A DNA stretch of 64,000 bases. It comes from Nicoliella spurrieriana. Its GTDB lineage: Bacteria > Bacillota > Bacilli > Lactobacillales > Lactobacillaceae. Made by a program: the position numbers and the translations under genes. Below, one piece after another: positions 1 through 64,000 of the stretch (position 1 is the first letter of the stretch; every line of letters starts with the position of its first letter). The notes under the pieces were generated by a model, which ran no database searches, was not told where the DNA came from, and saw only the letters and a program-made list of their open reading frames with translations. The stretch lies in assembly GCF_023380205.1 (NCBI RefSeq), contig NZ_CP093361.1, forward strand, positions 310,001-374,000, in the 5' to 3' direction.

Positions 1-53
1 TAGTATTCAGAACGCCATTTTGGCTGTATAATTATACTGAAGGAGTGATTTTT

Positions 54-494
54 ATGTTATCTATTTTCGGTCAACGACTGCGGGCCTTGAGGCGCGGGCG
101 CAATTTAACCCAAAGCCAACTAGCAGCCGCATTGAATAACCAATTCGATGCCAAACCACATCCAAATACGGAAGCCCAATTGGGTAAATGGGAGTTGGGT
201 TTAAGGTCCCCTTCAATTCCAGAATTAATCAAATTAGCCACGTTTTTCAACGTCAGCATTGATTTTCTAGTGGGCCGTAATGACGATAATATTAAGGATG
301 TTGCTCGTGAACTAATCAGCGCTAGTGAACTGCAATTTAACGCCACTCCGCTCGATCGGAATGATAAACGGGAAATCTTCGAACTAATCCATGCCTACTT
401 ATTAGGTAAGGAGGGGCGTAATCATCGCCACGTGGCCAATCACAAACAACAAGAAGAACTAAGGTTAGACTTCGGCCCCCAGCCAAAAAAGTAG
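54..494 (+). CDS. XRE-family helix-turn-helix transcriptional regulator
   Basis: Cytoplasmic DNA-binding regulator of 146 aa. Residues 5-75 form a Cro/C1-type HTH: an arginine-rich first helix, then LTQSQLAAAL and a WELGLRSPS turn before a second helix pair ending in the IDFLVGR signature usual for this family. The C-terminal half is charged with no recognised domain. An upstream in-frame GTG at 45 lies inside the Shine-Dalgarno AAGGAG (40-45), so ATG 54 with 8-nt spacing is the better start. A TATAAT-like box lies at about 28-33. The methyltransferase-like gene follows 12 nt downstream in the same frame, so the pair is probably one operon. The target is unknown. Confidence 0.85.
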   Translation: MLSIFGQRLRALRRGRNLTQSQLAAALNNQFDAKPHPNTEAQLGKWELGLRSPSIPELIKLATFFNVSIDFLVGRNDDNIKDVARELISASELQFNATPLDRNDKREIFELIHAYLLGKEGRNHRHVANHKQQEELRLDFGPQPKK

Positions 495-506
495 GGAGGA
501 ATTTTT

Positions 507-1349
507 ATCAACCGCAAAAAACTACTGAAACAGCTCCGTAAAAATCACCAAATTAAGCATCACCCAGCATATATCGAACAACTAAAACAATTTGCCGAAC
601 TATTCAGCGATTTTGGTGAAATTAAATTTCTAATTAACAATATCATCATGAGTGATAAACTGCTCAGTAACGGTAATTTGCCCCAGGATCTGCCTAATTT
701 ATTGCTTCCTGATAACATCCAAGACACCATTTTTAAAGCGGTCAACAACCAGTTTCCGGCCGATAGTAGCGAGGGTGATCGCCTCTGGGAACGATACTCA
801 AACGCACTGCCTAAGCTCGATAAGCAACTACGATCATTTCGGGACTACTTAGAAACCCAATATGGAATGTGGGCCTACATTTCCGCACCGTTTACCAAGG
901 CGATTGCTGATTTTGTTGGTAATGACCACGTTTTAGAGGTCATGGCGGGCAATGGTTATATTTCAAAGGGCCTCCGGAATAATAACGTGAACGTAGTTGC
1001 TACCGATAGTTTAGAATGGGTGCAGGAGAACGAAACTGGCAAACACCTGGTCACTAACGTTGAAAAATTGGATGCCATGGCTGCTTTTCACAAGTATGAA
1101 TCATCAGTCGATACGATCATCATGTGTTGGTCTCCGGATGGCGTGCCAATTGATTGGGAGCTACTGCAGGCAATTCGTCAATCCCCTCGTGATATTCGAC
1201 TAATCGTTATTGGTGAAAAAAATGGTGCTACTAATTCCAAGGCGTTTTGGGAGCATGCCCAATTTGTGGACTTAGCTGCTGCTAAGCAACTGAATGTCCA
1301 CCACCAACCATTCGATTTAATTCATGATCAGCTCTACGTCGTAAAATAA
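507..1349 (+). CDS. SAM-dependent methyltransferase-like protein, apparently non-AUG start
   Basis: The central part carries a Rossmann motif I (VLEVMAGNGYISKGL) followed by an acidic strand end (VVATDS), typical of class I SAM-dependent methyltransferases; the substrate is not evident. The first ATG in frame is 648, but the frame is open back to the upstream gene's TAG at 492 and those 47 codons read like protein (KKLLKQLRK, AYIEQLKQFAELF). A strong Shine-Dalgarno GGGAGGA (494-500) is correctly spaced only for the ATC at 507; no ATG, GTG or TTG exists between 495 and 647, and no Shine-Dalgarno precedes 648. I therefore propose initiation at ATC 507 (280 aa). If 648 is used, the product is 233 aa. 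Likely operon with the XRE gene. Confidence 0.72.
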   Translation: MNRKKLLKQLRKNHQIKHHPAYIEQLKQFAELFSDFGEIKFLINNIIMSDKLLSNGNLPQDLPNLLLPDNIQDTIFKAVNNQFPADSSEGDRLWERYSNALPKLDKQLRSFRDYLETQYGMWAYISAPFTKAIADFVGNDHVLEVMAGNGYISKGLRNNNVNVVATDSLEWVQENETGKHLVTNVEKLDAMAAFHKYESSVDTIIMCWSPDGVPIDWELLQAIRQSPRDIRLIVIGEKNGATNSKAFWEHAQFVDLAAAKQLNVHHQPFDLIHDQLYVVK

Positions 1350-1387
1350 AAACCTTGTCGTGCAATGATTTGCATGACAAGGTTTTT
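1349..1387. terminator. Bidirectional rho-independent terminator
   Basis: A stem of about 13-17 bp (arm ACCTTGTCGTGCAA, loop TGAT, one G-U pair) is followed by a T run on the plus strand and preceded by an A run. It lies between the convergent methyltransferase gene and the 1390-1872 gene and can serve both. Confidence 0.85.
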
Positions 1388-1389
1388 GC

Positions 1390-1872
1390 TTATTTGGTTT
1401 CAGCAGCTTCTTCTTCACCCGCTGTAAAATTAGCATCAATTTTATTAAGTTGGTCTTGCGTCCACTCCACAAATCGAGTCGTCATTGCAGGCGTTTGTTT
1501 AACAAAGTCATCCGCAGCAGCAGCTTCATCAATTCTTAACTTTGAGCGATTCACATCGGGTGATTCTACGATCATATATACGTTAATGGGTTTAACCCCA
1601 TCACCAGCCATAATCTTACTAGTGGCCTTAATATTATCAAACGGCAAATTAATGACCCCCGTTTCTAATTTAAAAACGGTATCAGCATCATCAACGATTA
1701 GCCGCGCTTGAGCAATTTGATCCGCATTGATTTGTTCGGTAATAAACTGTACCAATGGGGTCAATGCCTTCTGTAAATCAGCCTCTAATGCTTTTCGGTT
1801 CATTGTAAAATTAGTGGCAGCGTATTGTTCATTAGTTACTTGCTCAATAAATTCGTCTACATCCATTTTCAT
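1390..1872 (-). CDS. Conserved-looking hypothetical cytoplasmic protein
   Basis: About 160 aa, acidic, without signal peptide or membrane segment. It has an alpha-helical N-terminus (VDEFIEQVTNEQ), a central stretch alternating hydrophobic and charged residues, and a C-terminal helix ending in EEEAAETK. I do not recognise the family. The ATG at 1872 is preferred over the GTG at 1881 because AGGTG lies about 8 nt upstream of it. It directly follows the membrane-protein gene 1882-2328 on the same strand, so the two are probably co-transcribed and may act together at the membrane; that is inference from position only. Confidence 0.7.
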   Translation of the reverse strand: MKMDVDEFIEQVTNEQYAATNFTMNRKALEADLQKALTPLVQFITEQINADQIAQARLIVDDADTVFKLETGVINLPFDNIKATSKIMAGDGVKPINVYMIVESPDVNRSKLRIDEAAAADDFVKQTPAMTTRFVEWTQDQLNKIDANFTAGEEEAAETK

Positions 1873-1881
1873 TTTTAACAC

Positions 1882-2328
1882 CTACTTTGATTTTTGATTT
1901 TGCTTTAATCGCTTCTCAACGCGCCGCTTCGAGTTCTTAAATACCATCTGAAACCAAACCACGTTGACTACGATTCCAAGGGCGCCCAATAATAGGTTAA
2001 TGATTCTAAGCCAAATACTAATGGACGCATCGGTGATTAGCAACATTGCGGTGATAAAGCTAATCGTGTAAAAAATCATAATCAACCCTAGCAGATGGTA
2101 GGCAAAGTGGAAGCGCAACGTTGCCAAGCCCATCGGCACTCCGTATAATAAGGCTGCAATGACAGCCGTTTTAATGAGGGCCTCCCCACTCAATAATGAT
2201 GACCCTAGCCACATGCCAACGTTAATTAAAATATAAACTAATAGTGAGCATAGTGCTCCGATGTTTAATTCTTTATTTTGCATCCCATTCATCCATTCTA
2301 AAATGTTATCTATTAATAACTTTGCCAC
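1882..2328 (-). CDS. Hypothetical integral membrane protein
   Basis: 148 aa with about four predicted membrane segments (around residues 23-43, 50-70, 75-97 and 103-128) and a strongly basic C-terminal tail (KNSKRRVEKRLKQNQKSK), which by the positive-inside rule should be cytoplasmic. No catalytic motif is visible. The start is uncertain: GTG at 2328 has no clear Shine-Dalgarno, and an internal ATG at 2292 is possible. It is the first gene of an apparent two-gene unit with 1390-1872. Function unknown. Confidence 0.65.
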   Translation of the reverse strand: MAKLLIDNILEWMNGMQNKELNIGALCSLLVYILINVGMWLGSSLLSGEALIKTAVIAALLYGVPMGLATLRFHFAYHLLGLIMIFYTISFITAMLLITDASISIWLRIINLLLGALGIVVNVVWFQMVFKNSKRRVEKRLKQNQKSK

Positions 2329-2380
2329 AAAATAAACCGATACACAACCATTAACCCTACTTTAGAAGGAAGGAATTTAA

Positions 2381-3247
2381 GTGAACTGGCAATACCATCT
2401 CGTTGCAAACCGCCCCGGAACCGTGCGGGAACTACTTAGCAACCAGCTATTAATTCCAAAACACCTCATTTACAGACTCCGTACGGATAAGCGGGTCACC
2501 GTCAATCACCGCTACCTCCCGATGAATTTTCAAGTTGCTGTCGGAGATCAGATTCAAATCAGCTTTGAACCCGATGACTTTAATTCAGTCCAGCCCCCGC
2601 TCTCAGATTGTACCGACGGCGTCCAAGTTCTATTCGAAACTAACGATGTTATCGTCGTAAATAAGCACCGTGGGGATAAAACGCATCCTAATCAACCGGG
2701 AGAACGGGGCGCTACGATCAACCACGTAGCAGCATACCTAGCACCTGCCCATCAACAACCATATATTATTCACAGGCTCGATCAACAAACCTCTGGTGCC
2801 ATCATCTTTGGTAAAAATCCAGCGGTGGTGCCGATCCTAACCCGGCTCATCAGTGAGAAACGCATTAAACGTTCCTACCTAGCGTGGGTATCAGGAACCG
2901 GAATGCGTTCATCGGGAACGATTGACCTCCCAATTGGCATTGATCCCAATGATCAACGGAAGCGCATGGTCAACGGTCCCCATTCATTGAATGCAATCAC
3001 ACACTACCAAGTCATTCGGACGAGTCATCATATGACCCTCCTTAAAATCGAACTAAGCACCGGTCGCACCCATCAAATTCGGGTTCACTTAGCAGCAATT
3101 GGCCATCCACTCGTTGGTGATCCCCTTTATAATCCGACTCCAGGGAACGCGCTCCAGCTGCATTCCTACCAACTAGATTTAATTCAACCATTTACAATGG
3201 AGCACCACCTCATTACCGCCCCACTACCAACTGATTTTTATATGTAA
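2381..3247 (+). CDS. RluA-family 23S rRNA/tRNA pseudouridine synthase
   Basis: Isomerises specific uridines to pseudouridine in structured RNA. 288 aa, full length for the RluA/RluD group. The N-terminal part (about 12-65) resembles an S4-like RNA-binding region. The catalytic motif HRLDQQTSG at 131-139 contains the aspartate nucleophile D134; GRTHQIRVH near residue 230 is the conserved second motif. GTG start at 2381 is supported by AAGGAAGG upstream. It stands alone between divergent and convergent neighbours. The exact RNA target cannot be read from the sequence, so no gene symbol is given. Confidence 0.9.
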   Translation: MNWQYHLVANRPGTVRELLSNQLLIPKHLIYRLRTDKRVTVNHRYLPMNFQVAVGDQIQISFEPDDFNSVQPPLSDCTDGVQVLFETNDVIVVNKHRGDKTHPNQPGERGATINHVAAYLAPAHQQPYIIHRLDQQTSGAIIFGKNPAVVPILTRLISEKRIKRSYLAWVSGTGMRSSGTIDLPIGIDPNDQRKRMVNGPHSLNAITHYQVIRTSHHMTLLKIELSTGRTHQIRVHLAAIGHPLVGDPLYNPTPGNALQLHSYQLDLIQPFTMEHHLITAPLPTDFYM

Positions 3248-3248
3248 A

Positions 3249-3286
3249 AAAATTCCGAACCAATTAAGGTTCGGAATTTTTTGCTT
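3249..3286. terminator. Bidirectional terminator between rluA-like gene and xpkA
   Basis: Perfect 13-bp stem (AAAATTCCGAACC and its complement) with a 6-nt loop, flanked by A and T runs. It lies between convergent genes. Confidence 0.88.
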
Positions 3287-3306
3287 TACAGTAATTAATT
3301 AAGCAA

Positions 3307-5703
3307 TTACTTTAAAGGCTTCCATTGCCATTCGTTAACTTCTGGTAAATCAGTACCTTCGTCACGAATGTAAGCGTTATGCTTAGCAACCATGTCTTCC
3401 ATCCGACGAACGAATGATTGACCCTTAACAGCATATTCTGGAACATCGTTAACAACTTCGATTGCAAGATCGAAACGGTCAAGTTGGTTAAGAACACGCA
3501 TGTCAAATGGAGTAGTAATATCACCATTTTCACGGTAACCATGAACGTGGACGTTGTGGTTATGACGGTCAAAGAAGAATCCTTTAATCATGTCTTCGAA
3601 GCCGTGGAATGCAAATACAACTGGCTTGTCAGTAGTGAATAATTGATCGAACTTAGCGTCACTTAAACCACGAGGGTCGTTTTCTGGAGTACGAAGTCTT
3701 AAGATATCAACAACGTTGATAAAACGAATCTTCATTTCTGGGAATTCATCGTGTAGTAATGAAACTGCAGCTAAAGCTTCCCAAGTAGGTTCAGTACCAG
3801 CAGCAGCAATAACTACGTCAGGTTCTTGACCTTGGTCAGTAGATGCCCAGTCGACGTAACCTAAACCATCCTTAACAAGGTTGGTAGCTTCTTCGATTGA
3901 GAACCATTGTGGACGTGGGTGCTTGGAAGTAACGATTAAGTTAATCTTTTCGTAACTTCTGAATGCAACATCACCAACAGCTAATAAAGTATTAGCATCG
4001 GCTGGCAAGTATTCACGAATAAATTCAGGCTTCTTTTCAGCCAAGTGAGTAAGCATCCCTGGATCTTGGTGAGTGTAACCATTGTGATCTTGTTGGAATA
4101 CAGTGGAAGTATCAACGAAGTTCAATGATGGGTATTGCTTACGCCATGGTTGTTCAGCAGCCTTACGTAACCACTTGAAGTGTTGAGTTAACATTGAGTC
4201 AACAACCCGACCGAATGATTCGTAAGTTGCGAAGAAACCGTGACGACCAGTTAGAACGTAACCTTCTAACCAACCTTCAGCTTGGTGTTCTGATAATTGT
4301 GAGTCAATTAATTGACCGTGGTTAGCCATGTAAGCATCGTTTGGTTCTTCGATGTCTTCCATCCATTGACGGTTAGTGTTTTCGAACACACCGTAAAGAC
4401 GGTTTGACATTGATTCATCAGGACCAAATGCACGGAAGTTAGTAGGGTTTAACTTAATAACTTCACCTAACCAGTTTGACCATACAACCATATCTTGAGC
4501 AACTGGCTTTCCGTGACCTTCAGCTGCAATATCAACAGCAAAGTCGCGGTAGTCTGGTAACTTCAATGGTTCTGGCTTAAGACCACCATTAGTGATTGGG
4601 TTCATAGCCATTCTTTGGTCACCCTTAGGTGCCATGTCGATAACTTCTTGCTTGATAGTACCATCATCGTTTAAGAAGTCTTCTGGCTTGTATGACTTCA
4701 ACCAGTCAACTAATAAGTCAGCATGGTCCATCTTGTTAGCGGAGATGTCGATTGGAACTTGGTGAGCACGGAATGAGTTTTCGATTGGTTCACCTTCAAG
4801 GTTCTTCTTAGGACCAGTCCAACCCTTTGGAGTCCGAACAACGATAACTGGCCAAATTGGTTCCTTAACGTTGTCAGGAGTTTCGTTTTCACGAGCATGC
4901 TTTTGGATAGCCTTGATATCTTCGATAGCAGCATCAAGAGTCTTAGCCATCTTTTCGTGGTATGCCATGTGATCGTCGAAGTCGTTACCGTTTTCAACAA
5001 AGGAAGCCTTCCAGCCAAGACCCTTGAAGTAATCAGCAATATCTTCGTCGCTCATCCGGTTTAATAAAGTAGGGTTAGAAATCTTGAACCCGTTTAAGTT
5101 AATGATTGGTAAAACGGCACCATCAGTGATTGGGTTGATGAACTTGCTTGAGAACCAACCTGCAGCTAATGGACCAGTTTCGAATTCACCATCACCGATT
5201 TCAGTAGCAGCGATAACGTCTGGGTTATCAAGAATTGCACCAACACCGTGTGAAAGTGAGTAACCAAGTTCTCCACCTTCATGGATTGAACCTGGAGTTT
5301 CAGGAGCAGCATGTGAAGCAACCCCACCTGGGAATGAGAATTGCTTGAACAATTTAGCCATACCCTTTTCATCTTGTGAGATGTTAGGGTAGATTTCTGA
5401 GTAACTACCATCAAGGTATGAGTTGGAGACCATTACTTGGCCACCATGACCGGAACCTTCGATGTAGAACATGTTAAGGTTGTACTTCTTAATTGCACGG
5501 TTTAAATGTGCGTAAATGAAAGTTTGGGAAGTAATAGTACCCCAATGTCCGATTGGCTTAACTTTAACATCATCAGAAGTCAAAGGCTTCTTTAATAATG
5601 GATTGGCACGCAAGTAAAGTTGACCTACTGATAAGTAGTTAGCAGCACGCCAGTACTTGTCAACTTCTTCCAAATATTCTTTGGAATCGAAATTTTCTGC
5701 CAT
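3307..5703 (-). CDS. xpkA: Xylulose-5-phosphate/fructose-6-phosphate phosphoketolase
   Basis: Thiamine-diphosphate enzyme that cleaves xylulose 5-phosphate with phosphate into acetyl phosphate and glyceraldehyde 3-phosphate (often also fructose 6-phosphate); key enzyme of heterolactic fermentation, cytoplasmic. 798 aa, full length. Visible XFP signatures are IGHWGT near residue 52, the [12 protein letters not shown] region near 150 and the ThDP motif [11 protein letters not shown] near 170. The order of N-terminal ThDP domain, central Pyr domain and C-terminal transketolase-like domain is complete with no frameshift. Start ATG 5703 follows AAAGGAGTG. It has its own promoter at 5791-5818 and an untranslated leader of roughly 80 nt containing an inverted repeat. 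It works with zwf and gnd further along the window. Confidence 0.97.
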
Positions 5704-5750
5704 TTAATAACACTCCTTTAGTAAAATTAAATACATAGATTATCGTCAAC

Positions 5751-5779
5751 ATAAAATTAACCACGACAGCTAATTTTAT
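5751..5779. repeat. 9-bp inverted repeat in the xpkA leader
   Basis: ATAAAATTA (5751-5759) and TAATTTTAT (5771-5779) form a perfect 9-bp inverted repeat with an 11-nt loop, downstream of the predicted xpkA transcription start. It could be an operator or an mRNA stem. No protein can be assigned. Confidence 0.5.
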
Positions 5780-5790
5780 TTACAATCACT

Positions 5791-5818
5791 ATGATAATAG
5801 ATTTAAATTAAAAGTCAA
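5791..5818 (-). promoter_or_regulatory. Predicted xpkA promoter
   Basis: Reading the minus strand, -35 TTGACT (5813-5818) and -10 TATCAT (5791-5796) are separated by 16 nt, in a very AT-rich context. This would start transcription near 5784, about 80 nt before the xpkA start codon. Confidence 0.65.
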
Positions 5819-5865
5819 CCTTTTTGTAAATTGATACGGACCAATTTAAAAGACCACTTTTAATC

Positions 5866-5923
5866 GTTACGTATATTATGAATGAAAACGGTTAAATAGT
5901 CCAACTATTTGTTACGAATATTA
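5866..5923. repeat. Pair of direct repeats between the GntR gene and xpkA
   Basis: GTTACGTATATTA (5866-5878) and GTTACGAATATTA (5911-5923) match at 12 of 13 positions and start 45 bp apart. Between them lies AAATAGT-CCA-ACTATTT, a 7-bp inverted repeat. This looks like a regulatory arrangement upstream of the xpkA promoter. Confidence 0.45.
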
Positions 5924-5931
5924 ACCTTTTT

Positions 5932-6654
5932 TTAATTGATTTGAACGAATGTATTATACTTCAAATATTGATAGTGTAATCGCATGTTCGAAACCTCAAA
6001 CGGCGTCCCATCATCAAGGAAGAAAATCCCTTCCATGATGCCGACTGGTTCGGTAGGTTTCAACCCCAATAGCTGTTGATCTTCTTTCGTCGATGGTTCT
6101 GCCATGATCGACATGAACGAGCGGGTCACGGTCTTGCCAATTTCTCTTTCCAAATAGTTGAAAATCGATCCTGCAACCACCTGTTTAGTTAGTTTAGGGG
6201 TGATTTGAATTGGGATGTAGCCGGTCTCAATCATAAACGGCTGATCACCGAACGACCGCAGCCGCTTAATTTCATAGACAAAGTCATCTTCGCTCAAAAA
6301 TAAATCCTGCTGAAGCTCTTTGCTAGCCGGAATGACCCGAAGATCCAATAATTTGATTTGGGGGGTCCTCCCCTTACTCTCCATGCTATCGGTAATGCCG
6401 ATATTAGAGCCATCATAATGAAAAATCGTCTTGGACTTCATATATAGCGGGTTTACGAACGTCCCAGAACCCCGTTTTTTAAAGATAATCCCCTGATCAG
6501 CCAAAAGGGCTAACGCACGCTTGATCGAACTTCTACTAACTCCGTATGCTTCACTTAACGACCGCTCATCTGGGAGCCGGTTGTTGGGGAACTCATCCCG
6601 ACTAATTCGTGCTTTCAAATCCTGCATCACTTTATGATAAACTAAATCTGCCAT
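5932..6654 (-). CDS. GntR/HutC-family transcriptional regulator
   Basis: 240 aa. The N-terminal winged HTH has the GntR pattern (RISRDEFPNNRLPDERSLSE, then VSRSSIKRAL and a GSGTFV wing). The C-terminal half is a UTRA-type effector domain (FVYEIKRLR, FMIETGYIP, FLDDGTPFEVS), which in this family binds sugar phosphates or related metabolites. Three in-frame ATGs exist (6684, 6669, 6654); GAGGAGT about 6 nt before 6654 decides the start. The gene ends 228 bp upstream of xpkA on the same strand, so it may control sugar metabolism, including xpkA; this is inferred from position. The effector is unknown. Confidence 0.9.
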   Translation of the reverse strand: MADLVYHKVMQDLKARISRDEFPNNRLPDERSLSEAYGVSRSSIKRALALLADQGIIFKKRGSGTFVNPLYMKSKTIFHYDGSNIGITDSMESKGRTPQIKLLDLRVIPASKELQQDLFLSEDDFVYEIKRLRSFGDQPFMIETGYIPIQITPKLTKQVVAGSIFNYLEREIGKTVTRSFMSIMAEPSTKEDQQLLGLKPTEPVGIMEGIFFLDDGTPFEVSNMRLHYQYLKYNTFVQIN

Positions 6655-6769
6655 TTCATTACTCCTCATAAACGTCCGTTCCATCTTGTGTCTCCAGTAT
6701 AACAGAATAACAGCTGATTTTTAAAAATGAAAATGGGTTGTGCTAAAATGGAGGAAAGGTGGTTATAAT

Positions 6770-7270
6770 ATGTCGAAAAAATCCAAATTAAAAAAAACCC
6801 TCGTCGAAAAAATTCTCGATAAGAATAAAATTAGCTATCAACAACATGAATTTGCAACCCACACCGAGGGTGACGTTGCCCAAATGGACGTTGATCACGG
6901 TGGAATTGAAGAACATCGCATCTATAAAACCCTGGTCCTAAGTGGTAAGGCCACCGGTCCAGTCGTTGGCGTCGTACCATTAGATCAACACCTGAATGAA
7001 AAGGAACTCGCCCGTGTTTCCGGGAATAAAAAGGTTAACATGGTGCCATTAAAGGACCTCGAAAAAACAACCGGATACGAACACGGTGCTAATACCCCGA
7101 TCGGTATCTGGGAAAAATTTGAATATCCCATCTACATTGACGCTTCAGCTGAACAACAGGGAACCATTTTAGTGTCATCCGGTAAAATTGGCCGCTCGGT
7201 CGAATTAGATGCGAACGATTTGCAAACGCTTGTCCATGCCCAATTTGCGGACATTGCTACTGATAAGTAA
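6770..7270 (+). CDS. ybaK: YbaK/EbsC-family aminoacyl-tRNA deacylase (Cys-tRNA(Pro) type)
   Basis: Cytoplasmic editing enzyme; YbaK-type proteins hydrolyse Cys-tRNA(Pro) mischarged by prolyl-tRNA synthetase. 166 aa, usual length. Family signatures visible are the IYKTLVLSG strand, the VGVVPLDQHLNEKELARVSGNKKV region with a conserved lysine, and the C-terminal ILVSSGKIGRSVELD. ATG 6770 after AAGGTGG is the true start; the in-frame extension from 6740 overlaps the promoter region. The stop codon is 2 nt before the next gene's ATG, which implies translational coupling with the membrane peptidase-like gene. The link between the two functions is not obvious. Confidence 0.9.
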   Translation: MSKKSKLKKTLVEKILDKNKISYQQHEFATHTEGDVAQMDVDHGGIEEHRIYKTLVLSGKATGPVVGVVPLDQHLNEKELARVSGNKKVNMVPLKDLEKTTGYEHGANTPIGIWEKFEYPIYIDASAEQQGTILVSSGKIGRSVELDANDLQTLVHAQFADIATDK

Positions 7271-7272
7271 CG

Positions 7273-8022
7273 ATGGATAATTTAGGACAAACACTATTGC
7301 ATACTAATCTCACCGCACTATTTGAAATGATAGCAGTGCCATTCTTCTTAATTTTGGCGCTCAAGCGGGTCAGTCATGGGTGTAAACAGTTGATCGCGAA
7401 TCGGTATGGAATTCGCGGTCAGCTCTTTTTCGGTTGGCTCGGCATTGTAATTCATGAGTTCAGTCACCTAGTCATTGCGGTGCTTTTTGGTCACCACATT
7501 ACCGGATTTAAGCTATTACACGTTCCGCGTGGTGGTGATGATAACCAGTTAGGCTACGTTAATCACACGTTCAACCAAAAAAACGGCTACCAGCGAACTG
7601 GCAACCTATTTATTGGGATTGCCCCTGTTTTGGGGTGTGCAATCAGCTTAATTTTATTTACCAAATTGTTAGCACCGGAATTAATCACTAGCCTCAGTCG
7701 CCTTCCCGATTGGCATTTTCCGACCGCCATTTTAGCGCTAGCTTCCATCTGGAAATTCATCCTTTTAATTTTAATCGCTAGCTCGATTTCAATCGGCGGC
7801 TTTGACCTTAGTCATGCTGATCTCAGCAATATTAAATTCGGCCTCTTGGTGGTCGCAATCTTGGTGGTGGTTTCCGCCAGTTTCGCAACGGTGCTCGGGG
7901 TCGCAGTCAATTACTTAAATTGGGTGCATTCGATTTGCATCATTGTCAACGGAGTCCTGACGTTATCGTTAGTCGTGACCGTGCTTAGTAACGGGGTCAT
8001 CAGATTAATTACTGACCACTAA
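7273..8022 (+). CDS. M50-like membrane zinc metallopeptidase (putative)
   Basis: 249 aa, mostly hydrophobic, with about five to six membrane segments. The first two segments flank GIVIHEFSHLVIAVLFG, which contains the HExxH-type zinc motif (H-E-F-S-H). A second segment, NLFIGIAPVLGC, resembles the conserved C-terminal loop of site-2 protease relatives, although the usual NxxPxxxLDG motif is not intact. It may be an active protease or a non-canonical relative. It starts 2 nt after the ybaK stop and its 3' end overlaps the convergent HD gene by 4 bp. Confidence 0.72.
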   Translation: MDNLGQTLLHTNLTALFEMIAVPFFLILALKRVSHGCKQLIANRYGIRGQLFFGWLGIVIHEFSHLVIAVLFGHHITGFKLLHVPRGGDDNQLGYVNHTFNQKNGYQRTGNLFIGIAPVLGCAISLILFTKLLAPELITSLSRLPDWHFPTAILALASIWKFILLILIASSISIGGFDLSHADLSNIKFGLLVVAILVVVSASFATVLGVAVNYLNWVHSICIIVNGVLTLSLVVTVLSNGVIRLITDH

Positions 8023-8660
8023 TTACCCCATTCGACCTTAAATTCGGCTAGAAAATCCTGCATCACCTTTTGGCGTACCCGGGCCATTTCACGTGCCGTA
8101 TCAGTATTCAAGCTATTTTTAATTCGCAACAGTTTCTCATAGAAGTGATTAACAATGGTCGTCGGGGTCCGGTATTGTTCAACGGTTAGCTCCTCGCGGG
8201 GTTTAATTTTAGGATCATACATCCGTTCACCGAAATGACCACCGTAATAAAACGCCCTTGCAATTCCAATTGCTCCAATTGCATCCAAGCGGTCGGCATC
8301 CTGGACGATTTGCCCCTCCACCGATAGTTCGTAGTGGTGTTCCAGATTCTTACTAAATGACATGTGCTCGATAATTTCTAAAATCGCATCAATATGGGCA
8401 CCTGAATAATTCCATTCCTGGAGTTTGGATTTCACGATCGCAGTTTGTTTTCCTGGATCATCCACTAACTTATCATCAATTAAATCATGCATATACGCTG
8501 CGGTTAGGACAATTAGAGCGTTTGCCCTCGATTCATTTACCAAAATTGACTGGGCGTTGTTAACGACCCGTTCAATATGGTCAAAGTTATGCCCAGTGTG
8601 ATCACGTTGCATTTGTTGCTTTACGTATGGTCCGACTTGATCAAATGCGGTTTCCATCAT
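8019..8660 (-). CDS. HD-domain phosphohydrolase
   Basis: 213 aa cytoplasmic protein of the YedJ/YpgQ-like HD superfamily. Metal-binding residues are recognisable as H in GHNFDHIERV near residue 25, the HD pair in AAYMHDLIDDKL near 70, and a late D in VQDADRLDAIGAIGIARAF near 130. Related proteins hydrolyse nucleotides or other phosphate esters, but the substrate here is unknown. The start is one of two adjacent ATGs at 8660 and 8657; GGAATGAG lies upstream. Its stop TAG (8019-8021) overlaps the stop of the convergent membrane gene, leaving no room for a terminator between them. Confidence 0.88.
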   Translation of the reverse strand: MMETAFDQVGPYVKQQMQRDHTGHNFDHIERVVNNAQSILVNESRANALIVLTAAYMHDLIDDKLVDDPGKQTAIVKSKLQEWNYSGAHIDAILEIIEHMSFSKNLEHHYELSVEGQIVQDADRLDAIGAIGIARAFYYGGHFGERMYDPKIKPREELTVEQYRTPTTIVNHFYEKLLRIKNSLNTDTAREMARVRQKVMQDFLAEFKVEWGN

Positions 8661-8745
8661 TCACTCATTCCTTTTCCTTAAATCGTACTAACATTTTATC
8701 ATAGTCCCTTCTGATTCAAATGAAAAATAATTAAAAGCATATTCA

Positions 8746-8787
8746 AAAAAATAGCATTCAGATGATTATCATCTGAATGCTATTTTT
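8746..8787. terminator. Rho-independent terminator
   Basis: Long perfect stem with core ATAGCATTCAGATGA and a 3-nt loop, A run before and T run after. It terminates the small secreted-protein gene on the minus strand; transcription from the plus direction would also stop here. Confidence 0.88.
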
Positions 8788-9239
8788 TATTGATGATGCA
8801 AACTAAAAATCACTGCACCATATTGACTATTCCCTTTATAATTTCCACTAACATGAATATGATGTTTAGGAACTAACCAAATGGTATCCTTAGAAACTTG
8901 CTTAATCTTAAACCAATATTTCTTATTTCCAGGATTTTTAGTCATTTTATTTTTATAATTACCCTTACCGTAATAGGTTGTTTTATTAACCTTCTTTAGG
9001 GTATAGAATTTAATTCTAGTTTTACCCTCATAAGGCGTAGTATATTTAATAGTCCGATTTGAAAATTTAGTCTTATCATTGTATCCACCCTGACTACCAT
9101 CAGTTAAACGATACCAGTTATGACTTCTGATGTACTTTGAAAAACTAGCAGCATTAGTAACGGGTGAAGCAACAACCAAAATTAAGAACCCCATCAAAAA
9201 TGAAATCGAGATACTAATTAAAGCTTTATTTATTTTCAT
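8787..9239 (-). CDS. Small secreted protein of unknown function
   Basis: 150 aa. A Sec signal peptide is clear: basic MKINK, a hydrophobic core to about residue 25, and a cleavage site near VTNAA-SF (about 31). The mature part is about 118 aa, highly basic, rich in Lys, Asn, Tyr and Gly, with a YRLTDGSQGGY start and many short beta-strand-like stretches. No Cys pair and no anchor motif. It is reminiscent of small exported wall-associated proteins of lactobacilli, but I do not recognise the family. It has its own terminator and a very AT-rich upstream region, so it is likely monocistronic. Confidence 0.75.
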   Translation of the reverse strand: MKINKALISISISFLMGFLILVVASPVTNAASFSKYIRSHNWYRLTDGSQGGYNDKTKFSNRTIKYTTPYEGKTRIKFYTLKKVNKTTYYGKGNYKNKMTKNPGNKKYWFKIKQVSKDTIWLVPKHHIHVSGNYKGNSQYGAVIFSLHHQ

Positions 9240-9345
9240 TATGTATAACTCCTTAAAAATAATTTAATTTTTATTAATTATACATTATCAAAAAATAAAT
9301 CGTCAATATCAATTTATTTAATAAAGAATGATTAAAATGCTCATT

Positions 9346-9398
9346 AATGTAAAGCACCCCTAAGCTTTGTCTAACAAAACCCAGGGGTGCTTTACATT
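9346..9398. terminator. 16-bp hairpin overlapping the P-type ATPase stop codon
   Basis: AATGTAAAGCACCCCT (9346-9361) is perfectly complementary to 9383-9398, with a 21-nt loop that contains a small inner stem (TTTGT/ACAAA). The right arm touches the stop codon of the ATPase gene. The T run is weak (TTTACATT), so this may be a terminator or a 3' stabilising stem. Confidence 0.65.
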
Positions 9399-11731
9399 TA
9401 TTTATTAAACCGTTTAAATTTATTAACTAACAGCTGGATCCCCAATATCAACGGATATGCGGTTAACACAATCAATAGCGCTACCCATATCATTGGTGCG
9501 GCGAAAATAGAAACCAGTGAGAAAAACTTACCGGTAACGATGAACGTGAATAAGAAAATCAATCCAGTTCCAGCCACCACCGTTGATTTGAATGGGTTTA
9601 ATGGTCTGGAAACTAAGATCAATGCAATCCAACAACACACCCCAGTGGCTAACACGCTAAGCGTTGACGTCTGGGCGTAGTTCATTGGCCATTCGCGCGC
9701 TATAAATAGAATGGCCAAAACATAGAAGACAATGCTGAATGCCGCGGGGACGGCAATCTCAACAATCTTAGCAGTAAATTGGTTCGTCACCCGTTGGTAA
9801 TTGGCTTCAAATGCTAAAATAAACGACGGAATGCCAATCATGAACGTGGAAATTGGCGTTAATTGAATCGGTAAGAAGGGATAGTCATGGGTGGCAAAAA
9901 TGAATAATAACGTCAAAATGGTGGAGTAAATCGTCTTAATTAAGTAAAGCGATGCCACACTCCCAATGTTATTAATCACCCGGCGACCTTCCTTTAAGAC
10001 ATCGATCATGGAGTCGAAATTCGAATCAATCAACACGAAGTTTGCAATACTCTTAGCACTTTCACTTCCTGATGCCATCACAATTCCACAATCAGACTGC
10101 TTCAAAGCGGGCATATCGTTAACCCCATCACCAGTCATTGCAACGGTATGGCCATCATATTGATATCCCTTAATTAAGCCCCGCTTTTGGTTGGGCGTTA
10201 CCCGACCAAAGACGGTGTACTGCTTGGTCAGGGCTCCATAATCAGGATTTGCACCAACGGTGGACATATCAATGTACTTATCGGCATCCTTTATTTTGAC
10301 CCGCTTTGCAATGCTGGATACCGTAACCGGGTCATCCCCTGAAATCACGTTAATGTCCACATCTTGGGAGGCAAAGAAGCTAAGCGTTTGTTCGGCGTTG
10401 GGTCTAATCACATCAGAAATGAGAATCAACCCAATCATGGTCGCACCAACTGCTCGTTCCCCGTCAAAATGATCGGCCTTTGCAATTGCCAAGACCCGGT
10501 TGCCCTGTTCAGCGTATTGCTTAACCAGTGCCGCTTGTTCATTCGTCATCTGATCAACAACGAACTGTGGCGCACCGACCATGTAACTGCCGTTAGCAAA
10601 AGTAGCCCCACTCCACTTCCGAGCAGATGAAAAGGGATGCACTTCTGTGGCATGCCAACCTGGATTTGGCATTGCCGCCTTTAAAGCGGTGGCGGTTTCA
10701 TTATCATCGCCAATGCTATGCACTGCAGCCCCCACCGCTTGTTTGAGACTATCAACGGAATTACCAGCTAATGGAACTAGTTGTTCAAATGCTAATTCCC
10801 CACTGGTAATCGTTCCAGTCTTATCTAAACAAATCGTATCGACCCGCGCCAGCGTTTCAATTACCGGCAGATTACGGACTAACACCCGCTTCCGTGCTAA
10901 CTTCATTGCTGAAACGGCTAGCGTCATTGATGAAAGTAGGACCAATCCTTCTGGAATCATCCCGGTTGCAGAAGCAACTGTTCCCAAAATGGCGTTATTG
11001 ATGTCACTCCCCCGTAAAACCTTGGAAGTGAATAAAATAATCCCCAACGGAATAATAATGAATGTCAAAATTTGAATGATCTTATTGATCATCTTTAACA
11101 TCTTGCCGTTCGAGTCGCCATCGTCCTTAGCAGCTGCTGAGATTTGGTTCACAAATGATTGAGCGCCGACCTTAACGGCGACCATCTTGGCGTTGCCGCT
11201 GACCACAGAACTGGCCGAGGTAATTTCATCGCCGGGTTGTTTAGAAATCGAATCCGATTCACCAGTAATTTGGGATTCATCGACCTCAAGGGCGCTTGTG
11301 GTAAGGACAATTCCATCAACTGGAACCTGACTCCCCCGGGTCAATTCAATTACATCCCCCACCACAATTTGGCTGGGGTCAATTTCAATCGACTGCCCAT
11401 CCCGGATCACAGTCGTTTTATCCCTGGATAATAGGGTCATTTTATCAATTTGTCGTTTGGACCTAATTTCTTGAAACGAACCAATCACGGTATTAACTAC
11501 CGCTACCACTAGGAACAATAAGTTTTTATAGCTACCAGTATAAATAACGAATGCGGCTAATACCACGTTAATCAAGTTAAACAACGTAAAGGAATTAATC
11601 TTAATAATTTCCCAGACACTCTTGGTTAAAGTCTTGGGCGAATGATTAATTTCATCAGCTTCCACTCGTTTGTGCACTTGATCCGTAGATAGTCCGCGAT
11701 CAGCATCGACCTTATGCCAGTCAATGTTCAT
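9398..11731 (-). CDS. Cation-translocating P-type ATPase (HAD-IC family)
   Basis: 777-aa membrane pump that exports or imports divalent cations at the cost of ATP. Order of parts: two N-terminal membrane helices (about 48-88), actuator with TGES at 156-159, TM4 motif MIPEGL (258-263), phosphorylation motif DKTGT with D303, nucleotide domain, hinge TGDGVND, then about six C-terminal helices. There is no N-terminal heavy-metal domain and no CPC motif, so it is not a Cu/Cd pump; the PEGL form resembles Ca/Mn pumps such as lactococcal YoaB or streptococcal MgtA, whose role in Mn homeostasis is known. I saw no yybP-ykoY riboswitch in the short 131-bp upstream region; a TATAAT box lies there. Confidence 0.9.
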   Translation of the reverse strand: MNIDWHKVDADRGLSTDQVHKRVEADEINHSPKTLTKSVWEIIKINSFTLFNLINVVLAAFVIYTGSYKNLLFLVVAVVNTVIGSFQEIRSKRQIDKMTLLSRDKTTVIRDGQSIEIDPSQIVVGDVIELTRGSQVPVDGIVLTTSALEVDESQITGESDSISKQPGDEITSASSVVSGNAKMVAVKVGAQSFVNQISAAAKDDGDSNGKMLKMINKIIQILTFIIIPLGIILFTSKVLRGSDINNAILGTVASATGMIPEGLVLLSSMTLAVSAMKLARKRVLVRNLPVIETLARVDTICLDKTGTITSGELAFEQLVPLAGNSVDSLKQAVGAAVHSIGDDNETATALKAAMPNPGWHATEVHPFSSARKWSGATFANGSYMVGAPQFVVDQMTNEQAALVKQYAEQGNRVLAIAKADHFDGERAVGATMIGLILISDVIRPNAEQTLSFFASQDVDINVISGDDPVTVSSIAKRVKIKDADKYIDMSTVGANPDYGALTKQYTVFGRVTPNQKRGLIKGYQYDGHTVAMTGDGVNDMPALKQSDCGIVMASGSESAKSIANFVLIDSNFDSMIDVLKEGRRVINNIGSVASLYLIKTIYSTILTLLFIFATHDYPFLPIQLTPISTFMIGIPSFILAFEANYQRVTNQFTAKIVEIAVPAAFSIVFYVLAILFIAREWPMNYAQTSTLSVLATGVCCWIALILVSRPLNPFKSTVVAGTGLIFLFTFIVTGKFFSLVSIFAAPMIWVALLIVLTAYPLILGIQLLVNKFKRFNK

Positions 11732-11862
11732 AGATGACCACCCTTCCTAATTAAACATCTTAACTCCTATTATATAATGCAATTGTCCATAGGTGGAAAT
11801 ATTTGCACTAATTAACCAGTTCGCATTATTATATTCGTATATACTATTAGGAGGTTGCCTGT

Positions 11863-12711
11863 ATGCCAAATTCAATTATGGATACTTTTAAGTTAAGTGA
11901 CGGGAACGAAATTCCAATGGAGGGATTTGGAACCTATAAAATTAACGAACAATCAGAAATGGATGCCGCCATTAAAATGGCCTATGAAGTCGGTTACCGG
12001 TTATTCGATACCGCTCAATTTTATGGCAACGAGGCAGTATTAGGCCAAGCGATTAAGAATAATGGCATTGCCCGGGGTGATATCTTTATCACCACTAAGA
12101 TTCCGGAACCTAAGCAGGGGTATGACTCCACATTGAAGGCCGTTGATGAATCACTTCAGCGCCTCCAAACTGATTATTTAGACCTAGTCTTAGTTCACTG
12201 GCCAATTCATTCTGAATTTTTTAACACCTGGCGTGCATTAGAAGACGCTAAGGCTGCTGGTAAGATTAAGTCAATCGGAGTCAGCAACTACCACCGGACC
12301 CACTTGGAATTTCTTAAGACGCAAGCGCGCGAAATGCCAGTCGTAAACCAAATTGAAGACCACCCATACTTGAGTCAACCTACAATGGTTGATTTTAACA
12401 AGCAAGCTGGCATTTTGACCCAAGCCTGGAGTCCGCTCGGCCGTGGCGCCGTCCTCAAGGATCCCGTAATCGCAAAGATTGGTGCAGCTCATAATAAATC
12501 AGTTGCACAAGTTATCTTAAGATGGCATTTACAACGTGGCGTTTCCATTATTCCGAAGTCCGGAAAACCGGAACGGGTTAAGCAAAATGCCGATATTTAC
12601 GACTTCACCCTATCAGATGAAGAAATGAACATGATCAATGATTTGAATAAGAACCAACGAACTGGTGACGATCCAGAATTGGTTTACGAATTGGAACACC
12701 AATACCACTAA
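11863..12711 (+). CDS. Aldo/keto reductase (2,5-diketo-D-gluconate reductase type)
   Basis: NADPH-dependent cytoplasmic reductase of aldehydes and ketones, 282 aa, full length. The catalytic tetrad is visible: D49 in FDTAQFYGNE, Y54, K79 in FITTKI, and H112 in LVHWP. GVSNYHRTHLE and IPKSGKPERVKQN are the cofactor-loop signatures. Start ATG 11863 after TAGGAGG. It is divergent from the P-type ATPase. In heterofermenters such reductases may help recycle NAD(P)H, but the physiological substrate is unknown. Confidence 0.93.
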   Translation: MPNSIMDTFKLSDGNEIPMEGFGTYKINEQSEMDAAIKMAYEVGYRLFDTAQFYGNEAVLGQAIKNNGIARGDIFITTKIPEPKQGYDSTLKAVDESLQRLQTDYLDLVLVHWPIHSEFFNTWRALEDAKAAGKIKSIGVSNYHRTHLEFLKTQAREMPVVNQIEDHPYLSQPTMVDFNKQAGILTQAWSPLGRGAVLKDPVIAKIGAAHNKSVAQVILRWHLQRGVSIIPKSGKPERVKQNADIYDFTLSDEEMNMINDLNKNQRTGDDPELVYELEHQYH

Positions 12712-12752
12712 AATTAAAAATCATTTCACTAATTTAAAAGCTTTGGAGATTT

Positions 12753-12803
12753 AAGAGGCCTCCATAAGTTGGACAGAAATCGTTCAACTTATGGGGGCCT
12801 CTT
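12753..12803. repeat. 18-bp inverted repeat with GTTGGACA edge, possible IS3-type end or terminator
   Basis: AAGAGGCCTCCATAAGTT (12753-12770) pairs with 12786-12803 over 18 positions with one G-U; the loop is 15 nt and begins GGACA. It follows the aldo/keto reductase gene but has no T run. The string AAGTTGGACA resembles the terminal repeats of IS150-group IS3 elements, and an OrfA remnant lies about 0.95 kb away. Confidence 0.5.
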
Positions 12804-12889
12804 CATATTGAATAGTGATTTTTAGATAATTTCTTTAAATTCCGTTCGAATTGTGTAGTTTGATTAACTTTCATTCCGTTTGATAGTTT

Positions 12890-13621
12890 CTAAATATTGG
12901 TTGAAAGCTTGAATAGCGCCTTAATTTTCGCAGGCCTCAACAAAATAACTGATAGAACAATAACTAGTCCATAATAAAGTATTTCAAACCAGTTACTGGA
13001 TGAGATCAAAGAACTTTGAACAAAGTTAGAAACAATATGAATAATCATTCCAGGAATGATCGATTTTGTTCTAATGCAGATAGCCGCTAAGAATATTCCG
13101 ATGATGATAGCGGTTATTACTTGTAAAATCGTTGCCAATACTGGTTGGCCAATTATATTTATTAAATGCATGCCACCAAATAAAATACTGCTTATAATGA
13201 CTGCACTAATGATTCCCCAATAATTAGCATTTCTGAATCGGTTAATCAGCGCCTTTAAAATCAAGCCTCTAAAAACATATTCCTCATAAATTCCAGGCCC
13301 AATCGAAAAGCAGATGGCGTTAATTAATTGACCTTCATTGTAATTGTACTCGAATCCATAGCAAATAAATAAGATTAGAATTAATTCAAATGTGTATGGT
13401 GCTAACAAATCTTTGACAGCAATTCCGCTGGAGAACACCGGAACCTGCTGTTTTAACCAAAAATGATTTAAAATCATAGCTATTCCAATTAACACGATAT
13501 ACCTAGTCGCAACAGACATAAATTCATTGGGAATCAAGATAATACATAAAATGGCAATTACCAATATTAAAATCGTTTGAACAATGCTAAATCCAATTAT
13601 ACTAGATAGTGATTTTTTCAA
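12890..13621 (-). CDS. CPBP-family intramembrane glutamic protease (putative immunity/processing protein)
   Basis: 243 aa, about seven to eight membrane segments. The CPBP (ABI) motifs are present: EEYVFRGLILKAL (motif 1, EExxxR), SILFGGMHLINI (motif 2, FxxxH) and a third conserved segment near SNFV. In lactobacilli these proteins are often encoded near bacteriocin loci or process membrane proteins; no bacteriocin gene is visible here. The start is TTG 13621 with AAGGAAG about 7 nt upstream. The gene lies between an IS3-like hairpin and an IS3 OrfA remnant and its third positions look more AT-rich than those of its neighbours, which may indicate acquisition. Confidence 0.88.
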   Translation of the reverse strand: MKKSLSSIIGFSIVQTILILVIAILCIILIPNEFMSVATRYIVLIGIAMILNHFWLKQQVPVFSSGIAVKDLLAPYTFELILILFICYGFEYNYNEGQLINAICFSIGPGIYEEYVFRGLILKALINRFRNANYWGIISAVIISSILFGGMHLINIIGQPVLATILQVITAIIIGIFLAAICIRTKSIIPGMIIHIVSNFVQSSLISSSNWFEILYYGLVIVLSVILLRPAKIKALFKLSTNI

Positions 13622-13976
13622 ATTAATAGCTTCCTTTTTGATTTAGTTAATTTTTATTAAACTACATTAAAATATTAACATAATAAAGAATGATAGGGAC
13701 TACATTAATCCAAAAGAGCATGAGCATTATCTCCATCGTGCATTTGGATAATTGATTCCCTAAATTCGTTTGAATATTTTCTCGACATCGAAAAAATTCA
13801 TATGATTAAATTATCCCGGATTTAAAAATTTTGTCCGGAATTTAATCATAGGAGCAATATAAATAATATCATTTTTTAGTCCATGTCGTGAATTCATCCG
13901 TGTTTATATTAAAATCAATCGTTTTCACAAAATAAATAAAAGCTTCAGCAATCATTTCTGACTGCTGAAGCTTTTA
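13622..13976. other. 355-bp non-coding stretch with IS remnant
   Basis: Very AT-rich. It contains the OrfA remnant (13705-13788), an inverted repeat with arms ATGATTAAATT (13802-13812) and AATTTAATCAT (13839-13849) whose interior holds CCGGA/TCCGG, and the terminator of the SemiSWEET gene. No intact gene is visible. Confidence 0.7.
13705..13788 (-). pseudogene. IS3-family transposase OrfA N-terminal remnant
   Basis: Reading the minus strand from ATG 13788, a 27-codon frame begins MSRKYSNEFRESIIQMHDG and stops at TAA 13705-13707. This is the first helix of an IS3-type OrfA HTH (the common form is an S-x-K/R-Y-S-x-E-F-K/R start followed by a hydrophobic helix); the rest of OrfA and all of OrfB are missing. 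Immediately upstream the sequence CCGGACAAAATTTTTA resembles an IS terminal region. I infer an old, mostly deleted insertion. Confidence 0.6.
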
Positions 13977-13978
13977 TT
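13935..13978 (-). terminator. Terminator of the SemiSWEET gene
   Basis: Perfect 16-bp stem (AATAAAAGCTTCAGCA and its complement, 12-nt loop) that reaches into the stop codon of the SemiSWEET gene, followed on the minus strand by a T-rich tract. Confidence 0.8.
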
Positions 13979-14291
13979 AATGAATATAAATTGTAATGAA
14001 GGTTACTAATCCAAAGATAACCCCCGGAATATTAGAAATAATCAACGGCCAATCACGGTAAGTCTTTGCCCAACCATAGTATACCCAAAGCGATGCATTA
14101 ATCGTCGCAATGGCGTATTGCAGTGGTGAACCCGGCTGTCCGTGAAAATTAGCAATAATTTGTGGGAAGTAAAAGATGTACATCAGCGAACAGGTAACGA
14201 TGGCCACCTTACTTAAATTCTTTAACCGCTTTACCCTTTTCTCAGATACCTTTTTACGCTTATCATCTGGGACATAATTATCTACTTTCAA
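13977..14291 (-). CDS. SemiSWEET-type sugar transporter
   Basis: 104 aa with three membrane helices, the half-SWEET/MtN3 layout that works as a homodimer. The proline-glutamine motif is YFPQII in helix 1 (near residue 44); the linker helix carries YAIATINASLWVYYGWAKTY, and helix 3 includes ISNIPGVIFG. Family members move mono- or disaccharides by facilitated diffusion. The N-terminus is an unusually long, basic cytoplasmic extension of about 30 residues. It lies next to amtB on the same strand but is separated by about 85 bp; no obvious common role. Confidence 0.88.
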   Translation of the reverse strand: MKVDNYVPDDKRKKVSEKRVKRLKNLSKVAIVTCSLMYIFYFPQIIANFHGQPGSPLQYAIATINASLWVYYGWAKTYRDWPLIISNIPGVIFGLVTFITIYIH

Positions 14292-14375
14292 GTCCTGACC
14301 CCCCTTATTAAAACCGAATTAAAATTGGTAATAATTTAATTATATCATAAACGGAGGGCCTACTAAAATAGTGCC

Positions 14376-15605
14376 CTATTCAGTATGAACGGAATCATCA
14401 GCCATTTCCCCATGGTCAACGAGGTCCATCCCCTTGATTTCTTCTTCCTTAGTCGCTCTCATTGGTGTAATCAAACCAATGACCTTCGCAATTACATAGG
14501 CTGCAATTGCAACGAAGACGATCGTAAAGCAAGTGGCGATCAGTTGCACCCCGACTTGGTGGAAGCCACCACCATAGAACAATCCGTTATCAGCAATTGA
14601 TGGGTTTGCTAACTTACTTGCAAATAGTCCGGTGGCAATACTCCCGACCATTCCACTAATTCCGTGACAACCAAATGCATCCAAGGTATCATCCAAACCA
14701 ATCCGTGGCTTCACGTAGTTGATAAATGCGAAACTCGCAATCGTTGCAATAATCCCGATCCAAAATGAACCAGCAACGGTCACGAACCCAGTCGCAGGGG
14801 TAATGCCCACCAATCCACACAGTGTTCCGGTACAAACACCCATTAGACTAGCCTGCTTGTTAAAAATGACATCCAAGAAGAACCAGGTCATCATTGAAGC
14901 CCCAGTCGCAACAGTTGTTGTAACGGCAGCCTGCATTGCTACATCATTCATTGCCAACGCTGAACCGGCGTTAAAGCCGTACCAACCAATCCAAAGTAAC
15001 GTCGTTCCAATTAATACCAATGGAACGCTGTATGCTTGGAATGGCTTACCGTAGTTAAGCCGTTTCCCGATTAACTTCGCTAGCACGAAGGCCGTTACCC
15101 CAGCATTAATATGAATAACGGTTCCACCGGCAAAGTCAAGGGTGCCCATTTTAGCTAGGAATCCAGTTGAACTCCAAACCATATGTACCATTGGGTAGTA
15201 AACAACGATCGACCAAACAAAAATAAATAGCAAGATGAACTTTAATTTAGTTCTTCCAACAATCGCACCAATAAATAATCCGGGCGTGATGATCGCAAAC
15301 ATCATCTGGAATAACATGTATACCCCCGTTGGAATCTTGCTGGGTTGAAGTGAGTTCAAGTCAATCCCACTCAAGAAGAAGTGCTTAAAATCCCCGATAA
15401 ATGCTCCGTTCCCAACGAATGAGAACCCATAACCAAAGATGACCCACATTAAGGCAACCATTCCGGTCATGATGAACACTAAGAACATCGTATTAACTAC
15501 GTTTTTCTTGGAAACTAATCCACCGTAGAAAAATGCTAACCCGGGGGTCATCAATAACACTAGTATTGCAGAAATTAAAACAAAGACTGTACTTCCTAAA
15601 CTCAT
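14376..15605 (-). CDS. amtB: Ammonium transporter (Amt/MEP/Rh family)
   Basis: Channel-like trimeric membrane protein for NH4+/NH3 uptake; 409 aa with 11 predicted helices. The pore histidines are in GTVIHINAGV and DAFGCHGISG. The signature near residue 20 (LLMTPGLAFFYGGLV) and the C-terminal cytoplasmic tail (DLVDHGEMADD) are present. ATG 15605 (MSLGSTVF) is preferred over ATG 15617, which sits on its own Shine-Dalgarno. The usual partner GlnK (PII) is not encoded beside it, which is notable. Confidence 0.95.
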   Translation of the reverse strand: MSLGSTVFVLISAILVLLMTPGLAFFYGGLVSKKNVVNTMFLVFIMTGMVALMWVIFGYGFSFVGNGAFIGDFKHFFLSGIDLNSLQPSKIPTGVYMLFQMMFAIITPGLFIGAIVGRTKLKFILLFIFVWSIVVYYPMVHMVWSSTGFLAKMGTLDFAGGTVIHINAGVTAFVLAKLIGKRLNYGKPFQAYSVPLVLIGTTLLWIGWYGFNAGSALAMNDVAMQAAVTTTVATGASMMTWFFLDVIFNKQASLMGVCTGTLCGLVGITPATGFVTVAGSFWIGIIATIASFAFINYVKPRIGLDDTLDAFGCHGISGMVGSIATGLFASKLANPSIADNGLFYGGGFHQVGVQLIATCFTIVFVAIAAYVIAKVIGLITPMRATKEEEIKGMDLVDHGEMADDSVHTE

Positions 15606-15687
15606 CGCAATCCACATCCTTTTTCTTTATGTTAGATATTATAACACGAATATTTTTAGTGCGCAGCTCATTTTTAACCAAAAATTA

Positions 15688-15724
15688 AAAATAGCGGCCA
15701 ACACAGTGTGTCAGTCGCTATTAT
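15688..15724 (-). terminator. Terminator of hsp20
   Basis: AATAGCG/CGCTATT stem extended by ACACA/TGTGT with a bulge; on the minus strand a TTTTT tract follows. It lies between hsp20 and amtB. Confidence 0.7.
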
Positions 15725-15739
15725 AAACCGGTATTATTA

Positions 15740-16165
15740 TTATTGAATTTCAATCCGCGTATTCTTTTGTTGTTCCTTGGTTTGCTTTGGGAGCGTAATC
15801 TTTAAGATGCCACCATCATAACTAGCTGAAATCTTGGTATCATCAATGTTTGGAATATAGAACGAACGTGAAATATTACTTGATGAACGTTCACGCCGTA
15901 AAATATTGCCTTGCTTATCATTATCTTCCTTAGTTAAATCATGAACAGCACGAACACTAAGGGTGTCATCGTTATAATATAGCTTAATGTCATTTTTCTT
16001 AAATCCTGGTAATTCTGAATCCACTTCATAGTTATCATCATTTTCAACGACATCAGTCTTCATTTGATTACCTGACACAGAAGATAAGAAGCTCTTTCCG
16101 AAGTTACCAAAGAAAGCATCCATTGGATCGAAACTAGAATCAACATTTCTTAAATCATTAGCCAT
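15740..16165 (-). CDS. hsp20: Small heat shock protein, Hsp20/alpha-crystallin family
   Basis: ATP-independent holdase chaperone that binds unfolding proteins. About 141 aa: short N-terminal arm with MDAFFGNFGKSF, alpha-crystallin domain (about 40-130) with NYEVDSELPGFKKNDIKLYY, RRERSSSNISRSF and a final GGILKITLPKQ (a G-x-L-x-x-x-x-P motif), then a C-terminal RIEIQ with the I-x-I oligomerisation motif. The start is ATG 16165 or ATG 16171; AAAGGAG precedes both. A CIRCE element about 100 bp upstream suggests HrcA control. Confidence 0.95.
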   Translation of the reverse strand: MANDLRNVDSSFDPMDAFFGNFGKSFLSSVSGNQMKTDVVENDDNYEVDSELPGFKKNDIKLYYNDDTLSVRAVHDLTKEDNDKQGNILRRERSSSNISRSFYIPNIDDTKISASYDGGILKITLPKQTKEQQKNTRIEIQ

Positions 16166-16199
16166 AATCATAAGACTCCTTTTGTCATTAAATTGAATT

Positions 16200-16224
16200 T
16201 GTAATCACGTTAACCTTGATTACA
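16200..16224. promoter_or_regulatory. Inverted repeat in the hsp20 leader
   Basis: TGTAATCA-N9-TGATTACA is a perfect 8-bp inverted repeat with the same 9-nt spacer as CIRCE, located between the predicted hsp20 promoter (minus-strand TTGAAT, 16 nt, TATCAT) and the start codon. It is a second operator candidate. Confidence 0.45.
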
Positions 16225-16262
16225 TTATCTATGATAGTCCGAATATTTCAGAATTCAAATAT

Positions 16263-16289
16263 TTAGCACTCAAATAAGGTTAGTGCTAA
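16263..16289. promoter_or_regulatory. CIRCE element (HrcA operator)
   Basis: TTAGCACTC-N9-TAGTGCTAA matches the CIRCE consensus TTAGCACTC-N9-GAGTGCTAA at 17 of 18 arm positions. It lies upstream of hsp20 on the minus strand, just before the predicted -35 box. HrcA repression at normal temperature is the established role. Confidence 0.85.
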
Positions 16290-16294
16290 AAAGA

Positions 16295-16642
16295 TTAAGC
16301 TTGCTTTTGACCAGTAGCTTTAGCAAGGGTCTTCATTGCTGCATCCCGATTAGGGACCTTATCCATATCAAAAATAATACTGTCAATCTTGCCACCTACA
16401 AAATCAAATTTTTCAACGTAGAGGTATGGATCATCACTATCATCATCCCTAAAGTGGAGGTCGAGTTGCTTTTCGAATGCAATTGCCCAGACATCATCAG
16501 TCATCTTTGGAAAGTCCTTTTTGGTAAGATACCCTTGGGTTTCAATTAAATCGATTCCCTTCTGAATATCACTGTCTTCAAACGTCATTTCAGCTTCCCG
16601 TTTTTCATCTTCGGTTCTGTTATCTTGATTATCCTTAGCCAT
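16295..16642 (-). CDS. Hypothetical acidic cytoplasmic protein
   Basis: 115 aa, highly acidic (EDEKREAEMTFEDSD, FRDDDSDDPYL), no signal peptide or membrane helix. The latter half alternates strands and turns (VEKFDFVGGKIDSIIFDMDKV). I do not recognise a family. ATG 16642 is chosen because GGGAGGA lies 6 nt upstream; the 5-codon extension to 16657 overlaps that Shine-Dalgarno. A half-CIRCE (TTAGCACTC at 16677-16685) lies just upstream and a full CIRCE lies just downstream, so the gene may belong to the heat-shock response, but that is inference. It precedes hsp20 in the same orientation. Confidence 0.7.
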   Translation of the reverse strand: MAKDNQDNRTEDEKREAEMTFEDSDIQKGIDLIETQGYLTKKDFPKMTDDVWAIAFEKQLDLHFRDDDSDDPYLYVEKFDFVGGKIDSIIFDMDKVPNRDAAMKTLAKATGQKQA

Positions 16643-16676
16643 AATAATTCCTCCCAAATATTAGTACGACTTTAAT

Positions 16677-16685
16677 TTAGCACTC
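16677..16685. promoter_or_regulatory. CIRCE half-site
   Basis: TTAGCACTC matches one CIRCE arm exactly, but no second arm is found at the right distance. It lies about 35 nt upstream of the start codon of the 16295-16642 gene. Confidence 0.35.
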
Positions 16686-16808
16686 TTTTTATCCCTAGTT
16701 AAGAAAAACGCTTCCTAACATTTGTATTTATTTTAATCTACTGTTTTTAGCTGTATAATGTAAATATTAATTAAATATATATAAAGATTCAGAAATGAGG
16801 GAACTTAA

Positions 16809-18194
16809 TTGTCTAGTGGCATACAATTAATAATTATTTTATTTACGTTTTTCTTTGCAGCGTTTTCGGTTGCAAGTGAATTTGCGTTAGTGCAAACCAG
16901 GCTTAGTTCATTGGAAGATGATAAAGCTAACGGAAATGGTAACAAAAAGAAATTAGATCGCCAAATTTACATGGTAACCCATTTAAATGATTACCTATCC
17001 ACTACCCAAGTGGGGGTTTCGCTTGCCGGAATCATTCTTGGGTGGATTGGTGAGCCATTTATTGATGGTTTATTATCTGACGTTTTAAAACTAGTCAATT
17101 TAGGTGAGACGTCATCACGGGGAATTAGTGTCATTATCGGGGTCGGGTTACTAACCTACCTAGAAGTGGTTTTCACGGAAGTCGTTCCTAAGAACCTCAG
17201 TACTGATAAACCCCGTCAAATGCTAGACATCGTGGCCGGCCCGCTTCACTACCTCCACACCCTATTCTATCCATTCGTGTGGCTCCTAAACATCTCAGCT
17301 GGAGCGGTGGTAAAGATGATGGGAATCAAGATGGCTGATGAAAACGATGATTCATATTCTCAAAATGAAATTTTAATGCTCTCTAGAAATGCCGTTCAAT
17401 CAGGAGAACTTGAGAAAAATGACTACCTATATATGCAACGGGCATTTGATTTAAATGATAAGGTCGCCCGTGACATCATGGTCGACCGGACCCAGCTAGT
17501 GGTTTTAGACATTGACTCTAGCGTTAAGGATGGATTACGGCTCTACCTTCAAAAACGGTTTAGTCGAATTCCAGTGGTTGCTAATGGTGATAAAGACCGC
17601 ATTTTAGGTTATGTTTATAACTACGATTTAGTTCGTCAATCCCGGGTGGATTCTAGTATTGGAATCGATCGGATGCTTCGTGACATCACTACCACCTCTG
17701 AAACGACCCCGATTACCGAGGTCCTTCAACAAATGATCAAAAACCGGGCCCCCATCGTGGTGGTCGTGGATGAATACGGTGGGACTTCCGGAATCATTAC
17801 CGATAAGGATATTTACGAAGAACTATTCGGAACCGTTCGGGATGAAATTGATCCTGCTACGAATGAATTTATCTTTAAACAACCGAAGGGAACCTACCAA
17901 GTGAACGGTAAGTTAACCACCTATGATTTTGAACGGTACTTTAATACCGATATTAAGGCGTTCGATAAATCAGATATCGTTACCATTGCTGGATTCATTA
18001 TTGATAACTATGATGACCTTAAGGTTGGGAAAGTAATCAAAATCATGAACTTTGAATTTAAAGTATTGGATTATGAAAATTCATTCATTAACTGGTTCGA
18101 AGTTACAAACCTCAATGAAGCTAAACCGACCATTCAAAAGTCTACATTAGACCAGGTTAAACGGGGTCAAAAGGAACAATCAGAAAACAAATAA
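16809..18194 (+). CDS. CNNM/CorC (hemolysin-like) membrane protein
   Basis: 461 aa. N-terminal DUF21/CNNM membrane domain (about 1-190, with VASEFALVQTRLSSLE and GVSLAGIILGWIGEP), paired CBS domains (about 210-340, DIMVDRTQLVVLD, VVVVDEYGGTSGIITDKDI), then a CorC_HlyC transporter-associated domain (YQVNGKLTTYDFERYF to the C-terminus). Such proteins take part in Mg2+/cobalt export or homeostasis; the name hemolysin is historical. The start is TTG 16809 with GAGGGAA upstream. A TATAAT box at 16754-16759 suggests its own promoter. Confidence 0.93.
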   Translation: MSSGIQLIIILFTFFFAAFSVASEFALVQTRLSSLEDDKANGNGNKKKLDRQIYMVTHLNDYLSTTQVGVSLAGIILGWIGEPFIDGLLSDVLKLVNLGETSSRGISVIIGVGLLTYLEVVFTEVVPKNLSTDKPRQMLDIVAGPLHYLHTLFYPFVWLLNISAGAVVKMMGIKMADENDDSYSQNEILMLSRNAVQSGELEKNDYLYMQRAFDLNDKVARDIMVDRTQLVVLDIDSSVKDGLRLYLQKRFSRIPVVANGDKDRILGYVYNYDLVRQSRVDSSIGIDRMLRDITTTSETTPITEVLQQMIKNRAPIVVVVDEYGGTSGIITDKDIYEELFGTVRDEIDPATNEFIFKQPKGTYQVNGKLTTYDFERYFNTDIKAFDKSDIVTIAGFIIDNYDDLKVGKVIKIMNFEFKVLDYENSFINWFEVTNLNEAKPTIQKSTLDQVKRGQKEQSENK

Positions 18195-18195
18195 T

Positions 18196-18228
18196 TAAAA
18201 AGCTAGCGATTAACTCGTTAGCTTTTTT
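18196..18228 (+). terminator. Terminator after the CNNM gene
   Basis: AAAAAGCTAgCGA and its complement form a stem with one mismatch and a loop of about 4 nt, ending in TTTTTT. Confidence 0.82.
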
Positions 18229-18242
18229 CAATTCAAAGGATC

Positions 18243-18722
18243 GTGATATTATTGCAACCAATTCAAGCCCTTTTTATCTCCATCAGCGGTAACACCCGTA
18301 GCTTTATGGATTCACTCACGGAGTACGCAAAGACCCAACATGCTAATCATTCGGCATCCCCACTATTTAAAGCTCGTGAAATTAGCGATGTCACTGATTT
18401 GGCAGTTGAATCCCACCCGTATTTTGCATTCGTCCCCACCTATTTAGATGGTGGCAACGGGATTGACAACGGGGTCAAGGAACTAATGACCAATTCGTTA
18501 GGCGAATACATCGCATATAAATCTAATCGCAACCAATGCCTGGGCGTTATCGGAAGCGGCAATAAGAACTTCAATGAGCAGTACTGCTTAACCGCAAAAC
18601 GGTATGCCCGTGATTACGGGGTCCCATTCCTAGATAACTACGAACTTCGTGGCACTTCTAAAGATGTTGAACGGGTATATCAGTCGATGGTCAATCGGAT
18701 GAAAACAAATTCAGCAAAATAA
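18243..18722 (+). CDS. nrdI: NrdI-type flavodoxin, class Ib ribonucleotide reductase activator
   Basis: Flavoprotein that supplies oxidant to build the Mn(III)2-tyrosyl radical cofactor of NrdF. 159 aa. The N-terminal strand and phosphate loop read ISISGNTRSF; PTYLDGGNG and GVIGSGNKNFNEQYC are the FMN-binding loops; the tail VPFLDNYELRGTSKDVERV is typical of NrdI. The start is GTG 18243 or TTG 18252; AAAGGA (18235-18240) fits the latter better. No nrdH, nrdE or nrdF is adjacent, so it is an orphan locus; a requirement for Mn would fit the Mn importer elsewhere in the window. Confidence 0.87.
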   Translation: MILLQPIQALFISISGNTRSFMDSLTEYAKTQHANHSASPLFKAREISDVTDLAVESHPYFAFVPTYLDGGNGIDNGVKELMTNSLGEYIAYKSNRNQCLGVIGSGNKNFNEQYCLTAKRYARDYGVPFLDNYELRGTSKDVERVYQSMVNRMKTNSAK

Positions 18723-18752
18723 AAGATTAGCCGAACGGCTAATCTTTTATTT
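18719..18752. terminator. Bidirectional terminator
   Basis: Perfect 13-bp stem AAAAGATTAGCCG with a 2-nt loop and flanking A/T runs, between the convergent nrdI and TcaA-like genes. Confidence 0.88.
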
Positions 18753-20177
18753 TTGGTGATATTCATCTTTAATCGGATTGCTATCTGAAATAATGGAATT
18801 AATTTTGTACTCACCATCAGATCCTTGCATCACTGCATTGGTCTTAAAGATTTGGGTGTGAATTTGATCGTCGTTATCAAACCGGTACGTAAGGTTATAG
18901 TCAACGCTATAACGGTCATTACCCACCTTCTTAACGTCAAGCACCTTGGGTTGGTATACCGCTTGATACTTCGATTGATGGAAAATCAACGCTAATTGAT
19001 GAACGCTTTGATAGTAATGATTATTCTTGGCATCGGTAAAGTAACTAGATAGATTCGTCCGGACATTCCCCTGGTTGGTGATCTTTTGCATTTGCTCATA
19101 AACATCATTAAGGGTCGACTGAGCAACGGATGCATTGAGGGTGTTATCCCCTACTAACTCAATCTGGCGACCGTTATCCTTGGGCGTTACCTTAACTACC
19201 GGTGTACTAGGGCCCTTATCATCGCGGTGATACTTAGCACTTAGGTAGATATGGTCACTGGTCAAATTACTAAGGTGATAGTTTCCATTATCATCAGCAA
19301 AACTCATTACCTTCCCATTTAATAAGATTAAAGCATGGGGCTTTGTCTTAATATTAATCGAATAGGTCCGCTGTTTAACTAAGCGCTTATTCATTACCAC
19401 TTGGTATTTAGGGAAAATGCCAAAATGAGTTCCAGTCTTCTGGTATGTAAAGAAACCATCGCTAGTCCGATCTTTAGATCCTAATTCAGACTTCAAATGA
19501 TTGGCCAAATCAGGATTTGCCTTTAAATAATCAGCCACCATTTTGTTAATATCTTGTTGTTCGGTTTTAGAAACAAAATAATTGGCGGTCTTCCCATCAG
19601 CTACACTATCGGTTAACCGGTTTAAAGTAGCGGATTTGGAGTAATAGTAGCGACCATATCCATATCCCCCCACGATCAAAACCAATGCCGCTGCTGAAAA
19701 GATCCATAATTTTTTATGCTTAAAACCCGTTCCGTTCGGCTTAACCGGTTGCTTCTTCGCTTTTGGTTTAGGACTAACCTTAGGGTGAGCATTTTGCTTT
19801 GGCTTCTTCTTTAGATTTTTATCCTTTTTTTTGCCATTAACCGCATTTTGGCGGTCAACATCAATTTGCGGATTGGGTCTAGGTTTAGGAGTCGTTTTCT
19901 TGTTATGAGTGGTTTTTTTAGGTGCTTCACTATGAACAGTGCTCTTTTTAGCATCATTTTTTTGAGATTCTGCTGGTTTATGCGAACCTTCGCTGTGTGA
20001 TTCACTACGGGAAGGGAAGGTTTTGAACGAATATAGTTCAGATTCTGTTTCACCGTCAGATTCAGCTTTTTTGCCAAAATATCCAGCGAGGTTAAACCCA
20101 CAATAATCACAGAATTCATTTTCTGGATCATTTTGATAACCACAACGTGGACATTCAATTTTTTGTTGATCTGGCAT
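18747..20177 (-). CDS. Zinc-ribbon membrane protein, TcaA-like
   Basis: 476 aa. The N-terminal zinc ribbon has CPRC (C9, C12) and CDYC (C23, C26). A long Lys/Ser/Pro-rich cytoplasmic linker (about 35-150) follows, then one membrane helix (about 152-172, LWIFSAAALVLIVGGYGYG) and an extracellular part with a TcaA-like domain series ending in an NTF2-like fold (DVYEQMQKI, LALIFHQSKYQAVYQP, YSVDYNLTYRF). Staphylococcal TcaA has this architecture and affects wall teichoic acid and glycopeptide sensitivity; the function in lactobacilli is not established. Start supported by AAGGAGGTG. The linker has many lysine homopolymers, probably disordered. Confidence 0.83.
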   Translation of the reverse strand: MPDQQKIECPRCGYQNDPENEFCDYCGFNLAGYFGKKAESDGETESELYSFKTFPSRSESHSEGSHKPAESQKNDAKKSTVHSEAPKKTTHNKKTTPKPRPNPQIDVDRQNAVNGKKKDKNLKKKPKQNAHPKVSPKPKAKKQPVKPNGTGFKHKKLWIFSAAALVLIVGGYGYGRYYYSKSATLNRLTDSVADGKTANYFVSKTEQQDINKMVADYLKANPDLANHLKSELGSKDRTSDGFFTYQKTGTHFGIFPKYQVVMNKRLVKQRTYSINIKTKPHALILLNGKVMSFADDNGNYHLSNLTSDHIYLSAKYHRDDKGPSTPVVKVTPKDNGRQIELVGDNTLNASVAQSTLNDVYEQMQKITNQGNVRTNLSSYFTDAKNNHYYQSVHQLALIFHQSKYQAVYQPKVLDVKKVGNDRYSVDYNLTYRFDNDDQIHTQIFKTNAVMQGSDGEYKINSIISDSNPIKDEYHQK

Positions 20178-20223
20178 TCAAGCACCTCCTTAAAAAATAA
20201 TATATAACCTAATTATACTATAA

Positions 20224-21399
20224 TTATCTGGTTTTATCATTCTGTTTTAGAATTCGATTCCGATTTAATACAATTAAAATGGCAATCACAATCAAAGCGA
20301 ACGAAAAAATAAACAGCAAATTGTAACTAAAATATTCCACAAATGCACCGGCATACAACGGACCACATGCTCGCCCTAATGACATTGAAATACTAAAGAA
20401 TGATTGGTAGAGTCCCTTTTGTGAATCACTTGCAAGTGAATCAATCCAGGCCGGCAGGTCCGGAAAGCCAATCATCTCACCAATGGTTAAAAATGCAATC
20501 GTTAAAATGAATGAAATGTAGGAATGATCAAATACTAAGAATAAAAAGGAAAGTCCGAAAATAAAAATCCCAAAGGCAATTTGACGATTAATCGGAAATT
20601 TACGCCCGATTTTGCTAACGAGCGTTTGCCCAAAGACAATCATCAATCCGTTCACCGTCCAAACAGAACTGTATTCTTCAAATGAAATTCCCATTTGGGT
20701 CATGTGAATTGGCATTACACTTTCCCAAATCGCATAGATTAAGTAGATGCTAAAAATCAGAAAACAAATTGCTAGTAGTAACTGCAGCGTTTTGGACTTA
20801 GCACCATCAGCTGCCTTAACTTGGTGGTTATAGTCATAATCAGTAAAGTCAATGTCGAAAAGCCGAATTGCCATTATAAATAAAATAGCATAAAAAGCAG
20901 ATGTTACTGCAAATACCGTGGTCACTCCGTATTTCAATAGGTAACCCACCATCGCAGTTCCAACCACGACCCCAATGTTTAGCCCTACGTAGAGGGTATT
21001 AAAAACATACCGGGGACTCTTCGATTTAATGGTAGAAGCGTATGAATTAATCAACGTTAAGCTAATTCCATCACTAAACCCATGAATAATTAATAGGAAT
21101 GCAAAAATAGGCCAGCCATGAAAAAAGGTCAGAGCAACGATTGACGCTAGTGAAATCAAAATACTGATTAGCGCTGTTTTATATGCTGACCAGTGATCGA
21201 ATAAAAAGCCGCCAGTATAGTTCCCAATAATCATGAATAATGACATTAAAAATAAAATCAATCCCGATTCAGTCAACGAACGGTGAAGATAGTCATGCAT
21301 ATACATCGTTGTCAGTGGCCATAAACATGATGAGCCGGCATTTAGTAGCGTTGTATAGACTAATACCGACTTCATCCCCACTTCTTTTGGCTTTGCCAT
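20224..21399 (-). CDS. MFS transporter (DHA1-like efflux type)
   Basis: 391 aa with 12 predicted membrane helices. The motif-A loop between helices 2 and 3 is GGFLFDHWSAYKTALI. The second half opens with QLLLAICFLIFSIYLIYAIW. The length and loop pattern match DHA1 multidrug-type exporters, although neither substrate nor energy coupling is shown. The N-terminal part includes MKSVLVYTTLLNAGSSCLWPLT. It is preceded on the same strand by the secreted-protein gene (21515-22288), with a terminator between them, so it is likely a separate unit. Confidence 0.85.
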   Translation of the reverse strand: MAKPKEVGMKSVLVYTTLLNAGSSCLWPLTTMYMHDYLHRSLTESGLILFLMSLFMIIGNYTGGFLFDHWSAYKTALISILISLASIVALTFFHGWPIFAFLLIIHGFSDGISLTLINSYASTIKSKSPRYVFNTLYVGLNIGVVVGTAMVGYLLKYGVTTVFAVTSAFYAILFIMAIRLFDIDFTDYDYNHQVKAADGAKSKTLQLLLAICFLIFSIYLIYAIWESVMPIHMTQMGISFEEYSSVWTVNGLMIVFGQTLVSKIGRKFPINRQIAFGIFIFGLSFLFLVFDHSYISFILTIAFLTIGEMIGFPDLPAWIDSLASDSQKGLYQSFFSISMSLGRACGPLYAGAFVEYFSYNLLFIFSFALIVIAILIVLNRNRILKQNDKTR

Positions 21400-21464
21400 A
21401 AATTACACTTCCCAACTATGATTTAAAATCCTTATTCTCTAGCCTAAAACATTCCGAATGAAAA

Positions 21465-21495
21465 AACCACCACAGCTAATGCTGAAGTGGTTATT
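21465..21495 (-). terminator. Terminator of the secreted Ig-like gene
   Basis: AACCAC/GTGGTT plus CAGC/GCTG stem with small bulges; TTTTTT follows on the minus strand. Confidence 0.75.
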
Positions 21496-21514
21496 ATATA
21501 GAAAGTTAAGCTAA

Positions 21515-22288
21515 TTACTTAATCCGAGTAAACGAGTAAGTAGCAGCTGGTGCAGCCCCCATCTTAACGGATACTAACTTATTATTACTATCTACTAAGT
21601 AGAACTTATTCTTGTTTACCAAGCGAATGTACATTGTGCTAGTCTTCTTATCGCCCTTACCACGGTAAGTTAAGGTAATTACTTTTCCATTAACGTGTTT
21701 AACGTTAAAGACTGCGTTACTCAATAACTTGCTGTTCAAAATTTTATTTTTGTATAACGTTTGGTTTAAACCAGTATCGTTGTTAAAAGTCCAGAGTTGG
21801 GTATAACTACCGCTAGCGCTTGACTTCCAATTGCCCATCAAATCGTTGACCTTAGCAACGGCAACTGATGAACTACTGGAGTTATTAGAACTACTCTTAT
21901 TAGTCGTCTTAGCAGATGAGCTAGTGTTAGTAGTGGTAGTAGTTGAGGCAGCCTTAACGGTTACGATCCGGTAAAAGTAATGCGATGATTTATCTGGTTG
22001 TGCGTAAACATATAGCTTCGTGTTTACGGCATACTTTTTAGGAAGCGTAATGGTATACTTACCCTTACTATTAGCGACCGTAGCAGCAATTTTTTTATTG
22101 TTATTTAACCGAACGTAAACATCAACGTTCTTAGTAGCAGTTCCTGAAATTTTGGTATCTGCGGTGGTAACACTAGGCACGCTTAATGATGGTGTCTTAG
22201 TAGCTGATGTTGCTGCATTGGCACTGGTTCCGAACGAGAAAAGCGCTAGGAAAAATGCCCCAATTACAAATAAAAATGGTTTCTTCAT
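21515..22288 (-). CDS. Secreted Ser/Thr-rich protein with Ig-like domain
   Basis: 257 aa. Sec signal peptide (MKKPFLFV, hydrophobic core, cleavage near ANA-AT at about 25). Residues about 35-115 resemble a bacterial Ig-like (Big) module: TKISGTATKNVDVYVRLNN and GKYTITLPKKYAVNTKLYVYA. A linker rich in Ser, Thr and Asn (about 118-145) is followed by a C-terminal beta-rich domain (LMGNWKSSASGSYTQLW to the end) found in many lactobacillus exported proteins. No LPXTG or membrane anchor is visible. The start is ATG 22288 with AAGGAGAA; an in-frame ATG at 22306 lacks a good site. Confidence 0.8.
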   Translation of the reverse strand: MKKPFLFVIGAFFLALFSFGTSANAATSATKTPSLSVPSVTTADTKISGTATKNVDVYVRLNNNKKIAATVANSKGKYTITLPKKYAVNTKLYVYAQPDKSSHYFYRIVTVKAASTTTTTNTSSSAKTTNKSSSNNSSSSSVAVAKVNDLMGNWKSSASGSYTQLWTFNNDTGLNQTLYKNKILNSKLLSNAVFNVKHVNGKVITLTYRGKGDKKTSTMYIRLVNKNKFYLVDSNNKLVSVKMGAAPAATYSFTRIK

Positions 22289-22382
22289 GATGGTTCTCCT
22301 TATCATTTATAAATAAATAAATCTTACCATATCTATATTAAACATTTTAGATATTAATAGCAATAGAATTGGGATTAAATTG

Positions 22383-22456
22383 CACTGATATTATGTAAAT
22401 TTAAATAATTGGAAACCGGTAAATAATTTAAAAATAGCGTTTTCATAATATCAGTG
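22383..22456. repeat. 13-bp perfect inverted repeat upstream of zwf
   Basis: CACTGATATTATG (22383-22395) and CATAATATCAGTG (22444-22456) are exact inverted copies 48 nt apart. The inner sequence contains a further imperfect pair (TTTAAATAATT and AATAATTTAAA). The right copy ends about 12 bp before a TTGACT box (22469-22474) that probably belongs to the zwf promoter. Confidence 0.7.
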
Positions 22457-22560
22457 TAAACCCTTTCTTTGACTTTGTATGTGGTATATAATAATCAAAG
22501 TTGATTAATATATATGAAGAATATTGAATTAATAATTTAAATCTAGGGAGTGTGACAGTA

Positions 22561-24036
22561 TTGGCAACTGAACAAACTGCTTTGATAACGCTTTTCGGTG
22601 CAACTGGTGACCTTGCTTCACGTAAGTTGTATCCTGCCCTTTTTAACCTATATAAAAAGGGAGAAATTAAGGAACATTTTGCACTGATTGGTACTGGTAG
22701 AAGAGAATGGGATGATGATAAGTTCCGTTCAGTCGTTTCTGACTCAGTCAAGGGTGCTGCTGATAGTGATCAACAAGTATCCGACTTTGCAAGTCATTTC
22801 TACTACAAGTCACACGACGTTACTAATCCTGAACACTACAAGGTGTTAAAGGGAGTTGCAGATCAATTAGATGCTAAGTACGACCTTAAAGGAAACCGTA
22901 TTTTTTACATTTCATTAGCCCCTCGCTTCTTTAGCTTGGTTGCTAACAACTTAAAGCAACAAAACGTATTCTCTGATAACGGTTTTAACCGCTTAATCAT
23001 TGAAAAACCATTTGGTCATGACTTTGAATCCGCTCAAGAATTAAACGATTCATTGAGTTCAGCATTTGATGAAGACCAAGTATTTAGAATTGACCACTAC
23101 CTAGGGAAGGAAATGGTCCAAAACATTGCCGCCCTTCGTTTTGGTAACCCAATGATCGAATCAGTTTGGAACAACAAGTTCATTGATAACGTCCAAGTAA
23201 CCCTTGCTGAAAACATGGGGGTTGGTGAACGTGCTGGTTACTACGATACTTCCGGTGCTCTTCGTGATATGGTGCAAAACCACATCATGCAAATCTTAAG
23301 CCTCTTAGCAATGGACGAACCTAACAAATACAAGGATGTTGAAATCCGTGCCCAAAAGGTGAAGGCATTACAATCACTTCATATTTATGATGAAGATGAA
23401 GTAGCTAAGAACTTCGTTCGTGGTCAATATGGCGCTAATGGCGACCAAAAGGACTACCGTCACGAAGATAACGTCCCCGAAGATTCCAATACTGAAACCT
23501 TCGTTGCTGGAAAGTTAGAATTCCAAAATAACCGTTGGGCAGGAGTTCCATTCTACGTTCGGACTGGAAAACTATTAGCTGATAAATTTGCAAGAATCGA
23601 CGTTGTATTCAAAAAGCCTGCGTTAGATGACTTCGCACGTGCTAATGGAACTGCTCCTCAATTATTACCAAGCGTGCTTACCATTAAGATCGAACCAGAT
23701 TCAGGTTTCGAAATGCAATTGAATAAGAAGCATGTTGGCCAAGGTTACACTACTGATAGTTTCAAGTTCACTCATGACTTAACCGACTCAGAAATGAAGG
23801 AAGTGCCACTTCCATACGAACGCTTAATTAACGATGCCATGAAGGGTGATCACACTAACTTTGCAAGTTGGGCTGAAGTCGCTCAAGCTTGGAAGTTCGT
23901 TGATCAAATCGAAAAGTTCTGGAACAGCAAGAAGGCCGACTTCCCTAACTACACTCCAGGGACAATGGGGCCTAAGGCTGCTGAAGAATTATTGACTCGT
24001 TCAGGTCGTAATTGGGCATTTAGAGCTGAAGATTAA
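22561..24036 (+). CDS. zwf: Glucose-6-phosphate 1-dehydrogenase
   Basis: Oxidises glucose 6-phosphate to 6-phosphogluconolactone with NAD(P)+, the first oxidative step of heterolactic fermentation. 491 aa. The N-terminal Rossmann motif is GATGDLASRKL (about residues 13-23); the active-site motif is RIDHYLGKE near residue 180, followed by QNIAALRFGN. TTG 22561 is preferred over GTG 22552 because AGGGAG (22545-22550) would be only 1 nt from the latter. The codon choice is typical of a highly expressed gene. It is followed by gnd on the same strand, separated by 128 bp with a separate regulatory region. Confidence 0.96.
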   Translation: MATEQTALITLFGATGDLASRKLYPALFNLYKKGEIKEHFALIGTGRREWDDDKFRSVVSDSVKGAADSDQQVSDFASHFYYKSHDVTNPEHYKVLKGVADQLDAKYDLKGNRIFYISLAPRFFSLVANNLKQQNVFSDNGFNRLIIEKPFGHDFESAQELNDSLSSAFDEDQVFRIDHYLGKEMVQNIAALRFGNPMIESVWNNKFIDNVQVTLAENMGVGERAGYYDTSGALRDMVQNHIMQILSLLAMDEPNKYKDVEIRAQKVKALQSLHIYDEDEVAKNFVRGQYGANGDQKDYRHEDNVPEDSNTETFVAGKLEFQNNRWAGVPFYVRTGKLLADKFARIDVVFKKPALDDFARANGTAPQLLPSVLTIKIEPDSGFEMQLNKKHVGQGYTTDSFKFTHDLTDSEMKEVPLPYERLINDAMKGDHTNFASWAEVAQAWKFVDQIEKFWNSKKADFPNYTPGTMGPKAAEELLTRSGRNWAFRAED

Positions 24037-24112
24037 GGATATGTATAATTAATTCACTTTTAACTCACTAAATGTTAAAATAGAATTGTATTAAAACTAA
24101 TAATAATATCTA

Positions 24113-24130
24113 AGTAAGCGTTTTCTTACT
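24113..24130. promoter_or_regulatory. cre-like palindrome upstream of gnd
   Basis: AGTAAG-CGTTTT-CTTACT is a perfect 6-bp inverted repeat that overlaps a catabolite-responsive-element pattern (AGTAAGCGTTTTCT against TGNAANCGNTNNCA, with symmetric changes at both ends). It lies 35 bp before the gnd start codon, so CcpA or another LacI-type regulator could act there. Confidence 0.5.
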
Positions 24131-24164
24131 AGATTAATTCTTTTATAAAGGAAGGTTTATTTCA

Positions 24165-25589
24165 ATGGCTGATCAAAAAGCAAATATTGGTGTTGTTGGG
24201 ATGGCTGTTATGGGTAAAAACCTTGCCCTTAACATTGAAAGCCGCGGCTACACTGTAGGTATCTACAACCGGACTTCTGCAAAGACTGAAGAAGTTATGA
24301 AGGATCACAGTGACAAGAAGTTAGTTCCAAGTTACTCTGTGGAAGACTTCGTTAAGTCACTTGAAACTCCACGTCGGATTCTAATCATGGTTAAGGCCGG
24401 TAAAGCAACTGATGCTGTTATCGACGAATTATTACCACTTCTTGACAAGGGTGATGTTTTAATCGATGGTGGTAACACTAACTTCCACGATACGATTGCT
24501 CGTAACGCTCGTCTTGACAAGTCTGGGATTAACTTTATCGGAATGGGTGTTTCCGGTGGTGAACTTGGTGCATTGCACGGTCCATCATTAATGCCTGGTG
24601 GCCAAAAGTCAGCTTATGACTTAGTTGCCCCAATCTTGGAAAAGATCTCTGCTAAGGCCGAAGATGGCAAGCCATGTGTTGCTTACATCGGACCTAATGG
24701 TGCAGGTCACTACGTAAAGATGGTTCATAACGGTATCGAATACGGTGATGAACAATTAATCGATGAAAGTTACGACATTTTACGTCGGGTTGCTGGAATC
24801 GACGTTGATGAACTTTCAAACATCTTCAAGGAATGGAACAAGGGTGAACTTAATAGTTACTTAATCGATATCACTGGTGATATCTTAAGCCGTAAGGATG
24901 ACCTTGGTTCAGGTAAGCCAATCGTTGACTTAATTCTTGATGAAGGTGCTAACAAGGGTACTGGTAAGTGGAGTTCAGAAGATGCATTAGCACTTGGTGT
25001 TCCTCAATCAGTTATTACTGAATCAGTTTACGCTCGTTTCATCTCAATGCTTAAGGATGAAAGAGTTGCTGCTTCTAAGGTTCTTCCTAAGCCAGGTCTA
25101 TCCGTAGACTTCGATGCTAAGGAATTAGTTGAAAAAGTTCGTGAAGCACTTTACTTTGGTAAGGTTATGAGTTACGCACAAGGATTCGAACAATTACGTT
25201 TCGCTTCCGAAGAATACGACTGGGACCTCAAGTTTGGCGAATTAGCTCAAATCTGGCGTGAAGGTTGTATCATTCGTGCACAATTCCTACAAAACATTAC
25301 TGATGCCTTTGAAAAGGATCCTAAGTTAACTAACTTACTATTGGACCCATACTTCACTGACATTGCTAAGAAGTACCAAGACTCAGCTCGTGAAGTAGTT
25401 GCAATTGCTACTAAGGCCGGTATTCCAGTACCTACCCTTTCAGCAGCTGTATCATACTACGATTCATACAGAACTGAAGTTCTTCCTGCAAACTTACTAC
25501 AAGCTCAACGTGACTACTTCGGTGCTCACACTTACAAGCGTGTAGACCGTGAAGGTACTTTCCATTACCCATGGTACAAAGAACAATAA
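24165..25589 (+). CDS. gnd: 6-phosphogluconate dehydrogenase, decarboxylating
   Basis: Converts 6-phosphogluconate to ribulose 5-phosphate and CO2 with NAD(P)+. 474 aa, full length. The N-terminal dinucleotide-binding motif is [13 protein letters not shown] with the downstream NRT (favouring NADP). Substrate and catalytic motifs are [19 protein letters not shown] and [15 protein letters not shown]; the C-terminal tail has the usual SYYDSYRTE and [12 protein letters not shown]. The ATG follows AAGGAAGG. Together with zwf and xpkA it forms the complete oxidative branch. Confidence 0.98.
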
Positions 25590-25606
25590 AATTCACTTAA
25601 ATGTTC

Positions 25607-25640
25607 AAAAAGAATCTGCCGGTTGGCAGATTCTTTTTTT
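25607..25640 (+). terminator. Terminator of gnd
   Basis: AAAAAGAATCTGCC stem with a GGTT loop, perfect complement, followed by TTTTTTT. Confidence 0.9.
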
Positions 25641-25760
25641 ATTTAATCTTAAAAATTATGCTTACCTAAATTTTTTCTTAATTCATAAGCATTATAAACT
25701 AACTTTTAAATCATTCGGTGTATCATATAGATGGATTATTTAATTGAAAGGATGATTAAG

Positions 25761-27305
25761 ATGAGTGAAAGACAATTAGTAACTGACTACTACTTTAACA
25801 AGGAAGATTATGACACTCAAGATGGTGGCTACGTTCCGTTAGAGGAACCTAATACTCCCCCACAACAATTGAAAATTCCTGAAATTCTTACTCCTGATAA
25901 AGAAACTGATACCGATATGTATTACACGGTAGTTTCACAGACTGGTGAAACCCAACTGCTGCCTGGTAAGAAGACTAAGACCTGGGGTTACAATGCTTCT
26001 TTGCTTGGCAAAACCATTATCTTCAAAAATGGTAAGCACATCCATATTACCCTTAAGAATGAATTGCCCGAGTTAACTACATACCATTGGCATGGGGCAA
26101 TTATTCCTGGAGTTGCGGATGGTGGTTGTCATACCCCCGTTTACCCTGGTGAATCTAGACAAATTGATTTTAACCTTAATCAACCTGCTGCTACCCTTTG
26201 GATGCATGCCCACCCATGTCCTTCCACTGCTGAACAAGTTTGGCATGGATTAGCAACTGCCGTGGTCGTTCAAGATGCAGAAGAGGCTCAATTACCATTA
26301 CCCCGTAACTACGGTGTCGATGATATCCCATTGATTTTACAGGACCGGCGATTCCATGAAGATAACCAATGGGATTATAATGCTGACTATGATCCTGATG
26401 GTGTCATGGGACCCACTCCAATGATTAACGGGACAATTAACCCCTACTTTGATGTAACCACCCAAAAGGTGCGGTTCAGAATTCTAGATGGTGCGAACCG
26501 TCGTGAATGGCGCTTACACTTTAGTGACGACTTAAAATTCACCCAAATCGCCGGTGATAATAGCTTATTACCACACCCAGTCGATTATACTAAGTTATTG
26601 ATTGGCTGTGCTGAACGGATGGAAATTGTCGTTGATTTTGGTCAATATCACCCTGGTGATGAGGTCGTCTTATATTCAGATGATACCCCAATCGTTCACT
26701 TTAGAATCCATGAATTTGCAAAGGATGATTCTAAAATTCCAGAAACGCTTACCACCACACTGCCAGATCCAAAGGTTACCCCTGAGGCCCCTATTCGCAA
26801 GGTTGTAATGTCAGGAATGGATGAATCGGTTGCCATCAATGGGAAAAAATTTGATATGAGCCGTATTGACACGAAGACCAAGTTGAACAATGTTGAATAC
26901 TGGGACGTTACTAATTCAAACGATATGGATGGTGGCATGTTGCACCCTTACCACATGCATGGTTGTGTATTTAAGGTAATTTCAAGAAATGGGAAGGAAC
27001 CTAATCCAAACGAATTAGGCCTTAAGGACACAATTGAAGTGGAACCTGGTGAAACAGTCCGCCTCAAAGTATGGTTCCCATGTATTGGGGTCTTTATGTA
27101 CCACTGCCACATCATTGAACACGAAGATGGTGGAATGATGCTTCAATTAGAAGTTACTGATCCAAAGCATCCAAATGAATTACCACAACCATTGATGGAT
27201 CACCACACATTAATGAGTGCCTTTGCTAAGGAACGTGGTGTTAAGATGGAAGATTTAAATTTAGGTGGCATGGAATCATACCATAAAATGAACATGAAAA
27301 TGTAA
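25761..27305 (+). CDS. Multicopper oxidase (CotA/laccase-like)
   Basis: 514 aa copper enzyme that oxidises phenolics, Mn2+, Cu+ or similar electron donors with O2. The four copper motifs are present: HWHG (109-112), HAH (149-151, WMHAHPCPS), HPYHMHG near residue 390 and the T1/T3 motif YHCHIIEHEDGGMM near 445. No signal peptide is visible, so it should be cytoplasmic unless exported by another route. The tail ends in Met- and His-rich residues (HKMNMKM). ATG 25761 follows AAAGGATG; an upstream in-frame ATG at 25731 lacks a ribosome site. Confidence 0.93.
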   Translation: MSERQLVTDYYFNKEDYDTQDGGYVPLEEPNTPPQQLKIPEILTPDKETDTDMYYTVVSQTGETQLLPGKKTKTWGYNASLLGKTIIFKNGKHIHITLKNELPELTTYHWHGAIIPGVADGGCHTPVYPGESRQIDFNLNQPAATLWMHAHPCPSTAEQVWHGLATAVVVQDAEEAQLPLPRNYGVDDIPLILQDRRFHEDNQWDYNADYDPDGVMGPTPMINGTINPYFDVTTQKVRFRILDGANRREWRLHFSDDLKFTQIAGDNSLLPHPVDYTKLLIGCAERMEIVVDFGQYHPGDEVVLYSDDTPIVHFRIHEFAKDDSKIPETLTTTLPDPKVTPEAPIRKVVMSGMDESVAINGKKFDMSRIDTKTKLNNVEYWDVTNSNDMDGGMLHPYHMHGCVFKVISRNGKEPNPNELGLKDTIEVEPGETVRLKVWFPCIGVFMYHCHIIEHEDGGMMLQLEVTDPKHPNELPQPLMDHHTLMSAFAKERGVKMEDLNLGGMESYHKMNMKM

Positions 27306-27314
27306 TTATTTTAA

Positions 27315-27343
27315 TTGACAATTCATGCGTGATATATTATATT
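27315..27343 (+). promoter_or_regulatory. Strong promoter of an orphan transcription unit
   Basis: TTGACA (27315-27320), 17-nt spacer, TATATT (27338-27343), both close to consensus. It lies just after the multicopper oxidase stop, and no annotated plus-strand gene follows before the terminator at 27804-27840. Confidence 0.6.
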
Positions 27344-27394
27344 AATAATGTATGGTAAATATTATTGAAGATAATTTATTCGGAGGTGAGCAAA

Positions 27395-27493
27395 ATGACA
27401 GAATTAACATTTGATCCTGGAGCGACGAGTGAGTCGATGATGGGAAAATTGACGTCATTTCACAAATCACCAAGGAGCTTTCATGGTAGATAA
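27395..27493 (+). CDS. Micro-ORF, 32 aa, in an orphan transcript
   Basis: ATG 27395 is preceded by a near-ideal Shine-Dalgarno GGAGGTGAG. The peptide starts MTELTFDPGATSESMMGKL and ends HKSPRSFHGR. The reading frame continues after the TAA stop as 13 codons (L-M-T-T-D-F-P...) to the next stop at 27533-27535, as if a longer frame had been interrupted. Its 3' half is also part of a predicted RNA hairpin (27442-27514). It may be a leader peptide, a small protein or the start of a decayed gene. I do not recognise the sequence. Confidence 0.45.
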   Translation: MTELTFDPGATSESMMGKLTSFHKSPRSFHGR

Positions 27494-27803
27494 TTGATGA
27501 CGACCGATTTTCCCGAAAAAAACATTCAATATTAATTGTTTTAATCTAATCAATCTTTCTAGTAAATAGAAAGTAATCATCAAGTAATCGGTGGTTAAAA
27601 CAATCTAGAAGCGTGTAAAATAGGAAAATTAGTTGTTGTTGATTATCTCGGTATCTTCAATTATTCCAGGTATTGACGTACTTATAATTGAAAAGGTAAT
27701 CACGTTGCTTATGATGCTTTACCCTATGGGGAACCATTGGGGGAGGTACTGAACAACAATTTAATTATAGTTAAATTTTAATCTGACATTTGATCTGATA
27801 ATT

Positions 27804-27840
27804 AAAAAGAGCATTCAAATTATTTTGAATGCTCTTTTTT
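27804..27840. terminator. Bidirectional terminator
   Basis: AAAAAGAGCATTCAAA stem with complement and an ATATT-like loop, flanked by A and T runs; shared by the orphan unit (plus) and the symporter gene (minus). Confidence 0.88.
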
Positions 27841-27855
27841 ACGTTCTAATTTAAA

Positions 27856-29130
27856 TTACTTAGCGTTAGGCAGAAATTCTTGAACGTATTGACGCGATTG
27901 TTCAGAATTAAATACCTTTTCAGACTTCCCAATAATCACGGTGGCCAGTGAATTTCCAACTACGTTCACTGCAGTCCGGCCCATATCAACTAATCGATCA
28001 ATTCCAGCAATAAACGCCAGACCATTTACAGGAATCCCAACCGTGGAAACGGTTGCTAGTAATACTACAAATGATGCTCCTGGTACTCCAGCCATTCCCT
28101 TAGAAGTAACGACTAGCACTAGTAAGACCATCACCTGTTGTCCAATTGATAGGTGGATATGATAGGCCTGAGCCATGAAGATAACCGCCAATGACTGATA
28201 GATTGCAGAACCGTCCAAATTAAAAGTATACCCAGTAGGAATTACAAACGAAACGATTGATTTATCAACCCCAAAGCGTTGCATTTTATCAATCAATCTG
28301 GGTAACGTTGCCTCTGAACTAGCGGTCGAAAATGCTAATACAATTTCATCTTTAATCACAAATAACAGATTTTTAAGGCTAAAACCAAAGAGTTTCGCAG
28401 CTAAACCCATAAAGACTAGGATAAAGACGATCATAGTAGCATACGCCAGGAATACAAAGTAACTCAACGGAGCTAATGCACTAACCCCCATTTGGGCAAG
28501 GGTTGCTCCAATCAACGCACAGACCCCAATGGGTGCTAAGCTCATTACCCAGTTGGTTACTTTAAACATTACCTCTGAAACTGAATTCAAGAAGTCAACG
28601 ATGATTTTCCCCTTTTCACCAATTGCTGCGGTTCCTAATCCAAAGAAGACTGAAAATACAATTACCTGCATCATTGCACCATCACTTAAGGATTTAAAAA
28701 TGTTGGTGGGAATTAAATTCATTACAGTTCCCCAACCGCCACTTTCTTTTGCTGCATTAGCAGTGGATACATACTTACTAATATCCTCTCCCTTTAAGGC
28801 ATGAATATTAATAAAATCACCAGGATGGGCTAAATTAGCAACTAATAATCCTAACGCAATTGCAATCGTAGTCATAATTTCAAAATAGAGGATCGTTTTA
28901 CCACCAATCCGGCCTAATTTCTTAATGTCTCCCATGCTTGCAATCCCGACGGTTAAACAGGAAAGCACGATTGGTAGCACAATCATTTGAATTAGGTTAA
29001 TGAACATCGTTCCAATGTTCGACATAGTAGTGATTGCAGTTTTATTTTGATAGAAAATAATCCCCAAAATAATCCCCAATACTAACCCGATCATGATTTG
29101 CCAACCAATCGTTAGTTTAAATCTCTTCAT
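27856..29130 (-). CDS. Dicarboxylate/amino acid:cation symporter (DAACS/GltP family)
   Basis: 424-aa membrane symporter for glutamate, aspartate or C4-dicarboxylates with Na+ or H+. About eight membrane helices with two re-entrant hairpins. The Ser-rich hairpin reads AFSTASSEATLPRL and the helix 7 motif is TGYTFNLDGSAIYQS; VTSKGMAGVPGASFVVL is hairpin 2. All are diagnostic of the family. The N-terminus starts MKRFKLTIGWQIMIGLVLG. Substrate specificity cannot be set from these motifs alone. It is a single gene ending in the terminator shared with the orphan unit. Confidence 0.94.
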   Translation of the reverse strand: MKRFKLTIGWQIMIGLVLGIILGIIFYQNKTAITTMSNIGTMFINLIQMIVLPIVLSCLTVGIASMGDIKKLGRIGGKTILYFEIMTTIAIALGLLVANLAHPGDFINIHALKGEDISKYVSTANAAKESGGWGTVMNLIPTNIFKSLSDGAMMQVIVFSVFFGLGTAAIGEKGKIIVDFLNSVSEVMFKVTNWVMSLAPIGVCALIGATLAQMGVSALAPLSYFVFLAYATMIVFILVFMGLAAKLFGFSLKNLLFVIKDEIVLAFSTASSEATLPRLIDKMQRFGVDKSIVSFVIPTGYTFNLDGSAIYQSLAVIFMAQAYHIHLSIGQQVMVLLVLVVTSKGMAGVPGASFVVLLATVSTVGIPVNGLAFIAGIDRLVDMGRTAVNVVGNSLATVIIGKSEKVFNSEQSRQYVQEFLPNAK

Positions 29131-29254
29131 AATAATCCTCTTCTCAATATATTAGTAACATTATGTAAACTCAAATTTACAATGACTGATTATATTTTAT
29201 CATAATTTTAAACTCATTTTAGGGTTATCTTAACTAATCTAAAATTAATAAAAA

Positions 29255-29294
29255 TAAAAGAGCATCCGTAAAATTAATTACAGATACTCTTTTA
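29255..29294 (-). terminator. Terminator of the rRNA operon
   Basis: AAAAGAG-ATC-GTAA stem with two mismatches pairs with TTAC-GAT-CTCTTTT; on the minus strand a T-rich tract follows. It lies just after the 5S gene. Confidence 0.75.
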
Positions 29295-29299
29295 TCACT

Positions 29300-29417
29300 T
29301 GCGTGGCAACGTCCTATCCTTGCAGGGGGCGATCCCCCAACTACTTTTGGCGTGCGAAAGCTTAACTACTGTGTTCGGCATGGGAACAGGTGTATCCTTT
29401 CGGCCATCATCACCACA
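29300..29417 (-). rRNA. rrf: 5S ribosomal RNA
   Basis: Minus-strand sequence begins near TGTGGTGATGATGGCC and ends with GACGTTGCCACGCAAG; the internal ACACCTGTTCCCATGCCGAA loop is the conserved 5S signature. About 118 nt. Ends are assigned by homology to lactobacillus 5S and may be off by a few bases. Confidence 0.95.
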
Positions 29418-29483
29418 CTAATTTAACTGTGAGAACTTCGTTCTCTCAAAACTAGATAATATTTTATTTTTCCGTGAGAACAA

Positions 29484-34199
<4,716 letters not shown>

Positions 34200-34373
34200 T
34201 GATGAAAAGCTTAACGTTAGCTCTTCTTAATTTTGTTACTTTAAAGCGAATTGACTTCGCATAAGTTTTTTGTACTTCATATTAAATATGAAGTTCCTTA
34301 CACAGTTTTGTCATAATTTTGTTCAGTTTTCAAAGATCTACTTTGCTGTGTCGCTCTTAACGACAACTATTTA

Positions 34374-34402
34374 ATAATATCAAATTGTTAACTCAATGTC
34401 AA
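34374..34402 (-). promoter_or_regulatory. rRNA operon promoter P2
   Basis: TTGACA (34397-34402), 17-nt spacer, TATTAT (34374-34379) on the minus strand; the consensus -35 and AT-rich context fit a strong rRNA promoter proximal to 16S. Confidence 0.85.
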
Positions 34403-34475
34403 CATTTATTTGAAATTATTTTTTGTTGGTTATTGATAAGCGCTTTGCAGCGCTGCTCAATTGACAACGTTTTAT

Positions 34476-34504
34476 ATAATATCAATTATCAAAATGTAAG
34501 TCAA
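34476..34504 (-). promoter_or_regulatory. rRNA operon promoter P1
   Basis: TTGACT (34499-34504), 17-nt spacer, TATTAT (34476-34481) on the minus strand, about 100 bp upstream of P2, with an A/T-rich UP-like segment further upstream. Confidence 0.82.
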
Positions 34505-34656
34505 TACATTTGATAAACTTTTTTGCAATTTATTTTTAAAATGAAGTTAGCTAACGTGGAATTAATTTTTTCCAAACTTAGCTTTTATTTCATTATCCCA
34601 TTATTTAAATATTGTATACTAAAAACAATCAATACAAAACCAAAGGAGCATTTAAA

Positions 34657-35823
34657 ATGGAAGAAGTTGTAATCGTTAGTGCCGTTAGAACCCCCATCGG
34701 AAAATTTGGTGGCGCACTTAGCAACCATTCATCAGTTGAATTGGGTACGATCGTCACTAAGGAGGCCATTAAAAGAGCTGCCCTTTCCCCAGCTCAAATC
34801 GATCAGGTAATTTTTGGAAACGTTCTTTCTGCAGGTGCGGGGCAAAATATCGCACGTCAAATTCAAATTCAATCCGACATTCCAGAAAGTAAAACTGCAT
34901 TTACTGTAAACCAAGTTTGCGGATCAGGCCTCAGAGCGGTGCGGTCCGGACAAGCAGCGATTGCAGTTGGTGATGCTGAAATCGTAGTGGTCGGTGGAAC
35001 CGAAAGTATGTCAAACGCCCCGTTTTTAAATCATGATATGCGCTTTGGTCATAAAATGGGCGCAGTTAATATAGAGGATTCAATCCAAAAGGATGCATTA
35101 ACCGATGCGTTTTCTGGTGCGCCAATGGGGTTAACAGCTGAAAAAGTCGCTGAACAATTCAACATTACTAGACAGCAACAAGATGAATTTGCCTTTCAAT
35201 CATATCAAAAGGCAATTACTGCTCAGGACAATGGGACCTTTAATGATGAAATCATCCCAATCGACCTCCCAAACGGGACTCAAATCAATAGTGATGAAAG
35301 CGTCCGCAGGGATACGAACCTAGCTAAGTTAGCAAGGTTAAAGCCCGCTTTCAAAGCTGAAGGTAGCGTTACGGCAGGGAATGCAGCGAGTTTAAATGAC
35401 GGGGCCTCCGCACTAGTCCTCATGACGAAACAAAAAGCACTCGAGCTAGGGATTCATCCCCTAGCTACCATTAATGGTTATAAGGAGACTGGTATCGACC
35501 CATCCATCATGGGGTATGCACCATACTACGCCATTAAGGAATTAGCAAAAAGCCAAGGGATTTCCGTAAACGCCTTCGAACAAGTTGAATTAAACGAGGC
35601 GTTCGCAGCTCAAGCACTTGCAGTCATTAATCAATTAGGAATCCATCGCGAACGCGTCAACGCTACTGGGGGTGCCATTGCACTTGGTCATCCCCTCGGT
35701 GATTCAGGTTCACGGATCATCGTTACCCTAATCAATAACCTTAAACGAAATCACCAACACCGGGGATTAGCCAGTCTTTGTATTGGTGGTGGCATGGGAA
35801 TGGCCATCGATATTTCTGTTTAA
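34657..35823 (+). CDS. Acetyl-CoA C-acetyltransferase (thiolase)
   Basis: Condenses two acetyl-CoA to acetoacetyl-CoA, the first step of the mevalonate route to isoprenoids in lactobacilli. 388 aa, cytoplasmic. The acyl-accepting Cys is C88 in NQVCGSGLRAV; the histidine motifs are NEAFAAQA and GGAIALGHPLG; the second Cys is in LCIGGGMG near residue 375. The usual GHPIGASG stretch is here GHPLGDSGSRI, a mild variation. Start ATG 34657 follows AAAGGAG. HMG-CoA synthase and reductase genes are not beside it. A terminator follows. Confidence 0.93.
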   Translation: MEEVVIVSAVRTPIGKFGGALSNHSSVELGTIVTKEAIKRAALSPAQIDQVIFGNVLSAGAGQNIARQIQIQSDIPESKTAFTVNQVCGSGLRAVRSGQAAIAVGDAEIVVVGGTESMSNAPFLNHDMRFGHKMGAVNIEDSIQKDALTDAFSGAPMGLTAEKVAEQFNITRQQQDEFAFQSYQKAITAQDNGTFNDEIIPIDLPNGTQINSDESVRRDTNLAKLARLKPAFKAEGSVTAGNAASLNDGASALVLMTKQKALELGIHPLATINGYKETGIDPSIMGYAPYYAIKELAKSQGISVNAFEQVELNEAFAAQALAVINQLGIHRERVNATGGAIALGHPLGDSGSRIIVTLINNLKRNHQHRGLASLCIGGGMGMAIDISV

Positions 35824-35828
35824 AAATC

Positions 35829-35861
35829 AAAAGCCGCTGAGGACTGACTCGGTGGTTTTTT
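35829..35861 (+). terminator. Terminator of the thiolase gene
   Basis: AAAAGCCGCTGAG pairs with CTCGGTGGTTTT including G-U pairs, 6-nt loop, then TTTTTT. Confidence 0.75.
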
Positions 35862-35947
35862 AACCGGCTACTTTCTGTTAAGAAGGTGGTCACCATGTTA
35901 AAATTAAGTTAGTCAAATTTAACTCAATTAGCGAGGTGAGCAATTTA

Positions 35948-37486
35948 ATGCCAGTCAACATCAATTTTTCAGCAATTATTGTAATGGGTGCCCAAAACAT
36001 TTACGTTCAGGTGATTGATTTAACACATGCCAAGGTCGTCGAAGACACTCGTTATGATATTGATCTCGGTGAAGATGTCTTTTCCGAGCGCGTTGTGCAT
36101 AGCGATACCGTTAATGAAATCGCAACGGCATTGAATGTTATCAAAGATTTACTCAATGAATATCACGTCAGTAATTATCAATTCTATGCGACACATGCAT
36201 TTCATGAAGCTAAAAATTCAGAGTTCGTTAGGGAACAGCTTGAAGAACGAAGCCACTTCAATATTAAGTGGATTAGCCAAAGTCAAGAGGCCCTCTATCG
36301 TAACCTAGCTACCAATACCTACCTAAAAGATTTTGATAAAATTACCCAGAAAAACACCCTTTTAATTGATATCAGTTCCGGAAGTGTAGAATTAATTGCA
36401 TACCGTGATGGTAAATTTACCACATCCAGGACCCTTAAACTGGGCCCGTTACGTGTCTACGAGGCAATGCGCGAAATTAAGGAATCAGAGCCAAATTACT
36501 TCGCAATTCTTCGTGACTATGTTGATAGTCGGTTGATTGATTTTATCAGGCACTTCCCAGATATTAAACGAACTGATAACGTCATTTTGATGGGGTCATC
36601 AGTTGCAATCATCAAACCGTTAATCAGTGACCTTCATAAGACGCTTAGATTCTCTAATAAAGAGTTTAATGAATTATATAATGAAGTTAAAGCTAGTAAT
36701 GATCAGATGTTAGTGCAAAAATACGATGTGGATGAGGACGACGTTCCACAGATTCTTCCATTTATGACCCTCCTCCACGAATTATTTAAAATTTTCCATC
36801 CCAAACGCCTTTGGGTATCAGATTTAAAATTCATTAACGGATTGACATACGATTTACTTTCTAAAACTAGCGGTAACGGCAAAAGTCACATTTTAAGACA
36901 ACAAATTCTTATTTCTGCCCATAATTTAGCAAATCAATACCAAGTCGAACCACGCCATCAACAATTTGTTGAAAAGTTCGTTCTTCAACTATTCGATGAG
37001 TTAAAACCACTACACGGCCTCAACGAACGGGACCGTTTATTGATCGAAATTGCAGCTATTGTTGATGACGTAGGTTCATTTATCAATAACCATAACCACT
37101 ACGTTCATTCAGAATACATCGTCAAAAATTCTGAAATTATTGGGCTTTCTGAATCAGAGCTCAATATGGTGGCTGCCATTTCAAGATACCACAGCCATAA
37201 GGCCACTTCATCGGCCCTTAAGCACCTTGAAAATATGAACATCGACCGACGGATGCGAATTATGAAATTATCTGCGATTTTAAGGATTGCGGATGCACTA
37301 GATGCCAGCCGCAAGCAAAAAATCAAATCCATTGATATTGGAACATGGAACCCCACCCAAATCATCATTACCGCAACAGCTGATCAACAAATCGAGCTTG
37401 AAAAGCTTGATTTTGACCGGAAGGGCGCATTTTTTGAATCCGTATTCGGTGTTAAACCCAAATTGAAAGGAAGATTAAAAATATGA
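35948..37486 (+). CDS. ppx: Ppx/GppA-type exopolyphosphatase with HD-like C-terminal domain
   Basis: 512 aa. The N-terminal half has actin-like ATPase-fold features of Ppx/GppA (NTLLIDISSGSVELIAYRDG, KLGPLRVYEAM, NVILMGSS). The C-terminal half (about 310-500) resembles the HD region of long Ppx proteins (IEIAAIVDDVGSFINNHN, AAISRYH). The active-site residues of the first domain look partly divergent (the DIGGGS-type loop reads DISSGS), so it may be a regulatory or less active member. ATG 35948 follows GAGGTGAG; GTG 35936 is too close. It overlaps ppk by 4 nt (ATGA), so the two are translationally coupled. Confidence 0.85.
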   Translation: MPVNINFSAIIVMGAQNIYVQVIDLTHAKVVEDTRYDIDLGEDVFSERVVHSDTVNEIATALNVIKDLLNEYHVSNYQFYATHAFHEAKNSEFVREQLEERSHFNIKWISQSQEALYRNLATNTYLKDFDKITQKNTLLIDISSGSVELIAYRDGKFTTSRTLKLGPLRVYEAMREIKESEPNYFAILRDYVDSRLIDFIRHFPDIKRTDNVILMGSSVAIIKPLISDLHKTLRFSNKEFNELYNEVKASNDQMLVQKYDVDEDDVPQILPFMTLLHELFKIFHPKRLWVSDLKFINGLTYDLLSKTSGNGKSHILRQQILISAHNLANQYQVEPRHQQFVEKFVLQLFDELKPLHGLNERDRLLIEIAAIVDDVGSFINNHNHYVHSEYIVKNSEIIGLSESELNMVAAISRYHSHKATSSALKHLENMNIDRRMRIMKLSAILRIADALDASRKQKIKSIDIGTWNPTQIIITATADQQIELEKLDFDRKGAFFESVFGVKPKLKGRLKI

Positions 37487-39618
37487 AGTTTGATAATCCA
37501 GAATACTTCAATAGCCGTGAACTTAGTTGGCTTGACTTTGATAGTCGGGTCTTAGATGAAGCAAACGACACTAATAATCCCCTCTTGGAACGCCTTCGCT
37601 TCTTAGGCATTACCCAAAGTAATCTTGACGAGTTCTTTAACATCCGGGTCGCATCCCTTCACAAACTGGTTGCGGTTAACTACGAACAGCCAGATGCTGC
37701 TGGATTAACCCCCGCCCAACAACTAAAGGGAGTTTCCAAGAAGGCGCACCATTTAGTGGATACCCAATATAATATTTTATTTAATGAATTGCTTCCCCAA
37801 TTAGCTAAAAAGAATATCCACATGCTTAAGATGGACCAACTAAGTAATCGACAAATTGACTTTTTAGATGATTACTTCCACCAAAAATTATATCCAGTGT
37901 TAACCCCACTTGCGGTGGATGTTTCAAGACCATTTCCATTCATTGCTAATAATACATTAAACATTGCATTGATCATCACTAAGAAGGGCCAAAATGAACA
38001 GGAATCTTTTGCTACCGTTCAGGTGCCGGATGTCTTTTCCAGAGTGATCAAGCTTCCGGACGCAAGCAACGACTTCATTTTATTAGAAGAGGTCATCAAG
38101 CACTACGCAGGTGAATTATTCGTTGGTTACACGGCCCATGACATGGCCTGCTTTAGGGTCACTCGTGACATGGATATCGAAGCGGATGAAGACACCTCAG
38201 ATTTAATGCGCGAAATCAAGCATGAACTTAGGCAACGTGAACGGGGCCAGGTAATGCGATTAGAAATTGAATCCAGCATGAGTAATCAATTACGCAACCG
38301 TTTAATCAAGGAATACCAACTCGATGATGATGCAATTTACGTTGTCGATGGTCCAATTGACCTGACCCTAGTTAGCAAGTGGATCAAGCAAGTTCAACGA
38401 CATAATAACTTGCTCTTTGATAAGTTTACGCCATACTTTCCAACCCCATTGCAAGATGAATCTATGTTTGACGCCATTTCTAAAAGCGATGTTTTCGTTC
38501 ACCATCCCTATGACTCGTTCCAACCCGTCTTAAATTTCATCGACCAGGCTGCAAACGATCCGGATACACTGGCCATCAAGATGACCCTCTACCGGGTCTC
38601 ACCCAATTCACCAATTATTAGATCACTTAAGCACGCCGCCCAAAATGGTAAGCAGGTCACCGCACTAGTTGAACTAAAAGCCCGCTTCGATGAGGCCAAT
38701 AACCTTCATTGGGCTGATGAACTAGAACGGGCTGGGTGTCACGTTATTTATGGACTAGTCGGATTGAAGGTTCACAGTAAGTTAACCTTAATCGTCAGAA
38801 AAGAAGCGGATGGCATTAAGCGTTATATGCACATGGGAACTGGAAACTACAATGACGTCACCGCTCGCCTATACACTGATATGGGGATTTTTACAGATAA
38901 CCAGGAAATGGGCATTGATGCCACTAACATCTTCAATATGTTATCGGGATTCTCGGAACCACCATACTTCCATAAGCTAACCATTTCACCAAATGGAATT
39001 CGGAATTACTTAATGGAACGTATTGATGACGAGATCGAAAACGTGAAGGCCGGTAAAAAGGGCTTGGTTAAAATGAAGATGAACTCACTATCGGACACGA
39101 CCATTATCAAAAAACTATATGAGGCCAGTGCCGCCGGGGTTAAAATCGACCTAATCGTTCGCGGTATTTGTAATCTCCGGGTCGGAATCAAGGGCGTCAG
39201 TGATAACATTACGGTGCACTCACTAGTGGGCCAACTATTGGAACACAGCCGGATCTATTATTTCTACGCAGATGGCGAAGAAAAAGTCTTCCTATCTAGC
39301 GCTGATTTGATGAAACGAAACCTTAGTCGGCGGGTAGAATTACTCTTCCCAATCCTGCAGGATGATATTCGCGAACACATCATTCAAATTTACGATATTT
39401 TATGGGACGATAATGTTAAAACGCGCGTTCTACAGCCTGATGATTCATGGCCACACATTGCTCAAAACGGCGCAGAACCATTGAACGCCCAATCATTCTT
39501 AATTAAAAATCGTAAAAGAATTGCGAATGCATTATTCAAAAAGGATTTTGGCAGTTCAGCTAAGAAAAAGACCACTAAGTTCATGCCAATTCGTAACCAC
39601 AATGGAAGGAAGCTTTAG
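37483..39618 (+). CDS. ppk: Polyphosphate kinase
   Basis: PPK1 polymerises the terminal phosphate of ATP into inorganic polyphosphate at the membrane. 711 aa, full length. N-terminal domain LSWLDFDSRVLDEA; the catalytic core holds LAIKMTLYR, the phosphorylated-His motif GLKVHSKLTLIV and the MGTGNYND loop; the C-terminal segment includes LEHSRIYYF and RRVELLFPI. It overlaps the preceding ppx by 4 nt and is followed 3 nt later by a second ppx, so all three are co-transcribed. Confidence 0.97.
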   Translation: MKFDNPEYFNSRELSWLDFDSRVLDEANDTNNPLLERLRFLGITQSNLDEFFNIRVASLHKLVAVNYEQPDAAGLTPAQQLKGVSKKAHHLVDTQYNILFNELLPQLAKKNIHMLKMDQLSNRQIDFLDDYFHQKLYPVLTPLAVDVSRPFPFIANNTLNIALIITKKGQNEQESFATVQVPDVFSRVIKLPDASNDFILLEEVIKHYAGELFVGYTAHDMACFRVTRDMDIEADEDTSDLMREIKHELRQRERGQVMRLEIESSMSNQLRNRLIKEYQLDDDAIYVVDGPIDLTLVSKWIKQVQRHNNLLFDKFTPYFPTPLQDESMFDAISKSDVFVHHPYDSFQPVLNFIDQAANDPDTLAIKMTLYRVSPNSPIIRSLKHAAQNGKQVTALVELKARFDEANNLHWADELERAGCHVIYGLVGLKVHSKLTLIVRKEADGIKRYMHMGTGNYNDVTARLYTDMGIFTDNQEMGIDATNIFNMLSGFSEPPYFHKLTISPNGIRNYLMERIDDEIENVKAGKKGLVKMKMNSLSDTTIIKKLYEASAAGVKIDLIVRGICNLRVGIKGVSDNITVHSLVGQLLEHSRIYYFYADGEEKVFLSSADLMKRNLSRRVELLFPILQDDIREHIIQIYDILWDDNVKTRVLQPDDSWPHIAQNGAEPLNAQSFLIKNRKRIANALFKKDFGSSAKKKTTKFMPIRNHNGRKL

Positions 39619-39621
39619 GAT

Positions 39622-40596
39622 ATGGAACATTTTGCAGTAATTGATTTGGGCTCAAATTCAGCCCGCCTTGCCGTTACTAGAATCAAAGAAGACGGGACGT
39701 TTGAAAATATTATCGAACGCAAGGAGGCCGTACGCTTATCCGAAAACATGGGTGATGAAAAAGTCTTAAAACAACCCGCCATTGACCGAACAATTACGGC
39801 CTTGGAATCCTTTAAAGATGCTTTTAAGGACCTGCCTAACTTGACCATCCGGGCAGTCGCTACTGCAGCCACTCGAATGGCAGTAAATCAAGCTGACTTT
39901 TTAAATGAAGTCAAAACAAAGACTGGAATTACATTAGAAGTAATCCCTGGGACCAAAGAAGCTTATTACGACTATTTAGGGGTAATCAACTCCTTGCCCG
40001 TGGTAAATGGAATCATCATGGATACCGGTGGCGCTAGTACCGAACTAATCCTAGTGCAGAATAAACGCATCATTAACTTAATTAGTTTACCCGTCGGTTC
40101 AGTGACCCTTTCCGAAGCAGACGTTAACGCCGATAAACCATCAGCTGGCCAAATGTATCGGGTCTTTGACCAACTCAATGATATTTATAACGACATTTGG
40201 TGGCTCTATCGGGGAACGAACCTACCAATTATCGGGCTGGGCGGTTCCAATCGGACGCTAGCCAAAATTAAGCGTCGCAATGATCCAGATAAGTTACACT
40301 GGGATGATATCCACGGCTTCCATATGAACGCGCGGGAAGTAAAGGACATCTTCTTAAAATTAATGGACTCCACATTAGATGAACGTAAGGACATTCCCGG
40401 TTTATCTAAGGAACGGGCTGACATTATCGTTGGTGGCTTGGCCCCCGCAATGTCATTAATCTGGCGCCTTAATTCTGATCGAATGATTTTCTCGAAACAG
40501 GGATTGCGCTATGGTGTCCTCTACGAACACATTGAAAATCTTCGTAATGCGGGAACGATTGAGGCTCCTAAGCAAGCGGGGGCTTCAAATGATTAA
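39622..40596 (+). CDS. ppx: Exopolyphosphatase (short Ppx/GppA type)
   Basis: Hydrolyses terminal phosphate from polyphosphate, or pppGpp in GppA members. 324 aa, the short form without HD domain. Motifs are VIDLGSNSARLAVTRI (phosphate-1 loop) and MDTGGASTELILVQ (phosphate-2, the DxGGxSxE form with catalytic Glu), then IIGLGGSNR. These are more canonical than in the first ppx of the operon, so this is the better candidate for the active phosphatase. Start ATG 39622 with GGAAGG upstream. Its stop overlaps the ATG of the small membrane gene. Confidence 0.93.
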   Translation: MEHFAVIDLGSNSARLAVTRIKEDGTFENIIERKEAVRLSENMGDEKVLKQPAIDRTITALESFKDAFKDLPNLTIRAVATAATRMAVNQADFLNEVKTKTGITLEVIPGTKEAYYDYLGVINSLPVVNGIIMDTGGASTELILVQNKRIINLISLPVGSVTLSEADVNADKPSAGQMYRVFDQLNDIYNDIWWLYRGTNLPIIGLGGSNRTLAKIKRRNDPDKLHWDDIHGFHMNAREVKDIFLKLMDSTLDERKDIPGLSKERADIIVGGLAPAMSLIWRLNSDRMIFSKQGLRYGVLYEHIENLRNAGTIEAPKQAGASND

Positions 40597-40780
40597 ATCT
40601 GATTTTGACGTTCAAGTTAAATTAACAATAATGTACTTAGTAGGAGTGGTTGTCGTATTCGCCCTGCTAGGGTACTTAATCTATAAGCATAAACGGATAT
40701 TTACTAAGTTTACTGCTCCACTAATGGTCGTTATGCTAATCATGATCTACATCTTAGTAACCGTAATTCGATTATCATAG
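40589..40780 (+). CDS. Small membrane protein, coupled to the polyphosphate operon
   Basis: 63 aa: MIKSDFDVQVKLTIMYL start, two membrane helices (about 14-32 and 43-60) joined by a basic loop (YKHKRIFTKF). The ATG lies within the ppx stop (ATGATTAA), so translation is coupled. It would be missed by size filters. The function is unknown; position suggests a partner or tether for polyphosphate enzymes. A strong terminator follows at once, making it the last gene of the operon. Confidence 0.68.
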   Translation: MIKSDFDVQVKLTIMYLVGVVVVFALLGYLIYKHKRIFTKFTAPLMVVMLIMIYILVTVIRLS

Positions 40781-40782
40781 CA

Positions 40783-40812
40783 AAAAAACAGGTCAATTCG
40801 ACCTGTTTTTTA
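40783..40812. terminator. Bidirectional terminator
   Basis: AAAAACAGGTC/GACCTGTTTTT with an AATT loop, between convergent units; its right end covers the stop of the L,D-transpeptidase gene. Confidence 0.88.
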
Positions 40813-41409
40813 TTTGATAACCACTTTCGTTCCGGTTGGAACCTTTTGGTTAATCCACTTAGCATCTGGAATTGATAGGCGAATACAGCCATGTGAATTA
40901 GCCGTTTTCCCCAGTTGCCTAGCTTCTGATTTAATGTATTGCCCCTGTGCATTCGTGGGCACGGTATGGAATAAATAGATGCCATGGTCCTTCCAGGATG
41001 TCCAATAACGCGCCCCCTCCTTCGATGATTGATTATAGAAGAAATGGCCCCGCTCTGATTGAATATGATAAGTCCCACGCGGGGTTGAATTATGGGCTCC
41101 GGTGGATGCATTCATGGTATAAAGTACCTTGTTTTGAGGGCTCATTACATAGACGCGCTGTTGCTTAATCGATACTTTAAGCCAGTTATGATCACTCAAT
41201 TGCATCTTTGGATATGGCTTATCTTCAGATGGTTGCCGCCAGTTGATGGTGGGTTGTTTTTTGGTTTGATTTTTAGCCGTAGTAGACTTGCTACTAGCTG
41301 AGTTGGTACTAGATTGACTAGTCGATTGCCGATGGGCTGATTGATTAGCACCACAGCCACCCAACGTCAGTATTAATAATAATGGAATTAATAGGATGCG
41401 CTTTTTCAT
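40810..41409 (-). CDS. L,D-transpeptidase (YkuD) lipoprotein
   Basis: Cross-links peptidoglycan 3-3 or attaches proteins; acts outside the membrane. 199 aa. Lipoprotein signal with lipobox LGGC (C19), then a Ser/Thr/Gln-rich linker (about 20-65) and a YkuD domain (about 76-199). The catalytic motif is SHGCIRLS with C175, and the conserved HTV near 148 supplies the other active-site His. Start ATG 41409. It is a single gene, convergent with the polyphosphate operon. Confidence 0.92.
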   Translation of the reverse strand: MKKRILLIPLLLILTLGGCGANQSAHRQSTSQSSTNSASSKSTTAKNQTKKQPTINWRQPSEDKPYPKMQLSDHNWLKVSIKQQRVYVMSPQNKVLYTMNASTGAHNSTPRGTYHIQSERGHFFYNQSSKEGARYWTSWKDHGIYLFHTVPTNAQGQYIKSEARQLGKTANSHGCIRLSIPDAKWINQKVPTGTKVVIK

Positions 41410-41458
41410 TTCAATCCCCCTCTTGAAATTTAATTGTAGCTTGAAACTATTGGAAAAT

Positions 41459-41486
41459 CAAAAAGGAGTGCCAGTAAGCACTCCCT
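41459..41486 (-). terminator. Terminator of the AEC permease gene
   Basis: GGAGTGC/GCACTCC stem with a 6-nt loop; TTTTT follows on the minus strand. Confidence 0.8.
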
Positions 41487-41490
41487 AATC

Positions 41491-42462
41491 TTAAATGTAT
41501 TGAACAATGGTCATTAAAATTGGTACTACGATAATAAATAACACGGTCGATGTCGTTACAATGTTAGTCGCATACTTAACATCCCCGTGCGAATCGGCGG
41601 CTAATACCGGTAGCACTGCCAACATTGGGGTTGCTGACTGGACGATCATTGTTTGCGATAACATGGCTGGCACATTGGCATCACGCGTGGCTACCAACAT
41701 CAAAATGACCATCACGGCTGGCGATAAAACAAACCGCCCCAGCAACACTACGACGGTGTCGCGATCAAATTTAATGCTCTTTAGCCCAGCATCAGCTAAT
41801 ACAATCCCAATATAAATCAATGAAAGCGGGGTCACCAGGTTACCGACGTAGGTTAATGATTGTGCAATAAAGTCAACATGCAGGATTGGAATGTTCAATA
41901 TTAAAAATACCAATGCCACCAAAAAACCGACCAACGGCATTGGTAACACTTGCTTCCAATTAATGCGGTTCTTACCAGCAGGGCAGGACTGCTTAGTAGG
42001 GTCATCATTACTGATTAAAAACACCCCGAACGCCCAAGTGGAAACCGTGTTAATGATGTAATACACCAGAAAGTACGTCATACTATTTTCTCCGAACAAC
42101 GCAATATTCAGTGGCAAGCCAATGAAAATGGTATTAGCATTCACGATTGCGTTAATGAAAATTCCGCGCCGCCCCGCTCTGACCCGTAGGATCTTCACCA
42201 GAAGAAATGAAATTAAGTAACCAATTACAACCGAGATCAGTCCCCACAATAGGTAGCTAGAAAAACTAATTAATTTATCGCGAGTCAACTTAGTTAGTAC
42301 TGATACAAAAATGGAAGCTGGTAACGCAATGTTCTTGATAAACTTAGCAATATTTCCCCCAAATGAATCAGCGAACCAGCCGGTATTTCTTAAGATGTAA
42401 CCCAGTGCCATAATTAAAACCACCACTAGTACACTTTGAATTGAGCTCCATAAAACACCCAT
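41491..42462 (-). CDS. AEC-family transporter (auxin efflux carrier/malate permease type)
   Basis: 323 aa, ten predicted membrane helices in two inverted five-helix halves. Helix 4 bears NANTIFIGLPLNIALFG, the conserved N-x-x-x-x-G-x-P pattern of AEC proteins; VQSATPMLAVLPVLAADSHGD is the equivalent in the second half. Bacterial members transport malate or other organic acids, which fits a malolactic lifestyle, but no malolactic enzyme is adjacent. Promoter at 42515-42544 on the minus strand. Single gene. Confidence 0.9.
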   Translation of the reverse strand: MGVLWSSIQSVLVVVLIMALGYILRNTGWFADSFGGNIAKFIKNIALPASIFVSVLTKLTRDKLISFSSYLLWGLISVVIGYLISFLLVKILRVRAGRRGIFINAIVNANTIFIGLPLNIALFGENSMTYFLVYYIINTVSTWAFGVFLISNDDPTKQSCPAGKNRINWKQVLPMPLVGFLVALVFLILNIPILHVDFIAQSLTYVGNLVTPLSLIYIGIVLADAGLKSIKFDRDTVVVLLGRFVLSPAVMVILMLVATRDANVPAMLSQTMIVQSATPMLAVLPVLAADSHGDVKYATNIVTTSTVLFIIVVPILMTIVQYI

Positions 42463-42514
42463 TAAAAACCCTCCTGTTAATTCATTAATTATAAGTTAGT
42501 AAGATTATCCTACA

Positions 42515-42544
42515 ATTATAATCGCGACAATCAGGTATAGTCAA
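42515..42544 (-). promoter_or_regulatory. Promoter of the AEC permease gene
   Basis: TTGACT (42539-42544), 18-nt spacer, TATAAT (42515-42520) on the minus strand, about 50 nt before the start codon. Confidence 0.68.
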
Positions 42545-42655
42545 AGCGTGGCTAGTTAATAAATAAAAATTATATCACATTTAAAAATACTGATTTATAA
42601 ACATTTTATAAGTTATTTTTTAATGAGTTATAATTAATTTAATTATCAAGCAAAG

Positions 42656-42687
42656 AAAAAGAACGCTAAAAGTAATTTAGCGTTCTA
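42656..42687 (-). terminator. Terminator of scrB
   Basis: GAACGCTAAA/TTTAGCGTTC stem, 5-nt loop, TTTTT on the minus strand. Confidence 0.85.
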
Positions 42688-42702
42688 CATTTAAATCCAG
42701 TC

Positions 42703-44163
42703 TTATTTAGAACCGTTGATGTCAAGGTTAGCTAACTTAGTCACCCGCATCTCTTCCACTTCGGTCCAATTTAAGTTTAAGTGGGTTCCTTCATGGAAGA
42801 AAAATCCGGTCATGGTCTTGTAACCATCATTAATGAAAAGCTCAAAAACGGTGTTATCAAGGTATAGTTTACAGTTTTCAATTTTCCCGTTGTTCAAGCG
42901 AATACTTCTCGTTTCATCATGACCATCGTTTTCAACGTCCTTACGATGAAGGGTCAACTTTTGGCAATCGCTATCAATATCAAATACCAAGTGGGTGTTA
43001 CCAGCGGTAATTGCCACTTGATTATCAGCATCGGGGTTGATCTTAAAATCAATCAAGCTTTGCTTATCAACTTCCATCCCGTTGAAAGTGTCTTCAGGAC
43101 CATCTTCAATTGATTTCATTTCAGCCACTGGCGTTTGAATCAAGTTCTTATCATCATCTAAGCTTAATTCACGCACCATGGACAGGCCGCCTTCCCAGCC
43201 CTCATCATCAGTTGGGTAGGTAGTATCTGGCAACCCTAACCAACCGGTAAGTAGCGTCCGACCATCAGGTGCATTGATTCCTTGAGCGGCATAAAAATCA
43301 AATCCTTCATCTAATTGACGCATCTTGGAAGGGTTAATTAACTTCATCGTTTCCCAGTTAATGTCATCAGCAACGATATATGCATTGGGATGCACATTAT
43401 CATATTTAAAGGACTTTTTATCGGCCCCCTGTGGACAGAAGGTTAGAACTGGGTGCCCATCAACGAACAATAGGTTTGGACATTCAGCCATGTAACCCAA
43501 GTTATCGTTTCCAATGTCTAACTTACTGTAAAATTCCCAACCACCGTCAACGCGAGTCGAACGGTAGGCAACGATTTCGCCCTTTTCTTCGGTCGTTTGA
43601 GCACCTAAGAATGCATAGTAGTAGTCACCATGCTTAATTACTTGTGGATCGCGGAAGTGTCCAGTAACGCCCTTTGGTGGGTTCGCAATCAATGGCTCGG
43701 ATAGCTTGGTGATGTTATTATCCTTATCCATCCAGGCCCCATCTTGGTATGGGTGCCGAACTTCATTCATCTTTTCCCAGACGTTTCCAGTATACATTAA
43801 GAAGAGCTTATCATCGATTGCAATGGCTGAACCAGAGTAACAACCATGCCGGTCATACTTAGTATCGGGAACCATTGGTTTTCCAACGTTTTCCCAGTGC
43901 ACCAGGTCATCTGAGACCATGTGGGTCCAACTCTTTAGCCCATGCGTTCCGCCAAATGGAAATGCTTGGAAAAAGAGATGCCATTGGCCATTAAAGTATG
44001 AAAAACCATTAGGATCATTTAATAATCCAGTTTCAGTTTGAATGTGGTAACCAAACCGCCAGTTCGATTTTTTAATTTGGGTTTTAAGTTCCTCAATTCG
44101 ATCAGCTGGCCAATCTTTATACAAACGATTTAAACGTTCGGTAGTCCAGTAATTTTTATCCAT
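42703..44163 (-). CDS. scrB: Sucrose-6-phosphate hydrolase (GH32)
   Basis: Cleaves sucrose 6-phosphate (or sucrose and short fructans) into glucose 6-phosphate and fructose; cytoplasmic. 486 aa. The GH32 nucleophile is D50 in LLNDPNG, the transition-state residue D172 in FRDP, the acid/base E226 in AECPN. A five-blade propeller (about 35-340) is followed by the beta-sandwich (about 350-486). No PTS transporter or regulator is adjacent in the window. The promoter region has a LacI-like palindrome (44211-44222). Start ATG 44163 with AAGGAG. The product glucose 6-phosphate feeds Zwf. Confidence 0.93.
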   Translation of the reverse strand: MDKNYWTTERLNRLYKDWPADRIEELKTQIKKSNWRFGYHIQTETGLLNDPNGFSYFNGQWHLFFQAFPFGGTHGLKSWTHMVSDDLVHWENVGKPMVPDTKYDRHGCYSGSAIAIDDKLFLMYTGNVWEKMNEVRHPYQDGAWMDKDNNITKLSEPLIANPPKGVTGHFRDPQVIKHGDYYYAFLGAQTTEEKGEIVAYRSTRVDGGWEFYSKLDIGNDNLGYMAECPNLLFVDGHPVLTFCPQGADKKSFKYDNVHPNAYIVADDINWETMKLINPSKMRQLDEGFDFYAAQGINAPDGRTLLTGWLGLPDTTYPTDDEGWEGGLSMVRELSLDDDKNLIQTPVAEMKSIEDGPEDTFNGMEVDKQSLIDFKINPDADNQVAITAGNTHLVFDIDSDCQKLTLHRKDVENDGHDETRSIRLNNGKIENCKLYLDNTVFELFINDGYKTMTGFFFHEGTHLNLNWTEVEEMRVTKLANLDINGSK

Positions 44164-44210
44164 AGTGAATACTCCTTAGAATTAATTTTATCTATATTTT
44201 AACATAAATT

Positions 44211-44222
44211 TGGTTTATACCA
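44211..44222. promoter_or_regulatory. LacI-like palindrome upstream of scrB
   Basis: TGGTTTATACCA has TGGT/ACCA arms and overlaps a predicted -35 (TTGGTA, minus strand) with TAAAAT 16 nt downstream. A second GGTATC lies near 44253. Candidate operator for a sucrose regulator. Confidence 0.4.
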
Positions 44223-44282
44223 ATAATATTAATTACAATATGATATGATAATGGTATCAAATTAACTAAGGTTGGCTTAATC

Positions 44283-45257
44283 ATGTCAAATTCTCAAATT
44301 CTAAAAATTTTCTTAAATCATCCTAATCAATGGCTTTCCGGCACAGCCATTGCAAAGCAGCTATCAATCAGCCGAACGATGGTGTGGAAAACCATTAACA
44401 TCCTCATCGATAATGGTCATCAAATTGAGCGCAAGCATAATCTCGGCTATCGCTATCTGGGGACCACCCAGCTCAGCGCTACTAAAATCAGTCTGCAATG
44501 TTCACAATCAATTCAGATTAAAACGTTCGACCAAATCGATTCTACTAATAAGTACGCAAAGGATATTTTAAACCACAAACAAATCACTAATCCATTTGTA
44601 ATCATCGCAAACCAACAAACTGCTGGTTATGGCAGGCGCGGGCGTCACTTCTATTCACCCGCTAATTCTGGATTATACCTAACAATTGCGGTCCCCGTTG
44701 AACACCATGCAATGATTAATCCTGGTTTACTCACGACCACGACCGCTGTCGCAGTGGTCAGGGCACTCAAGGTAAGCTATCCCCAGATTCCATTTCAATT
44801 AAAGTGGATCAATGACATCTGGGTCAACGGCCAAAAAGTCGGTGGCATCATGACCGAATCCATTATGGACGTCGAGTTAATGCAACCATCAGCGATTATC
44901 GTGGGGATTGGAATCAATCTATCCACTAAGCAGTTTCCATCCACCATTAACCAACCGGTGACATCAATTAGTGCGAACCCAATCGATCGAAATCAATTAG
45001 CTGCGGACATCATTAATCAGTTCATGCAGAGCTATCCAACCTACCAAAGCGGGATTGCAATGGATGAATACCGCAAACTGTCAGTTGTAATCGGTAAGCA
45101 GGTCACCATCAATATCCGTAATCAACCCATTGTTGGCACCGTTGAAGCCATTGATGATAACGGCGCATTGATGCTCCGAAGTGCTGACGGGCAGCTGCAA
45201 CGAGTCATGACTGGCGAAGTTACTAAAGTCCGAATTAACCATCAAAACGAGAAGTAA
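44283..45257 (+). CDS. birA: Bifunctional biotin-protein ligase / biotin repressor
   Basis: Attaches biotin to acceptor enzymes and, as biotinyl-AMP complex, represses biotin genes. 324 aa, cytoplasmic. N-terminal winged HTH (about 1-60, GTAIAKQLSISRTMVWKTINIL); ligase core with the DQIDSTNKYAKD strand and the biotinyl-AMP loop GYGRRGRHF, then LKWINDIWVNGQKVGGIMTE; C-terminal SH3-like domain (about 270-324). Start ATG 44283. It is followed by bioY with an operator matching this repressor, so the pair forms an auto-contained biotin-uptake control unit. Confidence 0.95.
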   Translation: MSNSQILKIFLNHPNQWLSGTAIAKQLSISRTMVWKTINILIDNGHQIERKHNLGYRYLGTTQLSATKISLQCSQSIQIKTFDQIDSTNKYAKDILNHKQITNPFVIIANQQTAGYGRRGRHFYSPANSGLYLTIAVPVEHHAMINPGLLTTTTAVAVVRALKVSYPQIPFQLKWINDIWVNGQKVGGIMTESIMDVELMQPSAIIVGIGINLSTKQFPSTINQPVTSISANPIDRNQLAADIINQFMQSYPTYQSGIAMDEYRKLSVVIGKQVTINIRNQPIVGTVEAIDDNGALMLRSADGQLQRVMTGEVTKVRINHQNEK

Positions 45258-45286
45258 TTCTAAAGTGGAATTGCTTCTCGTTTTTT
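45245..45286 (+). terminator. Terminator of birA
   Basis: AACGAGAAGTAATTC pairs with GAATTGCTTCTCGTT, one mismatch, loop of about 7 nt, then TTTTTT. The stem includes the birA stop codon, and the right arm contains the -35 of bioY (TTGCTT, 45271-45276). Confidence 0.82.
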
Positions 45287-45298
45287 AATCCTGTATAA

Positions 45299-45329
45299 TT
45301 GTTAACCGTGTTAAATAAAAGGTTAACAA
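45299..45329. promoter_or_regulatory. BirA operator upstream of bioY
   Basis: TTGTTAACC-N13-GGTTAACAA is a perfect inverted repeat matching the Firmicutes BirA box. It overlaps the end of the TATAAT -10 (45294-45299) of bioY, so BirA binding would block transcription. Confidence 0.88.
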
Positions 45330-45351
45330 CCGTAATGATGGAGGAACACTA

Positions 45352-45912
45352 ATGAAAAGTAAAGATTTAACTCAGATTGCACTAATGGTCGCTTTGATCA
45401 TCGTATTAGGCTTTATTCCGGGGATTCCAATCGGCATTATTCCGGTCCCAATCATCCTACAAAATTTCGGGATTATCCTAGCCGGGTTATTGCTAGGTGG
45501 TAAAAAGGGCACGATTGCCGTTGCCATCTTCATTTTATTGGCTGCAATTGGGTTACCAATTTTATCTGGCTTTCGGGGCGGCTTGGCGGTCGTCCTTGGC
45601 CCGACTGGTGGCTACATCTTCGCATGGTTACTTACGCCAGCATTAATTGCCGGTGGGATTGACCTAATGGCTAAATTATTACGCCAGCCACTCAATTTCG
45701 GCTGGGTCCTCCTAATCACCCTAATCGTAAGTATTCTCTGGGTCTACCTAGTTGCTGTCATTTGGCTTAGCTATCAAACCCACATGCCATTTATGGCTGC
45801 CCTATCAGCTAATGGGGTGTTCATTCCGGGTGATGTTATTAAAACGGTAATTGCAGTCATCATTGCAGTGCGCTTAAACCATTCGTTAAAGTTAAATCCA
45901 CAAATTAAATAA
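45352..45912 (+). CDS. bioY: BioY biotin transporter (ECF S component)
   Basis: Membrane S component that binds biotin and joins the shared ECF module for uptake. 186 aa, six helices. The start MKSKDLTQIALMVALIIVLG and the GRRGG-like loop (LLGGKKGTIAVAIFILLAAIGLPILSG region), then GPTGGYIFAWLL, are BioY signatures. Start ATG 45352 after TGGAGGA. Regulated by the BirA box directly upstream. The presence of bioY and birA without bioABFD suggests biotin auxotrophy, at least for this region. Confidence 0.94.
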   Translation: MKSKDLTQIALMVALIIVLGFIPGIPIGIIPVPIILQNFGIILAGLLLGGKKGTIAVAIFILLAAIGLPILSGFRGGLAVVLGPTGGYIFAWLLTPALIAGGIDLMAKLLRQPLNFGWVLLITLIVSILWVYLVAVIWLSYQTHMPFMAALSANGVFIPGDVIKTVIAVIIAVRLNHSLKLNPQIK

Positions 45913-45942
45913 TAAAAACCGTCCGATTGGGACGGTTTTTTA
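45912..45942. terminator. Bidirectional terminator
   Basis: AAAAACCGTCC/GGACGGTTTTTT with a 5-nt loop, between convergent bioY and the 45943 gene. Confidence 0.88.
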
Positions 45943-46416
45943 TTATTCAAAGAAGATTAGTAGATTCAGTAAGATCCCGACGTTGATCAACATGATTGTG
46001 GTTGAGACCGCATAGTATAAGATGCTACGTTTTTCAATCAAAATACGCACGGTGTCTAAATCGACATCATTATCATTCTCAATGGCTTGAACATCAACAT
46101 TTGTATGTTCGCGTTGAATTGCAATCAATGCTTGCACGAATAACCATAATAAAATTGCTACTAAGATGACCAGTCCAATCAGTTTCAGGGCTGCCAACCG
46201 ATTAATTAGCACCAATAAAATGGTTGAAACGACTAACCAAATTCCCTGATAACTAATCTGGCGATTCCGCTTGTGCCCATCAAAATCAATCACCTTGGCA
46301 TTAATTCCGGTTGTTTTAATAAATCCATGGTACTTAATTAATAAGCCCAGTAAGATCAACACCACTACGATTGGACAGACAAACGTCAGGGTTAATAAAA
46401 TTAAATAAAATAGCAA
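45943..46416 (-). CDS. Hypothetical membrane protein
   Basis: 157 aa with four predicted helices (about 3-25, 52-68, 75-93 and 134-156), a central acidic cytoplasmic segment (REHTNVDVQAIENDNDVDLDTVRIL) and no known motif. The N-terminal half has a GHKRNRQISYQG loop. I do not recognise the family. It starts 12 nt after the rexA stop on the same strand, so it is probably the last gene of the rexB-rexA transcript, but a role in recombination is not implied. Confidence 0.62.
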   Translation of the reverse strand: MLFYLILLTLTFVCPIVVVLILLGLLIKYHGFIKTTGINAKVIDFDGHKRNRQISYQGIWLVVSTILLVLINRLAALKLIGLVILVAILLWLFVQALIAIQREHTNVDVQAIENDNDVDLDTVRILIEKRSILYYAVSTTIMLINVGILLNLLIFFE

Positions 46417-46428
46417 AAAGCTTCCTCC

Positions 46429-49400
46429 TTAATCGTTGTGCTCATGAATGGGGACTAATTTACCAATCGCAAGTAGATACAAGAACCGCTTTCGGACCGG
46501 GCGACCGAGAATTTTTTCCAATGCTAATCCGTATAGGTTCACCTGCCCACGGTATTTATCAACAATGCGTTGTACATGTTGCTCTACATTCCGTTTACCG
46601 ACATAATCAGTTTTATAATCAAACAAATAAACTGCGTCATCCAGAACCAAGTACCCATCAATAATCCCGTGAATCAAGATTTTTTCATTTGCGGCCGAAT
46701 TAAAACCTTTAAACAACTGGCTGGCTGACATAATTAATGAGAACGGCGCCTCCCGACGCACACGGTCTGGATGCTTTAAAACTAATGCCCCTAATTCACT
46801 GCTAAAGAAGTTCACAATCGCTTGGCAGTCAATTTTAGCAGCGACCCGCTCAGCAATAATCCGGTCGGTAACCAATTGATCAATTAAAGCATTTACCGTT
46901 GCCAAGGTGGGCGGCTGCGTGAGGTCTAATTGCTGTAGTACCAAATGAGTCGCCGTCCCAATCTCAGTGGGTTGGGGCTGACTAATTGTTTGTAAAAACT
47001 CAGGTTCGGCAAAGTCATTGGCTACGTACCGGTTAGTCTGCTTGGTATCTTCACTAATCCCATCAATGCGCCCCATCTCCAGGGCATCGGGATCATCAAA
47101 GGCCCGTTTCACTTCCGAAACCGCTTGGTATGCCGTGGTGGTCGTGGCCGCTTGATTGGGGTATTGATAATCCATAATTCGTTGAATTTGATTTGCGTTG
47201 TCAACATCTAATCCGGCGGCAACGGTTGCGTTCAAATGGTCAATAAACTCATGGTCATCATCGACCGGTTGCTCGGGAGCATGTTCCTGAAGGTCAACCG
47301 GATGGTAGAAGCGTAACGAAATATTAGTGGTATCACTATCCAATGCCGTTAGTGCAGTGGTGCCAGTAAATTGGGCCTGTAATTTAGGGTGGCGTGCTAC
47401 TGCTGGTAAAATCCAATCTAAATAGCTCTTAGCGCTCCTGCGTAACGCTGGGGTCAGCAATAGTTGGTCACTTTGCATCGCCTTATGGCCCCATTCATCT
47501 AAAATGTCCGCATCGGTCTTTTTAATATCCTTAATTGCACCAACAATGAATAGTTGTTGTTCGGTTCTAGTCAATGCCACGTAGAGTTTTCGCATCTCTT
47601 CATCCAGTGTATCATTATCAATTCGATTTTGAACAACCTGTTTTTGGAGCGTGGCAACCTTTTCACGGCGTTGATCGTTAAAGTAGGTAATCCCCAATCC
47701 TAAATCATCATCTAAAACATACTCACCCTTTGAGTCCTGCATGTTGAACTGGTGATTAGCATCCACTAGGAACACAATGGGATACTCTAGCCCCTTACTT
47801 CCGTGAATCGTCGTTACCGTAATCGTATTATCATCCGGATTAGCAGCCGGTTCGGCAAGGTCGTTGTCACCACTTTGCATCTTATCGATAAAACGGACAA
47901 ATTGGAACAGGCCCTTAAAGCTACTTTTTTCATACTGGGCAGCCCGGTCATATAACGCATGCAGATTGGCTTGACGTTGTTTCCCAGCCGGCATTCCGCC
48001 CACATAATCCAAAAAGCCGGTCACTTCATAAATTTGCCAAATTAATGTAACTAACTCGTTTTGCTGCGCGGTATCCCTAAATTGACTCAGCTGGTCCAAA
48101 AAGCGCCCGACCCGTGCATAGACTTGATCACCAAACTCAGTTGAATCTTGATGGGGGTAATTCCGCACAAAGTTAGTTACCGCTTGGTAGTACTCACCAG
48201 TATTGGAGTTAATCCGTAAATAGGCTAACTGATTTTCGTTCAACCCCACAATCGGCGAACGTAACACTGCAACTAACGGGATATCCTGGTACGGATTATC
48301 AATAATTGACAGCAACGCCATCATAATTTGAATTTCAGTCGTTTTAAAGTAACTTTGGGCCCCGTTAATGGTCACCGGCAAATTATGTTGCGCAAAAACA
48401 TCCGAAATGACCAGGTTATTATTCCGGGTCGCTGAAATTAATGCAATATCTGAGTATCGAAGCTCCCGCATTTTTCCTTCATGCCGGTCATACACCCTTT
48501 GCTGCTTCCGTTTTAATTCTAATATTTTTTGCGCAATTAACTCAATTTGCCCATGGGCACTATCATCCACTTGAAACCGCTCGTTCACGGGTTCTGATTG
48601 TTCATCATTAGAATCGGTCACATCCTGATTTCGATAGAGCATCACCGTTACTTTAGATTCAAGTTCATTTGGATAGTAATTTGCTCCAGCAACTAGGTTA
48701 TTGGCTCCTTGATATTCAATTTTACCAACTTGATTGCTCATCACTTGGTTAAAAATCAAGTTTACAAAGTGGTCGACGTTTGCCATCGAACGAAAGTTTT
48801 CTTTCAATAGGATCGTTTGGTCGTCATTATCGATCACTTGGTACTTTTTCATTCGTTCCAAGAACATTTCCGGAGCCGCTAGTCGAAACCGGTAGATGGA
48901 CTGTTTAACATCCCCCACCATAAACATGTTGTTAGTTTCGCCAGTATCCTCATCACGACGGGCAATCGTGGTTAAAATGGCATCCTGTAGTCGATTATTA
49001 TCTTGATACTCATCAACCATAATTTCGTTATACTGGCGTTGCAAATCCATTTGGACGTTAGCCTTTCCAGTGTTTTGATTAAAGATATCCAAAGCAGCGT
49101 GTTCAATATCAATAAACTCCATTACGTGGCGATTACGCTTCAATTCCCGATAATGATCACTAAACGCACCTACGACCTCGACTAATTTATCAATGATTTT
49201 CGCTGAAGCATCCATAATTGCAACGTTGCGTTGTTCATCATTTACAAAGTAGTTTGATAGAATTTGATCCCTAAATTGATTCTTGCCGGCATCCCTTAGG
49301 TCCTTAACGTGGTTATGCGCTGTTTTTACCAGTTCATCATCATTTTTAGAACCACGTGGGAACGACTTGAAGTTAACATTCATGGCATCTCGAATTGCAT

Positions 49401-50208
49401 CCCACTGCTCAGTATCCAAAAGCCGAATTAAATGGTCAATTAACTCCACTTCACTAGCCTCTAAAGCGGCTTCTTTTGCCAATTGCTGTTCATTGGCATA
49501 GTCCAACGCCGCTTGAAAATTAAGGCGCACCTGATTGAGTTGATCGACCAACGTCGGTTTCAAATATTGACGATAAAAAGGACTTTGCACAATTGAATCC
49601 CCAACCTGGTATTGCTTGGTTAGTTGGTTCAACCACTCCTTAGGGTCGCGGTTAACATTGGCATAGTCGTACAGGCGGTACACTAAATCGGTCAATCCGT
49701 CATCAGAGCGGTCATTTGAAAAATTCTCCGTTAGTTGCGCAAATGAACCATCTTGATCATTTGCGTAATAATTCTCCCTTACGGTTTCCCAGACCAAGTC
49801 ACGCAGCATCGCAGTTTCAGTCCGGTCAGTCAAAATCCGAAAATCAGGATCCAGATTAATTACATAGTAATTCCTTTGGACCACTTTTTGACAAAACGAA
49901 TCCAGCGTACTAATGTCTGCCACCGGTAACTTCCGAATTTGGAGGGTTAAGTGGGTGCGCAGCTTAGCATCCTTAGCCTTACTTAGTTGTGCCTGCAAAG
50001 CCGATAGAATCCGATCCTTCATCTCCTTAGCAGCGGCCCTGGTAAACGTAACGATTAGCATTTGATCGATACTTTCAAAATGAATCAACTTATTGATCAC
50101 CCGGTCAACTAAGACCCGCGTTTTCCCAGATCCCGCAGATGCGGAAACTAATACGTTGCCATTAAATTTACCATACACGGCAGCGGATTGTGCCTTAGTG
50201 TAGTCCAT
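46429..50208 (-). CDS. rexA: ATP-dependent helicase/nuclease subunit A (AddA/RexA)
   Basis: UvrD-like 3'-5' helicase plus nuclease subunit of the double-strand-break resection complex. 1259 aa. Walker A is SASAGSGKT (22-30); Walker B is DEYQDNN near 393; other SF1 motifs are VGDVKQSIYRFR, TTIHGSKGLEYPIVF and LYVALTRTEQ. The C-terminal nuclease has a LFDYKTDYV motif (catalytic D-x-K). It overlaps rexB by 14 nt, which implies translational coupling. A Chi site cannot be deduced from the sequence alone. Confidence 0.96.
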   Translation of the reverse strand: MDYTKAQSAAVYGKFNGNVLVSASAGSGKTRVLVDRVINKLIHFESIDQMLIVTFTRAAAKEMKDRILSALQAQLSKAKDAKLRTHLTLQIRKLPVADISTLDSFCQKVVQRNYYVINLDPDFRILTDRTETAMLRDLVWETVRENYYANDQDGSFAQLTENFSNDRSDDGLTDLVYRLYDYANVNRDPKEWLNQLTKQYQVGDSIVQSPFYRQYLKPTLVDQLNQVRLNFQAALDYANEQQLAKEAALEASEVELIDHLIRLLDTEQWDAIRDAMNVNFKSFPRGSKNDDELVKTAHNHVKDLRDAGKNQFRDQILSNYFVNDEQRNVAIMDASAKIIDKLVEVVGAFSDHYRELKRNRHVMEFIDIEHAALDIFNQNTGKANVQMDLQRQYNEIMVDEYQDNNRLQDAILTTIARRDEDTGETNNMFMVGDVKQSIYRFRLAAPEMFLERMKKYQVIDNDDQTILLKENFRSMANVDHFVNLIFNQVMSNQVGKIEYQGANNLVAGANYYPNELESKVTVMLYRNQDVTDSNDEQSEPVNERFQVDDSAHGQIELIAQKILELKRKQQRVYDRHEGKMRELRYSDIALISATRNNNLVISDVFAQHNLPVTINGAQSYFKTTEIQIMMALLSIIDNPYQDIPLVAVLRSPIVGLNENQLAYLRINSNTGEYYQAVTNFVRNYPHQDSTEFGDQVYARVGRFLDQLSQFRDTAQQNELVTLIWQIYEVTGFLDYVGGMPAGKQRQANLHALYDRAAQYEKSSFKGLFQFVRFIDKMQSGDNDLAEPAANPDDNTITVTTIHGSKGLEYPIVFLVDANHQFNMQDSKGEYVLDDDLGLGITYFNDQRREKVATLQKQVVQNRIDNDTLDEEMRKLYVALTRTEQQLFIVGAIKDIKKTDADILDEWGHKAMQSDQLLLTPALRRSAKSYLDWILPAVARHPKLQAQFTGTTALTALDSDTTNISLRFYHPVDLQEHAPEQPVDDDHEFIDHLNATVAAGLDVDNANQIQRIMDYQYPNQAATTTTAYQAVSEVKRAFDDPDALEMGRIDGISEDTKQTNRYVANDFAEPEFLQTISQPQPTEIGTATHLVLQQLDLTQPPTLATVNALIDQLVTDRIIAERVAAKIDCQAIVNFFSSELGALVLKHPDRVRREAPFSLIMSASQLFKGFNSAANEKILIHGIIDGYLVLDDAVYLFDYKTDYVGKRNVEQHVQRIVDKYRGQVNLYGLALEKILGRPVRKRFLYLLAIGKLVPIHEHND

Positions 50209-53200
50209 GCTTTCGTTCCTCCCTTAATTTTGCAATGACTTCCTGCATTCCAAGTGATTCAACATTGCGGTAGTTATTTTCACTCAGTAGCGGATCAAAC
50301 TGCATGATCGACTTAAACGGTGAGTACTGCATCGCAGTCATATTATTATCCTTAACGGGAGCTAGTTGAACGTCACCATTAAAGATGCGTACCCCCGCAT
50401 TTTGAATCAGTTGTTCGGTGTGTTGTAAGATTAAATCCAAATCATCGGGTTCAATTACCTTACTGAAATGGCTTAATTTTTCACCACCCTTGTTAAAACC
50501 AATTGGATAAATGACCGAATTCCCACCAGTCTTAATTTGATCATCGATCAAGCTAATCAGTTCCCGGTCATCAACCAACACCCCGCTGTACTTTTGTTTC
50601 TTCATCATTGCGGTTTTGAAATCATGCTTTTCAAGATCCTTGGGCGTCAGCTTCGGATTAAAGACGTGGAAGTACAACGCTCCCGCAAGTTCAGCTTTTT
50701 GCTCCTGGCTAAATCGATCCAGATTCTTTTTAATTACATCTAGGTAGGTGATCAATTGCATCGCGGTTCCATCATAAACCTGGCCGAAGTCAATCGATTT
50801 ATTTCCTGATTTATAGTCAATCAACTCTAAGAAGCGTTTATCCTCAGTATTCATCGAATCAATCCGGTCAATTCGACCGCGCACCTTCAGGGTTTGAATT
50901 CCTGGAATCACAATTTGATTAGAAAGATCGAACGTTAGGGGATCTAAATTCGGCCCCTTGCCGACCCGACCAAATGAAATTTCAGTATCACGTGGTCGCA
51001 TTGGCGTTGATTGGCTTTGCCAGTGCATTGTTAAAGCCATTCGTTCAACGGTTTTAATCAATTGCGTCTTTAAGTAGTTCATTCGAGAAGAACTATGCAA
51101 GATAGCGTATTGAAAATTATTGGGGTCGTTCAACAACTGATTAGCGACCTCATTTACTAGCTGATTTACATCCTGTTCGTCCAATGATTTCAAGTCAATT
51201 TGCTCAGCTTGCAGGCGCTTGACCAACATGTCCAACGCGGCGTGGTAAAACTCACCGGTACTTGCGGATGATAATTCAAAGACCGCCCGTTCATGTAATT
51301 TTAAACCATACTTTAAGAAGTATTCATACGGGTTGGAATAAAACTGTTCTAGTTGTGAAATCGAGGTCTCGATCGTATTGCCATATAATCCCGTGACGAT
51401 TTCATTCGTTAACCGGGTTGGGGTATTATGATAGTCCAATCCGCCCAATAACTTCTCAGTCAAAGCACGACTTTCAGCACTGGCGTTAATCAATTCAGCA
51501 TACACAAAGTTCCATGAGTCAGCCATATCATGATGGTTATACTTATGATCATAACTAGCCTGCACCAAATGGCGAAGCGTCGTGCGTTGCGTTCCAACAT
51601 ACGGCATAATATCCGCATGGCTAGCATTGGGGGTATCAACATAGTGATATTCTTGAATCTGAAAATGGCGTTTAATTCGATCCACGTATGGTGAAATTTG
51701 TACCCCGGTCTCACTATCACTATCGTTTGCAAGGCAATATGAAAAAATCAACCGCTCACTACCAGTTAAAAACGCCAGGTAGTTCAGGTATGAATCATTT
51801 GCCATTTGGCTGATGCTAGTGTCACGAAGATATTGATCAGCTCCAAAGTACTTCGTTAAATCATCCCGATCACTGTCATTAAATAAATTATCATCAGTAA
51901 TTCGATCTGGCATCACGTCATCAGTGGCCCCGATCATAAATACGACCTTATAATCCTGCATCTGGACAATTCCACTTTCAGAAATTGCAACCTGATCCAA
52001 TGTCGATGGAATTTGCGAATAATTAGCCCCTTCAAACCCAGCCTTCAGTAGCTCTAAAAAGTCAGCTAACTTAAACGTTTGGTGTTCACCTAGGACGGTC
52101 ACAAAATCGTCTAACAAGCTACAAAAAGTTTGCCAGACCTGCTCAGGCTGTGCACCAGCGGATAAATCGCCGCGTTCAACGGCGGTATCACGCCATTGCT
52201 TTAGGCGTTCTACGACCCCCTGCTCCACTAAGAATTGGTACAGCCACTTTGCAGCAGTTGGCACATCCTTGGCCCGTCGCATGCGTTTAAAGAACGGTGG
52301 GAATGTATCCTTTACATAGTGTCTAATCAAATTGATCTTACGGTTAACCTGTTCATCCGAAGGCGACTTTGATTCAAAATCAGCATCGTTCAACCACCGA
52401 TATTGCCAGTCGTCATCTTGCAACCACCGCGATCCTTCATAGCCATTCTTTAACACCACATTCTCAGTCAAAGCAAGTGCATCCCGAAATGCTTTAATGT
52501 CCATTAAGTGGCCATTTTCATCACGCGGAAGTAATAATTCCGTTTTTAACAAGCGCATTACATCGTCATAGCGATACGAACGTGCACCGAAAGCTGGCTC
52601 AATATTAAATAGCGCATCGATTAGTTGGACCAAGGGATGGTCGACCATCGACTTTTGCACATCGTTAAAATACGGAATCGCCTGCATCTTAAAAATTGGC
52701 TGAATAATGTTTTGATATTTATCTAGATGCCGTGTCATTACTAAAATATCCCGGTAATGATACTGCCCACTGGCCACTAATTGCCGAATTTGAATTGCCA
52801 CTGATGTTAATTCAGCATAGTAGTTATCAGCTTTAACCACCTGAATGGATTGATCATCGAATAGCTTAGTCTTTTGAATTGGATCAACACCACTTGATTG
52901 AATCCAATAGTTATTTAACGCCAATAAATCATTATTGACCCGTTCTTGCTTAGCGTATAAGTCAAACTTAACATGGACATGGTGATCGTTTGCAAATTGA
53001 TACAACTGATGATAAAGCTTGGCCGGTTGAAAGAATAAATCTGGTTCATCTGCTCGCTCACGAACTGCTGGGCGATCCAGGTTTAAATCGATGGTCACAT
53101 TCGCTGCTTTTTGGATCATGATCATTACTAATTCACGCTCTTGTGCGCTCAACTGTGAAAAGCCACTAATAAAAAAGTGCATCTGTGATAAATCAGCTTC

Positions 53201-53788
53201 CATTAGGTAGTTACAAAGGAGTTTCAAAGTGTCATTTTGATGAATAAATTTTCCGACCGTAGCTTCCTCAAATTCACGATAAATAATCGTAAAATCATGT
53301 AATTTATCACGTAAACTGGGACTCAGAGCATCATGATTAACTTCATATAGGTCGGCAAGGTCATCGGGGCTCACCCGTCCAGATTCCATTTCAGCAATCT
53401 GACTCGCAATTTGGTTGATAAACCCGGGCTGTCCACTTTCACCACGAAAAACGGTCAGTTGTTCTTGTTGCTCGTTAATAATTTGGTAGAGCAGCATGTT
53501 AACCCCCGCCCCACTCAACCTAGGAATTTGATACTCCGGCTCATGACTTAAAAAGAACCATGCTAACCGGGTCAACGAAAAAATCTGCACATTCGTCTGA
53601 GCGTAAACATCATCATGATGACGATTCAACCGCTCTAACGTTTTCACTTCTGATTCAAACTTAATGTGATTAGGAACTAAATAAAAATAACGGTCATTGG
53701 GGCGGTCATGAATCATGGTTTGTAATAAATCAGTCAACGTCTGAGCGTGATTCTTATCGGCAGTTCCTAAGATAAATTGTAGTGCCAT
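50195..53788 (-). CDS. rexB: ATP-dependent nuclease subunit B (AddB/RexB)
   Basis: Second subunit, scaffold and nuclease of the resection complex. 1197 aa. N-terminal inactive helicase-like part (FILGTADKNHAQTLTDLL lacks a Walker A). The C-terminal nuclease has ELIDYKSGNKSID (D-x-K) and GALYFHVF. The Cys that opens the iron-sulphur cluster of Bacillus AddB (a C-P-x-x-YF stretch) reads NPYEYF here, so the cluster is probably absent, as in RexB proteins of lactic acid bacteria. It overlaps rexA by 14 nt. Start ATG 53788. Confidence 0.94.
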   Translation of the reverse strand: MALQFILGTADKNHAQTLTDLLQTMIHDRPNDRYFYLVPNHIKFESEVKTLERLNRHHDDVYAQTNVQIFSLTRLAWFFLSHEPEYQIPRLSGAGVNMLLYQIINEQQEQLTVFRGESGQPGFINQIASQIAEMESGRVSPDDLADLYEVNHDALSPSLRDKLHDFTIIYREFEEATVGKFIHQNDTLKLLCNYLMEADLSQMHFFISGFSQLSAQERELVMIMIQKAANVTIDLNLDRPAVRERADEPDLFFQPAKLYHQLYQFANDHHVHVKFDLYAKQERVNNDLLALNNYWIQSSGVDPIQKTKLFDDQSIQVVKADNYYAELTSVAIQIRQLVASGQYHYRDILVMTRHLDKYQNIIQPIFKMQAIPYFNDVQKSMVDHPLVQLIDALFNIEPAFGARSYRYDDVMRLLKTELLLPRDENGHLMDIKAFRDALALTENVVLKNGYEGSRWLQDDDWQYRWLNDADFESKSPSDEQVNRKINLIRHYVKDTFPPFFKRMRRAKDVPTAAKWLYQFLVEQGVVERLKQWRDTAVERGDLSAGAQPEQVWQTFCSLLDDFVTVLGEHQTFKLADFLELLKAGFEGANYSQIPSTLDQVAISESGIVQMQDYKVVFMIGATDDVMPDRITDDNLFNDSDRDDLTKYFGADQYLRDTSISQMANDSYLNYLAFLTGSERLIFSYCLANDSDSETGVQISPYVDRIKRHFQIQEYHYVDTPNASHADIMPYVGTQRTTLRHLVQASYDHKYNHHDMADSWNFVYAELINASAESRALTEKLLGGLDYHNTPTRLTNEIVTGLYGNTIETSISQLEQFYSNPYEYFLKYGLKLHERAVFELSSASTGEFYHAALDMLVKRLQAEQIDLKSLDEQDVNQLVNEVANQLLNDPNNFQYAILHSSSRMNYLKTQLIKTVERMALTMHWQSQSTPMRPRDTEISFGRVGKGPNLDPLTFDLSNQIVIPGIQTLKVRGRIDRIDSMNTEDKRFLELIDYKSGNKSIDFGQVYDGTAMQLITYLDVIKKNLDRFSQEQKAELAGALYFHVFNPKLTPKDLEKHDFKTAMMKKQKYSGVLVDDRELISLIDDQIKTGGNSVIYPIGFNKGGEKLSHFSKVIEPDDLDLILQHTEQLIQNAGVRIFNGDVQLAPVKDNNMTAMQYSPFKSIMQFDPLLSENNYRNVESLGMQEVIAKLREERKHGLH

Positions 53789-53817
53789 GGTCAGCTTCTC
53801 TCCTTTTTAGTATGTAA

Positions 53818-53846
53818 AAAGTCATTGACGTTCAGCCAATGACTAC
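53818..53846 (-). terminator. Terminator of the 53843-54783 unit
   Basis: GTCATTG/CAATGAC stem, 9-nt loop, TTTTT on the minus strand; it separates the small gene pair from rexB. Confidence 0.72.
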
Positions 53847-54199
53847 TTGTTAGTTTCCAGTTTATTTTCGGCGAGTACTTCGTTAATGCATTCATCCATT
53901 CTTTGGACCAATGCTTCAACATCACCATTGCCACTCATGCTAGCAGCTGCAGCATCGTGTTCAGCAACTGCCCACCGGGCTAATGCATCGGTTACCGGTA
54001 CGAAGTCACGAATGATTTTCATTGGTGTCGTAGCATTCCGGGCCTTTTTCATTTCCTCGTACCCATTCCGATCGATTACCATCCGGACCTTTTCATTTAA
54101 AGTAGGATCGTAAGTTTCAAAAATTACGAAATGTGATACTTGCTGCGCACGAGCTAGTTGTTGTTTCACTTGGTCCAGTTGGTCACGGTTTAAATCCAT
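53843..54199 (-). CDS. Hypothetical cytoplasmic protein
   Basis: 118 aa, mixed alpha/beta, no signal or membrane part. It has a glutamine-rich N-terminal helix (DQLDQVKQQLARAQ), two short strands (HFVIFETYD, RMVIDRNGYEEMK), a small Ala/Met-rich segment (AEHDAAAASMSGNGD) and a C-terminal helix. I do not recognise the family. It starts 2 nt after the stop of the oxidoreductase-like gene upstream on the same strand, so the pair is an operon; a joint function is possible. Confidence 0.65.
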   Translation of the reverse strand: MDLNRDQLDQVKQQLARAQQVSHFVIFETYDPTLNEKVRMVIDRNGYEEMKKARNATTPMKIIRDFVPVTDALARWAVAEHDAAAASMSGNGDVEALVQRMDECINEVLAENKLETNK

Positions 54200-54201
54200 A
54201 T

Positions 54202-54783
54202 TTACACATCCTTTTTATTTTGAAATAATCCAATTGATTGATTCACGTATTGATGCTCAACAGCGGATTGGACTGCAACTCGAGCAACTGTTTCACGTGA
54301 AACAAATCCAGTAGGCATTTTTTCACCCTCATCATAAACCTTAACGGGGCCAGCCACTTGATCGACCACCGTTACCGGTCTAATCACCGTATAGGGAATT
54401 TCGGCTTCATCAACAACCTTAATGGCATAGCGTTGTTGTTTTAAATACTCATTAACATCACTAACCCCCGCTGGGAATTGAAGGGTCCCCGTTACTTCAT
54501 TATCAATTCCAGCAGTGGAAATCATTACAAAGTTCGTCAGCGTCACTTCACTGGCCCGAATTGCATCAAATAGCCCCTCAAACGCAATGTCCACATCCAA
54601 CGGTCCCAAGAACGAAATAATGATATTCACATCTGAAATAAATGGTAAGTAGGTCTTTTCATATGTGACATCCACTTGTTCATCATCCAATTCAATTAAA
54701 TGGACATCATCACGCCCACTTAACTCATGAATTGCTAACCTTGCGGTCGGCTTTTGACTTCCAAGCACTAAAACGGTTTTCAA
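54202..54783 (-). CDS. NAD(P)-binding oxidoreductase-like protein (NmrA/SDR type)
   Basis: 193 aa with a Rossmann start (MKTVLVLGSQKPTARLAIHEL), in which the usual G-x-x-G-x-x-G is changed to G-S-Q-K-P-T-A. Residues about 60-110 have SDR-like strands (NIIISFLGPLDVDIAFEGLF, NFVMISTAGID). The tail has the family pattern YTVIRPVTVVD. It is probably an NAD(P)H sensor or reductase of the YwnB/YhfK class; the catalytic Tyr-x-x-x-Lys is absent, so a regulatory role is plausible. First gene of the pair with 53843-54199. Confidence 0.78.
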   Translation of the reverse strand: MKTVLVLGSQKPTARLAIHELSGRDDVHLIELDDEQVDVTYEKTYLPFISDVNIIISFLGPLDVDIAFEGLFDAIRASEVTLTNFVMISTAGIDNEVTGTLQFPAGVSDVNEYLKQQRYAIKVVDEAEIPYTVIRPVTVVDQVAGPVKVYDEGEKMPTGFVSRETVARVAVQSAVEHQYVNQSIGLFQNKKDV

Positions 54784-54930
54784 CTTAATTCCCTCCCTTA
54801 TTAATTCCTACATTAATTATACCTAATCTAATGCCACGATTTAAAGGCCAAATATTTTAATTTTAGGATTATTAGTATCATAATAGGAATATCAAATCAA
54901 AATTAAACTTATTTTAGGAGGAATCATCTT

Positions 54931-55881
54931 ATGAAGGAACGTAACGTTCAAATTGGTAAATCAGGTGTATTAAGCACCCCACTCGGGTTAGGTACAAACG
55001 CAGTGGGTGGCACTAACCTATTTCCAAACTTAAAGGATGCTACTGGAATTGAAATCGTTAAAGCCGGCTTAGATTCCGGTATTAAGTTACTAGACACTGC
55101 CTTTGCCTATGGGATGGGTCATTCAGAAGAATTAATCGGTCAAGCCATTCAGGGCTACGACCGTGGTAGCTTCGCAATCGCTTCAAAGGGAGCTCAACAA
55201 GTCACTGGTGACTCAGTGGTGATTAATAACGACCCTGAATTCTTGAAACAGGCAGTCGAAGATAGCTTAAAACGCCTGCATACCACATATTTGGATGTTT
55301 TCTACATTCACTTCCCAGATGACCACACCCCCAAGGATAAGGCAGTTGCCGCATTAAACGAACTTAAGGTTGAGGGTAAAATTAAAGCAATTGGGGTTTC
55401 CAACTTCTCAATGGATCAATTAAAGGAAGCTAACAAGGACGGCCTTGTTGATATCGTTGAAGATCAATATAGCTTAATCCACCGGGATGCTGAAAAGGAA
55501 TTATTCCCATACCTAAAGGACCATGATATTTCATTCGTCCCATTCTTCCCCCTTGCTTCAGGCCTACTAACTGGTAAATACGATAATTCTGCCGTTAATT
55601 TTGCCGATGATGATATTCGGCATAGTAATCCTGATTTTCAAGGTGCCCGGTTTGCTGAAATCGTTAAAGCCGTCAACACCTTAAAGCCACTTGCTGAACA
55701 AAAGAATGCTACCATTGCACAACTAGTTCTTGCTTGGTACATGCAAAACCCTAACATTTCAGTTGTAATTCCAGGTGCAAAGCACCCTGAACAAGTACAA
55801 AGCAATGCGAAGGCCATGGATGTTGAATTATCAGATGCTGAATATCAACAAATCGATGCTGCCTTTGCCACATTTAAGTAA
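54931..55881 (+). CDS. Aldo/keto reductase (YqkF/YajO type)
   Basis: 316 aa NAD(P)H-dependent reductase. The catalytic tetrad is visible as LLDTAFAYG (D and Y), FAIASKGA (K) and FYIHFPD (H). The C-terminal cofactor motif is VVIPGAKHPEQVQSN. It is the longer class than the 11863 gene, with RHS-type loops near 200 (SLIHRDAEKELFPYL). Start ATG 54931 with AGGAGGAA. Divergent from the oxidoreductase pair. Physiological substrate unknown. Confidence 0.92.
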   Translation: MKERNVQIGKSGVLSTPLGLGTNAVGGTNLFPNLKDATGIEIVKAGLDSGIKLLDTAFAYGMGHSEELIGQAIQGYDRGSFAIASKGAQQVTGDSVVINNDPEFLKQAVEDSLKRLHTTYLDVFYIHFPDDHTPKDKAVAALNELKVEGKIKAIGVSNFSMDQLKEANKDGLVDIVEDQYSLIHRDAEKELFPYLKDHDISFVPFFPLASGLLTGKYDNSAVNFADDDIRHSNPDFQGARFAEIVKAVNTLKPLAEQKNATIAQLVLAWYMQNPNISVVIPGAKHPEQVQSNAKAMDVELSDAEYQQIDAAFATFK

Positions 55882-55973
55882 TTTCTGCCTAATCACTCCT
55901 TAAATCGAACCAATCGTTCGTGAATTTGATAAAAAATTAACATTGTGTTAAGATGAACTTTGTAATTTTATTG

Positions 55974-55987
55974 AAAACCGAATATTT
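55974..55987. promoter_or_regulatory. PurBox-like sequence upstream of the NCS2 permease
   Basis: AAAACCGAATATT resembles the PurR box AWWWWCCGAACWWT, with one change in the CGAAC core. A second partial CGAAC (55907-55911) and GTTCG lie upstream. Low confidence because a short, degenerate motif is easily found by chance. Confidence 0.3.
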
Positions 55988-56004
55988 ATAAGGAGTGGCC
56001 TCAA

Positions 56005-57315
56005 ATGGGAGCTAAAATAGCTAACTTTTTTCACTTTGACGAATTAGGGACTAATTTCCGGACCGAAACCGTGGCCGGATTGACGACCTTCGTCTCAATG
56101 GTTTACATCCTATTCGTAAACCCGAATGTCTTGGGTGCATCTGGAATGGAAAAGGGGGCTGTGTTTACCGCAACCGCCCTTGCAACTGCCATTGGTTGTT
56201 TTTTGATGGGACTAATTGCTAACTATCCGATTGCACTATCGACTAGTTTAGGAATGAATGCATTCTTTGCTTACTCTGTCTGTATCGGAATGAAAGTGCC
56301 TTGGCAAACTGCCTTAGCTGGTGTGTTCATTGCATCATTAATTTTCTTGGTCTTGACGTTATTCAAGATTCGCGAAATCATCATTGATGCAATTCCAAAC
56401 GACCTAAAAAGTGCCATTAGTGGTGGGATTGGGTTGTTCATCGCCTTCCTTGGTTTAAACCAGGGGGGCATCGTGACCGCCAGCAAGAGTACCTTAGTGG
56501 AACTAGGGTCCTTCCATGTTGGCAGCACTTGGTTGACGATTTTTGGATTAATATTAACCCTAGTGTTAATGTCTGCACGGGTGCCCGCATCAATCTTTAT
56601 TGGGATGGTTGCCACTGCAGTCCTCGGAATGATCACGCATTTAATTCCGCTACCTAGTCAATGGGTATCAGCAGTGCCAAGCTTAAAGCCAATCTTTTTA
56701 CAATCAATTAAACACATTACGGACATCAATACCGCCCAGCTTTGGATCGTAGTATTGACATTCTTATTGGTTAGTTTCTTCGATACTGCTGGAACGTTAG
56801 TTGGATTGGCTGAACAAGCTGGATTCATCAAAAATAACAAGATTCCAAGAATTGGTGGCGCATTGCTTGCTGATTCTACTGGAATGGTTGCCGGTTCATT
56901 ACTGGGGACTTCACCAGTGGGCGCCTTCGTTGAATCATCCGCCGGAATTGCCGTGGGTGGTCGTTCAGGATTCACAGTTATCGTTACTGGGATTTTGTTC
57001 ATTCTCGGAACCTTCTTCTCACCATTGTTGGGTGTGATTACCGATCAAGTAACTGCTCCAGCATTGATTATTATCGGAATCTTAATGGCCCGTTCACTTA
57101 AGAGCGTTCATTGGGAAAAATTCGAAATTGCTGCTCCAGCATTCTTAATTATGTTAGGAATGCCCCTGACCTACAGTATTTCAGATGGGATTGCCCTTGG
57201 GTTCGTTATCTACCCAATCACAATGCTAGCTGCAAAACGGGGGAAGGAAGTTAACCCAATTATGTACGTGTTAGGGGTTATTTTCCTAATCTTCTTCTGG
57301 GTCTTAAATGAATAA
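56005..57315 (+). CDS. NCS2-family guanine/hypoxanthine permease
   Basis: Proton symporter for purine bases, AzgA/PbuG/PbuO subgroup. 436 aa with about 12-14 helices. The start motif is TVAGLTTFVSMVYILFVNP; the substrate motif of helix 3 is LGMNAFFAYSV; helix 8 has FFDTAGTLVGLAEQAG and helix 10 GTSPVGAFVESSAGIAVGGRSG, all diagnostic of AzgA-type members. Start ATG 56005 with AAGGAGTG. No purine riboswitch is seen in the 123-bp upstream region. Confidence 0.94.
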   Translation: MGAKIANFFHFDELGTNFRTETVAGLTTFVSMVYILFVNPNVLGASGMEKGAVFTATALATAIGCFLMGLIANYPIALSTSLGMNAFFAYSVCIGMKVPWQTALAGVFIASLIFLVLTLFKIREIIIDAIPNDLKSAISGGIGLFIAFLGLNQGGIVTASKSTLVELGSFHVGSTWLTIFGLILTLVLMSARVPASIFIGMVATAVLGMITHLIPLPSQWVSAVPSLKPIFLQSIKHITDINTAQLWIVVLTFLLVSFFDTAGTLVGLAEQAGFIKNNKIPRIGGALLADSTGMVAGSLLGTSPVGAFVESSAGIAVGGRSGFTVIVTGILFILGTFFSPLLGVITDQVTAPALIIIGILMARSLKSVHWEKFEIAAPAFLIMLGMPLTYSISDGIALGFVIYPITMLAAKRGKEVNPIMYVLGVIFLIFFWVLNE

Positions 57316-57325
57316 TTAGCTTAAT

Positions 57326-57366
57326 TAAAAAAACCACAATGGAAGATAGTTCCATTGTGGTTTTTA
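57326..57366 (+). terminator. Terminator of the NCS2 gene
   Basis: AACCACAATGGAA stem with GATAG loop and perfect complement, flanked by A and T runs. Confidence 0.88.
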
Positions 57367-57444
57367 ATTTGCTCATTGTAAAATGAACTACCCATCAATT
57401 TTTATACTCATGGTGAAAATATTATTAAATAATTCTAAAGAAGA

Positions 57445-57473
57445 TTGTTAAAAGTTAATCTTTTATGTATACT
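57445..57473 (+). promoter_or_regulatory. Promoter of the Mn ABC importer operon
   Basis: TTGTTA (57445-57450), 17-nt spacer, TATACT (57468-57473). Transcription would begin near 57480, just before the operator-like palindrome. Confidence 0.65.
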
Positions 57474-57488
57474 ACAAAGCGTAATGAA

Positions 57489-57505
57489 TTTTGGTAAACC
57501 TAAAA
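57489..57505. promoter_or_regulatory. DtxR/MntR-type operator
   Basis: TTTTGGTAAACCTAAAA is a near-perfect palindrome (one mismatch), close to the TTTAGGTTAACCTAAA-like sites of MntR/SirR-family metal repressors. It lies at about +10 to +26 of the predicted transcript. Confidence 0.68.
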
Positions 57506-57578
57506 AATATGATTATTAGCAGCTAAAAAGCTAATCAATCTAGTTACCCCTGTAGCAAAACACAAAGGAGTGCTTTTA

Positions 57579-58316
57579 ATGCTTAATGTTAGGAATCTAT
57601 CCGTTTCCTACGGTGACACACCAGTCTTTTCCGATTTATCAATCGCAATTGAAGCTGGCAAAATCACCGGAATCATCGGCCCCAATGGTGCCGGTAAGTC
57701 AACCTTTATCAAGGCAATGTTAGGGTTGATCAAGTCCCAGTCAGGAACTAGCGAGTACGATGGCCAACCAGTTAAGGCCATCCAAAAGAAAATTGCCTAT
57801 GTTGAACAACGAAAGGAAATCGACTTAACGTTCCCAATTAGTGTGTTTGACGTCGTATTAACTGGTAGCTATGCGAAAGTCGGCCTATTCAATAGCCCCG
57901 GCAAAGCAGAAAAAGCAGCCGCAATGGAGGCATTAGCAAAGGTTAAGATGACCGGATTTGCAAACCGCCAAATCGGTAACCTATCTGGTGGACAGCTCCA
58001 ACGGGTCTTCGTGGCCCGTGCAATTCTGCAAGATGCAGATATTGTAATTTTAGATGAACCGTTCGTTGGGATTGATCTGCAAAGTGAAAATTCAATTATG
58101 CAAATTTTAAAGCAATGGCGAAATGAAAATAAGACCATCTTAGTTGTTCACCATGACTTAAATAAGGTCAACAGCTATTTCGATAATTTAATCATCATGA
58201 ATCACGGCATCGTAGCTAGCGGAGCAACTGATCAAGTTTACAATTCCACCAATATTAGTAAGGCATTTAGTGCTGATCTATCCTCCGTATTGTTTAATCA
58301 AAAGGAGGCTCAATAA
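57579..58316 (+). CDS. mtsB: Metal ABC transporter ATP-binding protein
   Basis: 245-aa ATPase of a manganese (or Zn/Fe) importer. Walker A is GPNGAGKST; Q-loop YVEQRKEID; signature LSGGQLQRVFVARA; Walker B IVILDEPFVGID; H-loop VVHHDLN. ATG 57579 follows AAAGGAGTG; an in-frame GTG at 57570 overlaps that site. Its last base overlaps the ATG of the permease gene (ATAATG context), so they are coupled. First gene of the operon ATPase, permease, solute-binding protein, controlled by the operator at 57489. Confidence 0.93.
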   Translation: MLNVRNLSVSYGDTPVFSDLSIAIEAGKITGIIGPNGAGKSTFIKAMLGLIKSQSGTSEYDGQPVKAIQKKIAYVEQRKEIDLTFPISVFDVVLTGSYAKVGLFNSPGKAEKAAAMEALAKVKMTGFANRQIGNLSGGQLQRVFVARAILQDADIVILDEPFVGIDLQSENSIMQILKQWRNENKTILVVHHDLNKVNSYFDNLIIMNHGIVASGATDQVYNSTNISKAFSADLSSVLFNQKEAQ

Positions 58317-59152
58317 TGAAAATTGCTGAATTTATCTCTGCTTTAGGAAAGTATGATTTCCTCCAAAGCGCCCTAATTACCGCCATCATGGTCGGAATTA
58401 TGTCTGGAATCATTGGAAGTTTTATTATCCTGCGGGGAATGTCACTAATGGGGGATGCAATTTCACATTCGATTCTACCAGGGGTCGCAGTGGCTTACAT
58501 GCTAGGAATTAACCTCCTCTTAGGCGCATCGTTCTTCGGGGTCTTAGCCGCCCTTTTAATTGGGTTCGTCTCCACCAGAAGTAAGATCAAGGTCGACACC
58601 TCGATTGGAGTCGTGTTCAGTTCGTTCTATGCATTAGGATTTATCCTGATTTCGTTAACCGAAAGTTCAACAAATTTGCACCACATCCTATTCGGGAACA
58701 TCCTAGCAGTTAGTAACTCCGATATGATGACCACCGCAGTGGTGCTAGCCGTTGTCATTCTTTTCGTGACCATTGGCTACAAAGAATTATTAATTACTTC
58801 ATTTGATGAAACATTCGCTAAAACGTATGGGCTAAATACCCAGCTAATTCACTATTCATTGATGTTAGTATTAACATTGGTTACGGTATCTGCACTGCAA
58901 ACGGTGGGAATCATCCTAGTGGTTGCAATGCTAATTACTCCAGCGGCGACCGCATTCTTCTGGACTAACCGACTATCATTAATGCTAGTCCTATCAGCCA
59001 TCTTCGGAACGGTCGCATCGATCATCGGACTCTACCTGAGTTACACATTCAACTGGGCTTCCGGGCCTGCAATCGTGGTGATGGCAGCAATTATGTTTGC
59101 AATCTCATTCATTTTCTCACCCAAGCAAAACTTAATCCACTTTAAAAAATAA
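58316..59152 (+). CDS. mtsC: Metal ABC transporter permease
   Basis: 278 aa, about eight helices, ABC-3 family. The conserved cytoplasmic loop reads DETFAKTYGLNTQLIHY, and RGMSLMGDAISHSILPGVA is the typical early motif. ITPAATAFFWTNRL near 210 follows. It forms a homodimer with the ATPase. Metal selectivity follows from the binding protein (see next gene). Confidence 0.94.
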   Translation: MKIAEFISALGKYDFLQSALITAIMVGIMSGIIGSFIILRGMSLMGDAISHSILPGVAVAYMLGINLLLGASFFGVLAALLIGFVSTRSKIKVDTSIGVVFSSFYALGFILISLTESSTNLHHILFGNILAVSNSDMMTTAVVLAVVILFVTIGYKELLITSFDETFAKTYGLNTQLIHYSLMLVLTLVTVSALQTVGIILVVAMLITPAATAFFWTNRLSLMLVLSAIFGTVASIIGLYLSYTFNWASGPAIVVMAAIMFAISFIFSPKQNLIHFKK

Positions 59153-59172
59153 TCCTGGAAAGAGGTCCCAAA

Positions 59173-60117
59173 ATGAAAAAAATTATCGCAGCAGTTGCCG
59201 CAGCAATCGTCATTATCGGTGGTGTCTTTTTATTCATCAACCAACGGGGAAGTCATAAATCGACATCCAATGAAAATGGCGATAAACGGCTGAGCGTAGT
59301 CACTACCAACTCAATTTTAGAAAACATGGTTGAAAACATTGGTAAGGATCGCATCAATGTTTATAGTATGGTGAAACGGGGAACTGACCCCCATGAATAC
59401 GAGCCACGGCCCGAAGATATCTCAAAAACCACCAACGCCGATGTCGTTTTCTATAACGGGTTAAATCTAGAAACCGGTGGAAATGGTTGGTTCAAAGAAT
59501 TAGTTAACACCGCCCACAAGAAGTTTGGCAAGCAAGTTTTTGCCGCCAGTGAAGGTGTAAAGCCATTACACCTTACTACCAATAAAAATGAAGTTGACCC
59601 CCACGCATGGTTAGACCTCTCTAACGGAATTCAATACGTTAAGACAATGACGAAGGTCTTGAAGGAAAAGGATCCAAAGAACGCCAGTTACTTCCAAAAG
59701 AATGCTGATGCATACATTGCAAAGCTATCCAAGTTAAATCAGGATGCTAAGTCTAAATTCCTGGACATTCCAGCTAAACAACGGGTCCTAGTAACTTCCG
59801 AAGGGGCCTTCAAATACTTCTCAAAGGCCTACCACGTGAAACCAGTTTACATCTGGGAAATCAATACTGAGTCCCAAGGAACGCCAGAACAAATGAAGCG
59901 CGTCCTTGCAGCCATTAGCAAGTATGACGTTAAACACCTTTTCGTTGAATCATCAGTTTCACCTAAATCAATGGATAAGGTCTCATCAGAAACCGGCATT
60001 AAGATCTATTCAAAGATCTTTACCGACTCCCTTGCAAAGAAGGGCACTCCAGGTGACACCTACTATTCAATGATGAAGTGGAACTTAGATAAGATTCATG
60101 ATGGATTGGCTAAGTAG
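59173..60117 (+). CDS. mtsA: Manganese-binding ABC transporter solute-binding protein, uncleaved-anchor form
   Basis: 314 aa, cluster A-I metal-binding protein. Ligands H74, H144, E210 and D285 match the spacing of PsaA (H67, H139, E205, D280), which favours Mn2+ over Zn2+. The motif YNGLNLETGGNGWF is typical of PsaA/MtsA. The N-terminus has a hydrophobic helix (about 4-22) but no Cys lipobox, where most homologues have one; it should stay as a membrane anchor. The start is ATG 59173 with GAAAGAGG upstream. It ends the operon with ATPase and permease. Confidence 0.93.
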   Translation: MKKIIAAVAAAIVIIGGVFLFINQRGSHKSTSNENGDKRLSVVTTNSILENMVENIGKDRINVYSMVKRGTDPHEYEPRPEDISKTTNADVVFYNGLNLETGGNGWFKELVNTAHKKFGKQVFAASEGVKPLHLTTNKNEVDPHAWLDLSNGIQYVKTMTKVLKEKDPKNASYFQKNADAYIAKLSKLNQDAKSKFLDIPAKQRVLVTSEGAFKYFSKAYHVKPVYIWEINTESQGTPEQMKRVLAAISKYDVKHLFVESSVSPKSMDKVSSETGIKIYSKIFTDSLAKKGTPGDTYYSMMKWNLDKIHDGLAK

Positions 60118-60187
60118 TTATAGTCATCATATACAGAGTTTATAAGAACAATAGCATGAACTTAAAATTACAAATATTTAGCTAATC

Positions 60188-60232
60188 AAAAAGCGTAGTT
60201 CGAAAAAGATTCATTTTCGAACTACGCTTTTT
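60188..60232. terminator. Bidirectional terminator
   Basis: AAAAAGCGTAGTTCGAAAA stem with a 7-nt loop and perfect complement, between the convergent mtsA and surface-protein genes. Confidence 0.9.
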
Positions 60233-60233
60233 A

Positions 60234-61619
60234 CTATTTTGATTTTAATAAGATTGCGATGGACTTCATTTTATTTTTGTATGCAACCAATAACTGATCA
60301 TAATCCCGTTTGTGGTTTCGCTTTGATTTGTTTTTATTAATTGCTCGTCTTAATTTGTTAGCTGCTTTTTCCATTCTTCTTAATTTATTATCATTGACTT
60401 TAAAGCTTTTAGTAAACTGTTTCGCTTTAATATTCAAATTACTTAATTCGCTTTTAAAAGAATTGAGTGCATTTTTTAAATTATCAATTTTCTGTTTTGC
60501 AGCATTTAAAGTTTGTTTCATTCTCACAATTTTATCATTAACATTGGGATTGGACCCATTGGAATCCCAATTATTAGCTTCTTGAATCGTAAATTGATTG
60601 ACACGATTGAATTCAGCAACTGCATGATTTAATTCATTTTGATATTTTATAACAATCTTTTGCGCTCGAATTAATTCCGTATTAAAAGCCTTAATCGCCA
60701 ACGGTTTTGCTTTATGCTGACGCGCCCGTTCAACATTCAACTTTGCATGATTTAATAATTGTTTTAAGTTAATAAGCTGATCATTAGATTGCCCTATTTC
60801 TGAATTATTAATAATCTTTTGTTGAATGTCGTTTTGCTTTGAATTTAAACGATTAATTAATGTAGCGTTATGATCATTATTACTAGCATTGGTAACTTTA
60901 TCATTCATAACATCATTTTTAGAAATTGAGCTTGAATTATCATTAGTTGATGCATTCAATGAATTATTAGTAGTCGTCACCTCAGAACTATTAGCACTAC
61001 TATTACTATTAAGATTAGCGATACTATTACTACTATTAGTGTTACTTATTGAATCATTAGCAATCGATTCCGTTGTTAATGAGCTGATAGCCAAAGATGC
61101 GCCATTATTTTCTGAACTGAATTGAGCTGGTTCCGTTACATTCATTACGTTAGCAGAACTAGCTGGTTCTGAAGCATAAGTAGCAACACTACTATTATTA
61201 CTAGCAACACTACTGATTGCAGGAATGGCACTACTAGGTGGACGAACAGCAATCCCACGGTGCTGATCAACCATTTGTTTAGCCATTGGATTATTATATC
61301 CATAATGAGAATATATATAAATTTCAAATCCATCTAATCCTTCAAATGGAAATGGCGGCTGACTACTGGATTGGGAAGTGCTCGAGGTAGCTACGGAGGT
61401 TTGTGCAACTGATTCAGATGCGGTGGCTGTTGATGCAAATTCAGCAAATGAATCAGGAATCACAAACGCCTTAGCCACGGGTAGACTTAGTAGCTCAGCG
61501 TCATGATTTGAGACTAAATCACAAAAGGTAATTGTTGATGCAGCTACAATCATAGTTGTAACCCAATTCTTGCCAGATTTATATAATCGATAGCGTTCTT
61601 TTTTATCATTTTCATTCAT
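60234..61619 (-). CDS. Surface protein with KxYKxGKxW-type signal, Ser/Asn-rich, coiled-coil
   Basis: 461 aa. The N-terminus YRLYKSGKNW at 10-19 is a KxYKxGKxW-type signal (first Lys is Arg), followed by a hydrophobic stretch (about 19-34). Residues about 55-130 are Ser/Thr/Ala-rich with a short aromatic piece (PFEGLDGFEIYIYSHYGYNN); about 130-255 is a low-complexity Ser/Asn region; about 255-461 is a basic alpha-helical coiled coil. No LPXTG or other anchor at the C-terminus, so attachment may rely on the basic helices. In lactobacilli such signals serve accessory-Sec glycoproteins; glycosylation of the Ser/Asn region is inference. Minus strand, downstream of the collagen-like gene and separated by a terminator. 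Confidence 0.85.
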   Translation of the reverse strand: MNENDKKERYRLYKSGKNWVTTMIVAASTITFCDLVSNHDAELLSLPVAKAFVIPDSFAEFASTATASESVAQTSVATSSTSQSSSQPPFPFEGLDGFEIYIYSHYGYNNPMAKQMVDQHRGIAVRPPSSAIPAISSVASNNSSVATYASEPASSANVMNVTEPAQFSSENNGASLAISSLTTESIANDSISNTNSSNSIANLNSNSSANSSEVTTTNNSLNASTNDNSSSISKNDVMNDKVTNASNNDHNATLINRLNSKQNDIQQKIINNSEIGQSNDQLINLKQLLNHAKLNVERARQHKAKPLAIKAFNTELIRAQKIVIKYQNELNHAVAEFNRVNQFTIQEANNWDSNGSNPNVNDKIVRMKQTLNAAKQKIDNLKNALNSFKSELSNLNIKAKQFTKSFKVNDNKLRRMEKAANKLRRAINKNKSKRNHKRDYDQLLVAYKNKMKSIAILLKSK

Positions 61620-61659
61620 ATTATTTCACCTATAATCATTTATTTTTAAATTTCCAAAT

Positions 61660-61701
61660 GAAAAAGCCCAATTATGAATATTTTTATAACTGGGCTTTTT
61701 T
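61660..61701 (-). terminator. Terminator of the collagen-like gene
   Basis: AAAAAGCCCA-TTAT pairs with ATAA-TGGGCTTTTTT, one mismatch, loop of about 10 nt; T run on both strands. Confidence 0.82.
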
Positions 61702-61717
61702 CATTTATTCAATATTA

Positions 61718-63451
<1,734 letters not shown>

Positions 63452-63563
63452 TTTATGATTCCTCCATTTTATAAACCATGCATTTAAGTAGTGATGTGAA
63501 ATAATAATTGAATGAGTATGGATTACTAATAAGAAACCGATTAAAATTAAAATTTACCATCAT

Positions 63564-63607
63564 ATCAAAACCATCATTAATTATATAAGGTTAATAATAG
63601 TTTTGAT
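63564..63607. repeat. 17-bp inverted repeat upstream of the collagen-like gene
   Basis: ATCAAAACCATCATTAA and TTAATAATAGTTTTGAT pair at 15 of 17 positions with a 10-nt loop, about 115 bp upstream of the collagen-like start. Confidence 0.55.
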
Positions 63608-63624
63608 CACTTTAATCCAGGATA

Positions 63625-63640
63625 ATGATTATATAATCAT
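63625..63640. promoter_or_regulatory. Perfect 16-bp palindrome
   Basis: ATGATTATATAATCAT is identical to its complement and is flanked by GGATA/CC. It sits in the control region between the divergent surface-protein gene and the edge gene; a dimeric regulator could bind here. Confidence 0.5.
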
Positions 63641-63983
63641 CCTATTACTTTTGCACAAATAATATAATAGCATATTTTTATGCAATTAGTACATTATTTT
63701 TTCAATAGTCATTAATTTAATTACATCTTCATAAATCAATATGATACTAACAATCCATTAGCGCACAAATAAATCACATAATACATTTAGTTGAATCATT
63801 ATTAATCTACCTTCAATAAACAAAGTCAGATATCATTTCAATTTATCTTAGTTATTAAATGCATAAACACTATGGTTCAAAATTAGTTAAATTAGTTAAT
63901 ATCCCACCAGTATTTGATTTTACCAATAAAAAAGGACAAAATAACTTAATGTTAATTATAAATTAAATGGAGATGATTTTTTC

Positions 63984-64000
63984 ATGCAACTCAAAATGAC
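63984..64000 (+). CDS. Start of a gene cut by the window edge
   Basis: ATG 63984 is preceded by TGGAGATG, 10-13 nt upstream; only M-Q-L-K-M and part of a codon are visible. It could be any gene, and the start itself is a guess. Confidence 0.35.

Follow-up and report, generated by a model that had tools for sequence, protein, structure and literature searches.

The locus that separates a multicopper oxidase gene from a convergent symporter gene in Nicoliella spurrieriana belongs, by sequence comparison, to a conserved structured RNA family that lies outside Rfam 15 and occurs in at least seven Lactobacillaceae genera. Within the 64,000-nucleotide stretch analyzed here (the window; contig NZ_CP093361.1, positions 310,001 to 374,000), the locus probably yields a structured RNA that stands by itself and is about 490 nt long, the length of the predicted transcript. 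The explanation we favor, and consider probable, is that the RNA is an MgtL-like Mg2+ leader-peptide attenuator without its gene, which now exists as a free-standing RNA. The fuller description, of an attenuator that has lost its transporter gene, takes its shape from a ribosome on its ORF and acts in trans, in at least seven genera of which three are also gated by a Mg2+ riboswitch, is put forward tentatively.

The upstream flank is the multicopper oxidase gene (25731–27305, forward strand), named by inspection and by a match in the plasmid collection, and the downstream flank is a dicarboxylate/amino-acid symporter gene (27856–29130, reverse strand), named by inspection; all other features given here lie on the forward strand. 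The preliminary description of this DNA had pointed to a near-consensus promoter, a terminator and the lack of any normal protein between them, and all three were recovered. The sigma-70-type promoter TTGACA-17-TATATT is positioned at 27315–27343 and agrees with the consensus at 11 of 12 positions, in a window sequence where matches to the promoter consensus are frequent by chance; both hexamers and their spacing are identical in the congener Sy-1. Comparison of the sequences indicates that this promoter takes the place of the M-box riboswitch leader found in other genera. The intrinsic terminator, recognized from sequence and folding, consists of a 16-bp stem followed by a T-run (about 27804–27839) and is also read by the convergent symporter gene. 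The fold predicted for the whole transcript has a z score of −5.1 relative to shuffled sequences, and none of 100 shuffles was equally stable. Relatives have the genome order zwf-gnd-(mco)-RNA-symporter in common, and no co-directional gene downstream of the RNA is common among them; in the window the next gene is convergent. Searching the plasmid collection with the locus gave matches limited to the multicopper oxidase, and the viral contigs gave no match to it.

A DNA search placed the closest relative in the congener "Lactobacillus sp. Sy-1" (G001, locus L081), which is 86% identical and encodes an identical peptide, and found fragments in two other genera as two blocks, one covering the ORF and hairpin and the other lying downstream. 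A peptide search together with a DNA pattern extended the family to 51 named loci from Apilactobacillus, Levilactobacillus, Lentilactobacillus, Secundilactobacillus and Philodulcilactobacillus, plus Sy-1 and UBA5807; the pattern required GATCCNGGAGCG, and independent of it are the covariance model of the 5′ part of the RNA (R2) and the distant member G210. R2 matches 83 of 399 Lactobacillaceae genomes, one of them falsely (G298, genus g6, where the model matches the beginning of a gene for an NAD-binding-like protein), and found no match outside Lactobacillaceae in an order-wide sample of 247 genomes. Matches to the DNA pattern outside Lactobacillaceae are scattered in taxonomy and were on that ground judged to be due to chance. 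A true, distant member is G210 (genus g27), with a peptide beginning MNIEYEEPGSHYH, a position between gnd and the symporter, and a 3′ core that is recognized by the corresponding model (R1) at 2e-8. The RNA is present in all sampled members of the well-sampled genera. At gathering score, Rfam 15 gave no match in the window, and a relaxed search yielded only chance hits, mostly on the terminator; in 17 relative loci, Rfam recognized M-box and rRNA only.

The RNA contains a micro-ORF, MTELTFDPGATSESMMGKLTSFHKSPRSFHGR (27395–27493; 32 aa with stop, ATG at 27395 and TAA at 27491–27493), preceded by the Shine-Dalgarno (SD) sequence GGAGGTG at 27382–27388, which also serves as strand 0 of the switch described below; the strong SD and 32-codon ORF reported previously are thus both present. 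An SD-like motif precedes the ORF in 51 of 51 named loci, and the family peptide, of 26–33 aa, has the form M(T/A/S)...DPGA(S/C/T/K)...G(K/E). Its (D/E)PG(A/S) motif is found at about codons 7–10 in all named loci and in G210, where it reads EEPGS. In the window, the codons for DPGA form GATCCNGGAGCG (27413–27424), in which N is the Pro wobble base; the remainder is unchanging in the aligned set (alignment A2), so that both RNA and peptide appear to be constrained. The distance from ATG to strand 1 of the switch is 44, 47, 50 or 53 nt, all equal modulo 3, and the next stretch follows no such rule. Pooled pN/pS is 0.45 in frame vs 1.11 and 0.64 in the other frames; by genus the ratio is 0.30 in Apilactobacillus and 0.26 in Lentilactobacillus, where the signal stands out clearly, and 0.67 in Levilactobacillus, where it is weak. 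These comparisons strongly support coding selection on the micro-ORF, with the SD, the ATG and (D/E)PG(A/S) kept, and the ORF is predicted to be translated. The short hydrophobic membrane peptide typical of type I toxin RNAs was not found here, the peptide being hydrophilic by inspection and having no Pfam match.

Three strands form the core of the predicted switch. Strand 1 (27442–27473) is inside the ORF; strand 2 (27486–27514) starts near the ORF stop and ends in UUUUCCC; strand 3 (27623–27651) begins 109 nt beyond strand 2 and ends in UCUCGG. Strand 2 can pair with strand 1 to form helix A or, being equally complementary to it, with strand 3 to form helix B, in which 26 pairs are made with 27486–27513. 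The nested stem at 27442–27514 noted earlier is real and corresponds to helix A, one arm of this two-way switch; its size had been given as 8 plus 6 bp, and the stem is instead made of 10 bp (27442–27451 with 27505–27514) plus an inner 7 bp. In a third arrangement, helix C, the SD and ATG pair with about 27452–27477, part of strand 1, masking the ORF start site. Exchange of strands between genera weakens helix A from −29.8 to −18.9 kcal/mol and helix B from −28.3 to −14.6 kcal/mol, while the control pairing of strands 1 and 3 is nearly indifferent (−13.9 own vs −13.0 kcal/mol swapped). By exact permutation, computed from nearest-neighbour energies over about eight lineages that are related to each other, helices A and B each rank first among 40320 arrangements (1/40320) and helix C ranks within the best 2 (2/40320), with the controls matched by 6286 and 19637. 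The eight lineages include G210, where the GGGAAA/UUUCCC core is wholly replaced. Helices A and B both coevolve in related genomes, and the comparison strongly supports a structure with mutually exclusive A and B helices together with a selected ORF. The earlier suggestion that peptide translation and RNA folding could interact is supported as well: changes in the stems are compensatory, indels stay in frame, and the ORF overlaps helices that exclude one another.

Modelling suggests that a ribosome would control the choice between A and B. Whole-RNA folds of the window sequence with helix A (−130.1 kcal/mol) and helix B (−126.0 kcal/mol) differ by 4 kcal/mol, and the modelled fold switches from A to B once strand 1 is masked, as it would be under an elongating ribosome. 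Two results of the same modelling count against the attenuator-derived explanation: left to itself, the window sequence folds strongly toward helix A (mean P 0.98), and with a ribosome halted at the stop codon helix A would still form.

Beyond strand 3, two hairpins are conserved. H3 (27658–27690) has the hexaloop UUGACG and a covarying stem in alignment A3, with three of its four inner pairs changing on both sides in 6–13 of 25 sequences. H4 (27717–27746; CUUUACC...GGGGAGG) carries a GNRA tetraloop, GGAA, at 27730–27733, and in A3 combines a covarying upper stem with an invariant closing pair. Both-side changes in H3 and H4 number 67 vs 22.8 after shuffling. The segment 27692–27778, previously read as a protein-like fragment, is non-coding by this comparison and covers the H4 hairpin. 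A second ORF after H4, considered because GGGGAGG resembles an SD, was rejected since its frame is not kept in Lentilactobacillus. By inspection, other genera have a further 3′ domain after H4 that is missing from the window and from Philodulcilactobacillus; this domain, GAGTAATTATGAG...GTAATTGC, is conserved in the Apilactobacillus loci L022–L036 and L042–L044 and in the Lentilactobacillus loci, and it ends in a GNRA-type hairpin. TTTGATCCTGG resembles 16S rRNA in its 5′ end region, a likeness set aside because the flanking sequences are different and relatives are variable at the middle base.

The link to magnesium comes from the relatives. All 15 loci scanned in Lentilactobacillus, Levilactobacillus, Secundilactobacillus and UBA5807 have an M-box riboswitch, scoring 121–146 bits, on the upstream side of the RNA, and coordinates compared by eye show it adjoining the RNA in 32 of 32 sampled genomes of g14, g16 and g21, which were equated with Lentilactobacillus, Levilactobacillus and Secundilactobacillus via shared contig coordinates and peptides. 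In loci with an M-box, a terminator sits 15–37 nt before the SD, leaving little room for a separate promoter. The antiterminator/terminator pairing of the M-box is only slightly affected by swapping (−10.7 own vs −10.0 kcal/mol). No M-box was found at the RNA locus in Apilactobacillus, Philodulcilactobacillus or G210, and at gathering score the family (RF00380) is absent from the window and from the whole window genome; this counts against the favored explanation, and Mg2+ control in the window lineage is proposed from its relatives. A literature search, mostly of openly available papers, found no report of an M-box combined with a leader peptide in lactobacilli.

Sister versions of the module, with an equivalent four-strand arrangement, retain a gene and are predicted to gate its ribosome site. 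In g13, g11 and g26, the M-box and terminator are followed by a leader ORF of 28–30 aa, and in g13 the leader peptide reads M...KPGAT with the same CCNGGAGCG; R2 finds all four g13 leaders at 20–26 bits, the next hit scoring 10.4. The g13 leaders are connected to the RNA family by sequence score, and those of g11 and g26 by layout only. In the sister leaders, strand 2 has two alternative partners, the leader and the SD of the gene that follows, and a helix like C masks the SD of the leader itself; L198 and L192 show a weak 2:3 pairing. The gene behind the leader encodes a truncated P-type ATPase-like protein, with a Cation_ATPase_N match of 6e-7 in g13 and weak matches in g11 and g26. At L183, L197, L198 and L201 (g13), L192 (g11), and L193, L195 and L200 (g26), these ATPase-like proteins have 220–312 aa and no phosphorylation domain. 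Full MgtA is encoded in g15, g5, g31, g54 and G026, close behind an M-box where coordinates were compared; none of 16 sampled genomes carrying the orphan RNA has an MgtA above the TIGR01524 cut-off. We read these arrangements as a series from M-box-mgtA, through M-box-leader-truncated gene and M-box-RNA, to the RNA with its own promoter in the window, and suggest that it would run in that direction.

The favored explanation predicts that the leader ORF with its acidic-Pro-Gly motif is translated and that ribosome progress along it sets the shape of the RNA. Between the end of DPGA and strand 1 lie about 14–23 nt, a spacing at which most of strand 1 should stay free when a ribosome is at the motif; following a poor start, or stalling or drop-off at the motif, this free strand would pair with strand 2 (helix A) or with the ORF start site (helix C). 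A ribosome that has passed the motif should cover strand 1, and by running over it would release strand 2 to pair with strand 3 (helix B). The module would descend from a Mg2+-transporter leader, and since an M-box and terminator precede the RNA in three genera, the RNA should be made at low Mg2+; the window lineage would also have lost the M-box and come to use an ordinary promoter. The output would be the RNA itself, probably strand 3 with H3 and H4, most likely acting in trans in Mg2+ homeostasis, a trans-acting RNA being preferred because there is no gene downstream and the 3′ structure is conserved.

The RNA shares several features with MgtL and CorL, the leaders of mgtA and corA in Salmonella and E. 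coli, in which acidic and Pro codons cause poor elongation and ribosome drop-off at low Mg2+, selecting between exclusive helices (PMC11282234, PMC11552253). It likewise has a short ORF, predicted to be translated, in which an acidic-Pro motif comes early, helices that exclude each other and involve the ORF, and a proposed link to Mg2+ transport. It differs in having no downstream transporter gene in cis, the sister form with its truncated ATPase-like gene coming closest; in M-box rather than PhoP control among relatives; and in that the sister version gates a ribosome site and not a Rho terminator. The motif itself counts against the comparison, as MgtL has EPDP whereas the window DPGA contains a single acidic residue and the motif of the g13 leaders is KPGA. 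The M-box (ykoK, RF00380) directly precedes the RNA in the three genera named above and in UBA5807, yet the RNA itself is no M-box, and the riboswitch output there is an RNA with a micro-ORF instead of a transporter gene. Riboswitch and terminator control of a regulatory RNA in place of a protein gene has been described for Rli55 and AspocR of Listeria; these differ in responding to B12 and not Mg2+, Rli55 sequesters a protein, and the passages on them report no translated ORF switch (PMC8079631).

Having its own promoter and terminator and a conserved ORF and structure, the window RNA also resembles dual-function small RNAs. RNAIII and SR1 are examples of this class, in which a structured transcript with its own promoter and terminator carries a short conserved ORF. 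Unlike these, the window RNA has an unrelated, hydrophilic peptide, no known pairing target and a proposed lineage from an attenuator. The family adds an uncatalogued RNA family to Lactobacillaceae genera of food and bees. It also offers a series whose steps can be traced: an operon leader (M-box with leader ORF and Mg2+ ATPase), a leader in front of a truncated ATPase-like gene, and a gene-less RNA. This makes the origin of new bacterial regulatory RNAs directly testable and may show a control switch turned free-standing RNA. Should the ribosome-gated switch act in trans, the RNA would be a regulator with a direct readout of translation.

The main rival to a trans-acting RNA output takes the micropeptide as the product: the peptide would be a small regulator produced when Mg2+ is low, and the RNA structure (helix C and the A/B switch) would only tune its translation and stability. 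Enterobacteria make the small regulators MgtS and MgtR at low Mg2+. Strong conservation of the ORF, the conservative exchanges seen in G210 (D to E, A to S) and the masking of the start site by helix C fit this proposal; we nevertheless regard it as unlikely, given that conservation does not extend to the C-terminal half of the peptide, that the GAT, GGA and GCG codons are fixed in the aligned set, so that nucleotides are selected too, and that about 350 nt with covarying structure extend beyond the stop, exceeding the needs of translation control. An improbable proposal is that the locus is a cis element in which read-through or antisense transcription from the RNA governs the dicarboxylate symporter gene that converges on it. 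Most genera keep the RNA syntenic with the symporter, and a terminator common to both would suit this proposal, but A. kunkeei, S. collinoides, L. kisonensis and L. kribbianus keep the RNA with no convergent symporter found adjacent. The preliminary description had left the choice between a new small-RNA/small-protein locus, which the compensatory changes, in-frame indels and exclusive helices uphold, and a recently decayed protein gene that kept its promoter, SD and terminator, which, despite the interrupted frame and the promoter-like and terminator signals at both ends, is very hard to credit for a locus conserved with its ORF and covariation across at least seven genera, showing in-frame indels, and universal in those well sampled. 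A distant version of gene loss may still be true on the comparative evidence, because other genera have a leader of this kind in front of a truncated Mg2+-ATPase-like gene.

Several M-box loci showed further features. In L175–L177 and L185 (g15) and L174 (g31), the gap from the M-box to full-length mgtA is about 300–700 nt, and some g15 and g31 leaders contain short ORFs with an acidic N terminus (MDDGHSPREF..., MDDSSPQKEG...) that could be MgtL-like. The Levilactobacillus locus L166 (G106) has a second M-box, at about 1790–1953, before an ABC-transporter-like permease gene that is a possible Mg2+-regulated importer. At L190 (g18), an M-box and terminator are followed by an ORF beginning MTDTSNPSSSSND, several hundred nt without a recognized gene and a terminator-like hairpin, perhaps another orphan version.
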